DNA from: Tupaia tana
Taxonomy: Eukaryota; Chordata; Mammalia; Scandentia; Tupaiidae
Length of the DNA stretch: 64,000 bases
Direction of reading: 5' to 3'
NCBI GenBank assembly: GCA_026018925.1
Contig: JAKSZU010000004.1
Span: forward strand, 12,333,383-12,397,382
Of the stretch, positions 1 through 64,000 are shown piece by piece. Each line of letters opens with the position of its first letter. The first letter of the stretch is position 1. Both the position numbers and the translations under genes were made by a program. The notes under the pieces are model-generated. The model did no database searches. It had not been told where the DNA came from and saw nothing but the letters and a program-made list of their open reading frames with translations.

Positions 1-294
1 TCCTAACCTGGTCTCCTTCACCAAGTCTAACCCGTCTTTGAACAGTGGATACAAAGTAAAAACAATGCCCTGTTGCTGTCCTGTAAGCAACAGTTTAGAA
101 TCTCTAAAGGATTACTTTTAGTGAGCAGAATTTAATGGATGGTGAATTTTATTTAAAGGACAAGTTGGCAGTGTTAAATTCTTTTTTAAATCAGTCCGTC
201 CCCCACCCAAATGCCGGTCCTCTGACGTTGGTATAGGTGGGGTATAAACGCCTTTCTTTGTCCATAGTTAACAAAGCTATAATGCCAGTTACCA

Positions 295-430
295 TTTGTT
301 GACCTCTTACTGGGCACGAGCTATAGGGTTTTGCATGCTTTGTCTGCCCAGGAGCTCTGTGGAGCTAGGATGAGTAACTTTGGCTCAGGGCAACAACTCC
401 AGCAGGTGAAGGAGTTGGCGTTCTCACTTG
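295..430 (-). mobile_element. Possible MIR fragment
   Basis: GTTGACCTCTTACTGGGCAC followed by a GCATGCTTTG stretch resembles the reversed MIR 3' half. Strongly decayed. Confidence 0.4.
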
Positions 431-549
431 GCTTCCTCGCTCCAAAGCCAAAGCTGTGTCCTTAATTAGAGTAAAGGAAGCTGGTACTTATAAAATTGTT
501 GAGAGGTAAAACATCTCATTTTAGCAAGCTTTATAAAAATTGATATTTT

Positions 550-832
550 GGGGACTAGCACTTAGTGTAATGACTATGTCGCTGAACTCCCATGTAGTCA
601 GTCGACTGTGGTTCGAGTCCAGACCCGGTGGCTTAAACTCATGCCGGGCGCGTGTGCATGCATGCCCAAGATCCCGAGAGGAGAATGGAGGAGAAGGGAT
701 TGTGGTGTGGCCACACCCCCTGGGGGTGATTTCTCACTTTCTATATCTCTGTCTCTGTCTTTCTGGCGAGCGCTCACGCCCTATAGCAAAAACAAAACAA
801 AACAGACAAACAAACAAAAATCTCTAAAATAA
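550..832 (+). mobile_element. SINE-A
   Basis: Head GGGGACTAGCACTTAGTG, B-box GGTTCGAGTCC, GAGGAGAATGGAGGAGAAGG, CCCTATAGCAAAAAC and an A-rich tail all lie in order. Confidence 0.93.
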
Positions 833-911
833 AATCGTTATTTTTTGGGAGAATTGAAGAAATGTTTTATAATTCCCCTTCCCCAAATACAGATAACTTA
901 CTAAAGTTATT

Positions 912-1049
912 AATTTTATTTCTTTTTAGAGAGATTTTTGTTATTGGGTGTGTGCACTTGCTGGAGAGACAGACAGCGAGAAATCACCCTCTAACGCGCT
1001 GCAGCCCCTTCCCCTCCACTGTCCTTTCGGCATCTTGGGCATGCACGCA

Positions 1050-1088
<39 letters not shown>

Positions 1089-1182
1089 GGTATGAGTTTT
1101 AAGCGGCTGGGTCTGGGGACTCAAACCATGGTTGTCTTATGTGGGAGTCCAGCCATGTAACCATTAGCCGTCTGCTGGTCCT
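912..1182 (-). mobile_element. SINE-A with expanded CA repeat
   Basis: Reversed order: T-rich tail, TTGGGTGTGTGCACTTGC, CA run, CTCAAACCATGG (B-box complement) and head CTGCTGGTCC. Confidence 0.88.
1053..1086. repeat. (CA)n microsatellite in a SINE-A
   Basis: About 17 CA units lie exactly where intact SINE-A copies have a short CGCACGCACA stretch, so it expanded from the SINE body. Confidence 0.9.
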
Positions 1183-1235
1183 ACTAACGTTATTCATTTA
1201 TTTTTAAAATTTATTTATTTACCCATTCATTAATT

Positions 1236-1373
1236 TTTAAAATTTGACCACAGAGAGAGACACACAGAGAGAAAGGGAAATTGAGAAAGCAAGCCACCAG
1301 CTCCAGGACTCAAACCATGTTCGGCCATTTGGGAGTGTCCAGTGCCTTAACCACCATAACACCTGCTGGTCCC
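1236..1373 (-). mobile_element. SINE-B
   Basis: Reversed AAATTTGACCACAGAGAG, AAGCAAGCCACCAG and CACCTGCTGGTCCC. Confidence 0.9.
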
Positions 1374-2564
1374 TGAAAGTATTTTTTGAAAGCAGAGTCC
1401 TGTGTCTAGTCATGAAGGGGACAGACAGGCCAAGTGAATGTTGCTGAGGTTTCAGTACTCGAGGAGTGCTTTCTTTAGTTGAAGAAACGGTGAAAGCACG
1501 TGAAAATAGCAAAAGCTAGCTTTTTGTTTTATATATACACATAGTTGGAGGTTAGTGAAGGAAGGCTCGTTATTGGCAGGACTCGTTGGAGATGACCAGG
1601 ACGGAGACGTGTGACTGGAGAACTGTCCGTCTTCCAGTCTGGTTAGGGTCTAGGGAAGGGCAGGTGGGAGGACTGCCCACCCCACAGCGGAGGGGAGAGC
1701 AGGACTGAGGCTCGCAGTAGAGCTGAGTACTCCGACTCCCGTACTTTTCTCTTTTGGCAGTAAAACACGTCTTGGAGGGAGTGCGTGTGACTGCAGTACT
1801 CGGGAGCTGTGTGCGCGTCTGCGCCAGGAAGCTTTCTTTGTGTGTGTGCGTGTGTGTGTGTGTGTGTGCACGCGCGTGTGCACGTGCCCTCGTGAGGGTG
1901 AGCAGCGTTGCGTTCAGGTCTCTGGGGATCTTCAGAGCCAAGGAGAAGCCGACTTTCCGAATGGGTTTCTGTGAAGTTGGCGCTGCGTGGCGCTTGTTGC
2001 ACGTTCTTCTTGGAAGCCACTCCCAGAGTCTTGGAGTCTGTGACAGATGTAGTGCATTTCTGACTGGACACCTGTGACGCAGCCACGTGGTAGCCCCTCA
2101 GACCCCGGTGTCTGAAGTGAGTCGTCCTTGGCTGGAGGGTCCCAGCACGGGCGCCACGCTTGTCTAGTCCAGACGCCGACTTCCAGAGGAGGGAAGGAAA
2201 GGGCCGGAAACGAGTGGGAGCTGTTTCATCCACTGTCTTCGGCAGCCCCTCATTCAGCGCCATACCCCGGCAGGTGTGACGGCACGTTCGTTTCAGGGTG
2301 GAAAGATTGGGCCGCTCGGTACTGCATGGCTGTGTCTGTTGGGAAGGCTGGCTGCCTCCCGGGCTGGTTCTGTGTGCGCGGGCTGTGCTCCTGTGAGTGA
2401 GTGGCCCTGCCTGCGCGGCTGCAGCCTGGCTGCTCACCAGGGCCTCGGCTGCTCACCAGGACCTTGGAAGGGCGCAGCTCAGAGCCAAGTGCAGAGCACC
2501 TGAGGGCCTCGCACACAGAGGAGCCTGGCTGGTTGTATCATTGGTTTTCCTTCTTTGTTTTTAT
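1374..2564. other. Intron, no recognised feature except a (TG)n run
   Basis: Moderately GC-rich intron. The overlapping reading frames here carry no family motif that I know and are not conserved-looking. Confidence 0.6.
1838..1870. repeat. (TG)n microsatellite
   Basis: An interrupted TG run in otherwise unassigned intron. Confidence 0.85.
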
Positions 2565-2775
2565 TTAGATTTCGTTGTACGATGAGTGTGGGGCTGATCA
2601 GAGAGACATAGGAGGCGAGAGGTCAGCTCCCTGCAGTCCTCTCTCATCCGTTCTCCTCTTGGGGTTTTGGGTACGTGACGGGTGTATTTTTCAAATCACC
2701 AGGTTTGGGACTCAAGCTGTGCAGTCGGTTGTGGGAGGTGCCAGAGGTGCCTTCACCACCTGCTGCCGTCTCCTG
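2565..2775 (-). mobile_element. SINE-A, old and diverged
   Basis: CTGATCAGAGAGACATAGG, TCATCCGTTCTCCTCTTGG, a GTATTTTTCAAATCACCAGG block and CTTCACCACCTGCTG keep the reversed order, but the head is decayed. Confidence 0.6.
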
Positions 2776-3070
2776 CATACTTGGTTTTCTAACTTTTAAG
2801 AAGCAGGGACTTTTTTCTTTTTCAGATTTTTAAGTATTTTACATGTAGTAAACTTAACTTCCAGGGAAGTCAGGGCAGTACTGGGTAATACCTTTTTCTG
2901 GAATAGGCGAAATGCTTAGAAGTGGCGGCCGTCACCTTTGACTGGAAAGCTGAAGCGCAGTGGGCTTGTCCATGGCAGGGAGCGCTACTAGAGCTGACGG
3001 GGGGGGGGGGGAGCCTGGAGAGCGCTCCTGAGTGCAGGCGGTAGTGGCCCCACCCTGTTCCAAACAGGTG

Positions 3071-3339
3071 GGGAGCCAGCAGTTGACGTAATGGCCGTGT
3101 TGCTGGACTCCCACGTAGTCGACCATGGTTGGAGCTCCGGACCTGGTGGCTTAAACTCATGCCGGGCGCGTGTGCGTGCGTGCCCAAGATCCCTGGAGGA
3201 GAATGGAGGAGAAGGGATTGTGGTGTGGCCATCCCCCCTGAGGGGTGATTTCTCGCTTTCTGTCTCTCTGTCTCTCTCTGTCTGTCTGGAGAGCGCATGT
3301 GCCCTATAGTGAAAACCTCTCCAAAAAAAAAAAAAAAAA
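3071..3339 (+). mobile_element. SINE-A, young
   Basis: Near-intact head GGGAGCCAGCAGTTGACG through CCCTATAGTGAAAACCTCTCC and a run of A. AGGTGGGG occurs before the head and after the tail. Confidence 0.95.
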
Positions 3340-3745
3340 GGTGGGGCATATCTAGTTAGAGTGGCAGAGTCTCAGCAGCTGGTGTGCAAGAGCTCCATGC
3401 ATTGCATGCATGTGAGACTCCAGGATGGCTGTCGGGAGGAGTTTGGTTGTGACTGGGAGAGCTGGTCAGCCCAATAAAGGTTAGACTCGATGAGGTAGAG
3501 ATCACACTTGGCCAGAACCCTGGAGCTCCACTCTCAGCCTTGGCTCACACTCATTGCCTGGGGTGAGCTTGTCCCCACCTGTAAGGCAGAGATGTTGGGC
3601 CTATGTGTTTTTCCAGGACCGTCTCAGGGCTAAGATTCTTGGAGTTTGCCCTTATTTCTGACTTTGTAAAGACAGGAAAAAGGAATAATTTTTTTTTTTT
3701 TAAATAGAGATTTGCCCAAGGGGATCTAAAAATACCCTTTTCTGT

Positions 3746-3899
3746 GCTTCAGGTGACGTGGTGGTTGAGGCATTGGATTCCCACATGGTCGACCATGGTT
3801 TGAATCCTGGTCCTGGCAACTTGCTCTCTCTCTCTCTTTCTCTTATGAGTGCACATGCCCCATAGCAAGTTAAATAATAATAAAAAATAATTAATTAAA
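3746..3899 (+). mobile_element. SINE-B with SINE-A-like end
   Basis: Head GTGACGTGGTGGTTGAGGC, CT tract, then ATGAGTGCACATGCCCCATA. AAATACCCTTTT and AAATGCCCTTTT flank it. Confidence 0.85.
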
Positions 3900-4382
3900 A
3901 AAATGCCCTTTTAGAGTGAATTTCCCCTTGTGAATTGAGGACCTGTAACTACCCCTTGGGTTCTGTAGCTGCCCAAGACTGCGAAAGTGTGCAGCAGGGT
4001 CATGAGAAGGTCCTTCTGGACCCCAGGCTTGAGGGACCTGATGCAGAGCAGAGGACTGGCCTGTTAAATTTGAGAAAAATTTATTGGAACCCCCCATTGT
4101 AAGTAATGGTATCTAGTGCACACCCCACTTTAAGCCAGAAAACAGCCTCTATGATCCACAGCACACCTACCGTGACCATAGCACACAACACTGTAAACCT
4201 CAGCACGAAACTATGACACTCCGCACACCCCACTTACACTCTCTCCTCCATTATGGCAAACAGGTCTCATCGAAGCTAAGGCTTTGGGGTAGCTAAAGTA
4301 CTCCTAGTGTCCACAGCCCTTGAAGGACCCGTGTATAATGATGGTTCCTGGCTATTACAAGAAGCTCAGTTGACTCAAATGG

Positions 4383-4652
4383 GATTTTTCTTTTCTTCTT
4401 TTTTTGGAGAAGTTTTGCTATAGGGCATGGGTGCTTGCCAGAGAGACAGAGAGAGACAGAGAGACAGAAAGTGAGAAATCACCCCCCATGGGGGATAGCC
4501 ACACCACAATCCCTTCTCCTCCATTCTCTCAGGATCTTGGGCACACACGCACATGCGCCTTGAGTGAGTTTAAGCCACCAGGTGCAGGACTCGAACTGCA
4601 GTCGACTACATGGGAGTCCAGTTACATCGTCATTATGCTAACTGCTGGTCCC
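4383..4652 (-). mobile_element. SINE-A
   Basis: Reversed full-length copy, CTATAGGGCATGGGTGC to CTAACTGCTGGTCC. TCAAATGG is duplicated at 4375 and 4653. Confidence 0.95.
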
Positions 4653-4846
4653 TCAAATGGATTGTTTTGAAAAGGAGATATATTGTCTACTAGGAGGACC
4701 AAAGAGCCATTTTTAGAGAGGCGAAGAAAAATAAATAAAACCCTGAGGTGTATCAGTATGTCTGACTAAGTGGCATGATGACTCCCTTTTTCCAAAAAGT
4801 AGCTTTTGCATACCAACAGGAGGAGTAAAAGCGGCCTGGTTCTCTT

Positions 4847-5115
4847 TTTTTTTTTTTTTAAGAGGTTTTTGCTATAGGGCGCGTGCGCTCACCAGACAGA
4901 GAGAGACGGAGAGACAGAAAGCGAGAAGTCACCCCCCCCCCCCCAGGGGGCATGGCCACACCGCAGTCCCTTCTCCTCCATTCTCCTCTCGGGATCTTGG
5001 GCACGCACACACACACGCTCGGTGTGAGTTTTAAGCCACTGGGTCCAGGACGTGAACTGTGGTTGACTACGTGGGAGTCCAGCCACATAGCCATTACACT
5101 AACTGCTGGTCCCCT
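4847..5115 (-). mobile_element. SINE-A, young
   Basis: CTATAGGGCGCGTGCGCTC through CTAACTGCTGGTCCCC. 13-bp GCCTGGTTCTCTT is duplicated at 4834 and 5116. Confidence 0.96.
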
Positions 5116-5179
5116 GCCTGGTTCTCTTAACCTTGTGCTAATACCATGTGGTTTGAGGGCTTTTCCCACATCTTGCTCT

Positions 5180-5423
5180 CTTTTCTTTTTAAATTTATGG
5201 GAAGGCATGTACACTTGTCAGAGAAAGAGATGGAGAGAAAGTGAGGAAACTCTCCTCATGGGGGAGGGTCATGCCGTGAGCTCCTCTTCTCCACTTCCTT
5301 TTAGGATTTAAGCCAGCCGTGCGCACGATCCTGGTGGCTTGTTTTTCAAGTCAACGGGTTTGGGACTTGAACCAGAGTTGGACAGGTGGGACTCAGCCAC
5401 CTTAACCACCATGCCACCGGCTA
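5180..5423 (-). mobile_element. SINE-A, older
   Basis: GGCATGTACACTTGTCAGAG, TTTCAAGTCAACGGG and CACCATGCCACCGGCT. CCCACATCTTG flanks both sides. Confidence 0.82.
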
Positions 5424-5999
5424 CCCACATCTTGTTCTTGAAGTATAACGATCACTTTAGTAAAGTATAGGTAGCTAGCTAGGCCACGTGGCCTGGGGAG
5501 GAGCAGGGTTGTAGTAAGTGGTTTGTCTGTATCAGGTAATGACAATGTGGGAGGGGTGAGTCGGCTATTTATAAGTATTGTTTCTGGAAGTTCTTGGGAC
5601 CCCATTGTGGTTTTGACATGGAGATTGGGTGTTTTAATTGGAGACAGTCTTCTAACCCTTGAAATGTGGATACAGGTGGCGTTCAGAACCCACTTTCCCC
5701 ACCTCGAGGCCGGTATGTTTGCCTTCTGTCGAAGGCCATCCCACCTGTCTCTGTCTCTGTGTGTGGGGGAAGGGCTGTGTTGGACATCGGAACCCAGCAC
5801 GTGTGCTCCGGTGCAGAACTAGCTGGTCTGCACAGTGCTCAATCTGTCCTTATCAAATTGTCCCCTTTCATCCACTCCTTTGGCTAAAATGTTACCATTT
5901 TTCATGTGTATCAGTGTGCGTTATTTGAGGTTAAGCCACCTAAATAAGTACATATGCATAACATATACATTCTCAATATCCACATCTATCTTTTTTAGA
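5424..5999. other. Intron, nothing recognised
   Basis: Between two - strand SINEs. I see no repeat or gene signal. Confidence 0.6.
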
Positions 6000-6146
6000 A
6001 CTATTTAATTGTATTTATTCATTCAGTTTAATTTGACCATAGAGAGAGAAAAAGTAAGAAAGCAAGTCATCAGGTATAGGACTCAAACCATAGATGACCA
6101 TGTGGGAGTGTCCAGCACCTTAACCACCATGCCACCTGCTGGTCCT
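6000..6146 (-). mobile_element. SINE-B
   Basis: TTTAATTTGACCATAGAGAG, AAGCAAGTCATCAGG and CACCTGCTGGTCC in reverse. Confidence 0.9.
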
Positions 6147-6221
6147 AATATTCATCTCTATTTAATATCATTAATTATATGACTGTCCCAGCAGGTGTTT
6201 CAGTTGTTATTCCCATTTAAA

Positions 6222-6388
6222 AAAATATTTAACTTAATTTATTAACTTTGATGGGGTAAGGTGGCGGGGAGAGTATGAGAATGAGAATGAATGAAAGAAA
6301 GGGTGAAAGCCACCAGGTCTGGGACTTGAACCATGGTCGGAAATGTGGGAGTTCAGCGGCCTCCACCACCACTGCACCTGTCAACCCC
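6222..6388 (-). mobile_element. SINE-B, diverged
   Basis: AT-rich tail, GCCACCAGGTCTGGGACTTG and CTGCACCTGTCAACCCC; the middle is irregular (GGGGTAAGGTGGCGGGG). Confidence 0.8.
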
Positions 6389-6767
6389 CTTCTTCCCCCT
6401 TTTTAGAAGAAGAATATGAGACCCAATGTCAGTTGACTGCACGTCAGGTCGCTAGTGTCACGATGTGTCCTGTCTAACACGTCCTGTCCTATGAGGCTCA
6501 GCAGTGGTTGGGCTGCACGCCATGGAGCACTTGCTGTTCTGGTTCTCACTTCACATCGATGTAGGGTCGCAGTCCTGACAGGTGAGGGCACAGAGGCTGG
6601 CTGGTCAGTAAATACTGGTTGCATTTTCTGTTTAGATGACTTTTCTATCCTTAGAGATGTGGAAGAAAATATAAAGATAAAGCTGGAACAGCATTTGTCC
6701 AACCCACTTTGCAAATGTGTACATTTTGGAGCTATTCAGTAGTTACTGTTGCAAGCGGGAGTTTTTT

Positions 6768-7036
6768 CTTTTTCTTTTTTTTTTTTTTTTGAGAGGTTTT
6801 TGCTATAGGGCGCGTGCGCTCACTAGACAGAGAGAGACAGAGAGATAGAAAGCGAGAAATCACCCCCCAGGGGGGGATGACCACACTGCAATCCCTTCTC
6901 CTCCATTCTCCTCTCGGGATCTTGGGCACGCACACACACGCGCCCGGCGTGAGTTTAAGCCACCGGGTCCGGGACTCAAACCGCGGTTGACTACGTGGGA
7001 GTCCAGCGACATAACCATTACGCTAACTGCTGGTCC
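6768..7036 (-). mobile_element. SINE-A, first of a three-copy tandem array
   Basis: GAGGTTTTTGCTATAGGGCG to GCTAACTGCTGGTCCC. Its 5' end abuts the poly-T of the next copy. Confidence 0.95.
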
Positions 7037-7313
7037 CTCTTTTTTTTTTTTTTTTTTTTTTTGAGAGGTTTTCGCTATAGGGCATGTGTGCTTGCCAGAC
7101 AGAGAGAGAGACATAGAGACAGAAAGCGAGAAATCAACCCCCAGGGGGTATGGTCACGCCACAATCCCTTCTCCTCCATTCTCATCTTGGGATCTTGGGC
7201 ACGCACACACACGCGCCCGGCGTGAGTTTTAAGCCACCGGGTCCAGGATGCGAACCGCGGTCGACTACGTGGGAGTCCAGCGACATAGCCATTATGCTAA
7301 CTGCTGGTTCCCC
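7037..7313 (-). mobile_element. SINE-A, second of the array
   Basis: Long T-run, CTATAGGGCATGTGTGCTTG, head GCTAACTGCTGGTTCCC; same orientation as its neighbours. Confidence 0.95.
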
Positions 7314-7559
7314 TTTTTCTTTTTTGGGGGGAGGTTTTTGCTAAAGCGCGCGTGCGCTTGCCAGAAAGACAGAGAGAAACAGTGAGAAATCACCTCCCCC
7401 AGGGGGGATGCCCATGCCGCAATCCCTTCTCTTCCATTCTTCTCTCAGGATCTGGGCACACGCACCCGGCGTGAGTGTAAGCCTCTGAGTCCAGGACTTG
7501 AACCGTGGTTGACTACATGGGAGTCCAGCAACATAGCTATTACATCAACTGCTGGTCCC
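7314..7559 (-). mobile_element. SINE-A, third of the array
   Basis: TTTTTGCTAAAGCGCGCGTG to CATCAACTGCTGGTCCC. Loss of TATA in CTATAGGG separates it from the other two. Confidence 0.94.
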
Positions 7560-8044
7560 AGCAAGCTCTGTGTTTATAAGATGAATAATAAGTCAACGAT
7601 GCTGATAGCGTCCAGGTTGAATCCGATATAAGGCCTTTGTCACACCCAGTCTTTTGTTTAGCCTGGTCAGCAGGCTGTGTGCTTTGGCCATTGCTGGGGC
7701 ACTGGCACAGCATCCATCATACACAGTGCTCGTAGGGAACTGGAGTTCCTTTTTGTTACGTTCTTGTTCAAGCTTGTAGTAAATGATGTTGTGTACAGTT
7801 ACTTCTCGTTGACTCTCATTTTGATGATTAGGAACCAGAACACCAAAACTAACACATTATGTTTCAAGTAGCTAATGTCTGCTGTGCTCTCATCATCGTG
7901 AAGCACAAGGGGAAAGTCGCTCCTTTCTGTCTTGGTATTCTCTGCAGCTGTCGTACAGAGGGGCTATGTATGAAATTAAAACAGGAACTTGTCCTTTCTG
8001 GCATACTGAGATCTCCATTTTGTCATTTAGTAATTAAAAAATAC
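7560..8044. other. Intron, nothing recognised
   Basis: AT-rich. A TTTGATGATTAG word was checked as a possible snoRNA C box, but no D box or terminal stem follows. Confidence 0.6.
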
Positions 8045-8245
8045 GGGAACAGCAGTTAGTGTAATGGCTATGTTGCTGGACTCCCCTGTAGTCTACTGTG
8101 GTTTGAGTCCTGGATTCGGTGGCTTAAACTCACACCAGGCGCGTGTGCGTGCGTGCCCAAAATCTCGAGAGGAGAATGGAGGAGAAGGGATTGCATTGTG
8201 GCCATTTCCCCTGTGGGCTGATTTCTTGCTAAAAGTAAAAAATAC
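8045..8245 (+). mobile_element. SINE-A, 3'-truncated
   Basis: Head GGGAACAGCAGTTAGTG and body to GCTGATTTCTTGCTAAAAGT. The pyrimidine tract and CTATAGC signature are missing. Confidence 0.9.
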
Positions 8246-8410
8246 TCTGAGGCCAGCCAGGTGCATGGGTGGGATTGAGAATTTGGTCCCATCTTCTTTC
8301 TCCTGTCAGGAAATTCTTTGTTCCCCGTGGTGGGGCAAGGTCACAAAGCAGTCTGGATGTCTCACTTTTACATGTGACTTTCATAGGTTCCCTACATAAG
8401 CCGTGTGCTC

Positions 8411-8645
8411 CTTTTGTTTTGTTCTGAGATATTTTCACTACAGGGTGCATGTGCTTGCTGGAGAGACAGACAGACAGAATGGGAATGGCCATGCCTCAGT
8501 CTCTTCTCCTCCATTCTCTCATCGGAATTTTGGGTACACACACGCACACACACACACACCCAAGTCTAGCTTTTGTCTGGGACTCAAACCGCAGTCGACC
8601 ATGTGGGAATCCAGCGATGTAACCATTAGGCCATTTGGTGGTCCC
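8411..8645 (-). mobile_element. SINE-A
   Basis: TTTTCACTACAGGGTGCATG, a CA-rich body, CAAACCGCAGTCGACC and ATTTGGTGGTCCC. Confidence 0.88.
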
Positions 8646-8798
8646 AGCCCCTTTTGTATACAAGGCTCTCAAGCATTCCTACAGGAATTATTTATGAAAT
8701 TAATAAATGGGTAGGCTAATTATATTCTGACAGGTGTGTGCTTATACTCTGTATCGAATCCTGTTTTTATACATCTATTAAAAATATGGCCTTATTGG

Positions 8799-8958
8799 GT
8801 CCAGCAGGTGGCGTGGTGGTTAAGTTGCTGGACACTCCCACATGGCTGACCATGGTTTGAGTTCTGGACTTGATGGCTTGCTTCCTCACTTTCCCACTCT
8901 CTCAGTGTTTCTCTCTGGTCAAATGAAAATAATGAAAAAATAAAATCAAATAATTTTT
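8799..8958 (+). mobile_element. SINE-B
   Basis: GGTCCAGCAGGTGGCGTGG, TGGCTTGCTTCCTCAC and TCTGGTCAAATGAAAATAA. Its A-tail faces that of the next copy. Confidence 0.92.
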
Positions 8959-9106
8959 TTTAAAAAAATATTTATGTATGTTTAATTTAATTAATTAATT
9001 TATTTTAATTTTGACCAGAGAGACAGAGAAAGTGAGAAAGCAAGCTACCAGGTCCAGGACTCAAACTGTGGTGGACCAAGTGGGAGTGTCCACGCCACCT
9101 GGTCCC
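8959..9106 (-). mobile_element. SINE-B, tail-to-tail with the previous copy
   Basis: AATTTTGACCAGAGAGACAG, GCAAGCTACCAGG and ACGCCACCTGGTCCCC. The 5' end is slightly shortened. Confidence 0.9.
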
Positions 9107-9339
9107 CCACTCTTAGGAAACGAGATATCCTTTTTTTCCTTTAAACATGGTGTGAAAGCTCAGAGCCATCTATGCGGCTGCCATCCCGCCGCATACACAC
9201 AGGCCCTTGCCCACCATTTGCCCACCATTTACCCCCAGACTCTGGCAGTGACCCTCCTTAGGCTCCTAGCATACATTCGCGTTCCCTTCCCCATTTCTCG
9301 GAGGGCTGTCAGAATAATCTGGAAAAATAATGTTTATGA

Positions 9340-9580
9340 AGGCTAGCTGGTGGCATGGTGGTTGAGGCTACTGGATCCCACATGACTGACTTCTTGGTTG
9401 GAGTCCCGGACCCAGGGTTGTGAGGAACACACTGGGCACGTGCTGAAAACTGTCTAAAAGAGAGATGGAGAGAAGGGGCTATGGCGTGGCTGTCCTGCAT
9501 GGGGTGCTTCTCACTCTCTCCCTCTTGCTCTCCTCCTGGCAAGTGCACGTGCCCTCTTGCAGGATTGTGAAAAATGGTAA
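9340..9580 (+). mobile_element. SINE-A, older
   Basis: GGCTAGCTGGTGGCATGGTG, GGAGTCCCGGACCC, AAGTGCACGTGCCCTCTTGC. Body rearranged (AACTGTCTAAAAGAGAG). Confidence 0.8.
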
Positions 9581-9983
9581 TTTGTATGACGTTGCTCCCT
9601 GTTCCTGCCTGTTATTTAGAGCCGCACTCCTTGGCTCACTGCAGTGAGTGCGTCCTCTCTGGCACCTGGCGATCATGTTTTGCCTCTTGCGTCCTCGTAG
9701 TGCTCCCCCGTGCTGATGGCCAGTGTCGACGTGGGTACCTGTCCACGTTGCACTGCCTCGCCCACCCCCACCCCCACCCCCATGTTGCAGGTCATGAAGT
9801 TAACAGTTTACCGCGCTCTCGGACAGCATCAGCCTGATCCCCTGCTTTTCTTTTTCTTTTTAAAAATTCTTTCAGGGCTAAATGATTGTCTGTTACTAAT
9901 TTTCATTATTTCCAGTAGTGGCCAGTACAAACTGCTTTTCAGGGTATCTTTTTTTTTTTTTTTTAAGAATTATTTTTGGGGGT

Positions 9984-10135
9984 GTTGACCAGGTGGCATG
10001 GTGGTTAAAGTAGTGAACACTCCCACGTGGCCAACCAGGATGGTCCTGGTGGCTTGCTTTCTCACCCCCCCCCCCCCCCCATGGCTCTTTCTGGTCAAAT
10101 AAAAATGAATGAACGAATAAATAAAATAATTATTT
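9984..10135 (+). mobile_element. SINE-B, poly-C variant, nested
   Basis: Head TGACCAGGTGGCATGG, GGCTTGCTTTCTCA, a C-run, then TCTGGTCAAATAAAAATG. Inserted in the T-rich tail of the copy at 10325. Confidence 0.92.
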
Positions 10136-10136
10136 T

Positions 10137-10284
10137 GGGAACAGCAGTTGGCATGGTGCTTAAGGGCACTGGGTTCCCATATGGCTGGCCGTGGTTCGAG
10201 TCTCATACCTGGTAGCTTACTTTTTCCCCTTCCTCCCACTCCTGTCCTTCTCTGGTCAAATTAAAATAAATAAAATAATTATTT
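10137..10284 (+). mobile_element. SINE-B, nested
   Basis: GGGAACAGCAGTTGGCATGG, GTGGTTCGAGTC, TCTGGTCAAATTAAAATAAA. Follows the previous copy head to tail. Confidence 0.92.
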
Positions 10285-10324
10285 TTATATATGAATATAA
10301 TATTAAGATATATAAAATATAAAT

Positions 10325-10480
10325 ATTTTTGTTTTGACCAGAGAGGAACAGAGCAACAGAACGAGAAAGTGAGAGAGAGGATGGAAAGCGAGAAAGCAAG
10401 CCGCCAGGGCCAGGACTGGAACCGTGCTTGGCCATGTGGAAGTCCAGTGCCTTTAATCACCACACCACCTTTCGGCCCCT
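10325..10480 (-). mobile_element. SINE-B split from its tail (tail at 9950-9983)
   Basis: TTTTGACCAGAGAGGAACAG to ACCTTTCGGCCCC. TTCAGGGTATCTT occurs at 9941 and again just after its head, so it is the host of the two + copies inserted in its tail. Confidence 0.85.
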
Positions 10481-10510
10481 CTTCAGGGTATCTTTAAGTA
10501 GTAGTTTCTT

Positions 10511-10776
10511 TTTTTTTTTTTTTTGAGAGATTTTTGCTATAGGGCGCGTACGCTCGCCAGACAGACAGAGAGAGACAGAGAGACAGAAAGCGAGAAATCA
10601 CCCCCCACGGGGGATGGTCACGCCGCAATCCCTTCTCCTCCATTCTCCTCTCGGGATCTTGGGCACGCACGCACAGGCACCCAGCGTGAGTTTTAAGCCA
10701 CCGGGTCCGGGACACGAACTGCGGTAGACTATGTGAGAGTCCAGCAACATAGCCATTACGCTAACTGCTGATTCCC
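10511..10776 (-). mobile_element. SINE-A, young, perfect duplication
   Basis: CTATAGGGCGCGTACGCTCG to CTAACTGCTGATTCCC. 14-bp AGTAGTAGTTTCTT lies at 10497-10510 and 10777-10790. Confidence 0.97.
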
Positions 10777-11835
10777 AGTAGTAGTTTCTTGTGTGTGCAA
10801 CAGGTGGAGCGGGAGTTGGAGGAGGAAGGGAGGAAGAGAAAGCACCCTCCCAGACGGGCTGTCCTGCAGCAGTCCTTTTCCTCCAGTTCCCGTCCTGTCA
10901 GGGTCTTGAGTTTCAGTACTATTAATTGGCACTGGGATTTGGAGCTTAGTCACCCTGACGGGGTGCCAGTTTCTCTGCACCCAGCTTCTGTGCCACAGGC
11001 TCAAGTAGTCCTTTTCTGGTGTTGCCTGAGGGTTTTTCGTGCTTGCTGAAGGGAGAGCAAGAGCAAGACGAGCACTCCCCTGGGCCCAGCACGTTCTCTG
11101 AGCCTCAAGACTGGGGTTCGAGCCACTGTCGGCCACGTGCGACCTACGTTCCCACCACAGTGCTTAGCTGCGGTGCTCCAGGGTTGGCCTCCACCTGGGC
11201 CCAGATGACAGGCTTCCAGGTGTGCCTGACAGGCTCTGGTTGGCCTGGAAACCAAACCTGCGCCTTGCCTGTGGCTCCCAGCCTTCCAGGCCGTGTCACT
11301 GCCTGTGTGCCACTGTGAGGGCCTTATGTTTGGTCTGAGAGTTTCAAGCTCCCATGCGCAGCCTCAGTAGCACCTTTGTCAGCGTAGCACCTGTGTCTGA
11401 ATGCACTTGGCGTGCTCTTGTACTTGGTTTTATGGTGGCCTCTTTGCAGATGTGGAGGAGTTGCATGATCCCGTCAGGGCACCAAGATTTGAAAAGGACG
11501 TCTGCAAATTAAACAGCTTTCATGGGTCAGAGCCCTGACTAGCACGAGTGATTATCAGGGGCTCCCAGTCACACGTCCTCGTTTCAGTCAGTTCTAAAAG
11601 GTCCATTCTTTGAGTTGTCAACGTTTACTCCTGTACTGAGAGTGCGTTGAGCGTGTACAGAGATGAAGGCATTTGTCGTTGTGTCTCACCTGCTTATAGA
11701 TACCAGGCATTTGCCTCTTGTGTTGTCTGTCGCTGTCAAGCTAAGGTTGTGTTGGCAGTTTGAGTTCCCAGGGAGCACGAGCAGACCTGATCAGCCTGCA
11801 AGATGGTAGCGTCCATGGGAGTAATATTCTTTTTA
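10777..11835. other. Intron, possibly with very old SINE remnants
   Basis: TTGAGTTTCAGTACTATTAA after a GGAGGAGGAAGG tract, and GGGGTTCGAGCCACTGTCGG near 11110, faintly recall the long SINE. Neither can be delimited. Confidence 0.4.
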
Positions 11836-12083
11836 TTTTTTTCAAGACAGAGTTTTGCTATAGGGCATATGTGCTTGCCAGAAAGACAGAGACTGATAGG
11901 GAGAAATCACCACCCCCTAGGTGGCCACACTGCAGTCCCTTCTCCTCCGTTCTTCTCTCGGGATCTTGGGCACGCACGCACTTGTACCCGGTATGAGTTT
12001 AAGCCGACTGTCCCGGACTCAAACTGCAGTCAACTATGTGGAGTGGAGTCCAGTGATGCGACTGTTACGCCATCTTCAGCCCC
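11836..12083 (-). mobile_element. SINE-A
   Basis: TTTTGCTATAGGGCATATG, AGTTTAAGCCGACTG and ATCTTCAGCCCC. GGAGTAATAYTCTTT flanks both sides. Confidence 0.92.
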
Positions 12084-12514
12084 AGGAGTAATACTCTTTA
12101 ATAAAGAGGCCAAAGTTCTCTCTGGAGAGGCAGCTGTGTGAAGCCTGCACTGGCATATTACAGCACTTGCCAATAATGGCGTTCCTTTCCTGTCCTCCTG
12201 TCCAGCGCTGAGGCCCTAGGAAGATCTCACCGAAACCTCTCTTTGCGATTACTGGTTGTGTGTCAAACAGGGCCCATCGTACCACTCATCTTGCTTCTTT
12301 GTAGTTTCTGCAAAGCTGTAATCATGGTTCTTGCTGCGATTCTTCTTTCCTCTCTGGGTTTTTGCTGAAGGATGTGTGCTTACTAGTGAGAGAGGAGACA
12401 GACCATCGTCTTGTGAAGGCTGTTGGCTCCTGCTTTTCTCTGGGTTAAGTAAGAGTAGCAGCTGGCTTGCTGAGTGGTTTCTGTGGGTTAGGCATTGCAC
12501 TATGTTATTGTTAT

Positions 12515-12718
12515 TAGTTTAAGATTTTTGTCATGGGGCACATGTATCCCCTGGAGAGAGACAGAGACAGAGATAGAGACTGAGCCAGAGAGGAGAGGAA
12601 AGAGGACAATGAGAGATCAGCCCCAAGAGGGATGGTCATGCTGTAATCTCTTCTCTTCCATTCTCCTTTCCGGATTTTGGGTATACGCACATGCCGGCGT
12701 GATTTCTTTCCCTTTCTG
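12515..12718 (-). mobile_element. SINE-A, head-less, old
   Basis: TTGTCATGGGGCACATGTAT, TTCCATTCTCCTTTCCGG and CATGCCGGCGTGATTT. Truncated by the next element. Confidence 0.75.
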
Positions 12719-12943
12719 TGCCGGTCTCCATAGGGCACGTGTGCTTTTTTACAGAGACAGTGAGTGGGAAAGTAAGAAATCACCCCCGGAGGGGATGGCC
12801 AGGCCGCAGTCTCTTTTCCTCCTGGGATTTGGGGCACTCAGGCAGATGTGCCCGGTGTGATTTTCAAGCCAGCACGTCTGGGAGTTGAATCACGGTCAGC
12901 CGTGTAGGAGTTCAGCCTACCAGCTGGCCACCTGCTGCCCCCT
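12719..12943 (-). mobile_element. SINE-A, old
   Basis: CATAGGGCACGTGTGC, GTGATTTTCAAGCCAGCACG, ACCTGCTGCCCC. Same orientation as its neighbours. Confidence 0.8.
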
Positions 12944-12949
12944 CCCCTT

Positions 12950-13165
12950 TGTATTTGCCTGAGGGTGTGTGTTTGGCAGACACTCTCCCAGTGGGATGTG
13001 GTCATGCTGCAGTGCCTTTCCCTCCAGTTTTCCATCCTGGGAGGATGTCGAGCTCCCATGAATACACGCCCAGTTTGTTTTTGAAACTGCAGGACTGAGA
13101 TTTGAACTATAGTTGGCCGTGTGGGAATCAGCCATGCGGGATCTGGGTCCGTATGCACAGGGCTT
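12950..13165 (-). mobile_element. SINE-A, very old
   Basis: GAGGGTGTGTGTTTGGCAGA, CCAGTTTGTTTTTGAAACTG and GGCCGTGTGGGAATC keep the order; the head is unclear. Confidence 0.55.
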
Positions 13166-13212
13166 AACTTCTGCTCCAATGGGCCTCATGGTATTCTTAA
13201 AACAAGAAGCCT

Positions 13213-13430
13213 AGGGACCAGCAGGAGTTACATTGTTGACCACAGTTTGAGTCCTGGAACTGACTGCTTAAAACACACCCAGGGTGTGCATGTGCATCCA
13301 GAATCTTGAGACTGGAGGAGAAGGGGTTGTGGTCTGGCTATCCTCCCTGGGGATGATTTCTCACTTTCTCTCTGGCCAACACACATGCCATAGAGCAAAA
13401 TTCTGTTTTTGTTTTTTTAAAAAAAGGCCT
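13213..13430 (+). mobile_element. SINE-A with shortened head
   Basis: GGGACCAGCAGGAGTTACAT lacks about 20 bp of the A-box arm. Body and CATAGAGCAAAATTC end remain. Confidence 0.85.
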
Positions 13431-13669
13431 ACAGGCCCTTAGCTCTTTATTATTTCCATCAATATTTAAGAAATTACTAGTAAGAGTTTATGAGATGATT
13501 CTGTAAGTGTGACTTTGTGTATTGTCATTTTTTGTTAAGTTAAATAAAAAGGAAAAAAAAATGTTCGTTCCAGACAAAATTAAGAGGTTTCCCAAGTGAC
13601 AAACTTTGCTTATTTGCTTGATTTGTTTTGTTTTCTATAGCTTTATGAATAAGTTTAATTTTCTTTTTT

Positions 13670-13827
13670 TATAGAATTATTTTATTTAACTTTATTTATT
13701 TATTTATTTTTAAATGACTAGAGAGGGAAAGAGAGAGAGAAAGCAAGCTGCCAGGTTTGGGACTCGAACCGCAGTTGGTCGTGTGGGAATCCAGCACCCA
13801 TAACCACCACGCCACTTGCTGACCCCC
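13670..13827 (-). mobile_element. SINE-B
   Basis: TTTATTTATTTTTAAATGAC, AAGCAAGCTGCCAGG and ACGCCACTTGCTGACCCC. Confidence 0.92.
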
Positions 13828-13998
13828 AAGTTTCCTTTCCTTTCCTTAGTCTTTTCTTGTACAGTCCTATGGTTCAGGATGGGATAGTACATGTGTTTTC
13901 CTCCTAAAAATGTGGGTGTAGACATTATTGGTGGTCAGCTAGAATCCCCTTTGATGGGAGACTGTAAGGGTGAGCACGAGGGCCATTGTGCTGCCCGA

Positions 13999-14220
13999 GA
14001 TGGCGGACGCTCCCTCTCCCTGACTGCCAGTGTGCAGACTCTGAGATGGCATCTCACTACAGACTCAGAGACCATCACATCATGTTGTAGAGTTGACCCA
14101 CATTATCCAGAGATGGCAGACGCATCCTCTCCCTGACTGCCAGTGTGCAGACTCTGAAATGGCATCTCACTACAGACTCAGAGACCATCACATCATGTTG
14201 TAGACCCACATTATCCAGAG
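13999..14220. repeat. 113-bp tandem duplication
   Basis: GATGGCRGACGC starts both units (13999 and 14112). The copies share CTCTCCCTGACTGCCAGTG and CACTACAGACTCAGAGACC with few changes and a short deletion near the end of the second. High identity means a recent local duplication. Confidence 0.9.
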
Positions 14221-14271
14221 CCACAAGAGACTAATGTATAAAAACAAAAACGCTGCCTCCTAATTTTCTTT

Positions 14272-14508
14272 TTTTCCCCGACTACTGGAGGATATGTGCC
14301 TGGCCAGAGAGAGAGAGGGCAATTCCCAGTGGGTGTGGTTTTGCCACAATCATTGTCCTCCTTTTCTCCATCCCATCAGGACTTTGGGCATCCATGCACA
14401 TGGGCCCAGCATATTTTTCAAGCCACAGGGGCTGGGATTCAAGCCACGGTTGGACATTGGGATCTGGCTTCCAGTGCACAGGGCTGAACCCTTTGCACTA
14501 TGGGGCTG
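14272..14508 (-). mobile_element. SINE-A, old
   Basis: CGACTACTGGAGGATATGTG, ATTTTTCAAGCCACAGGGGC and ATGGGGCTGG. Many substitutions. Confidence 0.7.
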
Positions 14509-14926
14509 GATCAGTCTAATAATTTATGAGGAGAATTGATAGCTTCAGGAAGACAGGATAATTGTGTTCAGTGATTGGCATGCTCAGTTACAGGAGAAAG
14601 GCAATTCTTAGCAGATTGCTCGATGAGCAGTCAGAGCCAGGGCGCTCACTGGGTCTGCTGTCAGCAGGTCCTGTCTGGTGTGCCATGCCCACTGCTTCTC
14701 TAGTTAGACTGAGTACGTGGAGACGGTCTCCCTGGGCAGGCTAGCCAGGTAGCAGCTGCTCATCCAGCTCGTTGTGTCTCCTTTGTTTTGGTGGATCAAC
14801 TTCTGATTCCTTTAGATTCTCAGATCTTTTAGTCCTCTTACTGCCTAGTCTTTTTTTGAAAGTGAACTTCTCTTCTGTGATCTATTGCTTGTTGTGTCAA
14901 AGGGCAATCTTTATTTCCAAGTTCTT

Positions 14927-15105
14927 TTTTTTTAATATTTTATTTAACTTTATCCATTTATTTATTTTATCTTAATTTGATCAGAGAGGGGCAGAGAGAG
15001 AGAGAGACAGGAAGTGAGAAAGCAGGCCGCCAGGTCCAGGACTCAAACTGCAGTTGGCCATATGGGAGTCCAACGTCCTTACCCACCATGCTACCTGCCA
15101 ACTCC
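14927..15105 (-). mobile_element. SINE-B, perfect duplication
   Basis: TTAATTTGATCAGAGAGGGG to CTACCTGCCAACTCC. 15-bp TATTTCCAAGTTCTT at 14912-14926 and 15106-15120. Confidence 0.96.
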
Positions 15106-15229
15106 TATTTCCAAGTTCTTCATGGGAATATAGGAACTGTCTTAGTAGGTTAGTTGTATATATAAATTTTTGGTTATAGAATCTTGGTATGGATTGCCTG
15201 GAGGTTTGGCAACACTTATCTTTCTTTTT

Positions 15230-15264
15230 TCCCCTCACTTATTTTATTTAACTTTATTTATTTA

Positions 15265-15302
<38 letters not shown>

Positions 15303-15705
15303 GGAGAGGTTTTTGCTATAGGGCGCGTGCACTCGCCAGACAGACAGACAGAGACAGAGAGACAGAAAGCAGGAAATCAACCCCCAGGGGGGATGGCCAC
15401 ACCGCAATCCCTTCTCCTCCATTCTCCTCTCGGGATCTTGGGCACGCACGCACACGTGCCTGGCGTGAGTTTAAGCCACCGGGTCCGGGACTCGAACCGT
15501 GGTCGACTACGTGGGAGTCCAGCGACATAGCCATTACGCTAACTGCTGGTCCCTAACTTTATTTATTTTAATTTAACCTGAGAGGGACAGAGTGAAAGAG
15601 AGGGGGAAAGTGAGAAAGCAAGTTGACAGGTTTGGGACTCAAACGGCCATCGGCTGTGTGGGAGTCCAGTGCCCTTAACCACCACGCCACCTGCCGACTC
15701 TGGCA
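15230..15705 (-). mobile_element. SINE-B carrying a nested SINE-A
   Basis: Tail TTATTTTATTTAACTTTAT lies left of the insert; TTTAACCTGAGAGGGACAG to CCACCTGCCGACTC lies right of it. Confidence 0.9.
15264..15553 (-). mobile_element. SINE-A nested in a SINE-B tail, young
   Basis: (TTTTC)n and T-run, CTATAGGGCGCGTGCACTC to CTAACTGCTGGTCCC. 15-bp TAACTTTATTTATTT at 15249-15263 and 15554-15568. Confidence 0.96.
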
Positions 15706-16061
15706 GCTCCTGTCTTTAGGCCAGTGGGAAGTTTTAGCCAGTGCTTTGGATGTTACCTCCAAAAGGATCACAGCTGAATTTGAAGCATTGCGTAGGTAGT
15801 ACTTCATCACTTTGCTTACAGTTCAGTAGTTCCCAGTTCCTTCTAAAACAGTCAGATCTGAACAGTTAGGATCCTTGTTTTAGTTGACTCTGAATATAAA
15901 TGATTGGTATTAATTACCAGCAAGCTCACTATAGACATAGAAGTTCTATATGATAAAGTAGGAGAGAACACAAAACAAGGTGGAAATTAATGTTTTATTT
16001 CCAATTCAGAAATATTTTGCTTTGATTTAGATATTAGAAATGGAACAAGAAGTGTTTCTTT

Positions 16062-16240
16062 TCTTTTTATTTTTAATTAATTACTTAACTTTATTTATTT
16101 AAATTTGGCCAGAGAGGGATATCGAATGAGAGGGAGAAAGCGGGAAAGTGAGAAAGCAAGCTGCCTGGTCTGGGACTTGAACTGTGGTCAGCCACATGGG
16201 AGTCCAGTACCCTTAAATACCATGCCACCTGCCGATCCCC
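16062..16240 (-). mobile_element. SINE-B, perfect duplication
   Basis: AATTTGGCCAGAGAGGGAT to CACCTGCCGATCCCC. 15-bp AAGAAGTGTTTCTTT at 16047-16061 and 16241-16255. Confidence 0.96.
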
Positions 16241-16277
16241 AAGAAGTGTTTCTTTAATACAAATTCTTTTTTTATTA

Positions 16278-16508
16278 TTCTCATTTTTTTAAGTTTGTTA
16301 TAGGGCATGCTTGCTCACTGGAGAGAGAGAAAGTGAGAAATCACCCTTTGAGGGGGGATGGCCACTCCCTAGTCCCCTTTCCTCCATTCTCCTCCTGAGA
16401 TTTTTGGGCTTACATCACATGTGCTTGGCATGAGTTTCAATCCGCCAGGTCCAGTACTCAAACCACAGAGTCGGTCATGCAAGATTGAGCCAGCTAAACC
16501 TCAGGGTT
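16278..16508 (-). mobile_element. SINE-A, older
   Basis: GTTATAGGGCATGCTTGCTC, TTTCAATCCGCCAGG and CAAACCACAGAGTCGG. The head is degraded. Confidence 0.78.
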
Positions 16509-16523
16509 CAAAAACAAATTCTT

Positions 16524-16716
16524 TTTTTTTTTTTTTTTAAATAATATTCTTTTCTTAATTTTTTAATTTATTAATTCATTTATTTTAATTTGACCAGAGC
16601 GAGAGAGAGAGAGAGAGAGAAAGTGGGAAAGCAAGCCACCAGGTCCAGGACTTGAACCGTGGTCGGCCACATGGGAGTGTCCAGCACCTTAACCGCCACG
16701 CCATCTGCTGGTCCCC
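16524..16716 (-). mobile_element. SINE-B, perfect duplication
   Basis: TTTGACCAGAGCGAGAGAG to ATCTGCTGGTCCCC. AAAAACAAATTCTT at 16510-16523 and 16717-16730. Confidence 0.95.
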
Positions 16717-16747
16717 AAAAACAAATTCTTAAAAAGGTGTTTTGAGT

Positions 16748-16979
16748 GGGGCTGGCAGGTGGTGTATTGGTTAAGGTGCTGGACTCCCAAATGGCCAACT
16801 GTGGTTTGAGTCCCGAGCCCAGCAGTTTGAAATTGACGTGATGCATGTGTATGTGTGCCCAAAATCCTGAGAGGAGAGGAGATTGTAGTATGGCTGTTCC
16901 CCCTGGAGGATGATTTCTCACTTTCTGTCTAGCAAGTGTACGTGCGCTATAGCAAAAATTTCTCTCTCTCAAAAAAAAA
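16748..16979 (+). mobile_element. SINE-A, older subtype
   Basis: GTGGGGCTGGCAGGTGGTG, CAGCAGTTTGAAATTGACG and GCGCTATAGCAAAAATTTC. Head to tail with the next copy. Confidence 0.9.
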
Positions 16980-16989
16980 GCATTTTGAT

Positions 16990-17240
16990 GGGACCAGCAG
17001 ATGGTGTAATGGTTATGTCACTGGACTCCTATGTAGTCAACCACAGTTCGAGTCCCAGACCCAGAGGTTTAAATCTCACGCGGGATACATGTGTGCCCAA
17101 AAATCCAAGAGGAAAATGGAGGAAAAGGTATTGCAGTGTGGCCATTCCCCTGGGGGTGATTTCTTACTTTCTGTCTCTCTGTCTTTCCAGCAAGTGCAGG
17201 TGCCCTATAGCAAAGATCTCTTTAAAAATGTTTTAAACAT
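16990..17240 (+). mobile_element. SINE-A
   Basis: GGGACCAGCAGATGGTG to CCCTATAGCAAAGATCTC. Confidence 0.92.
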
Positions 17241-17314
17241 TTGAAAACATTTCCACATATTTAGAGCTGCATTAGTTACCTATTCTAAAATTTTGTGGTT
17301 AAAAACAACACGAT

Positions 17315-17573
17315 TGGGAGCCAGCAGGTGGCATGGTGGTTAAGACACTGGATCCCACATGGGCAACTATGGATCCCCTAAAATCCTAGACCTGACAGCC
17401 TGAACAAACACGCCAGGTGTGCGTGCACGTGCATGCCCCAGATCCCAAGAGGAGAATGGAGGAGAAGGGATGGTAGCATGGCCGTCCCTCTGGGGGTAAT
17501 TTCTCACTTTCTCTCTCTTTCTTTGGAGAGTGCACGTACCCTATGGCTGAAAGGGAAAAAAAAAAAAAAAAAA
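17315..17573 (+). mobile_element. SINE-A
   Basis: TGGGAGCCAGCAGGTGGC, a disturbed B-box region (GGATCCCCTAAAATCC), AGTGCACGTACCCTATGGC and an A19 tail. Confidence 0.92.
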
Positions 17574-18046
17574 GGAAACTGAAAACAAACCAAAACCCAG
17601 TATGGTTGTTTAAGCCTCATAGTTTACTATAGGTCAGGAGCCCAGCCATGACATGGCTAGATCCTCTATTTCAGGGGCCCTCGTGAGCTGCAGTCAAAGG
17701 GTCATTCAGGGCTACGGTCCTCTGGGAGGTGGCACTACTCGTGTTTGATGTCATGGTCCAGTTCTTCTCAGGTGGTTGGACCTCTGTGTGTCACTCCTTA
17801 CAGCATACGATGTCTTTATCAAAGTGGCCCAGCAGGAGGGCAAGAGGAAGCCACAGTCTTCTAAATACTCTCTAAAGTGACGTCCCATTCTGGGCTTTGT
17901 GTTATTTCTTAGACTCAGTCACTCTGTCTGGGGCAAGGTCAAGGGAAGTGGATTACACAAGGCCAGGGATACTTAAAGTGAAGACGTTTAGGAGTCTTTT
18001 CAAATGCTCCTTGGCAGTCCAAAAGTGTGGATGACTATGCTTTGGG

Positions 18047-18648
18047 CAGTGGTTCCCAACCTTTTTGGCACTAGGGACTGCTTTTGTGGAAGACAGTTTT
18101 TCCACGGATGGAAAAATTTTCCACAGAGGAGAGGTGGGGAGTGGCTTCAGGATGTTTGAAGCGCATTACTTTTTCTTAGAAAAATAATTATTTTATTTAG
18201 CTTTATTTATTTATTTTAATTTGATCAGAGAGGGACAGAGAGAGAGGGAGAGGGGTGAGAGGAAAGTAAGGAAGCAGGCCGCCAGGTCCAGGATTCAAAC
18301 TGTAGTTGGCCATGTGGGAGTCCAGCACCCTTAACTCCACGCCACTTGCTGGCCTGAGGTGCATTACTTTTACTGTGCACTTTATTTCTGTCATTACTAC
18401 ATTGTGATATATACTGGAATAATCACACAACTTGCCACAATGCTAGTATTACTGCCTCAGCTCCACCTCAGATCAGGAGTTTCTGTGTGTACCCTAGATC
18501 CCTCCGTGTGCAGTTCACAGTAGAGTGTGTGCTCCTGTGAGGGTCTGCTGCCACTGCTGATCTGACCACAGGTGGAGTTCAGGCTCACTTAGTGATGGGG
18601 AGAGGCTATAAATACACATGAAGCTTTGCTGGCTGTTGGGGACCCCTG
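18047..18648 (+). mobile_element. MER1-like hAT-Charlie MITE, interrupted by a SINE-B
   Basis: It starts CAGTGGTTCCCAACCTTTTT and ends TTGGGGACCCCTG, which are inverted termini of MER1/Charlie type. Internal words match MER1A/B as I remember it (GGAAGACAGTTTTTCCACGG, CTAGATCCCTC, CTGATCTGACCAC). The flanks CTTTGGG and CTTTGGA approximate the 8-bp hAT duplication. A SINE-B at 18174-18360, with duplicated GCATTACTTTT, splits it. It is non-autonomous, with no transposase frame. Confidence 0.82.
18174..18360 (-). mobile_element. SINE-B inside the MER1-like element
   Basis: The AT-rich tail, TTTGATCAGAGAGGGACAG, and a head ending at GCTGGCC are read in reverse. GCATTACTTTT at 18163-18173 is repeated at 18361-18371. 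Confidence 0.92.
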
Positions 18649-19004
18649 CTTTGGAGGAATGAGAGAAATGCTAAGTTCTATGTAAGATCTGGAGATTTTT
18701 AAGAACTTAGACTAAGTTTGCTTGTGTCTTTGCATATATATCTAGGTGTTCAATATTTTGCTTTCTGTTTGCAGAGCACCTTCCCTATTTGTAGAGCAAT
18801 CAGCATGCCACCGCCTTGCCCTCCTACCTCCTTTCTCTTTATCTCTTCCAACCTTGCTTTTACAGCCTAGAGCCTATGCTGTTTTTAATTGATAGCAGTC
18901 ACATGATCTTTTCACCACCCCTTCCCTTAAGTATATGGATTCTAGTACTTTCTGGGCTGCTCCTTGTAGCTGTTTAGGATTTTTATTTATATTGGTTACT
19001 TTCT

Positions 19005-19206
19005 TTAAAGAATGATTTTATTTAACTTTGTTTTAATTTGACCAGAGAGGGAGGGAGTGGGGGGGGGGAGAGAGAGAGGGAGAGAGGGAGGGAGGGAAGG
19101 GAAGAAAGGGAGAAAGGGAGAAAGCAAGCCGCCAGGTCCAGGACTCGAACTGCGGTTGGCCATGTGGGAATCCAGTGCCTTAACCACCACACCACCCGTC
19201 GGTCCC
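19005..19206 (-). mobile_element. SINE-B with purine expansion
   Basis: TTTTAATTTGACCAGAGAGG, G-rich/GA tract, ACCACCCGTCGGTCCC. TATATTGGTTA and TATATCGGTTA flank it. Confidence 0.92.
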
Positions 19207-19799
19207 TATATCGGTTATTAAGGTGGGAGAAGCGGCTGCTGCTTGGTGTCTGAACTTGGGACTTGAGTTTTACTGTGGCGGGGTGGAATGGCTGTTTTTA
19301 GCACCTTGCTTCGTGTTTGTTGTATTGTTTCTTTTTGAGAGAACTTAGCCCAGGAGCAGCGGTGACCCTGTGTCCACCAAACTTGCCATCAAGTTTCAGT
19401 GAAAGGTGACAGGGTCCCAGAGTCCTTTTGGAAGCCTTGAATTCGAAGGCTGCTGCGTTCAGTACTGTGACAACAGGAGCAGGTTGTTTGCGGATCTCCA
19501 TACGCAGATGCTCTGGTACTTTCAGAAGCTGGTGCCTGAAATTTGTATATAGATCATCTAAGTTTCTCAGGCAAGGGATGAACACTGTACAGGTGATAGG
19601 ACGAGGGTGGTGTTTGAGCCCCTTTGCTCTTTTTCTGTTCCGCTGTGGGGCATGAAGTTCCCCAGGAGGAGTGGCCCGCCTGTGCTCTGCTGCGCTGGCG
19701 CGCTCCTGCCCGCTCTCCCTGTCCTCACCGACGGGCAGGGTCGGGGTCTTAGCTGGGAAGGGGGCAGGCAGTGGGAAGGAACTCTGGCAATCTCAGAGG
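19207..19799. other. Intron, nothing recognised
   Basis: The frame at 19298-19585 (-) has no known domain. GC rises towards 19680-19780. Confidence 0.55.
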
Positions 19800-20025
19800 G
19801 GATTTTTTGGGGGATTGCCATAGTGTGCGTATATTTGCCAGAGGGAGAGAGGGTTGGCCGGGGGAAGGCCATGCCACGGTCCTTTCTCTTCTCTTCTCCT
19901 GGGATTTTGGGCACACACACATGCATCCCGCACGATTTTCAGGCCGCCAGGTCCAGGACTTGAAACAACCATGATTAGCCATGTGGGAGTCTAATGCCTT
20001 GGTGACCATGCCACTTTCTGGCCTC
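19800..20025 (-). mobile_element. SINE-A, older
   Basis: GATTGCCATAGTGTGCGTAT, GATTTTCAGGCCGCCAGG and CACTTTCTGGCCTC. Confidence 0.82.
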
Positions 20026-20135
20026 CAGAGAGAGCACTTTTGAGACTACAAGGAGAAAAAGAAGTTTAAGCACAAGCAATCTTGAATCACCTCTTGCTTA
20101 GTTTACATTGAATTTCAAGGTCTCTTTACCTGGGG

Positions 20136-20245
20136 TTGTTTGTCGAGAACCTGCTGTGTGGCAGGACTTGTGCGAGCTCTTGAACAGCAGTACCTCCAGT
20201 CACCACAGCATTCTGGGAAATATTTCCTTCACCAGTAAAAGGAAT
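20136..20245 (-). mobile_element. Possible MIR fragment
   Basis: GAACCTGCTGTGTGGCAGGA resembles the MIR segment usually read as 'gcacctgctgtgtgccaggc'. A SINE-B inserted just after it. Confidence 0.45.
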
Positions 20246-20251
20246 ACGGTG

Positions 20252-20450
20252 GGGGGGACCAGCAGGTGGCATGGTGGTTGAGGCGCTGGACAATCCCACA
20301 TGGCTGACCACGGTTCAAGTCCTGGACCTGGCGTCTTGCTTTTTTACTTTCCCTCTCTCTCTCTCTCTCTGTGTGTCTCTCTCTGGCCAAATTAAAAAAT
20401 GAATGAATGACTAAATAAAAACTAAATAATTCATTTTTGTTTTTTTTTTA
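20252..20450 (+). mobile_element. SINE-B
   Basis: GGGGACCAGCAGGTGGCATG, GGTTCAAGTCCTGG, TCTGGCCAAATTAAAAAATG. AAAGGAAT flanks both sides. Confidence 0.92.
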
Positions 20451-20461
20451 AAGGAATGGTG

Positions 20462-20708
20462 TGGGGCCTGCAGGTGGTGTGATTAAGGTGCTAGACTCCC
20501 ACATGGATGACCATGTGGTTGAGTCCTGGACCCAGCAGCTTGAAAAACATACCGGACACATGTGCATGCATGCCCAAAATCCCTAGAGGAGAATAGAGGA
20601 GAAGGGATTGAGGTGTGGTCATCCCCGGGGGGGAGTGATTTCTCATTTTCTCTGTCTCTCTGGTGAGCACACATGCCGTTTGGTAAAAGATGTAAAAGGA
20701 AAAAAAAG
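20462..20708 (+). mobile_element. SINE-A, older subtype
   Basis: TGGGGCCTGCAGGTGGTGTG, GCTTGAAAAACATACCGG and AGCACACATGCCGTTTGG. Confidence 0.9.
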
Positions 20709-22374
20709 ACTGAGGCCCGGGCAGTTCAGTAATGCCCCCGAGGGTCCAGCACAGCACTTCCCGACTGCCGTGGAGCTGCGGGCTGGGCGTGCTCTCCCAT
20801 TCCCTTAGGTTGACAGGTACCGAGAGGTACTCCAGGGATTGACTGTTTGTAACTGCTAATGTTGAAGGAGATTTGGGTGTCTGTGCAAGCAAATGCCAGA
20901 CCAGAGTGTGTCTTTCGCTATGATCTTTTTTGATTAGAAAATACCTGTGAACCTGACGGGAGAGGTGTGGGGCACAGCTTTGGTTTGGGAAGTACCGAGT
21001 CGTGAGCTAGGTCTGTTGCTGCTCAGAGCAGCCCGCAGCTGCTGGGGAGCCAGGAGCGGTCAGTCATTTCAGTGAGGGCAGGTGAGGTGGTTGCCCCAGC
21101 ACCATTGGGTTATGACTTGGAAAGTTAGACTTGTATCAAGGCGGAGAGCAAGTGTTTTTTGGTTTTTGTTCTGTTTCCCAGAGAAATCCATCTCCCCAGG
21201 TGTGCCTTTCTATGCCTTGAGAGATGGTTAAATAAGGTCTTAAACCTTTTACTTTTGTGCCTGTAATAGCAGTTGAAGAACAGGAGAAATAAGAGGAGAC
21301 ATTTCAGTGAGTAAAGTTGGTGACTTGCTAACGTATGAAGAGGTTCTAGTGGGTTTTACCTGTGCCCGCGCTCTCAGGCTTTCTCTCTTATTTGCTGGTA
21401 GGCACATGCACTCTCCAGAGAGAGAAGAAGGTGAGAAGTCACCCCCAGAGGGGATGGCCACACTGCAGTCCCTTCTCCGTTGTCCTCTTGGGGGTTTGGG
21501 GCATGTACACCACATGCCCAGCTTGTTTTCAGGCTGCCAGGTCCAGGATTCAAACCTCAGCCAGCCATGTGGGATCAAGCCGTCTTAACCTTCATGCCAC
21601 CAGCTGGCCTGGAATTTAACTGTTTAACACTGGCCACTGATGCTTTCTTTGGTCTTGTGCAAAACTGCTCTGTGTTTGGTTTGAAGGGTGCTTTGCCTGT
21701 CTTCAGCTGAAGCTAGTGTAAAGTTCTCATGTGGGTTTAGGGCCAGTGTCATGTATTCCTGTGATGTGTGGAGTCACTTCACTGGCATCGCCAAGTGCTG
21801 TTAAGGAAACAGGTTAGGGGATTCTTAGTTCCTTTCTTGTAATGGGGGAGTAGCTTTTCTGTGTTTCTGAAGGCTGGACTAGGTTAATACTGTGGTTGGG
21901 GACTATTTTGGGTAACAGAATCTGTGCGTGTAAAGGAAGTGAACTTGGCCTCTAGCATTCCATGTCTGAAGCCCATAGCTGGTTCACGGGGGAGTGATTT
22001 AGTCAGTTAGTACTCAGATGGGCAGGGAGAATGTGACAGTTCCAGGTCCTTTGTTTTCAGGAAGAGCCCTGTTAGCAAGCAGTTCATAAACAGGCTGTTA
22101 GTGCCCTTCTCTCCCGTAAAAATCCTGATGGGTTAAGTGAACAGCTCTAGATGTTTAAAGCCGAGATGCTATTGTGATCTGATTAGCGTCCCCCCACCCT
22201 GCCCCAGGCCAGCCTCTGACTTTTACCCCGTGTGTGTGGAGTGCTCCGACCACAGCTTTGTTGTGGGAGCATTTTGATAACAAGCTCCAGTACCCTTGTC
22301 TAAAAGAAAGTGTTGACTGCTGTACTTTCATCCTTTATGAATTCTTTAAAGCATCTATTATTTTTAATTTGCAG
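20709..22374. other. Intron leading to PUM1 exon a
   Basis: Apart from the SINE-A at 21375 it is unique-looking sequence. It ends in the acceptor of exon a. Confidence 0.6.
21375..21611 (-). mobile_element. SINE-A, older
   Basis: GGTAGGCACATGCACTCTCC, GTTTTCAGGCTGCCAGG and CACCAGCTGGCCT. Confidence 0.82.
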
Positions 22375-22377
22375 CAG
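22369..22377 (+). promoter_or_regulatory. PUM1: NAGNAG tandem splice acceptor of PUM1 exon a
   Basis: The intron ends TTTGCAGCAG, with two AG acceptors 3 nt apart (AG at 22373-22374 and 22376-22377). Choosing the second would remove one Gln codon without a frame change. Confidence 0.6.
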
Positions 22378-22483
22378 CTCTTGCCAGGTAAAAAGTTTTG
22401 GGAAACAGATGAATCCAGCAAAGATGGACCAAAAGGAATATTCCTGGGTGATCAATGGCGAGACAGTGCCTGGGGAGCATCAG
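22375..22483 (+). CDS. PUM1: PUM1 coding exon a ([15 protein letters not shown]...)
   Basis: This exon encodes 36 residues plus one base (phase 0 to phase 1), from QLLPGKKFW to [11 protein letters not shown]. The acceptor context is TTAATTTGCAG and the donor is CAG|GTAATC. The split codon G|AT joins the next exon as Asp (AS-DHSVSQ), as in human PUM1. The acceptor is a tandem NAGNAG (GCAGCAG). The first AG keeps the leading Gln, which I expect to be the usual form (GEQLLPGKK); the second AG would delete it. From memory, human PUM1 has Thr where this has Ala in WGAS. The following intron is only 918 bp. Confidence 0.95.
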
Positions 22484-23358
22484 GTAATCCAGACCGAGCG
22501 TCTGTACTGTGGTTTATGCCTGTCTTAGAGCGCCCTGCCTCCGCAGTCGGCGAGTCATGACTTACGTCAGTGACACGAGCATGTCGGCAATGTCCTGTTC
22601 TGTAGTATAACTGCCACTGAGGAGCTTATAGGATGTGATTTATTAAAACGTAATTAGACAAAATCACATTTCCAATATTTTTTGAAGTGGTAGCCACAGG
22701 GTTACGGTCTTAACCAAAATGACCGTAATTTCAACAATAACTTCGTTCTGTACTGCTGTCCATGCCTGCCACTTAAAGTTCCTGTTTCTTTTTCTCCCCT
22801 TGCCCGTCTGCCATGCATGGGATGATGTGGCTGGGGCCAGCTCCAGTCGCTGGACACAGACATTCTCCTGACAAACCACCCCTGAAGAGGGACGGGGGAG
22901 CTCGCAGAGCACACACACCGACAGCAGAGCGCAGTGGCAGGTGATAGGAGGGGACAGAAAGCCCAGTGGCTGGTGTGTTGTGTGCCGGCACCCCGTGAAC
23001 ACGGAGCCGCGTGATGACAGGGAGCCATCAGACGGGACCAGATCATGCTGTTGTTTTAAAAAGGGCAGTGAAATCATGCGTGTTTTAGTAATATTACCAG
23101 TAAAATGTATTAAAAAGAAATTCCGCTACTGGAACGGGGTAAAAGTTAATATACTCACCTTGCTAGATCAGCCAGTTACGTGAATCTCTGTAGTCCTCTG
23201 CTAGCCCGGGCCAATGAAGGGTGTGTTCTGTTTCCTTAGCTGCTGTAGAAAGTCAGCCCTAGTGAGGGACACGTTAGAGATTGTGGCTCAGCCGACCCAG
23301 GCAGTCCCAGGTTCCCGGTCACTGGTTTACCCATGAGCCATCACGGTAATGTGTTTGA

Positions 23359-25442
<2,084 letters not shown>

Positions 25443-25725
25443 CCCATTCGTTCCCTTTTCCTTCTCTCTTTTCCCCTTCCCCTTCCTTTCCTTTCCCTTT
25501 CCCTTTCTCCTTCCCCTCCCCCTCCCCTTCCCCTCCCCTCCCCTCCCCTCCCCTCCCCTCCCCTTCCCTTCCCTTCCCTTTATTCCTTCCCTTTCCTTCC
25601 CTTCCCTTCCCTTTATTCCTTCCCTTCCCTTATCCCTTCCCTTATCCCTTCCCTTATCCCTTCCCTTCCTTTCCCTTCTCTTCCCTTCCCTTTATCCCTT
25701 CCCTCTTCCCTCTTCCCTTCTTTAA
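25443..25725. repeat. Polypyrimidine tract (CCCTT)n, about 280 bp
   Basis: The + strand is almost free of purines for about 280 bp, made of CCCTT/CCCTTT/CCCCTCC units with occasional TTAT and TTTATT. Mirror-symmetric pyrimidine runs of this kind can form triplex (H-DNA). It precedes the 7SL-derived fragment at 25735 and may have grown from a retroelement tail. Confidence 0.9.
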
Positions 25726-25734
25726 GTTTAAAGA

Positions 25735-26010
25735 CCAAGTCCTGCTCTGTCAGAATCCCCTTTCCTCAGTCTCTGGAGTAACTGGGCTGCAGGTGTGCTT
25801 CCACCATGCCCAGCTCTTTCCAGTGGGGTCTTGCTAGGCTGCCCAGGCCTGTCTAAGCTTGTGACCCTCCGCCTCCGCCTCCCTTTCCAAGTAGCTGGAA
25901 CTGCAGCTGTGTGCTGCTGGGCCCGACTTCTAATTGTACGGTGGGCTGGGGACTGCACTCGGGCCTCCTCTGTGATCTCAGCCTGTAGAATTTTACCATA
26001 TGCCACTGTG
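25735..26010 (-). mobile_element. 7SL-derived (Alu/FLAM-like) SINE fragment, dimer-like
   Basis: Read on +, it has reversed 7SL-SINE words: CTGCTCTGTC, TCCTCAGTCTCTGGAGTAAC, CACCATGCCCAGCT, GGGGTCTTGCTAGGCTGCCC and then GCCTCCGCCTCCC with CAAGTAGCTGGAACTGCAG. Two successive copies of the 'tcctcag...gtagctgg' block suggest a dimer. It is strongly diverged and so old. Confidence 0.7.
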
Positions 26011-26298
26011 GCTGGGCCATTCCCATATTCTGATCTGATCTGCATCTGTAGAGGGACGTAGAGGGACGGGTCAGTCATACCAAGCCTCTGCGCTGACATG
26101 TTCAGTAGATACGAGTTGATCACAGGTAGGTATCCATCCTGCCACTCTTCTACCCAATCTGGCTTTGCTGTGCCTTTTGCTTAGGTGATACCTGGTCAAA
26201 GCTCTGCTCACGGAAACCTGAATCATTTTGTTTGTCATGGTATGCATGCATCTTCTTGAAAAAGGTGAACTTCTTTCCTTCTTAAAAATTCTTGTCTT

Positions 26299-26548
26299 GG
26301 GACCAGCCATTAGCATAATGGCTATGTCACTGGACTCCCACGTAGTCGACCGTGGTTCGCGTCCTGGACCTGGTGGCTTAAACTCACGCCGGGCGCGTGT
26401 GCATGCGTGCCCAAGATCCCAAGAGGAGAAGGGATTGCGGCGTGACCAACCCCCCTGGGGGGTGATTTCTCACTTTCTGTCTCTCTGTCTCTGTCTGTTT
26501 GGCAAGCGCACACGCCCTATAGCAAAAACCTCTCCAAAGAAAAGGAAA
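26299..26548 (+). mobile_element. SINE-A, young
   Basis: GGGACCAGCCATTAGC to CCCTATAGCAAAAACCTCTC. 15-bp AAAAATTCTTGTCTT at 26284-26298 and 26549-26563. Confidence 0.97.
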
Positions 26549-26913
26549 AAAAATTCTTGTCTTTATTCAGAGTGTTGAGTGCAGAGAATAAGAAAGACAG
26601 TTTTGCTTCTTGTAAATAATTGTTCTAGAGAGCAGTATCAGGGCACCCAGATGTTTATTTCGTCCAACTTTTGGGTGGCTGCACTCAGTCTCCAGTGGCC
26701 ATTGAGGAGCTCCCTTCTAATCCCCTGTGGTGGCAGATCTCGAGGCAGTCATCACAAGCCCACTCGCAGATACCGACTGAGAGGTGCAGACCTCGCTCCT
26801 CGCTCCATGGTGCTTACTGCATTGTCAGCGAGGCTTCCGTGTTCAGCTTGCATGAAGGTGTTTAATACCTGGTGTAGCTTCCCGGAGTCATCGTGAGTAC
26901 ATTTTTTCTTGAA

Positions 26914-26955
26914 GTTTTTTTTTTTTTTTTTTAATTGCCAGAGAGTACATATGCT

Positions 26956-27011
<56 letters not shown>

Positions 27012-27202
27012 AGCGAGCAAGCAAGTGAGCATAAGCACTCCTTAGTAGGCACGGTCATGCCACAGTCCTTCCTCCAGTTCTCCCGCACATTAGGGTCTGG
27101 GGCATGTGCATGGTGCGTTTTTCTAGCTGCTGGGACTGGGATTCAGACTGCAGTGGTCTATGTGGGATCTGGGTCCCTTCACCTCTGAGCTGCGGGACTG
27201 GC
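26914..27202 (-). mobile_element. SINE-A, old, with (GA)n
   Basis: T-run, TTGCCAGAGAGTACATATGC, GCGTTTTTCTAGCTGCTGG and GCGGGACTGGCCC. Confidence 0.75.
26959..27007. repeat. (GA)n microsatellite in a SINE-A
   Basis: About 24 GA units replace the usual GACAGAGAGA tract of the - strand SINE-A at 26914. Confidence 0.9.
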
Positions 27203-28642
27203 CCTTGAGTTCGTTGTGATTACAGCAGTGGTCTCTGTTCAGTAATTTGAACTTCTGTAACAAGAATACTGCTTTCAGGCTGACCGTCCTAGTTTGCTCT
27301 CATTGCCCACTGAACATTTGGTAGTATTCCACACAGGAATCCTCGACTTCAGGGGAGCAGTTTTCAGAGTAACAGGAAAAATCAGAATGCCAGTCATAGC
27401 TTTAATTATTTTTCTTTTCTTTTTGTATCCTTTATTCTGTTTACTCCTGGGATGACAAGGTTTTTGTCTCCCCCCCCCCCCAAAAAAAAAATCAAACAAA
27501 CCATGGTTTAGCATGGTTACAAAATCAGGTGTATTTCTGAGGATCTAGACCGAGGTCTCTTTGTTGGTCTCCTGGAATACCAGCTGATCTGCAGATAGAG
27601 TGAAGCCTAGCCAGTTAGGAAAGTAGACTGTAGTTTCGACTGTGCAGGATTGTGGAAATGAGGGGAATCAGAAGACCATCTCAGACTTGGATTAGAATGA
27701 AGAGCACCCTCACCTTGCAGAAGAAAAGTTCCGGAAGAGTCTCAAGAAGGCCCTTCTGCTGGCTCTGTCGAGAGCGGCTGCTCCCTGGCATGGAGGTGCA
27801 CACCACTCCAGCGGTTCACGCGGACCGGTTTTCTAGGCTCCCCTGCATTGATTTTAGCTGACACGTGCTACTGTGATAGATTTGTTTTTTAAACTTTGCA
27901 TCGTAATGCAGATAGAAATCAGGGGTTTGAGTGGCAACTCAGTCTCAATTTCCTCATCAACAGACTGGGGCTGATTCAACCCTGACAAAGTCGACTTCGT
28001 GTGGCTGTGTGGTGTGAGATGCTCTGTCCAATCCCCGTCCTGCTCCTCGAAGCCTGTGGCCCAGTAGCGTCAGCACCACCTGGAGCTGACCGCAAGGCAG
28101 GAGCTCAGCCCTCGCCTCTGTGACGTGCACAGTGTGGGAATCTGAGGGACACTGCTGGGGGACAGCTTCCTCAGAGGACCAACTGCCCCAGGCTGTGTGA
28201 GACCTCCCTACATGGCGAGTCCCTCAGACGTGGACCGCTTCAAATGAGGTGACAGGGCCCTACTTGGCAGTATTAGGCCTTTAGACACTAAGGCGATAGC
28301 TGTAAGAACACTTTTTTAACTTTTAGAAAACCTTCTTTTTTTATTTTTCCTACTTGGTCTTGATCTCTAATAAAGACAGGCACCATTCTCCACGTTTAAG
28401 GTATGTTTTCCCTCCCCTTCTGGATCCAGTCATCCCACAGCAGAGGGGAGCTTGTGGGCCAGGGCCGTGGGTTCCAGGCGCAGTCCTGGCGGCGCTGCTG
28501 TTCTGAAACTTCATCCCCACTGCTATCGATTTGAAATGACAGCGTGCCCTAGTTTAATTACGGTGTTTCTTTCTCAGTGTCACTTAGTGAACGGCGCGTT
28601 CTGCACTGAGCGGCATCTCGCGCTCTGTGGCCATGCTCTTCT
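27203..28642. other. Intron, mostly unrecognised
   Basis: Includes a C-run/A-run at 27471-27490 and the MER5-like scrap at 28048. No gene signal. Confidence 0.55.
28048..28115. mobile_element. Possible MER5-type DNA transposon remnant
   Basis: GTAGCGTCAGCACCACCTGG resembles the 'gcatcagcatcacctgg' core of MER5-like elements. Too short for certainty. Confidence 0.3.
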
Positions 28643-28887
28643 TTTTTTTTTCCTGGCGAGACTTTTGCTACAGGATGTACATGTGCTTGCCGGAGAGACA
28701 GACAGAAAGTGAGAAGTTACCCCCGGGGGATAGCCACGCTGCAGTCCCTTCTCTTCTAGTCTCCTCTCAGGATTTTGGGCATGCACGCACATGTGCCTGG
28801 CGTGATTAAGCTACCAGACCCAGGACTTGAACCGTGGTTGACTACATGGGAGCCCAGCGACATAACCATTGTGCCATCTGCTGGTCC
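28643..28887 (-). mobile_element. SINE-A
   Basis: TTTTGCTACAGGATGTACAT, CTGGCGTGATTAAGCTACC and ATCTGCTGGTCCC. Confidence 0.92.
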
Positions 28888-29809
28888 CAGTGATGTAGTC
28901 TTGATGGCAGCTCGATCCTGTACCCATGTTGGACAGGGTCTAATGATGACAGCTCTAACAGTTTTTTTCTGGATATGGGTGGAACATTAAAAAGATAGCT
29001 AGCAATTTTTAAGCCTTGGGGGAGAGGATGACAGGGTTGTTTCTGTGAGAAAGGTAATGGAGAAAATGTAAAAATTGGTAGAGTACATGAAAATGATCTT
29101 ACTAGTAGAGCTGTAAGCTGCTACACATTAAGTCATTTTGAGATTTTAGTTTATTGGTGTTTCGTGGAAAGCAGATTAGTGTGCTTAGGGAAAACCAATT
29201 TTTAGTTAACGTTGTCTTGGCTTTTGGACTCAGTATATTAAGCAGAAACTTAAAATATTATTTTGAAGAAAGAAGGGGGAAATTCCTAATCTTATTGAAT
29301 ACAACTTTCGCCCTATGGAACTTTGTTCTAGGATCTTTGTGGTAAGAGGAAAGGCTGAATTCTGATTCTTCAGCCTCATTCCAGACTTATTATAGATACA
29401 GCCAAAGCATTCCTCCCCTTACGTGGCTCTTCTAAGGACGGGCGTCGGCCAGTGGGGTCTGCTCTGTCCGTCCTCCACCCTCTGTGAGCCGAGTTCTCAG
29501 CACCTTCCCTACCCAGGCCTCCGTGGCTCCCATCATGCAGGCCCCTGCCTCTGGAGCCCTCCCGAGCTCACGTCTGAGCCCTGCAGGTGTGGGCTAGCCT
29601 TTATCTGCAGGAAGCCCAGGTGAAAAGAAACTGTTATCCTCTACTTTTCTTTCCTTTAGGTAATAGGACTTTCAGTACTAATATGTTCTAGGTGATATGT
29701 GATAAAAAGCAAAACACAAACATTGCCTGTCTGATATTTATGTTGGATTTAATTATATTGGTTCTCAATTGTAGGTACTTACCACCCCTGTTGAAGATAA
29801 GCTTTTCTT
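28888..29809. other. Intron, nothing recognised
   Basis: AT-rich to 29400, then a short GC-rich part. No repeat assigned. Confidence 0.55.
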
Positions 29810-30047
29810 TGTTTTAAAGTTTATTATATATTTGTTTTGACTATAGGGTGTGTGTGCTTGAGGTGGGGGAATAAATGAGAAATCAACCCCCCTGGGGGTT
29901 GGCCATATTGTAATCCCTTCTTTTCTACTCTCAGGATTTTGGCCGCAATGCTGAGTGTTATTTTTAAGGTACAGGGTCCAAGACTTGAACTGCACAGCCA
30001 GCCGTGTGGGATCCAGTGCCTTAACCTTCACACCATCTGCTGGCCCC
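29810..30047 (-). mobile_element. SINE-A, older
   Basis: TTTTGACTATAGGGTGTGTG, GTTATTTTTAAGGTACAGGG and CATCTGCTGGCCCC. Confidence 0.88.
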
Positions 30048-30059
30048 AGTTGATTATAT

Positions 30060-30237
30060 TTTTATTTTTAGATTTTAAAGTACTGCCATGGGAGGTGGTC
30101 TTGCTGCAATGACCTCTCCTCCATTTGTCCCTTCTTACAGGATTTTGGGCAGGCATGCACATGCACTTAGTGTCGTTTTTCAAGCGTTCAGGTACAGGAC
30201 TTGAGCCACCCTAACCAGCACACCACTGGCTGGCCTG
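30060..30237 (-). mobile_element. SINE-A, partial, old
   Basis: GGAGGTGGTCTTGCTGCAAT, CGTTTTTCAAGCGTTCAGG and CACTGGCTGGCCT. The 3' part is missing. Confidence 0.78.
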
Positions 30238-30469
30238 ACCCTGCTAATTTTACAGAGCTTGTGATGCTCTACCCTTCTACAGAACCACTACACTATGAAA
30301 ATGACAGTGCTCCTGAGAACCATATTGGCTATATGCTTGATTTTGAGAATTAAACCAATTAATTGGGGCTTTTAAGATTTTTTTATCTTGATATTTGCAC
30401 ATAAAATTACATAAATATCTCAGTGCATCCCTTTTACTAATATTATATTAAATTTCTATAAAATGACTT

Positions 30470-30650
30470 ACATTTTACAAAACTTTTTACATACACATTA
30501 TTTCATTGATACTTATAAGTAGGGTGTTTTAAACGAAATTATCCTTGTTTTAAAGATGAGGAAACTAAGAATCAGAGGTTAAATGACCTGTTCAAAGTCC
30601 TGTGAGTGGGTAGTGTTAGCAGTGAGATAGGAGGTGGGTTCTGTGCCACT
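30470..30650 (-). mobile_element. MIR element
   Basis: TTAAAGATGAGGAAACTAAG, AGAGGTTAAATGACCTG and CAAAGTCC are the reversed MIR core in the right order. Confidence 0.8.
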
Positions 30651-30668
30651 CGGACAGTCCTTTTTCTG

Positions 30669-30728
30669 CTCTGCTCGCCTCGTCTCTCCTCTCCTCTCTC
30701 CTCTCCTCTCCTCTCCTCTCCTTTCCTT
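30669..30728. repeat. (CTCTC)n polypyrimidine microsatellite
   Basis: CTCTCCTCTC units directly abut the tail of the SINE-B at 30730. Confidence 0.85.
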
Positions 30729-30729
30729 T

Positions 30730-30906
30730 TTTAAAAGATTATATATTCATTTAATTCCATTTGTTGTTGTTGTTGTTTTAATTTGACCAGAGAGAGACAG
30801 AGAGAGAAAGGGAAAGGGACAAAGCAAGCCACCAGGTCCAGCACTCGAGCCGTATTTGGCCATGTGGGAGTCCAGTGCCTTAACCACCACGTCACCTGTC
30901 AGCCCC
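30730..30906 (-). mobile_element. SINE-B
   Basis: (GTT)n tail, TTAATTTGACCAGAGAGAG, GTCACCTGTCAGCCCC. Confidence 0.93.
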
Positions 30907-32522
30907 CAGGGTTGGTACTTTCTTAAAGAGCATGTCATTGTGAATACCTTGTTTTAAATGTTAAAAAGATAAAAAGGTGACAGTCCCATGAAGCCTGCTA
31001 GCCTAGTCCCACCCCTCCTCTGTTCTCCTCAGATCTTTACTTCACCCTGCTGTCGTCCTGAACCTGCCACTGCCTTTCTGTTCCCTCCCTGGGTGTGGGG
31101 CGGGTAGGCTGTGGAGAGGGTGGAGGGGTACTTTGACCCGGGTCTGCGCTTGCTCCCCTTTCTCTGAACCCGGCCCTCCGTGTGGCCCTGCCCCGTGTGG
31201 CCGCGTTTGCGTCTGCTCGAGTGTCTGCTGTGGGCAGGCCTCGGCAGGGTGGTCCCTGGTTGCTCTGTCAGTCACGAGTCAGATGCGGGCACCCGTTGGT
31301 TTTCCGAGGGCCGTTGTTGATTCATTCGGCTTTTCTCGCAAGTGAATTTTTTATTGGACTGTGGCCTGTACCAAAGGAAGTTGTCTACATTGTCAATGTT
31401 CAGCTTCATGAATTTCCACACCCACACAGTAGCCATCCAGATGGGGTGGGAGTTTCTCCTGGTCCCCCACTTCCCAGAAGAAGGGGTGCGCTGCCCTGCT
31501 GGAGCGTTTATTTCGTACTCAGCGGGCAGCTGGGTGTGGAACACAGGTGGGCTGTCCAGGAGGGTGAAGAGTGGCCGTCCCGGAGATAGCTGAGCGCCCT
31601 TGGCAGTAGCTGACCAGCAGTCTGGCCGGGCTGAGCAGGAGTGTCACTGCAGGTCCAGGCTGGCGACCTGTGCGTGTGCTTCCTTGTCGGCACGCCCTGT
31701 GCTGCTTTGTCCCATTTCCTGCCAATTTGGTTTTGAACTCCTCATGAGGAGGAGCCAAGCTTTGTCTTGAGCTGTGAGTGACCTGCAGACGCGTGGCACT
31801 GGCTGGCCCCCGTGCTCTCTGACTCCTGGCTCAGCGTGTTCTGATCCCAGCAGAGCTGTTGGCCGTCTCGGCCTCATTCATGCTGGCTGCTCTCCCGATG
31901 CGGAGACGGCGGGGACCTTCTCCCTTTAGCTCTCTGCTTGCAGCCTTGCCTCTGGGCCTCATCTTCTTCTGGTGTCAAAGCTCTGGCAGACTTGGAGCCG
32001 GCTCTCGGGGTCTGAGTGAGCACAGCCTCCCAGCCGTCCTTCCGCAGTGGGGAGGGAGCTGTTGCCCTTGGGTGTCAGACACGCTCGGTCCTTGCCAGGA
32101 GTCTGAGGAAACGGTCACGACTGGGTACTCTGGTAGCTCTTTTTACCCTTAGAAGCTGCTGTGTTCCCATCTCTGTGTTGGGATTTCAGCTCGGCGCCTA
32201 CTTGGCTCCATTCAGACCTTCCGACCTGGACCGGCCTTGAGCCTCGCGGAGTCTGCTCTGTACAGCACATCTCAGTGGCTGCCAGCGCTCTGGCGGACCT
32301 TGATGCCATGGGAATCTAGGTTGTCTAACCTCTCTAAGTCCCTTGTCAGGTGTTTTCCTTTTCACTTCATCCATGAAGTCTGTCTTTTTCTGAATGGACA
32401 AATGACTTAAGAGTAGAATGGGTTTTGGAGGTCTAGAAAAATGTCAAGGTCATGAGTCACTGTTTCTGGGCCACTGGCCTCTAGGAGCTGCTCTGGAGAC
32501 ACCTGCAGGTTTTGTAGCCACA
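30907..32522. other. GC-rich intron segment, possible unidentified pseudogene on -
   Basis: The - strand gives disconnected peptide-like stretches such as LERLDNLDSHGIKVRQSAGS (near 32270-32330) and PFFWEVGDQEKLPPHLDGYC (near 31430-31490), separated by stops. An AATAAA lies at 31350-31355 on -. There is no poly-A tail or flanking duplication, so a processed pseudogene is only a suggestion. Confidence 0.25.
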
Positions 32523-32725
32523 GGTCTGCCCACGGTCGGTCTGCCCACGGTCGGTCTCCCCACAGTCGGTCTGCCCTCGGTCGGTCTGCCCACGGTCGAT
32601 CTGCCCTCGGTCGGTCTGCCCTCGGTCGGTCTGCCCTCGGTCGGTCTGCCCTCGGTCGGTCTGCCCACGGTCGGTCTGCCCACGGTCGGTCTGCCCACGG
32701 TTGGTCTGCCCACTGGTTTCCGCTG
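32523..32725. repeat. 15-bp minisatellite, about 13 units
   Basis: Units are CGGTCGGTCTGCCCA or the variant CGGTCGGTCTGCCCT. Because 15 is divisible by 3, frames on both strands stay open and give pentapeptide repeats (VGLPT/VGLPS on +). This open frame is a product of periodicity, not evidence for a gene. Confidence 0.93.
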
Positions 32726-34080
<1,355 letters not shown>

Positions 34081-34424
34081 TGATTTTGCTCCCAACCCCT
34101 GCTCCCGTGTTTTCTTTATAAGACCCATGTATAGGGCAGCCCCAGCAACAAACTCAGACTGACAGATAACTGGCGAGGTGGGGCTTCTAAAAGGCAGTGC
34201 TGGGTGTTTTGCCAGACTCGTGGAGTTTGTATTTGTGTAGTGTCCCGGAAGTCACAGCGTGATTCCTTAAAGACATTTCAGTTATTTTCAAGTATCAAAA
34301 TTACCCGGGGTAGGTGCCTTGGGGCTGTTCCCCCAAAGCACCGTGTTTGAAAGCTATGGTTGCTAAAGGCACTGTGTCCTGTCCTGGCCATTGGAGGGGG
34401 GCTGATGGTCGAGAACGCAGGCAT

Positions 34425-34515
34425 TCTCCTACTTAAGTCTCATAAACTCCATTGGAGGTAGGTGGGTCAGATGCCATTTTTTCAAGAACCAGAGCTGTAG
34501 CTTAATGACTTGTTC
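34425..34515 (-). mobile_element. Possible MIR fragment, cut by a SINE-B
   Basis: CTTAAGTCTCATAAACTCCA, TTGGAGGTAGGTG and GCTTAATGACTTG fit a reversed MIR. The match stops at the inserted SINE-B. Confidence 0.45.
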
Positions 34516-34518
34516 CTT

Positions 34519-34565
34519 TTTAAAAATATATTTATTTATTTAACTTTATTGTTATTTTTAAATTC

Positions 34566-34602
<37 letters not shown>

Positions 34603-34690
34603 TGAGAAAGCAAGCCTCCAGATCTGGGACTGAGACTGGTGTGCCGTGTGGGAGCCCAGAGCCTTAACCACCGCGCCACCTGCTGGCCCC
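34519..34690 (-). mobile_element. SINE-B
   Basis: TTTAAATTCACCAGAGAGAG to GCCACCTGCTGGCCCC. GACTTGTTCCT and GACTTGCTCTT flank it, imperfectly. Confidence 0.92.
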
Positions 34691-35567
34691 AGACGACTTG
34701 CTCTTGATCATAGCCCTTTCACAGATGCATCTCTGCTCATTTCTGGTCATGACCAATATGTAGATTTTGCTGTATAGTTTAATCTATGTGGTATTAAAAT
34801 AATGCATATCTGTCTCCCACAGTTGGCAGGTAATTTTCATTTATGTAGGCACCTTTCTTCATGGTTTATATTTTGTAAAGTCTGTAAGATTTCTTGTTTA
34901 ATGATATTTCGTTAGAGAATTCAAGTTTGAATCATTTTAATGTCTGTCTACAGTTAATGTGTGTATATGCACACAGACATGCACACAGCGCACAGCCCCT
35001 ACCCTAACACTTACCACAGCCAAAATGAAGATGTATTTTGCATCATTATTTAGAGAGCAACATTCAGTTGTTTAATGTTCCTAGTCTACTCCTTCACGTA
35101 CTTGCATATGTGAAGTTTTATTTACAGTCCTTGGGAGCAATCTGAGGCACAGGAGACTAAGCACTGTTTGACATCTTTCATATGAGTTAGGTAGCCACTC
35201 TGCCCCAAATCTCAAACAGCCTGCAGTGGTATTCTGTGAAGTCTGACTGGGTACAGGAGGTGGTGGTGGTGTTTGTATCCGTGTATGTGAAGGAACATGA
35301 CAGCTTTACTAGGTACCAGCTCAGAACTCCAGGAAGGAAGAGCACTGGGTGTGGCCACAGGCGACACTCCTCCTACTATAGTGCAGCGTGTGTGTCTGAC
35401 GTTGGGCCATGTCATTCTGTCACCCTTTACAGGAGGATGGCATATCCTGGGTTACCCAGGCTAGGACTTGTCATACCTGTGTTCAGGACACTTATCAGGA
35501 GGGCCTTTTTTGTCTGTTCCTAAGAGTGTCCTAGTTTGGATGATAAAGTATTTCCTCACGTTACTCT
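34691..35567. other. Intron, nothing recognised
   Basis: Includes a short ACACAGACATGCACACAGC stretch near 34970; no gene or repeat assigned. Confidence 0.55.
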
Positions 35568-35757
35568 TTCTTTTTAAATTTGCCAGAGGACACATGCAGT
35601 TGCCAGAGACAGGGGGAGAGGGCGAACCCCCACCCCACGGGGCACGGTCATGCACATGCGCCTGGCTCGCTCTATAGCCTCCAGGGCTGAGTTTCGGGGC
35701 ACGCAGTCAGCTGTGTGGCACCTTGCTCCCCTGACCTCCAGGCACGGGTCTGGCCCC
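35568..35757 (-). mobile_element. SINE-A, old, shortened
   Basis: AAATTTGCCAGAGGACACAT, CATGCACATGCGCCTGGC and GGGTCTGGCCCC. An internal part is lost. Confidence 0.6.
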
Positions 35758-36368
35758 CCTCCTCTCCTTACTTTTAATTCTTACAATTGTCTCCTTACTG
35801 GGCACGTCCCACTACTGGGACACGTCCTCGGTCATGAGTTTATACTGTTCTATTTTGAGATCATCTGTTTCTATTTGGTTTCTTGGAAAGAGGAGGTAGT
35901 TTTAGGATTGTTGAGAAATATCAGTAGTACATAAAGACTTTTTACCAGAATTATCTTGAGATGTGGAATTTCTCCTAGGCACAGACTTCCCATCAGCTCT
36001 ATATTTAGAGAGTAGATGTTGCTTTTGGGAGTCCTATTTTGCTGCCAGCATTTTGGGGTCTCTGTTTTTATGGGTGCCACAGGCAGTGGTTTTTTCCCCA
36101 GCTCATCATGCCTTGTTCTCAGATCTGGAGTCCTGGGTGAGGGGTTGTAAATTATTTGCAGTTCAGGTAAATTTAAGGGGTGGCTCAGGTGGGGAGGCAA
36201 GCAGTCTGAGACTCACCCGAGGGATTATGACCGTGAAAGCACCACGTTATGAGCTCTGGTTATTTTGTAGGACTAGTTTTAAGCACTGTTGATAATAAAC
36301 TGTGTCAAGTACACTGTCCTTATGCTTGGGTTGCTGTAGTGTCCCTCCCGGCTCGGAATAAGGTTTAA

Positions 36369-38559
<2,191 letters not shown>

Positions 38560-38660
38560 TACGGCTATTGTCTCATGATGACACAGTCCCCTTGCTTCAG
38601 TCTCCAACACTGCTGGCACCACAGGTGTACTGCCACCACCAGGCCTGCCTTCCTCTCTTG
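38560..38660 (-). mobile_element. Possible 7SL-derived SINE fragment
   Basis: CCTTGCTTCAGTCTCCAACA, GGCACCACAGGTGTACTGCC and ACCACCAGGCCTGCC resemble the reversed left part of an Alu/FLAM. It is short and degraded. Confidence 0.5.
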
Positions 38661-39015
38661 ATCTTCCAGTCAAAAAATGGTCTTCCGGCCACCGCGAGCT
38701 CCGCAGTCCTTTGTGTCTCCTTCGAGGAAGGGAGATGCTGTGTCCTCCTGTGCCGTGGTCACTTGTCAGTAGCCCTCCTTGCTTGTCAGCTCCTTGAGGG
38801 TGAGGACTGACCCTTGCCCTGTGTCCTCTGCATTGCTTTAACAGACCGAGTCGGGGGGGATCTTCTTATAGCCCTGTTATGATTGTCTATTATCTCAGTG
38901 CATCTGCTTTTCTAAGTGTCCATCTCAGAAGTAAAATGTGAAACTAGTCTTCTAATAGGCTTAGAGTTTGTTCTTTGAGACTTAAGGCCACTTTCCAATA
39001 TGTGTGTCCTTTAGA

Positions 39016-39197
39016 CCTTTTCTTAAAAATAATTATTTGTTTTAAAATTCTATTTGTTATTATCATTTTTTAATTTGACCAGATAAAGACCGAGAGAAAG
39101 GGAAAGCGAGAAAGCAAGCCACCAGGTCTGGGTCTCGAACCGCCATCGGCCATGTGGGAATCCAGCACCTGTAACCACCATGCCACCTGCCGGCCCC
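39016..39197 (-). mobile_element. SINE-B, perfect duplication
   Basis: TTAATTTGACCAGATAAAGA to CACCTGCCGGCCCC. 14-bp GTGTGTCCTTTAGA at 39002-39015 and 39198-39211. Confidence 0.96.
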
Positions 39198-39264
39198 GTG
39201 TGTCCTTTAGAACTAGAGTACTTGCTAATAGTCCATGTATAAATAACTCATGACCAGATAGAAT

Positions 39265-39526
39265 TTTTTTTTTTTTTGGGGGGGGGGAGAGGTTTTTGCT
39301 GTAGGGTGTGTGCACTTGCCAGAAAGACAGAGACATAAAGCAAGAAATCACCCCCCAGGGGGGATGAACATGCCACAATCCCTTCTCTTCCACTGTCTTC
39401 TCAGGATCTTGGGCACACACACGCATGTGTGCCCGGCACGAATTTAAGACACCGGGTCTGGGACTTGAACTATGGTCGACTACATGGGAGTCCAGCAATG
39501 TAGCCATTATGCCTGCTGCTGGTCCC
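39265..39526 (-). mobile_element. SINE-A
   Basis: TTTTTGCTGTAGGGTGTGTG, AATTTAAGACACCGGG and CTGCTGCTGGTCCCC. Confidence 0.93.
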
Positions 39527-39579
39527 CCAAGAATAGAAGATTTTTGTACAGTGCTCAGGAATGTTTCTTCTTGGATCTG

Positions 39580-39593
39580 AACTTAATCTTTTT
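39580..39593. repeat. Target-site duplication of the U6/L1 chimera (left)
   Basis: AACTTAATCTTTTT matches 40529-40542 at 13 of 14 positions. Confidence 0.8.
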
Positions 39594-39814
39594 TTTTTTT
39601 AAATTATTTATTTAGTGTCATCATAATCTTGCTTATATTACATTGAAATGCATATAACTTTACAGTGTATTACATTGCTTTTTCAAAAGTGAATGCCATG
39701 CATGTCAGTCAGTACAGAGATATTTAAATCCCCACTTCATCTTTCAATATCTTTTCATTGTTTTCCCAATCATCATCATTATTATTATTTTTTTAACCAG
39801 TCAATCACTATTTT

Positions 39815-40070
39815 TTTTTGGAGAGGTTTTTCGCTATAGGGTGCGTGCGCTCGCCAGACAGACAGACAGACGTAGAGACAGAAAGCGAGAAATCACCCCC
39901 CAGGGGGGATGGTCACGCCGCAATCCCTTCTCCTCCATTCTCCTCTTGGGATCTTGGGCACGCATGCACACGCGTCTGGCGTGAGTTTTAAGCCACCGGG
40001 TCCGGGATGCGAACCGCGGTCGACTATCTGGGAATCCAGCGACATAGCCATTACGCTAACTACTGGTTCC
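39815..40070 (-). mobile_element. SINE-A inside the L1 part of the U6/L1 chimera
   Basis: TTTTCGCTATAGGGTGCGTG to CTAACTACTGGTTCC. CAATCACTATTT is repeated at 39802 and 40071. Confidence 0.95.
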
Positions 40071-40419
40071 CAATCACTATTTTCATTTTATTTGTAAAAA
40101 GACTTTACCTGTCATGAAATACTTCTCAGACCAATCCAGTTGAGAATACTATACACGTCATCACCAACAGGTAATAAGCCTTATCTGTGTCCCACTAATG
40201 TCATGCCTCTCTATGTGTTCTCTTGCTATCTTTCTCTATCCTCTTCTTTACCCCCACTTCCATGCTGTCTTATTCTCGTTAAGTATTTTCACTGCTTTTA
40301 TGTCCTCCAGTATTTGGCTCTCTACCATAGCATGCGGATAGTCAGTATATATTAAGTGGATACATACAATATTTTTCTTTCATAGCCTGGCTTACTTCAC
40401 TACGCAGTAGATCCTCCGT

Positions 40420-40526
40420 AAAAATATGGAATGCTTCACGAATGTGCGTGTCATCCTTGCACAGGGGACATGCTAATCTTCTCTGTACCGTTCCAATTTT
40501 AGTCTATATACTGCCGAAGCGAGCAC
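40420..40526 (-). pseudogene. RNU6 pseudogene: U6 snRNA retropseudogene, full length
   Basis: The - strand starts GTGCTCGCTTCGGCAG and ends TTCCATATTTTT, 107 nt without indels. I count 8 substitutions against canonical U6, including changes in CACATATACT. It lacks the U6 upstream PSE/TATA elements, because the flank is a target-site duplication, so it is not an active Pol III gene. Confidence 0.92.
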
Positions 40527-40528
40527 TA

Positions 40529-40542
40529 AACTTATTCTTTTT
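40529..40542. repeat. Target-site duplication of the U6/L1 chimera (right)
   Basis: AACTTATTCTTTTT lies two bases beyond the U6 5' end. On the - strand it reads AAAAAG..., compatible with an L1 endonuclease target. Confidence 0.8.
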
Positions 40543-41104
40543 AGTGGCACTCTTATTATCATGTCAAAAGCCATGGTCTCTCTTGTTGGAAAAATGTACA
40601 CAATTTTTTGACACTCAATTTTAGGGATAACTTTGGGGGGATCATTCATCTGTAGGCTACAGATTATAACCTGTTTCCCTTTTTTGTTTTATCAGTAGTC
40701 AAGCATCCCTTTTACCAAGAGAGACTTCCCTTTCCCCTGCATTGCTCAGGAATCACTGTGCGAAGCAGTAATGGTGACTGTTCATGCCCACAGCCTAAGG
40801 ACCTTGGAATAAGAGAGAGCTTCTGGTCTCCGGGGAAGGGAAGACTTGAGAAAGATGGGAATCCTGAGCTCTCTGCCTCGATAGACTTACTTATGTAAGA
40901 AGAGAATGAAAATTCCAGGGGAGGGAATGGTAAAACCAAAGGCTTGACATCGGAGTGATCAGGTGTGTGTTCAGTAGATGTCCACGCAGAGGTCTGGCTG
41001 GCCTTAAGTTGAAGAAGGGTGACTGCAAGGCCAAGCAGTGCTGTGCATGTTACCAACTTCACTGTGCTGCCCGAGGGTGGGGCTTTTGTTTTCTCTCCAT
41101 TTAT
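40543..41104. other. Intron, nothing recognised
   Basis: A - strand frame (40712-41062) begins with a signal-peptide-like MKLVTCTALLGLAVTLLQLK. It lacks any known domain and I do not call it a gene. Confidence 0.5.
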
Positions 41105-41368
41105 TTATTTTTTATTATTCCCCCCCACACAAGATTTTTGCTATAGGGTGTATGTGCTCACCAAAGAGACACACAGAGAGAAAGTGAGAAATCACTCCCC
41201 AGAGTGGATGGCCATGCTTCAGTCTCGTCTCTTCCATTCCCTTCTCAGGATTTTGGACACACATGCACATGTGCCTGGCGTGAGTTTCAAGTCACTGGGT
41301 CCAGGACCCAAATCATGGTCAACAATGTGGAATCCAGTGCCTTAATATCTTATGCCACCTGCTGGCCT
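41105..41368 (-). mobile_element. SINE-A
   Basis: TTTTTGCTATAGGGTGTATG, GAGTTTCAAGTCACTGGG and CCACCTGCTGGCCT. Confidence 0.9.
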
Positions 41369-41950
41369 GGTGAGACCTTTCTAGGAAGGAAGGAATTACT
41401 GTGGGTTAGGTTTTTGTCATGAATGCTAGCCTAGTTGAATTTCAGGCATTCCCTTAGAAACATCAGTCAGTTAACTGTTGTCCGTGGTGTCCTCTTAAGG
41501 ACTGGGGTCCTGTGTGTAATGGTGGGAACACGTGAGGGACTAAGTGCTCGGTTGGTATTGAGTGCCGTCCGTCACAGAAGTGCATAGAATGGACGGGAAG
41601 GACAGGTGGCATGTGTGTTGTAGGGAGGAGCTGGGCTGTCCTGCTGTGGTGACGAGCTGACTAGAGGAGCAGGCGTGTGGAGAGAGTACAAGGAAGCAGT
41701 TGCATTTGGTAGAGTTAGAGTCCTGGAGGCCCTGGCGGCCAGGTGTGTGCTTCAGACAGCACCAGTGACCGACCGCTGGGCTGGATCTGTGGCCTCGCGT
41801 GGCCACACATGCCTACACATCCTTTACCTTGCCTTTATTAAGTGAGTGACTGAGGGATGTTTTTAAAGAATGATTTTGAGTTCATTTCTACAAATGACAC
41901 AGTTTTGAGATTGACTTTATGAAAGGACCTGGTTTAGAACTGGACAAGAA

Positions 41951-42420
41951 GGGGACCAGCAGGTGGTGCAGTGGTCATGCCATGACTCCTATATCGTCGG
42001 CCATGGCCCGAGTCCCAGATCCTGGGGCTTAGAGCTCAAGCTGGGGGGAGAGGTAGGTGCCTGATGGTTAGCCTCTGGACTCCCACATCTGCTGACCGTG
42101 GTTTGAGTCCCCGACATGGCAGCTTGCTTTCTCACCCCCCCCCCCCCCCCCCCCGCCCCATGCCTCTCTGGTCAAATTAAAATAAGTCAATCAATAAAAT
42201 TAAATAATTTTTATTTAAAAACAAAACACAACACAAGAACACGCCTGAAGTGGGGTGCATGTGTGTGTGTGCGCCTGAGATCCACACTGGAGACTGATGG
42301 AGAGATTGTGATTTTACCATCCACCCGGGGATGGTTTCCTCACTTTTTGTCTCTGTCTCACCAGCGAACACATGCACCCAATAGCAATAAGCTCTCTTTA
42401 AAAAAAGAAATAAAGAATAA
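41951..42420 (+). mobile_element. SINE-A split by a SINE-B
   Basis: Head GGGGACCAGCAGGTGGTG (41951-42045). The body resumes near 42246 with GTGGGGTGCATGTGTG and ends CCCAATAGCAATAAGCTC. Confidence 0.8.
42050..42240 (+). mobile_element. SINE-B, poly-C variant, nested
   Basis: GGTGCCTGATGGTTAGCC, GTGGTTTGAGTCC, GCTTGCTTTCTCA, a long C-run, TCTCTGGTCAAATTAAAAT. Confidence 0.88.
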
Positions 42421-42537
42421 AAAAAGAAAAGAAAGGAAAGGAGAAATTGACAAAATGAATAACCCCCTCTCCTGTCCTATTCTCTCTGACTTAGGCCTTG
42501 GTTTGGTATCATGCACTGGTGCCCTGAAACCCAGTAT

Positions 42538-42825
42538 CAGGGCCAGTGGGGCATGTCGGTTACGGCATTGACCCCACACAGGCAACTGTGCAGCCTCACA
42601 GCACACACAGTCGTACGCAGTGTTCAAAACACATGCAAAGCGAGTGTAAGGCACACGGCATGACGTGGCATCCTGGACTAGCAATGTGAGAGTCACGCAA
42701 GCCTCTGTGCCCGCCCAGGACTCCGAGGATTGTGGCATGGGTGTCCACTCTGGCTCGAGGGCTGCGGTGATTGCTCTCTCACTCTGTGGCGAGTGCATGT
42801 TTTTATAGCATAAAAACAAGAAAAG
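42538..42825 (+). mobile_element. SINE-A, very diverged
   Basis: AGGGCCAGTGGGGCATGTCG, AGTCACGCAAGCC and GCGAGTGCATGTTTTTATAG retain the outline only. Confidence 0.5.
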
Positions 42826-43416
42826 AGACCTCGTATGCATTTACAGTGACATATACGGTAGAGCCTGCAAACAGGGTGAGAGGAATTCCCACGCACTCAC
42901 TCTAACCCGGTTCTCTGGTAGCCGTGGTTTTGAATTCGGGTGCTAAGTTACGTGTCTGGTCACTCTTAACCATTCTGAATTGAACTCTCATAAGATGTCT
43001 TTATTATAAGAACTCCAAACTTATTTGTGCCATGAACTCTTTCCGCAGTGGGGTGAATCTTGTGGACTACTTCTCAGAATGATGTTTCAAGATAAAGGAA
43101 ACCGTTTACATAAAATAGCTAACAAGATATTTAAAAACAAACTCACTGGTGTTGTCCTCTTTATCGTGTGGTGCATAAAGTAGGGCAGGAGCACTGGTCG
43201 GCAAGGGGCACACATTGTGTGGGGACTGTGTGGGACGTCGGTGGGTCATGAAGGAACACGAAGGCACCGTGGTCTCCGGGCACGGCCTGGCACTGCTCCT
43301 GGCCATGTGCTTTCTTGCCTACAGTTGTTGATTGAGGAACTTGCTGAGTTTCATGTAGATGTTCATGAAATTTAAGACATAACATGAAAATCGTGGGTTA
43401 AGAACATCCACTTTAG

Positions 43417-43666
43417 GGACCAGCAGTTAGCGCAATGGCTATGTCGCTGAATTCCCACGTAGTCGACTGAGGTTCGAGTCCCGGACCCGGTGGCTTAAAC
43501 TCACGCTGGGCACGTGTGCATGTGTGCCCAAGATTCCAAGAGGAGAAGGGATTGTGGCATGGCTATCCCCCCAGGGGGGAGATTTGTCACTTTCTCTCTA
43601 TCTCTCTCTGTCTTTCTGGTGAGCGCACGTACCCTATAGCAAAAACCTCTCCAAAGGGGGGGAAAA
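43417..43666 (+). mobile_element. SINE-A, young
   Basis: GGACCAGCAGTTAGCGC to CCCTATAGCAAAAACCTCTC. 17-bp AAGAACATCYACTTTAG at 43400-43416 and 43667-43683, one mismatch. Confidence 0.97.
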
Positions 43667-43972
43667 AAGAACATCTACTTTAGAGTGTTCTGTCAGCTTA
43701 AGATGTTCATTGGTGTCTCTGGAGGGCCCTTTTCTTTCCGCACGTTCCCCTGGTTGTTGCCTCACCCCCGGGCAGCAGCTACGGTTGGTGGGCCTGAGCA
43801 GTGGCAGCAGGGGCACTTTCGTAAGTGCTGTGCAGTTGCCTGCTTATATTTCCTTAAATATGTTTTAGAGATTATTCCTAGGTTTTATAACATTACAGGA
43901 TTATATCAGTTTACATTAATCAGATGGAGATACTGGTTTTCTTTATTTAGATTTCAGTTCATCGAAAAATAG

Positions 43973-43989
43973 CTAATGTAGTATGTTTT
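43973..43989. repeat. Target-site duplication, left copy, of the composite element
   Basis: CTAATGTAGTATGTTTT is identical to 46273-46289. The T-rich end abuts the poly-T (the element's poly-A read on +), as expected for L1-type target-primed reverse transcription. Confidence 0.93.
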
Positions 43990-44221
43990 TTTTTTTTTTT
44001 TTTTTTTTTACTTTTTTTAATTACATTGAATTACATATAACTTTACAGTGTATTACATTGCTTTTTCAAAAGGGAATGCCATGCATGTCAGTCAGTACAG
44101 AGACATTAATCTCCCCGCTTCAACATTCAATATCTTTCCTATGTTTCCCCCAATCATTATTATTATTATTCTAATTATTTTTTATGATAAACGTGATTTT
44201 TTTTCCCAATTATCAGATCAT
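43990..44221 (-). mobile_element. L1-type 3' end of the composite element
   Basis: This segment is nearly the same as 39603-39790 (shared words such as GACTGACATGCATGGCATTC and AAGCAATGTAATACACTG), followed by a poly-A tail. It defines the 3' end of the L1 family that mobilised both elements. Confidence 0.8.
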
Positions 44222-44361
44222 AAAGTTCCCAACAATAGGGAACGTAGACTCCACTTAGGGCTGGACCAAGGGTGGGTCTCGTGCAGCCCCGCAAATGTAG
44301 GTGAATCTACATGGAACACAGTTTTAGGAATGCGGCTCAGGAAAGCAGAGAGGGCCATCAG

Positions 44362-45081
44362 CTGATGCGGCACGCGGGGCAGACCCCGGCCACGACCCGC
44401 GGGGCAGAGCCCCAGCCACGGCACATGGGGGAGACTCCGGCCACGGCACGCGGGGCAGAGCCCCGGTCAGGCCGGACCTCCGGATAGGGCACACGGAGCA
44501 GAGCCCCGGCCACGGCACGCGGGGGCAGACCCCCAGCCAACGCACGCGGGGCAGACCCCCAGCCAACGCACGCGGGGCAGACCCCGGCCACGGCACGCGG
44601 GGCAGACCCTGGCCACGGCACGCGGGGCAGACCCCGGCCACGGCACGCGGGATAGAGTTCCGGCCACGGCACGCGGGGGCAGAGCCCCAGCCACGGCACG
44701 CGGGGCAGAGCCCCGGTCCGGCCGGACCTCTGGGTAGGGCATGTGGAGCAGAGCCCCGGCCACGACACGCAGGGTAGACCCCGGCCACGGCACGCGGGGC
44801 ATACCCCGGCCACGGCACGCGGGGCAGACCCCGGCCACGGCACGCGGGACAGAGCCCCGTCCACGGCACGCGGGGCTGACCCCGGCCACGGCACACGGGA
44901 CAGAGCCCCGGCCACGGCACGCAGGGCAGAGCCCCAGTCGGGCCTGACCTCCAGACAGGGCACGTGGAGTGGAGCCCCCGCACCCTGACCCCGCGCCCCA
45001 GCACGTGGAGTGGAGCCCCCGCACCCGCCTCCCCACCCCTGCTCACCGGCACGCGGAGCGGAGCCCCCGCCTGCCGCCCCT
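44362..45081 (-). repeat. GC-rich 25-bp VNTR inside the composite element
   Basis: The unit contains CGGCACGCGGGGCAGA plus CCCCGGCCA, and exact spacing of 25 bp is seen at 44591 and 44616. Interspersed variants with GGACCTCCGG recur near 44470, 44720 and 44940, giving a higher-order pattern. Because 25 is not a multiple of 3, all three frames cycle through the same peptide set. The - strand frame stays open from the ORF1 fragment to a stop at 44358. Confidence 0.88.
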
Positions 45082-45575
45082 GGACGTTTAATTGTATCTA
45101 GTACTTCTTGCATATTATTCTCAAAGTTTTGGGCCATTTTCTCAGTCTTTATGGTGGACCTTTCTAGGCCAGCCATTTTCTCTTCTACATTAGAGATTCC
45201 ATTTTCTGGATGATCTAGTCTGCTTTTAATACTTTCAAGGGAGATTTTGACTTCTTGTATTATAGCCTTCATCTCTAACAGCTCCATCTGATTCTTTTGT
45301 AAAGTGTGAAACTCCTCTTTTAGATCTTGCATGAATTTCCTCACCTCCTAGAACTCTTCAACTCCTTTTTCCTTCGCCTTCAGCAGTTCCTTGTCTCTCT
45401 TCTCTTCGCTCTCTGTTATCTTTGCCATTATGAATGATCTGAATTGTTTATCAGACATTTCCATGAATTCCCTTGAACCGTGTGTGGATGAAGAGGAGCT
45501 ATCCGTTTCAATTGGAGGAGAGGCATTTTCCTGCTTCTCCATATTTCTTGTGGTCCTGCAGCGATTTCTAGTCAT
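45082..45575 (-). pseudogene. L1 ORF1p N-terminal/coiled-coil fragment
   Basis: The - strand frame begins MTRNRCRTTRNMEKQ and continues with DKQFRSFIMAKITESEEK, then KNQMELLEMKAIIQEVK, ISLESIKSRLDHPENGIS and MQEVLDTIKRP. This matches the N-terminal and coiled-coil part of mammalian L1 ORF1p, with the usual break just before the RRM-like domain (normally DTIKRPN followed by RIIGVPE). One in-frame TAG lies at 45348-45350. The frame then continues open into the VNTR. The RRM and C-terminal domains are absent, so it should not bind RNA as normal ORF1p does. Confidence 0.85.
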
Positions 45576-46046
45576 CTGGTGGATGGTCGGTTTCTTCCCA
45601 AACTTTTGAAGTTTAATATGAGGGTTGGGAAGTGTGCAGAAAAGGAAGCAGAGAGAGGGAAACAATACCAACAACAACAACAAAAAAAAACAGACAAGAA
45701 ACAGAGAAAAAGAAGAGAAAAGCTTAGGAATAAATCTAAAAAAGAAAAATTAATATTCAAAAAATTTCAATAAAAATCAAAAATTAGAAAACCGCGCGGC
45801 GCGCGAAATGTCTAGATTTCAGGAGCCATGGAGCAGACTGTCTCTTGAAGAAGGGCTGTTCTGGGAGGAGCAGAGGGGATTATTAACAAAACAAAGGCCC
45901 AGGAGGAAGGGGCCAAAGGGCCCTGTAAGACGCCTCACCTTAAAAAATTCTAAAAAGCAAAAATTAAAAAAAGACAGAGAGAGAGAGAGAGAGAGAGAGA
46001 GTGAGTGAGAGGTAGAGAGAGACAAAGATTGATTCAGAGACAGGAG

Positions 46047-46272
46047 ATATGAAAGGGGTTTTCCTACCACGTGGGTTTTGTATGCTGGAGGCCCAGTTAG
46101 GAGTGGGACATCTTCCTTTCTCCCAGCATGTCTAGATTTCAGGAGCCATGGAGCAGACTGTCTCTTGAAGAAGGGCTGTTCACGTGGGTTTTGTATGCTG
46201 GAGGCCCAGTTAGGAGTGGGACATCTTCCTTTCTCCCAGCATGTCTAGATTTCAGGAGCCATGGAGCAGACT
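46047..46272 (-). repeat. 113-bp tandem units at the 5' end of the composite element
   Basis: The marker GAGCAGACT recurs at 46151 and 46264 (period 113) and again at 45831, giving two close copies plus a displaced partial third. The arrangement resembles the promoter monomers at the 5' ends of some mammalian L1 families (known for mouse L1). Promoter function here is inference. Confidence 0.8.
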
Positions 46273-46289
46273 CTAATGTAGTATGTTTT
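46273..46289. repeat. Target-site duplication, right copy, of the composite element
   Basis: This is an identical 17-bp copy of 43973-43989 directly abutting the element's 5' end. Confidence 0.93.
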
Positions 46290-46334
46290 GTAAGGTTCTG
46301 TACTCTTAGCTGTCAAGCATGAACATTTTTTTAA

Positions 46335-46507
46335 AGAATTACTTATTTTTGCATATTATTATTTGTTAATTTGCTATAGGGTACACAGGCTCATCAGAGA
46401 GAGACAGACAGAGAAAGTGATACGACCAGCTACCAGGTCTGGATCTCTAACTGCAGTAAGCCGTGTGGGAGTCCAGCACTCTACCCACCACTCCACCTGC
46501 TCGTTCT
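46335..46507 (-). mobile_element. SINE, short, with SINE-A-like tail
   Basis: AATTTGCTATAGGGTACACA, GATACGACCAGCTACCAGG and CCACCTGCTCGTTCT. It lacks the SINE-A body. Confidence 0.8.
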
Positions 46508-46513
46508 CAAGTG

Positions 46514-46568
46514 TGGATTTTATTTTATTTTATTTTATTTTATTTTATTTTATTTTATTTTATTTTAT
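46514..46568. repeat. (TTTTA)n microsatellite from a SINE tail
   Basis: About 11 TTTTA pentamers sit where the A-tail of the - strand SINE-A at 46569 belongs. Confidence 0.9.
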
Positions 46569-46825
46569 TATTTATTTATTTTTGGTAGAAGTGTTTGCTA
46601 TAGGGCGCATGCACTCACCAGGAAGACAGAGAGATAGAAAGCACGAAATCACCCCCCAGAGGGGATGGCCACACTGCAATCCCTTTTCCTCCATTCTCCT
46701 CTCAGGATCTTGTGCATGCACGCACATGTGCCTAGCATGAATTTAAGCCACCAGGTCTGGGGCTCGAACTGCGGTCAGCTACATGGGAGTTCAGCGACAT
46801 AGCCAGTAAGCTAACTGCTGGTCCT
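46569..46825 (-). mobile_element. SINE-A with (TTTTA)n tail
   Basis: GTTTGCTATAGGGCGCATGC to CTAACTGCTGGTCC. Confidence 0.94.
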
Positions 46826-46859
46826 AGATTTTAAAAAGCAATATATGTATTTTAAAATA

Positions 46860-47043
46860 AAGAATTATTTATTTAATTTTATTTATCATTATTACTATTT
46901 TTCAGTGTGCTACAGGGCATATTCACGAGAGAGAGAGAGACAGAGAGAAAGCGCGCGCACGCAAGCCACTAGATCCAAGACTTGAATCATGGCCAGTCAT
47001 GTGAGAGTCCAATGACTTAACTACCACACCACCAGCTGGCCCA
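46860..47043 (-). mobile_element. SINE, short
   Basis: AGTGTGCTACAGGGCATATT, GCGCGCGCACGCAAGCC and CACCAGCTGGCCC. Confidence 0.85.
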
Positions 47044-47058
47044 AAGAAGCAATATTCT

Positions 47059-47329
47059 CTCTCCCTTTTTTTTTTTGGAGAGAGGTTTTTGTTGTAGGGC
47101 ACGTGTTCTTGCCAGAAAGACAGAGACAGACAGACAGACAGAAAGCAAGAAATCATCCCCCATGGGGGATGGCCACGCTGCAGTCCCTTCTCCTCCATTC
47201 TCCTCTCGGGATCCTCGGCAGGCATGTACACACGCCTGGCGTGAGTTTAAGCCAGTGGGTCCAGGACTCAAACTGTGGTCAAGCACATGGGAGTCCAGCA
47301 ACATAGCCATTATGACATCTGCTGGTCCC
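47059..47329 (-). mobile_element. SINE-A, perfect duplication
   Basis: TTTTTGTTGTAGGGCACGTG to ACATCTGCTGGTCCC. 15-bp AAGAAGCAATATTCT at 47044-47058 and 47330-47344. Confidence 0.96.
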
Positions 47330-47454
47330 AAGAAGCAATATTCTTAAAATGATAGTTGGAGTATACTAGGCTCATTCCAGCAAAGCCATAGTCATGGGAG
47401 TGAGGATGCAGCCATACACTCCCCCCCCCCCCCCCCCGCCCCCTTTTTCTCTAT

Positions 47455-47690
47455 CTTTTTAAATAGTGGCCGAAGTACATGTGTACTTGCCAGAGATGAC
47501 AGGCAGTGGGAGAGGGAGAAGGGTACCCCTTAACGGGATGTGGTCAGCTACTGTCCCTTTCCTTCCCTCGCTCCAGCCTGTTGGCATTTGGGGCATGCCC
47601 TGTGTGTTGTTCAGCTGCTGGGGTTGAGATTGCACTGCTGTTGGCAGCATGGAGATTAGCTCCCTGATCGTCAGGCTTTGCCGCTGATGA
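47455..47690 (-). mobile_element. SINE-A, very old
   Basis: GTACATGTGTACTTGCCAGA, AACGGGATGTGGTCAGC and GTTGTTCAGCTGCTGGGG. The head is unclear. Confidence 0.55.
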
Positions 47691-48005
47691 CGTGGGGAGT
47701 TGCTCACCCTCAGATCCAACTTTATTCGTCTCTTTTTCTGAAAGAAATATAGAATGAAGAAAGTGCTCATGAAAACATTTTTTCTCCCCTGACTCTGGCC
47801 TGTTGGCAGCAGGTGGTGCTCACAGTGCAGTGGGGTGTTTTGCTCCTCAGCTCTGGCTAGGAAGAGTTCTGGCCTCTGTTTTGGTGTGCTTGGGCTGCTG
47901 AGCTCCTGGGAGGACGGTGCGGGGTGAGTCCCATAGAAGCCCTGTTGTATCGGGCCCTGTCCCCTCCCCGGGAAGACAGCACACATCCAGGCCCACTGTG
48001 GCACT

Positions 48006-48140
48006 TTGCCTGTCCGAATTTCACATCCACAGCAACCTCCCGAGTTGGACATGCCTCCGGTGTCATGTCAGAGGAAGCGAGGCTCAGAGGTGAAGTCACC
48101 GGCCGCAGGTCACAGAGCTGAGAGAGGGGCCCAGCTGTCG
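48006..48140 (-). mobile_element. MIR fragment
   Basis: GAAGCGAGGCTCAGAGGTGA and GCAGGTCACAGAGCTGAGAG match the reversed MIR core. Confidence 0.6.
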
Positions 48141-49059
48141 GGCCTTTCTGTGCTTTTAACCCTACCATTATGTGTGTGACCTTGCACTGGAGAAAAGCCA
48201 GGGCTGACAGTACAGCGTATTCGGGAGAGTGGGTTGCAGAAGTTCTCCCCCACGTTTGCTCGCTCCAGGTCACAAAACAATGGCGGTTTTGTGCCAGAAC
48301 TGTTACTGGTAACAGCAGTAGTGACGGTAGCAGAAGCATGTGTAAGAGCCCAGCCGTGCGCCAACACCAGGTTAGGTGTTTCTGGCTGTCCAGAGTTCTT
48401 TCTGGAATAAGATTCCTGTAAAATATGCCCTGTATCCCATGATCTGTGATAAGGGCTCGTGCACACGCTCACGGGAAGGCCTCTGTATTTACCGGAAACC
48501 CTTATAGTCCTTGAAGTAGTGAGTGTGTTTCTTTGCCTGCAGTTGGACTCTCAGCCACCTTGTGAGTTCTAGCCAGGTTGTGTCTGCGTGTGCGTATTTG
48601 CCGTCACACCGGCCAGCCGTGAAGTAAGAACGCAGCAGCCCTCACAGTGCTTCGTCCTCGCTCACGGAGTGCTGGCTGGCTCCACAGAAATCGGAGAGCT
48701 GTTCCCCAGCTCAGCACTCTGCCAGCAGATGGTGTTAGGCGAGCCTGTCAGGGCCCCCTAGAACCTGTTACGTGCAGTTACCCAGTTTTGTTTTGAATAC
48801 TCCGTATTTCTACTTAATGCACAATTCACATAAAGAGAATGTGCCACGATTACTGTAGTCTAGTCTAGAATCCAGTCTGCCTACTGTAGATGTATAGTTT
48901 ACTTTCGTTTAATTGTTTACTTCAAAATACTAAGGAAATAATTCCTCCTATATTCACCATCATCACCAGGATATTATATATCAGCTCTTAAACATCAGGC
49001 ATATGGGGCTCTTCTAAGGCTCGTTTCCTTTTAGTGGAAAGTAAGTTTCTATTTTCTTT
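48141..49059. other. Intron, nothing recognised
   Basis: Unique-looking sequence with no repeat or gene signal. Confidence 0.55.
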
Positions 49060-49220
49060 CTTTTTAAAGAATTATTTGATTTTATTTATTGTTACTATTA
49101 TTATTATTTAATTTAACCAGAGAGACAGAATGAAAAAGCAAGCTGCCAGGTCTGCGACTTGAGCCACAGTCAGCCGTGTGGGAGTCCAGTGCCTTCATCA
49201 CCATGCCACCTGCCGGCCCC
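49060..49220 (-). mobile_element. SINE-B
   Basis: TTTAATTTAACCAGAGAGAC, AGCAAGCTGCCAGG and CCACCTGCCGGCCCC. Confidence 0.93.
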
Positions 49221-49763
49221 AATTCTGTCTATTTCAAAGTGTGGTAATGTAATGATCGCAGTCAGGGCTGTGTTCTGTAGAATTACCCCGTTCTGTGGGT
49301 GGTCGCTTTGTGTCAGGTGCACACCGCCTGCATCTTGTCACACGTTTACAGTGCTGTGCACACCAGTGCCGAAGACACGTGAGCTGAGATGCTCTGCTGG
49401 AAGGGCCTTGGACTGGAGTGTGTGGCGAGTAAGTCCAGGGCGGCTCAGGACTTCCACGCTCAGCATGCCGTCTTTATCCCCGCTCCATGTCACAACGCCT
49501 GCCTGATACCAGGGTGCTAAGAGGTGTTTTTGAGTGAACCAAGTTCTTTGTTCGCAGCCGGACAAAGAAGTGTGGCGAAGCAGCTAGCACGAGCGATGCC
49601 GTGAGATGAGCAGTGACTTGGAAGGCTAGGAAAGCCCAGAATCCCACTGAAGAGACAGCTGCTCAGTGGAGCTGTCAGGTGTTTTCCAACACACATGCAC
49701 ACACGTGCATGCATGGATGTACACATGTGTGCATGTAACCCATTCCTGCTCATATCTCTGGGG

Positions 49764-49985
49764 GTGAAGGCAGCCGGATCTACATGGCCAACTGCACAGT
49801 TTGAGTCTTGGCCCAGTGGCTTGGAAAGTACACTGTGTGTAGTGTGCATCTACAATCCCAAGAGAAGAATGGTGGACGAGGGATTGTGGTGTTGCCCTCC
49901 TCACTGGGGGTGATTTCTTGCTTCCTCTGTCTCTGTCTCTTTCTGGTGAACACACATACCCTATAACAAAAACTAAAGAAGAACT
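49764..49985 (+). mobile_element. SINE-A, 5' shortened
   Basis: The A-box arm is missing. ACATGGCCAACTGCACAG, GAAGAATGGTGGACGAGGG and ACCCTATAACAAAAAC remain. Confidence 0.88.
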
Positions 49986-50165
49986 TGAAAAACAAGAACA
50001 AAACCCTTTCTGCTGTGCTGGAAATCACAGGGTCCCAGTTAACCAGGCAGTGGTGATGGGCTACTTCCTGGCAGGGCAAGGGCTCGATTTATTTGTTCAT
50101 AGATTGAATTCTTCTGTTTCACTTACAGATTTGATATTTAATGAATCCCTGTAAAGTAGTATTTT

Positions 50166-50283
50166 CTTTTTCTTTTTGAGAAAATGATCCTCCAGTGTTG
50201 CTTGGCTGACCTCAGACTCCTGGTCCTCCCACCTCAGCCTCCCAAGTCTCTGGGACTGCAAGCCTGTGCCACATCAGCTGCCC
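50166..50283 (-). mobile_element. 7SL-derived (FLAM-like) SINE fragment
   Basis: CTTGGCTGACCTCAGACTCC, CCACCTCAGCCTCCCAAG and CTCTGGGACTGCAAGCCTGT follow a TTTCTTTTTGAGA start. This is a clear reversed monomeric 7SL-SINE layout. Confidence 0.75.
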
Positions 50284-53218
<2,935 letters not shown>

Positions 53219-53378
53219 TAAATTCTTCAGGAAACCAGTCTTAAATAAAAATCTTAGCAGCCTTTCACCCTTTTGCTTAAACCTTCTATTGATTTCTGTT
53301 TTTCTACCCTAATTTTATTTGCTTCAGTTACTACCACACAGGGCTCATTGTTACAACCCACTTGGCTGAGGTTGTAAC

Positions 53379-53381
<3 letters not shown>

Positions 53382-53419
<38 letters not shown>
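53382..53419. repeat. (CA)n microsatellite
   Basis: About 19 CA units directly precede the poly-T tail of the - strand SINE-A at 53420. Confidence 0.9.
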
Positions 53420-53421
<2 letters not shown>

Positions 53422-53671
53422 TTTTTTAAAAAGATTTTTGCTGTAGGGTGCATGGGCTCAGTGGGGACACAGAGGCAGAGAGAGAAGGTGAGAAATCACT
53501 TGCCAAGGGCAGTGGCCTTGCTGCAGTCCCTTCTCCTACATTCTTCTCTTGGGATTCTTGGCATGCATGCACATGCTTCTGGCCTGAGTTCTAAGTTGCC
53601 AGGTTTGGAACTCAAACCATGGCCACTGACGAGGAAGCCCGGTGCCTTAGCCTCTGTGGCTCTGCTGGCCC
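53420..53671 (-). mobile_element. SINE-A
   Basis: TTTTTGCTGTAGGGTGCATG, GAGTTCTAAGTTGCCAGG and CTCTGCTGGCCCC. Confidence 0.88.
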
Positions 53672-54074
53672 CTGGAGCCGGTGTTTTTGAGAAGCTACTG
53701 GGTAACCCTGCGGATCTGCTGGGGTTGGGCCCTCAGCGTGGTGCGCTCTCTCTGAGGTGTGTGTGGAGGTCCCCACCTCCCTTCCTCATGGCTGCTTGCT
53801 CACACCTGTGTCATCGCCGGACGGGTCGTTTTCAGTTTGCTGTGGCTCCTGTGCTGGTCTAGGCCCTTGTCTTTGGGCACTGGTCTCTGGTCCGTGTAGT
53901 CAGCTTTTCTCGTTCATTGCCTAGGAAGCGCTGAGCTGGTGTCATTACCTCTAGAAAGCCTTCCTTGCTAATCGTTCCCTTTTTTTGTTTGATCACCAAT
54001 TATTGTGATGTTTTTATTTGCTTGCAGGTGTATACACGAGTGTTATTTCTCTCCCTTGGGACCAAAAGTTTTTT

Positions 54075-54257
54075 TTTTCTTCAAAGACAGCAATGTCATT
54101 TTCTCTTATTGATAGATTGATTGGTATTCTTCAATTTGACAAGGGAGAGAGAGAGAGAAAGGGAGAATGAGAAAGCAAGCTGCCAGGTCCAGGACTCGAA
54201 CCTCAGTTGGCCACGTGGGAGTCTAGCTCCTTAACCAACACACCACCTGGCGGCCTC
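54075..54257 (-). mobile_element. SINE-B
   Basis: TTCAATTTGACAAGGGAGAG to ACCACCTGGCGGCCT. GGGACCAAAAGTTTT and GGGACCAAAACTTTT flank it. Confidence 0.94.
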
Positions 54258-54649
54258 GGGACCAAAACTTTTAAAGGAAGGCAGGGCACCTTTGTTACTT
54301 CTCTCTTCCTGGCACAGTCACCGTTTTGGGGCCATAAATGTAACAGTGACTCAGTACAACACGACGGTAGACAAACGTCTTCCCACGAGCACATGTGTAG
54401 AGGCAGACCCCACCAAGGCCTGGCAGTCATGGCTGGCTGTGGTTGTGAGAGGTCGCCACTTCTCAGGTTTCGTACAGTCTCTGATCGTCAGTCAGACAGC
54501 CTAGCCTCTCTCAGGGCACCCTGTAGCTCCTTGTGATGGGAAATACTTCATACGGGAAAAGGGAAGCTCTTCCTAAGCAGAATGGCCTTCGCTAACTAGC
54601 GTTAGTATTTATGGGACACTCAGCTGCTTGGGTGTCTTTTTCTTTGTTT

Positions 54650-54893
54650 TCTCGTAAGATTTTTGCCACAGGCTGCATATTTTCAACAGAATGAGACATA
54701 GAGAGGGAAAGTGAGAAATACCCTCCAGGGGCAGGGCCATTCCACAGTCCCTTCTCCACTTCTCTTCTGGGGACCTTGGTCACGCACTCACATGTGCCCA
54801 GTGTGGTTCTCAAGCCGTTGGGGTGCCAACTCAAAGTGCGGTGTTGGTCACGTGATATCTAGTGCCCTGACCAGTCCGCCACCTGCTGGCCTG
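54650..54893 (-). mobile_element. SINE-A, older
   Basis: TTTTTGCCACAGGCTGCATA, GGTTCTCAAGCCGTTGGGG and GCCACCTGCTGGCCT. Confidence 0.85.
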
Positions 54894-55273
54894 GTCTTTG
54901 CTGTGAGTTCTTAGGTGTTCTCACAAATCAGGGGCTTGGGTTCATAGACAGGTCTCGTGTGAGGTCATACAGTGTACATGTGGCAGAGCCAGGCTTTCTC
55001 CAAAGCTCACGCATGCGCTTCACTGTGTCGCTGAGGATGTGCTCGCCTGCGTGGTCTTTGTAGTTGTCTTTGGAAGGTCTTTCCTTCACTACCTTCGTCT
55101 GCATCGCTCGAAACGAGGGGCTGGTCTTAGAGGTGGCACCTGTGCGCTTCTGGGATGGCTCTTTGATAATGAGAATCTCGTGCTTTGTTCTCATCAGCTG
55201 AGCCAGAACGACATGATTAAAGTACTTTCATAGATTTATGGGAAATGTTCACCACCCATACTATGGAACGGTG

Positions 55274-55469
55274 GGTTTTTTTTTTTTTTTTTTTTTTTGG
55301 TTTTGTTCTTCAAATAATTATTTATTTAATTATATTTATTCATTCACTTAATTTGAAATTGACCAGAGAGAGGGAAAGTGAGAAAGTAAACTACGAGGTC
55401 TGGGACTTGAACCATGTTTGGCCATGTGGGAGTGTCCAGTGCCTTAACCACTGTGCCACCTGCTGGCTC
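55274..55469 (-). mobile_element. SINE-B
   Basis: T24 run, TTGAAATTGACCAGAGAGAG and GCCACCTGCTGGCTCC. Confidence 0.93.
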
Positions 55470-55824
55470 CCAGACCTATGTATTTCTATGTGTATTTTAA
55501 TTCTAATCACATAGGAGTCGAAGCCAGTATCCTGATGAGCCAAGGTCAATTAATTTAATTGCTGTGGGATATTTTTCTAAATTTAACCTTGGGCCACATG
55601 ACCAGGTATTGGTAGTAGAAATGCCAGTTGGGAACGTTGGCAGCAGCACTGCGTGGTAGCAGCAGCCTGTGCCCAGCAGAAGCCACCTTGGTTGGTTTTA
55701 GGGGACGTGCGAGACTGTCATTATAGGTAACCGTCTTGGCATGACACCGGTTATTCCCATTTCACAGTCTAGGTAGGGCCTTCACTGTGTTTGTCCTCTC
55801 ATAGTGCTTATGTGCCTTCCTCCT

Positions 55825-55970
55825 CCCTCCCCCGCTGCGTGTGCGTGTGCATGTGTGCCAAAGCCCCGAGAGGAGAAGTGATTGTGGTGGCCATTCCCCC
55901 GGGGGGTCTTCTCTCTCTCTCTCTCTCTCTCTCTGGCCAGTGCGCACATTCCATAGCAAACTAAAACATG
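55825..55970 (+). mobile_element. SINE-A, 5'-truncated
   Basis: CGTGTGCGTGTGCATGTG, CCCCGAGAGGAGAAGTGATT, (CT)n and CATTCCATAGCAAACTAAAA. The tRNA head is absent. Confidence 0.85.
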
Positions 55971-56057
55971 TAAAAGAAATGGCAAACATGTTACTGGACA
56001 GTGATACACCCTGACTGACTTGTAGAAGATTGAAGAGGAAAGCAGAGATGTGTACCT

Positions 56058-56322
56058 AGTGGGGCAGCCGTGAAGCACTGTGCGAGGGAGATAGATTCCA
56101 CATGGCTGACCATGGTCTGAATTCTGGCCCTTGTGGCTTGAACAACGCACAAGACTTTGGCATGCCCATCATGCCCATCAGGTTCCTGAGGGAATAGAGA
56201 AATGGAGGAGAAAAGTAACTGGCGTGTCCAGGCTCTGCTGGGGGTGCTTTCTTTCTGTCTCTGTCTCTCTTTCTCCCTGTCTCATGTATATGTATGTACC
56301 CTCTGGCATGAACAAAACATGA
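56058..56322 (+). mobile_element. SINE-A, older
   Basis: CATGGCTGACCATGGTCTGA, GTGGCTTGAACAACGCAC and GTATGTACCCTCTGGCATG. Confidence 0.78.
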
Positions 56323-57695
<1,373 letters not shown>

Positions 57696-57709
57696 TGAGA
57701 TGTCTTTTA

Positions 57710-57845
57710 TGTTTCAGGCACTTGGTCAGTGTGTCTAAGTGAAGAAATGATACTAACTCAATTTATATGTGAGAAAAGTGCTTAGAGAGTTGTCCAGTTA
57801 GGGCTGCACCCTAGCAGGTGGCGAGTCAGATCACTTCAGAGTTCT
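57710..57845 (-). mobile_element. Possible MIR fragment
   Basis: CAGGCACTTGGTCAGTGTGT, AAGTGCTTAGAGAGTTGTCC and a late GGTGGCGAGTCAGA fit the reversed MIR order. Confidence 0.45.
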
Positions 57846-57995
57846 GCACGTGGCTTGCCCCCAAGGGGAGGCAGTTACTTATACCGCTGATTTAAAACAC
57901 CCATCAGGTAGGACACAAACCTGAAACCCAGTTATAGCTGTATTAATTTACAGGAGCTTTTTTATTTGCATTGGGAAATGACTGTAAAACTACGT

Positions 57996-58028
<33 letters not shown>

Positions 58029-58252
58029 GAGATTTTTTGCTATAGGGTGTCTGTTCGTTAGAGAGAGAGAAAGTGAGAAATCACCTCCCGGGGGGACGAC
58101 CATACTGTAGTCCCTTCTCCATTCTCCTTTCAGGATCTTGGGCACACACACACATGCCCATTGTGAGTTTCAAGCCTCTGGGTCCAGGACTTGGACCATG
58201 GTTGACTCTGTGGGAGTCCAGTGATAAAACCATTTCGCCATCTGTTGGTCCC
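57996..58252 (-). mobile_element. SINE-A, long T-tail
   Basis: T-run of about 28, TTTTTGCTATAGGGTGTCTG and CATCTGTTGGTCCC. Confidence 0.94.
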
Positions 58253-58529
58253 AGTATGTCGGTTTCTTAATAGTTATTTACCTAATTACTAAGATAACCC
58301 CTCTGTATTGCTAAATATTGTTTGGACAGGTAAACTCCATAGGAATGCAAAGTCACCATCAAATTCTATGACAGAAAACCAACATTAATATTCTTGGGAT
58401 CTGTCATCCTAGCTTATTATCTGTCTACTTTGTTCAAACTTGCGATTATCCTTTCTACCCTTAGTGTCGCATCATGTTCACCACTTTCTCGTGCTACTGT
58501 TTCCTTGTTTCTGTTTTGCTTTGTTCTTT

Positions 58530-58766
58530 TTGCTTTAGGGTGTATGCACTTGCTAGAGCGAGCGAGCGAGAGAGAGAGTGAGAGTGGAAAGTTACAGAGC
58601 ACCTTTTGGGGTGCTTTCCCCTGTCCTTCCTCCATTCTCCCCTCAGGACTTGGGGCACATGTGCACACACATCTAGTGTGCTTTTCAAGGTGCAGTCTAG
58701 GGCTCGAACCACGTAGTTGCCCACGTGGAATCCAGCTGCCTTCGTCACCACGCTACTAGCTGGCCC
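58530..58766 (-). mobile_element. SINE-A, older
   Basis: GCTTTAGGGTGTATGCACTT, GTGTGCTTTTCAAGGTGC and CTACTAGCTGGCCC. TTTGTTCTTTYT flanks it. Confidence 0.85.
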
Positions 58767-59428
58767 TTTTGTTCTTTCTAATAACATCTTTGTTAGGTAC
58801 ATTTAAAAAGTGTACCCACAGCTTATTTTGAGTAGCCTGTCACATTGGATTTGAGCTTAGCAGTATTTCGGTGTTGTGACTGAGACCGGTGATCACCCTT
58901 CTCATAAGCCCGTGGAGATTCCTCGGCATAAATTCTGGTAGTGGAACTCTTTGGAGTAAATGAAGCTGAGCATTTAGGTGCCTTATTAGGTAAAAACTGT
59001 TTCTTGAGGCGGAACACCGCGCTTTATGCACATGGGGGCGATCTAGACAGGAGTCCTTTGCTCTCATCGGTCTTCATAGGAGAACGCACGATTAGTGTCT
59101 CAGGTCCCAGGTCCCACAGAGTGCCAGAGAGACACAGGTCTTGACATGCTTGTTGTTTGAGCCTGGATCGGTAATTTTACTGAGGCACCTTTTTGAAACC
59201 TATTAAAATTATTTTCTTGGCAACAGATGTAATTCTAGTGCTAGGTAAGTGAAGGAATTCGATAAATGATTTGTTGACAGAATGAATGGTGTCTTTAAAA
59301 ATTACTTACGATCCTTATCAACAGGTGTTTGCAGTATGTTGATTTTTTTTTAAAGTCAGGTTGTAAATTTATTACAGATTAAAAATGAAGTTCTTTAAAT
59401 TAAAATCTCAACTTGATCAAATATGAAA
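58767..59428. other. Intron, nothing recognised
   Basis: AT-rich after 59160; no feature. Confidence 0.55.
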
Positions 59429-59445
59429 CAATTTATAAACCCTTT

Positions 59446-59688
59446 TTTCTTGGGGAGGGGGGAGATTTTTTTGGTTATAGGGCTCATGCACTCACTTGAG
59501 ACAGAAAGTGAGAAGTTACCACCCTTCCGGCGGGGCGGGAGGGTATGTGGATGGCCAGTCTCCTCGGGGTTTGGGGCACGCACACGCATACGCATTCTGT
59601 GTGGTTTTCAACTTCTAGGTCCAGGACTTGAACCGTGTTCAACTGGTTCGAGTCCAGTGATGTAATTACTATGCCATCTGCTAGTTCC
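59446..59688 (-). mobile_element. SINE-A
   Basis: TTTGGTTATAGGGCTCATGC, GTGGTTTTCAACTTCTAGG and CATCTGCTAGTTCC. AATTTATAAWCC flanks it. Confidence 0.9.
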
Positions 59689-59766
59689 AATTTATAATCC
59701 TTTAAAGGTTTATTGAGAAAAACAAGGCTTTAAAAAAAATTTGTCAATACGAAAAAGAGAAATCTT

Positions 59767-59947
59767 TTTTATAATAAATTATTTTATTTAACTTCATTTA
59801 TTTAGTTTTAATTTTGACCAGAGAGGGACAGAGTGAAAAGAGAGAGGGGGGAAAATGAGAAAGCAAGCCATGAGGTCCAAGACTCGAACCACAGTTTGCC
59901 ATGGGGGAGTCCAGTGCCCTTAACCACCATGCCACCTGCCAGCCTCC
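59767..59947 (-). mobile_element. SINE-B, perfect duplication
   Basis: TTTTGACCAGAGAGGGACAG to CCACCTGCCAGCCTCC. 15-bp AAAAAGAGAAATCTT at 59752-59766 and 59948-59962. Confidence 0.96.
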
Positions 59948-59962
59948 AAAAAGAGAAATCTT

Positions 59963-61444
59963 GAGGTAAAAACCAGTAAGAGCTCTGTGCTGTGGAGGTG
60001 ATGTGGGACCCCTAGTTACCTGGTCACTGGGGCGAGAGCATGCACTGTCGGTCTTGGGTACCATACTCGTTTCTTGTTGGTTGTGTAACCTGGAAGACGT
60101 GGTGCATCTCATTTGCTCAGCTCGCTCCAGTTCTGCTCAGCCTTGGAGGAGACCGCATCTCAGCTGGCAGTCAGCTACTTTGGTCTCTTTGTCATCTTTA
60201 GGTTCCGGGCTCTCAGGGCATCTGTGTTGGTGACTGGAGTGGCGGTCGCCCGGATGTTGAGGTGGCTGCTGACTGTGGGCCCCGTCTCCAGGACTTTCCT
60301 TCCCCTCCTCGTTGCCACGTGCTGGCCACCTTTGTGAGGAGGGCCCAGGCTGGCAGAGTCGTGGCCTGTATCCCTGCTGCACACCTGTCTAGCTGGCCAG
60401 CCTCGTGCACCCTGACGGTCAGCACCCTCACCTGCCCACCCTCCTCAGGAGGGTCTCCGTGTGTAGGAAGGGGGCCATTGGCTGCGGTAGGACTGGAAGT
60501 GTTGGGCCTGGCCTTCAAACACACTCTGGGATTTCTCCTTCTCCCGTGTCCATCCTTGGGCCCTTTCCCTAGCAACTGCCCGGAGGACTGGTGGTGTGGC
60601 TGGAGGCGATGTGGTGTCACTCCTACTGCGCAGTCACTGCCTCCAGCTGGCGCTCCCAGGCCTGGGCCTGCACCTGCTACCAACGCTTCCCCCCCTCCCC
60701 CCCGCCACAGCGGTGCCTGTCCACGCTCCCGGCTGTCCTCTGGGGCCAGCTGTTCTCTGTGGCAGTCTGCTGCCCAGACACATCTCCCAGAACTGCTCCT
60801 GTCGTAAGACTGTGTCCATGTCTCATGGTGAACCCTTTCTCTCTCCCTGGACATGTGACTTTTGTGTCTCCCCTGTCCCTTGCCCCCATTCGAGTGCCAC
60901 CGCTGTGAGGCCCCGAGCCCCATGGCTGCCACTGCCCGTGTTGCCAGCGTGGTGCCGACTGCACTGAGGGGGCCTGGTCTTGCTACCTGTGCTGGTGGTG
61001 CGGAGCTGGCTGACTGGGGCAGGGTTCTCTGCAGTGTGGTGGTGGCAGGGGCCGCTCTCTGCACCCCGTCAGTCAAACTCATGATCTCTTTTTAAAGCAA
61101 CAATTGACTTTTTCTTCGAGAGGAGACAGACAGAGACTGACAGCCATCCTCGACACAGTGCCCTTGCTGTGCCCACTCCCGTTCCTGGCTGGCCCAGCAT
61201 GCTGTGGGGAGTGGGGTCGCCCACAGACACCCAGGACCGTGTGTCAGCGCTGCACCTCTGCCTAGCCCGCGCCGGCTGTTAAATAACTTTATATTCGCTG
61301 TTTTTCATGCAGCGTCTGTCTTTTTTTTTTTTTTTTTTTGCGATGATCTTTGTGTTTGAATGGCTGCCAAATCATTGTGGATTTGGAAGTCTAAAGTAAT
61401 TGTCATGTTTTAAAATTAGCTCTAAAATAGCAAACATGGCAGTA
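59963..61444. other. GC-rich SINE-free intron block with long accidental frames
   Basis: About 1.4 kb with no retroelement. A 289-codon frame on - (60213-61082) overlaps open frames on +. None has a domain, and all are low-complexity and rich in Ala, Gly, Arg and Pro, typical of GC-rich non-coding sequence. Confidence 0.5.
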
Positions 61445-61605
61445 GTAACTGCTGTTTATTGAAAGTGTAAAGCTGAGGGCTCTACATATAATTTCTAGCC
61501 CTTTCTCTGAGTCCTATAGATTACACTTCTCATTTTATGATTGAGGAAATGGGATTTGCGAGCCTACGGTCACACGGATATTAAGTTGTGAAGATTTAGA
61601 CACAA
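61445..61605 (-). mobile_element. MIR element
   Basis: ATTTATGATTGAGGAAATGG-like sequence followed by GGTCACACGGATATTAAGTT matches the reversed MIR core. Confidence 0.7.
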
Positions 61606-61756
61606 GTCTCTCACTTTCCAACTCGTTTCTGATCATGCAGTGATGTGCAGAGTTTAGGAAGCCTGAGACCTGATCTTCTTCCAGTAGCTGGCCAAGCAGT
61701 GCAAGTTGCATGAATTCTTAATGCATATTCCTTTGCTATGTCAGTGATCATGATAG

Positions 61757-61975
61757 GGCCAGCCGGTGTAGCATGGTGGTTAAAGAGCTGGATCCCACAT
61801 TGACAACCGTACGGTTCAAGCCCTGGACCTGGCAACTTGAAAAACATACTGGGTGTGTGTGCGTGTGTGCCCAGAATCCTGAAAGGCAGTGCAGAGATGT
61901 AGAGGCCAACCCTCATGAGGGGCGCTCTCTCTTGAGCACACAGCCTATGGAGAATCTTTTCAAGAAAACAAAAAA
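61757..61975 (+). mobile_element. SINE-A, older subtype
   Basis: GCCAGCCGGTGTAGCATGG, CAACTTGAAAAACATACTGG and GCACACAGCCTATGGAG. CATGATAG duplicated at both ends. Confidence 0.9.
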
Positions 61976-62189
61976 CATGATAGTCATGAATTTTTAAGTT
62001 TTTTTTGTCATTCTTCATTAGAGACCTCACAATGAAATTGTTTTTAACATTAGCTTGTAATAACAGCCATTGTTTTAGTTCCAGGTTTTTTTTTTTTTTT
62101 TTCTTTCTAGTTTATGGTTTCAGATGTTTTGAGAAAGGCGTTATTTCTTGGTGAATTAGTTTGTCATACTACCTAAAATGAGAGACTTT

Positions 62190-62385
62190 TATTTTTTCTT
62201 TTTAAATTTTTTGCTGTAGGGTATGTGTGCTCACCAGAGAAAGAGAAGAAAGAGAGAGAGAGAGAGAGAGAGGAGGAAAGTGAGAAACAAACTCCTACAG
62301 GGAGTGGCCATGCTACGTGTCTACATGCACCTGGTGTGGTTTTCAAGCTGCCGCGTCCTGGACTTGAACTAACCGTCCCTGGTGT
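62190..62385 (-). mobile_element. SINE-A, 5'-truncated
   Basis: TTTTTGCTGTAGGGTATGTG, (GA)n and GGTTTTCAAGCTGCCGCG. It stops inside the B-box region. Confidence 0.82.
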
Positions 62386-62798
62386 AGTTATTGGGACTTC
62401 AGCTATTCCAGCTTTCTTCTGATACCTTTTCCTTTTTCCCTTTTTCCGGCATTGGGTTGAACCCAGTCCTGGGTGGTAAACTTGGCCGTGAGTTGGTGTT
62501 GGGTGCTGCATTTTGAGAGGAGTTAGAATAGCTCCTGAACTCCTGGCCTGGGGGAGACTGTTGATGGCCGAGAACCACTAAGAAGGACGACCATTCGAGT
62601 GTCTCCACGGAGCGTCGGGTTGCTGATGAGGTACTGGTTTGCATTCAGAGGCTTAGGGTTAGTACTTTTGAAAAGAAAGGTATATTTGACAGCTTCTGCA
62701 TCATCAGGGGAGGTGTAAACTAACTTGTAGGGTAATGTTTTGCAAATACGTACTCATTTTTGTTGATTTTGTTAGACTTGAAAAAATGTTACTTGTGG

Positions 62799-63040
62799 GG
62801 CCAGCAGGTGGCACAGCGGCTAAAGTGCTAGATTCCCATATGGCCATCTCTATGGTTTGAGTCCCGGACCTGGCAGCTTGCAATTTGCCAGCCACATGAA
62901 CATGTGTCCAAGATCCTGCGAGGAGGGTGGAAGAAAAGGGATTGCACTGCGCCATGCGCCCGGCCGCCCCGGAGTGATCTCTCTCTGTCTGTCTGTCTGT
63001 CTGTCTTTGGCAAGTGCATTCACCTTATAGGAAAAACGAA
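62799..63040 (+). mobile_element. SINE-A, older subtype
   Basis: GGCCAGCAGGTGGCACAGCG, CAGCTTGCAATTTGCCAGC, (CTGT)n and CACCTTATAGGAAAAACG. GTTACTTGTG at 62789 and 63041. Confidence 0.93.
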
Positions 63041-63050
63041 GTTACTTGTG

Positions 63051-63893
63051 AATTTCACATATTTGTTTCCATAAAAATTGATAGATTTAACCCCAGCTGG
63101 TAAAGCCAAAATATGTGATTATTGGCATATGATTTACAAACTGATCTATGATCAAATCATGTTTGTAGACAGTGGACAACAATCTTACATATGGTGCTTT
63201 CCCCCTCATTTAAACAAGACCTGCCAGTAATCTCAAATACCTCTTTCTTTGGGTACTTGTCATCCCCCCCACCCTGCCCTTCTTATGTTTGGCTTCCAAC
63301 CAGATGGTGACCTACATCTTTATGCCCTGTGAAAATTCTGCTTTTGATGTTTGTTTATTTAGTTCTTCAACCACTTTGAGTTACCGTATTTGCTGTGTTT
63401 CTGTATATGCTGTTTATTTGCCTGACATGGGATCGCTTCTGGGTCGCTGCGCAGACTTGTTTGTGTCGGCCCAGGAACTCGGCCTGTGCAGCCCCTCCTG
63501 GTGCTTGAAGTCTGTCCTCTCTTCCTCAGTTCATTAGATTCTTTAGGTCACAAATGAATACGTTGCATATTCTGTTAATAATAGTGTCTCGCTCATGGTT
63601 ATTTTCTGCTGGGAGTCAGGCCTGTGCCTTGTAAACAACATTCCCAACATCCCACACAGATCTGCTCGATCAGCTGGTGAGTCTCGCTGCCTACAGGGAA
63701 GGCGGTGAGAGACTTGGATAAATTAAATGCCCACATCTCTCTCTTGCCCGTATGGTCAATGTTGCTCATCTTATGCCCATTTAATGAATATGTCCTTGAT
63801 TTGTAGTGTTTTCACTTTATTTTTACCAAATAGTCTGTACCCAGGAACTGAATCTTTTTTTAAAAAAAAAACATTTATTTATTTATTGTGATC
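63051..63893. other. Intron, nothing recognised
   Basis: Ends in an A/T tail-like stretch (63861-63893) that may be part of another SINE continuing past the window. Confidence 0.5.
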
Positions 63894-63899
63894 ATTTTT

Positions 63900-64000
63900 T
63901 TTTTTTTTCTTTTTCTTTTTTTGGAGAGGTTTTTGCTATAGGGCGCGTGCGCTCGCCAGACAGACAGAGAGAGACAGAGAGATAGAAAGCAGGAAATCAC
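63900..64000 (-). mobile_element. SINE-A, cut by the window end
   Basis: T-rich tail, CTATAGGGCGCGTGCGCTCG and GAAAGCAGGAAATCAC. Its head lies beyond position 64000. Confidence 0.93.

Follow-up and report, generated by a model that had tools for sequence, protein, structure and literature searches.

Sequence evidence for a young composite retrotransposon family in Tupaia tana, with a HAL1-derived front, a GC-rich VNTR and an L1-derived tail

Structure of the insertion and its genomic copies

The window, by which we mean the whole 64,000-nucleotide stretch analysed here, carries a single minus-strand insertion at 43990-46272 that is flanked by a perfect 17-bp target duplication. In transcript order it consists of 113-bp monomer sequence (one partial unit, then one complete unit), a 5' UTR and the first half of ORF1, followed by 715 bp of GC-rich ~25-bp repeats (the VNTR), a 181-bp unique segment, and ~175 bp of L1 3' UTR leading into poly(A). 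The features are as follows (a slash within a motif marks a splice boundary).

46273..46289, no strand: target-site duplication on the element's 5' side, a 17-mer identical to 43973-43989
46181..46272, minus: first partial 5' monomer, with the element start at AGTCTGCTCC
46068..46180, minus: complete 113-bp 5' monomer, exon-like, terminating in the splice donor CACGTG/GTAGG
45603..46067, minus: intron-like 5' UTR stretch that the window copy keeps, with its GT at 46067-46066 and its final AG at 45604-45603
45861/45860, minus: inner acceptor CCCAG/AACAGCC within the intron-like stretch, with a second partial monomer after the acceptor
45081..45575, minus: N-terminal half of an L1/HAL1 ORF1, last codons DTIKRP, breakpoint placed by alignment
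45348..45350, minus: premature stop TAG at ORF1 codon 76 (CAG in HAL1 copies)
44366..45080, minus: GC-rich VNTR, 78% GC, ~25-bp units, from tandem repeat analysis
44185..44365, minus: 181-bp unique segment, joined to the VNTR at CCGCATCAGCTGATGGCC and present in 20/20 fetched copies
44010..44184, minus: 3' tail, derived from 3' UTR sequence of the lineage to which the L1 locus L032 belongs (93.2% over 177 bp, L032:6908-7081)
43990..44009, minus: poly(A) tail, seen as a T run on the plus strand
43973..43989, no strand: target-site duplication on the element's 3' side, a 17-mer identical to 46273-46289

The first-pass annotation had described a 2.3-kb minus-strand unit framed by a perfect 17-bp duplication, with about 720 bp of 25-bp GC-rich repeats between L1-type ends, and the identical 17-mers and the 715-bp repeat block bear this out. 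Tandem Repeats Finder reports a 113-bp period in 1.8 copies at 100% match for the 5' end (46068-46272), and 22.8 units with a score of 569 for the VNTR at 44368-44935, to which degenerate outer units are added. The ORF1 break after DTIKRP separates the coiled-coil from the RNA-binding (RRM) portion. A Pfam scan of the ORF1 fragment (45081-45575) and of ORF1 frames gave no match at E ≤ 0.001, and the fragment is identified as ORF1 by its alignment to ORF1 frames that are open elsewhere in this genome. The modules leave no space for ORF2, and in alignment none of them matches the ORF2 part of the two L1s considered below (L031 and L032) except in short simple-repeat matches. Elsewhere in the window, a GC-rich 15-bp minisatellite (32523-32713; 12.7 units, 93% match) has a unit unlike that of the composite's VNTR, and a frame at 57255-57698 looks like a putative exon of a Pumilio-type protein; the corresponding host gene may contain the window.

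Searching the host genome (2.95 Gb) with a probe from 44222-44361 yielded 1,209 candidates, of which 40 were scored, all of them full length and at 96-100%. The probe, proposed in the first-pass annotation, is not L1-like; it belongs to the 181-bp segment (44185-44365), the L1 3' UTR being confined to about 44010-44184. The copy sample comprises the best 20 of the 39 other places, with 10 kb around each, and is skewed to young, window-like copies. Genome-wide, the ORF1/VNTR junction occurs at 599 places and the VNTR/3' junction at 1,042 (both at ≤2 mismatches; reversed-pattern control 0), and this surplus of 3' over 5' junctions is the pattern that 5' truncation yields. All 20 fetched copies have the same VNTR/3'-module joint, and the eight that reach ORF1 have the same ORF1/VNTR junction (8/8). 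Flanks match (score ≥12) in 16 of the 20 copies, compared with 9 of 380 swapped pairs. These 16, which carry the L1-type duplications and 3' poly(A) of L1-mobilised elements, include L015, in which the duplication is A/T-rich simple sequence; the other four (L009, L011, L016, and L025) have no clear duplication. The check proposed in the first-pass annotation, that many copies share both junctions and have duplications of their own, is thus passed. The window copy, L025, L026, and L028 also start at one common base (AGTCTGCTCC), as is expected of a fixed transcription start.

Non-CpG divergence from the majority sequence is low. It is 0.2-1.9% in the ORF1 module (mean 0.97%, 13 copies), for a set of 15 copies from exact junction matches minus L046 and L049, which were left out because their ORF1 module is unalignable, probably through 5' truncation (mean 6.1% with both). 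In the 3' module the mean is 0.68% in 21 copies, namely the window copy and the 20 best matches, a set biased to young copies. We read the composite as a real, young family with L1-type insertion.

In nine copies the VNTR spans about 442 to 2,208 bp, at 77.6-81.3% GC; in 11 junction pairs, put together manually from the first 100 matches listed for each search, it spans 539 to 3,419 bp. Two roles for it were considered and rejected. A hairpin role was dropped, as the RNA fold of one 301-base stretch is no more stable than that of shuffled sequence (z 0.25). A VNTR-encoded fusion protein was suggested by a window-copy frame that crosses the junction between ORF1 and the VNTR, but the codon-76 stop is present in 22/22 readable copies, and stops interrupt all three VNTR frames in five of nine copies (L013, L016, L025, L026, and L028).

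The HAL1-like front, its intron-like stretch and its monomers

A pattern that carries the composite ORF1 beyond the break and on into RRM sequence occurs at 1,050 places (≤1 mismatch, control 0), represented here by four loci (L036 to L039), and a further locus, L040, was picked for its 343-aa frame. L036 to L040 form a half-L1 (HAL1) family with the same 5' UTR as the composite and monomers homologous to those of the composite at 89-96%; their 3' region is shared with L029-type half-L1s, and the 343-aa ORF1 frame is open in L037 and L040. L040 extends only ~2.4 kb from monomer to A-tail (with flanking duplications judged by eye), so there is no ORF2 there. Over the full ORF1 module the composite is 92.8-94.2% identical to L037 through L040 (93-94% for L037, L038, and L040), and the composite and HAL1 majorities are 3.7% apart. 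ORF1 identity to L029 and L030 is 84.2% and 84.6%, respectively. From these alignments, the 5' end and the ORF1 half of the composite are assigned to a HAL1 family of the same genome.

L029 (1054-3989) and L030 (1197-3964) represent a second half-L1 lineage and are 97.6% identical over 2.3 kb. Both have 125-bp monomers and an ORF1 frame open for 340 aa, and an ORF2 was seen in neither. They had been fetched as the first PF02994 matches and as candidate active L1s, and were rejected as such on proving to be ORF1-only half-L1s. Many frames among the best 150 PF02994 matches are ~340 aa long, like those of L029 and L030.

HAL1 elements have several origins in mammals and are described as coding for ORF1p only (PMC5753468). 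The composite resembles HAL1 in its 113-bp monomers, in the position of its intron and in the first half of ORF1; both are non-autonomous, and both derive from an L1 5' end and ORF1. HAL1, however, has ORF1p and its own 3' end, whereas the composite, likewise without ORF2, has half an ORF1, which breaks off after DTIKRP and carries the codon-76 stop, together with a VNTR, the 181-bp segment and the tail of another L1. The codon-76 stop is TAG in 21 of the readable copies and TAA in one, compared with CAG in 4/4 HAL1 loci (L036 to L039), and none of the 22 retains a complete ORF1 protein; the composite RNA would thus rely on proteins made elsewhere.

In the 5' UTR, L024, L025, L028, and the window copy have a stretch running from GTAGG to AAAAG that is exactly absent from L013, L014, L021, and L026, half of the eight fetched copies extending into ORF1 (L016, a truncated copy with no monomer that starts inside the intron, was scored as unspliced). 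The joined, intron-less form of the composite is found at 47 genomic places (≤2 mismatches, control 0), of which 27 are exact and 12 have two mismatches (some of these 12 may not be composites); it is a minority form compared with the 599 ORF1/VNTR junctions. HAL1 copies that retain the intron have the acceptor CCCTCAG/ATTGAAC (L037 and L038) or CAG/TTTGAAC (L039), and the intron-less HAL1 loci L036 and L040 are joined at this HAL1 acceptor, a form present at 762 places (≤3 mismatches, control 0). The AG of the HAL1 acceptor is lost in the composite (CATATTAAAC in 5/5 intron-retaining copies). Intron-less composites are joined at the next AG downstream of it, and a composite joined at the old HAL1 acceptor position has no genomic match (≤3 mismatches). 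A joint that shifts to the next AG once the first is destroyed is as RNA splicing predicts.

The four intron-less copies do not form one clade (AU p = 0.0036). The tree behind this test is weakly resolved, with 1/6 inner branches starred; the starred branches need at least two changes and the best tree three. The intron-like stretch is precisely missing from some of the insertions in at least two lineages, and we infer that the composite RNA itself was spliced. Intron-less 5' ends might also have been produced by DNA deletions between repeats, or be inherited within a subfamily of single origin. The region is repetitive, its tandem arrays make recombination possible, and the tree is weakly resolved, but we consider either course very improbable, since the boundaries are GT-AG, loss of the first AG goes with a shift of the joint to the following one (47 versus 0 places), HAL1 uses the same donor with an intact acceptor, and the spliced copies fall outside one clade at the p value given above.

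Splicing, the reading preferred here, places the intron-less copies beside SpIREs, in which an L1-type RNA was copied into the genome after splicing inside its 5' UTR; the composite likewise has a precise GT-AG loss in the 5' UTR of separate insertions. Human intra-5' UTR SpIREs are described as having reduced promoter activity and as being retrotransposition-defective (PMC5860796). The composite differs in that its donor lies downstream of the monomers, which remain in the copy, and spliced copies may therefore stay mobile.

The joint between monomers, CACGTG/AACAGCC, unites the same donor with the inner acceptor. The last monomer of L037 is also joined donor to inner acceptor, with no intron between monomers, L029 and L030 have the same joint arrangement with their 125-bp monomers, and L025 has a mixture of fused and intron-bearing units. 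Arrays of ~326-bp exon-plus-intron units precede composites at C228 and C242. These arrays, at C228:521778-543320 and at C242:7727226-7729851 and 7739586-7740548 (the two ends of the C242 array, which are the parts covered), run into composite ORF1, VNTR, and 3' end, and the C228 copy has its VNTR/3' part duplicated. A satellite-like array of 113-bp monomers lies at C18:20652-23389, with 23 exact joints among the matches listed; a 117-bp satellite has been described in the sloth (PMC7644632). Genome-wide, the fused joint is found at 8,879 places, in part within such arrays, with 6,405 of them on the reverse strand, and this strand skew suggests very large monomer arrays elsewhere in the genome.

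We tentatively raise the possibility that the 113-bp monomers of HAL1 and the composite were fused by RNA splicing, that the DNA unit is the ~326-bp exon and intron, and that both unit forms seed satellite-like arrays. The fused joints fit monomers made by splicing without proving the direction, as an intron may instead have entered a 113-bp array, or the ~326-bp arrays may have been amplified later at the DNA level. Mouse L1 also has tandem 5' monomers; for L1spa, donors have been predicted in the monomers and acceptors in M1 and the tether, and 22 genomic copies might be accounted for by splicing (PMC9022269, which cites Belancio 2006). The composite and HAL1 differ from it in that the monomer joints are themselves donor/acceptor sites, and in having ~326-bp arrays beside 113-bp arrays. 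If monomer fusion by splicing is true, splicing together with retrotransposition would be a productive route to remodel a promoter and keep it as a compact tandem.

The L1 tail and the joining of two lineages

L032, the one member of the tail-donor lineage that was covered in full, is an L1 in which ORF1 (333 aa) and ORF2 (1,343 aa) are both open. The composite ORF1 is only 67% identical to that of L032, and nothing in L032 matches the 181-bp segment. Compared with the HAL1 3' ends of L029, L030, and L040, the composite tail has only ~20-bp matches at chance level. The tail alignment thus places the last ~175 bp of the composite with an L1 lineage in which both ORFs are open, and with its ORF1 closest to HAL1 and its tail to L032, the element is a chimera of two lineages. 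The earlier description of both ends as L1-type holds for the last ~175 bp, and is amended for the 5' half, which comes from HAL1 and not directly from a full L1. L031 and L032 represent two L1 lineages that share 82.6% identity across 4.26 kb. In each the ORF2 frame is open (1,290 and 1,343 aa, respectively); their 3' UTRs differ, and L031 is without a long ORF1 frame.

L1 derivation of the 5' half as well as of the final ~175 bp would also be accounted for by a single L1 or HAL1 progenitor in which a deletion removed ORF2 and half of ORF1, with the VNTR as an expanded repeat of that L1 and the composite as a deletion subfamily. Such an origin is very improbable, given that the two ends align to different lineages (ORF1 to HAL1, tail to L032), that the tail has no match to the HAL1 3' ends beyond the chance level, and that the VNTR is in none of nine L1/HAL1 loci (L029 to L032 and L036 to L040) as far as these were fetched, with an ORF2 frame only in L031 and L032 and with L036 to L039 covered only ~1.5 kb past the break. 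An L1 carrying the same VNTR, which the first-pass annotation had named as evidence that would tell against a separate family, is accordingly absent from these nine.

Relation to known composites and proposed origin

SVA, LAVA, PVA, and FVA elements are, like the composite, non-autonomous elements built of unrelated parts, with a variable GC-rich central VNTR, poly(A), and L1-type duplications. The composite differs in its HAL1 monomers in place of an Alu-like region, its ~25-bp units and its L1 3' UTR tail; where SVA/LAVA-type elements have CCCTCT hexamers and an Alu-like region at their 5' end (PMC5753468), the composite has HAL1 monomer and UTR. The likeness to hominoid SVA and LAVA is thus one of logic and not of parts, as had been proposed at the outset. 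Descent from SVA/LAVA-type elements, for which this common logic is the argument, can be set aside almost entirely, as there is no Alu-core match in the 64-kb window (one 23-mer), a result that also tells against a hominoid host, both composite ends come from HAL1 and L1 of the element's own genome, and the VNTR unit is ~25 bp versus 30-50 bp in SVA (PMC4432496).

The hominoid VNTR composites have been described as hominoid-specific and, to the knowledge of the same authors, as alone among non-LTR elements in having complex internal tandem repeats (PMC4432496). A 2018 paper describes a gene exon spliced to SVAs in chimpanzee (PMC6139936). No such element as the present composite was found in the accessible portion of a 2026 survey of LINE-1 chimeras (PMC13174262), and no HAL1-VNTR composite was found in literature titles and the opening lines of abstracts, a search separate from Repbase and Dfam, where the family may be catalogued already under a host-specific name. 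The composite seems to represent a second, independent origin of the VNTR-composite build from unrelated parts.

The composite is very probably a young, non-autonomous composite retrotransposon family that is mobilised by L1 and is convergent with SVA and LAVA, not a member of their group. It would have arisen when a HAL1 5' half, comprising a monomer promoter, the 5' UTR intron and the first half of ORF1, was fused to a GC-rich minisatellite, with the 181-bp segment and the last ~175 bp and poly(A) of a two-ORF L1 lineage on its 3' side. Transcription would begin inside the first 113-bp monomer, the composite RNA would sometimes be spliced within the 5' UTR, and the L1 machinery would recruit it via the L1-like 3' end and poly(A), with target-primed reverse transcription inserting the composite and generating a 14-19-bp duplication. 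Promoter activity, L1 trans-mobilisation, and any role of the VNTR are inferences.

The composite can be viewed as an L1 parasite that appears to have taken over the tail of another L1, and its natural loss of an acceptor site would document the splicing of a mobile RNA. With the same build assembled from unrelated parts, VNTR function becomes testable by comparison, and if two unrelated lineages have gained a GC-rich VNTR, it may aid transcription, export, or trans-mobilisation.
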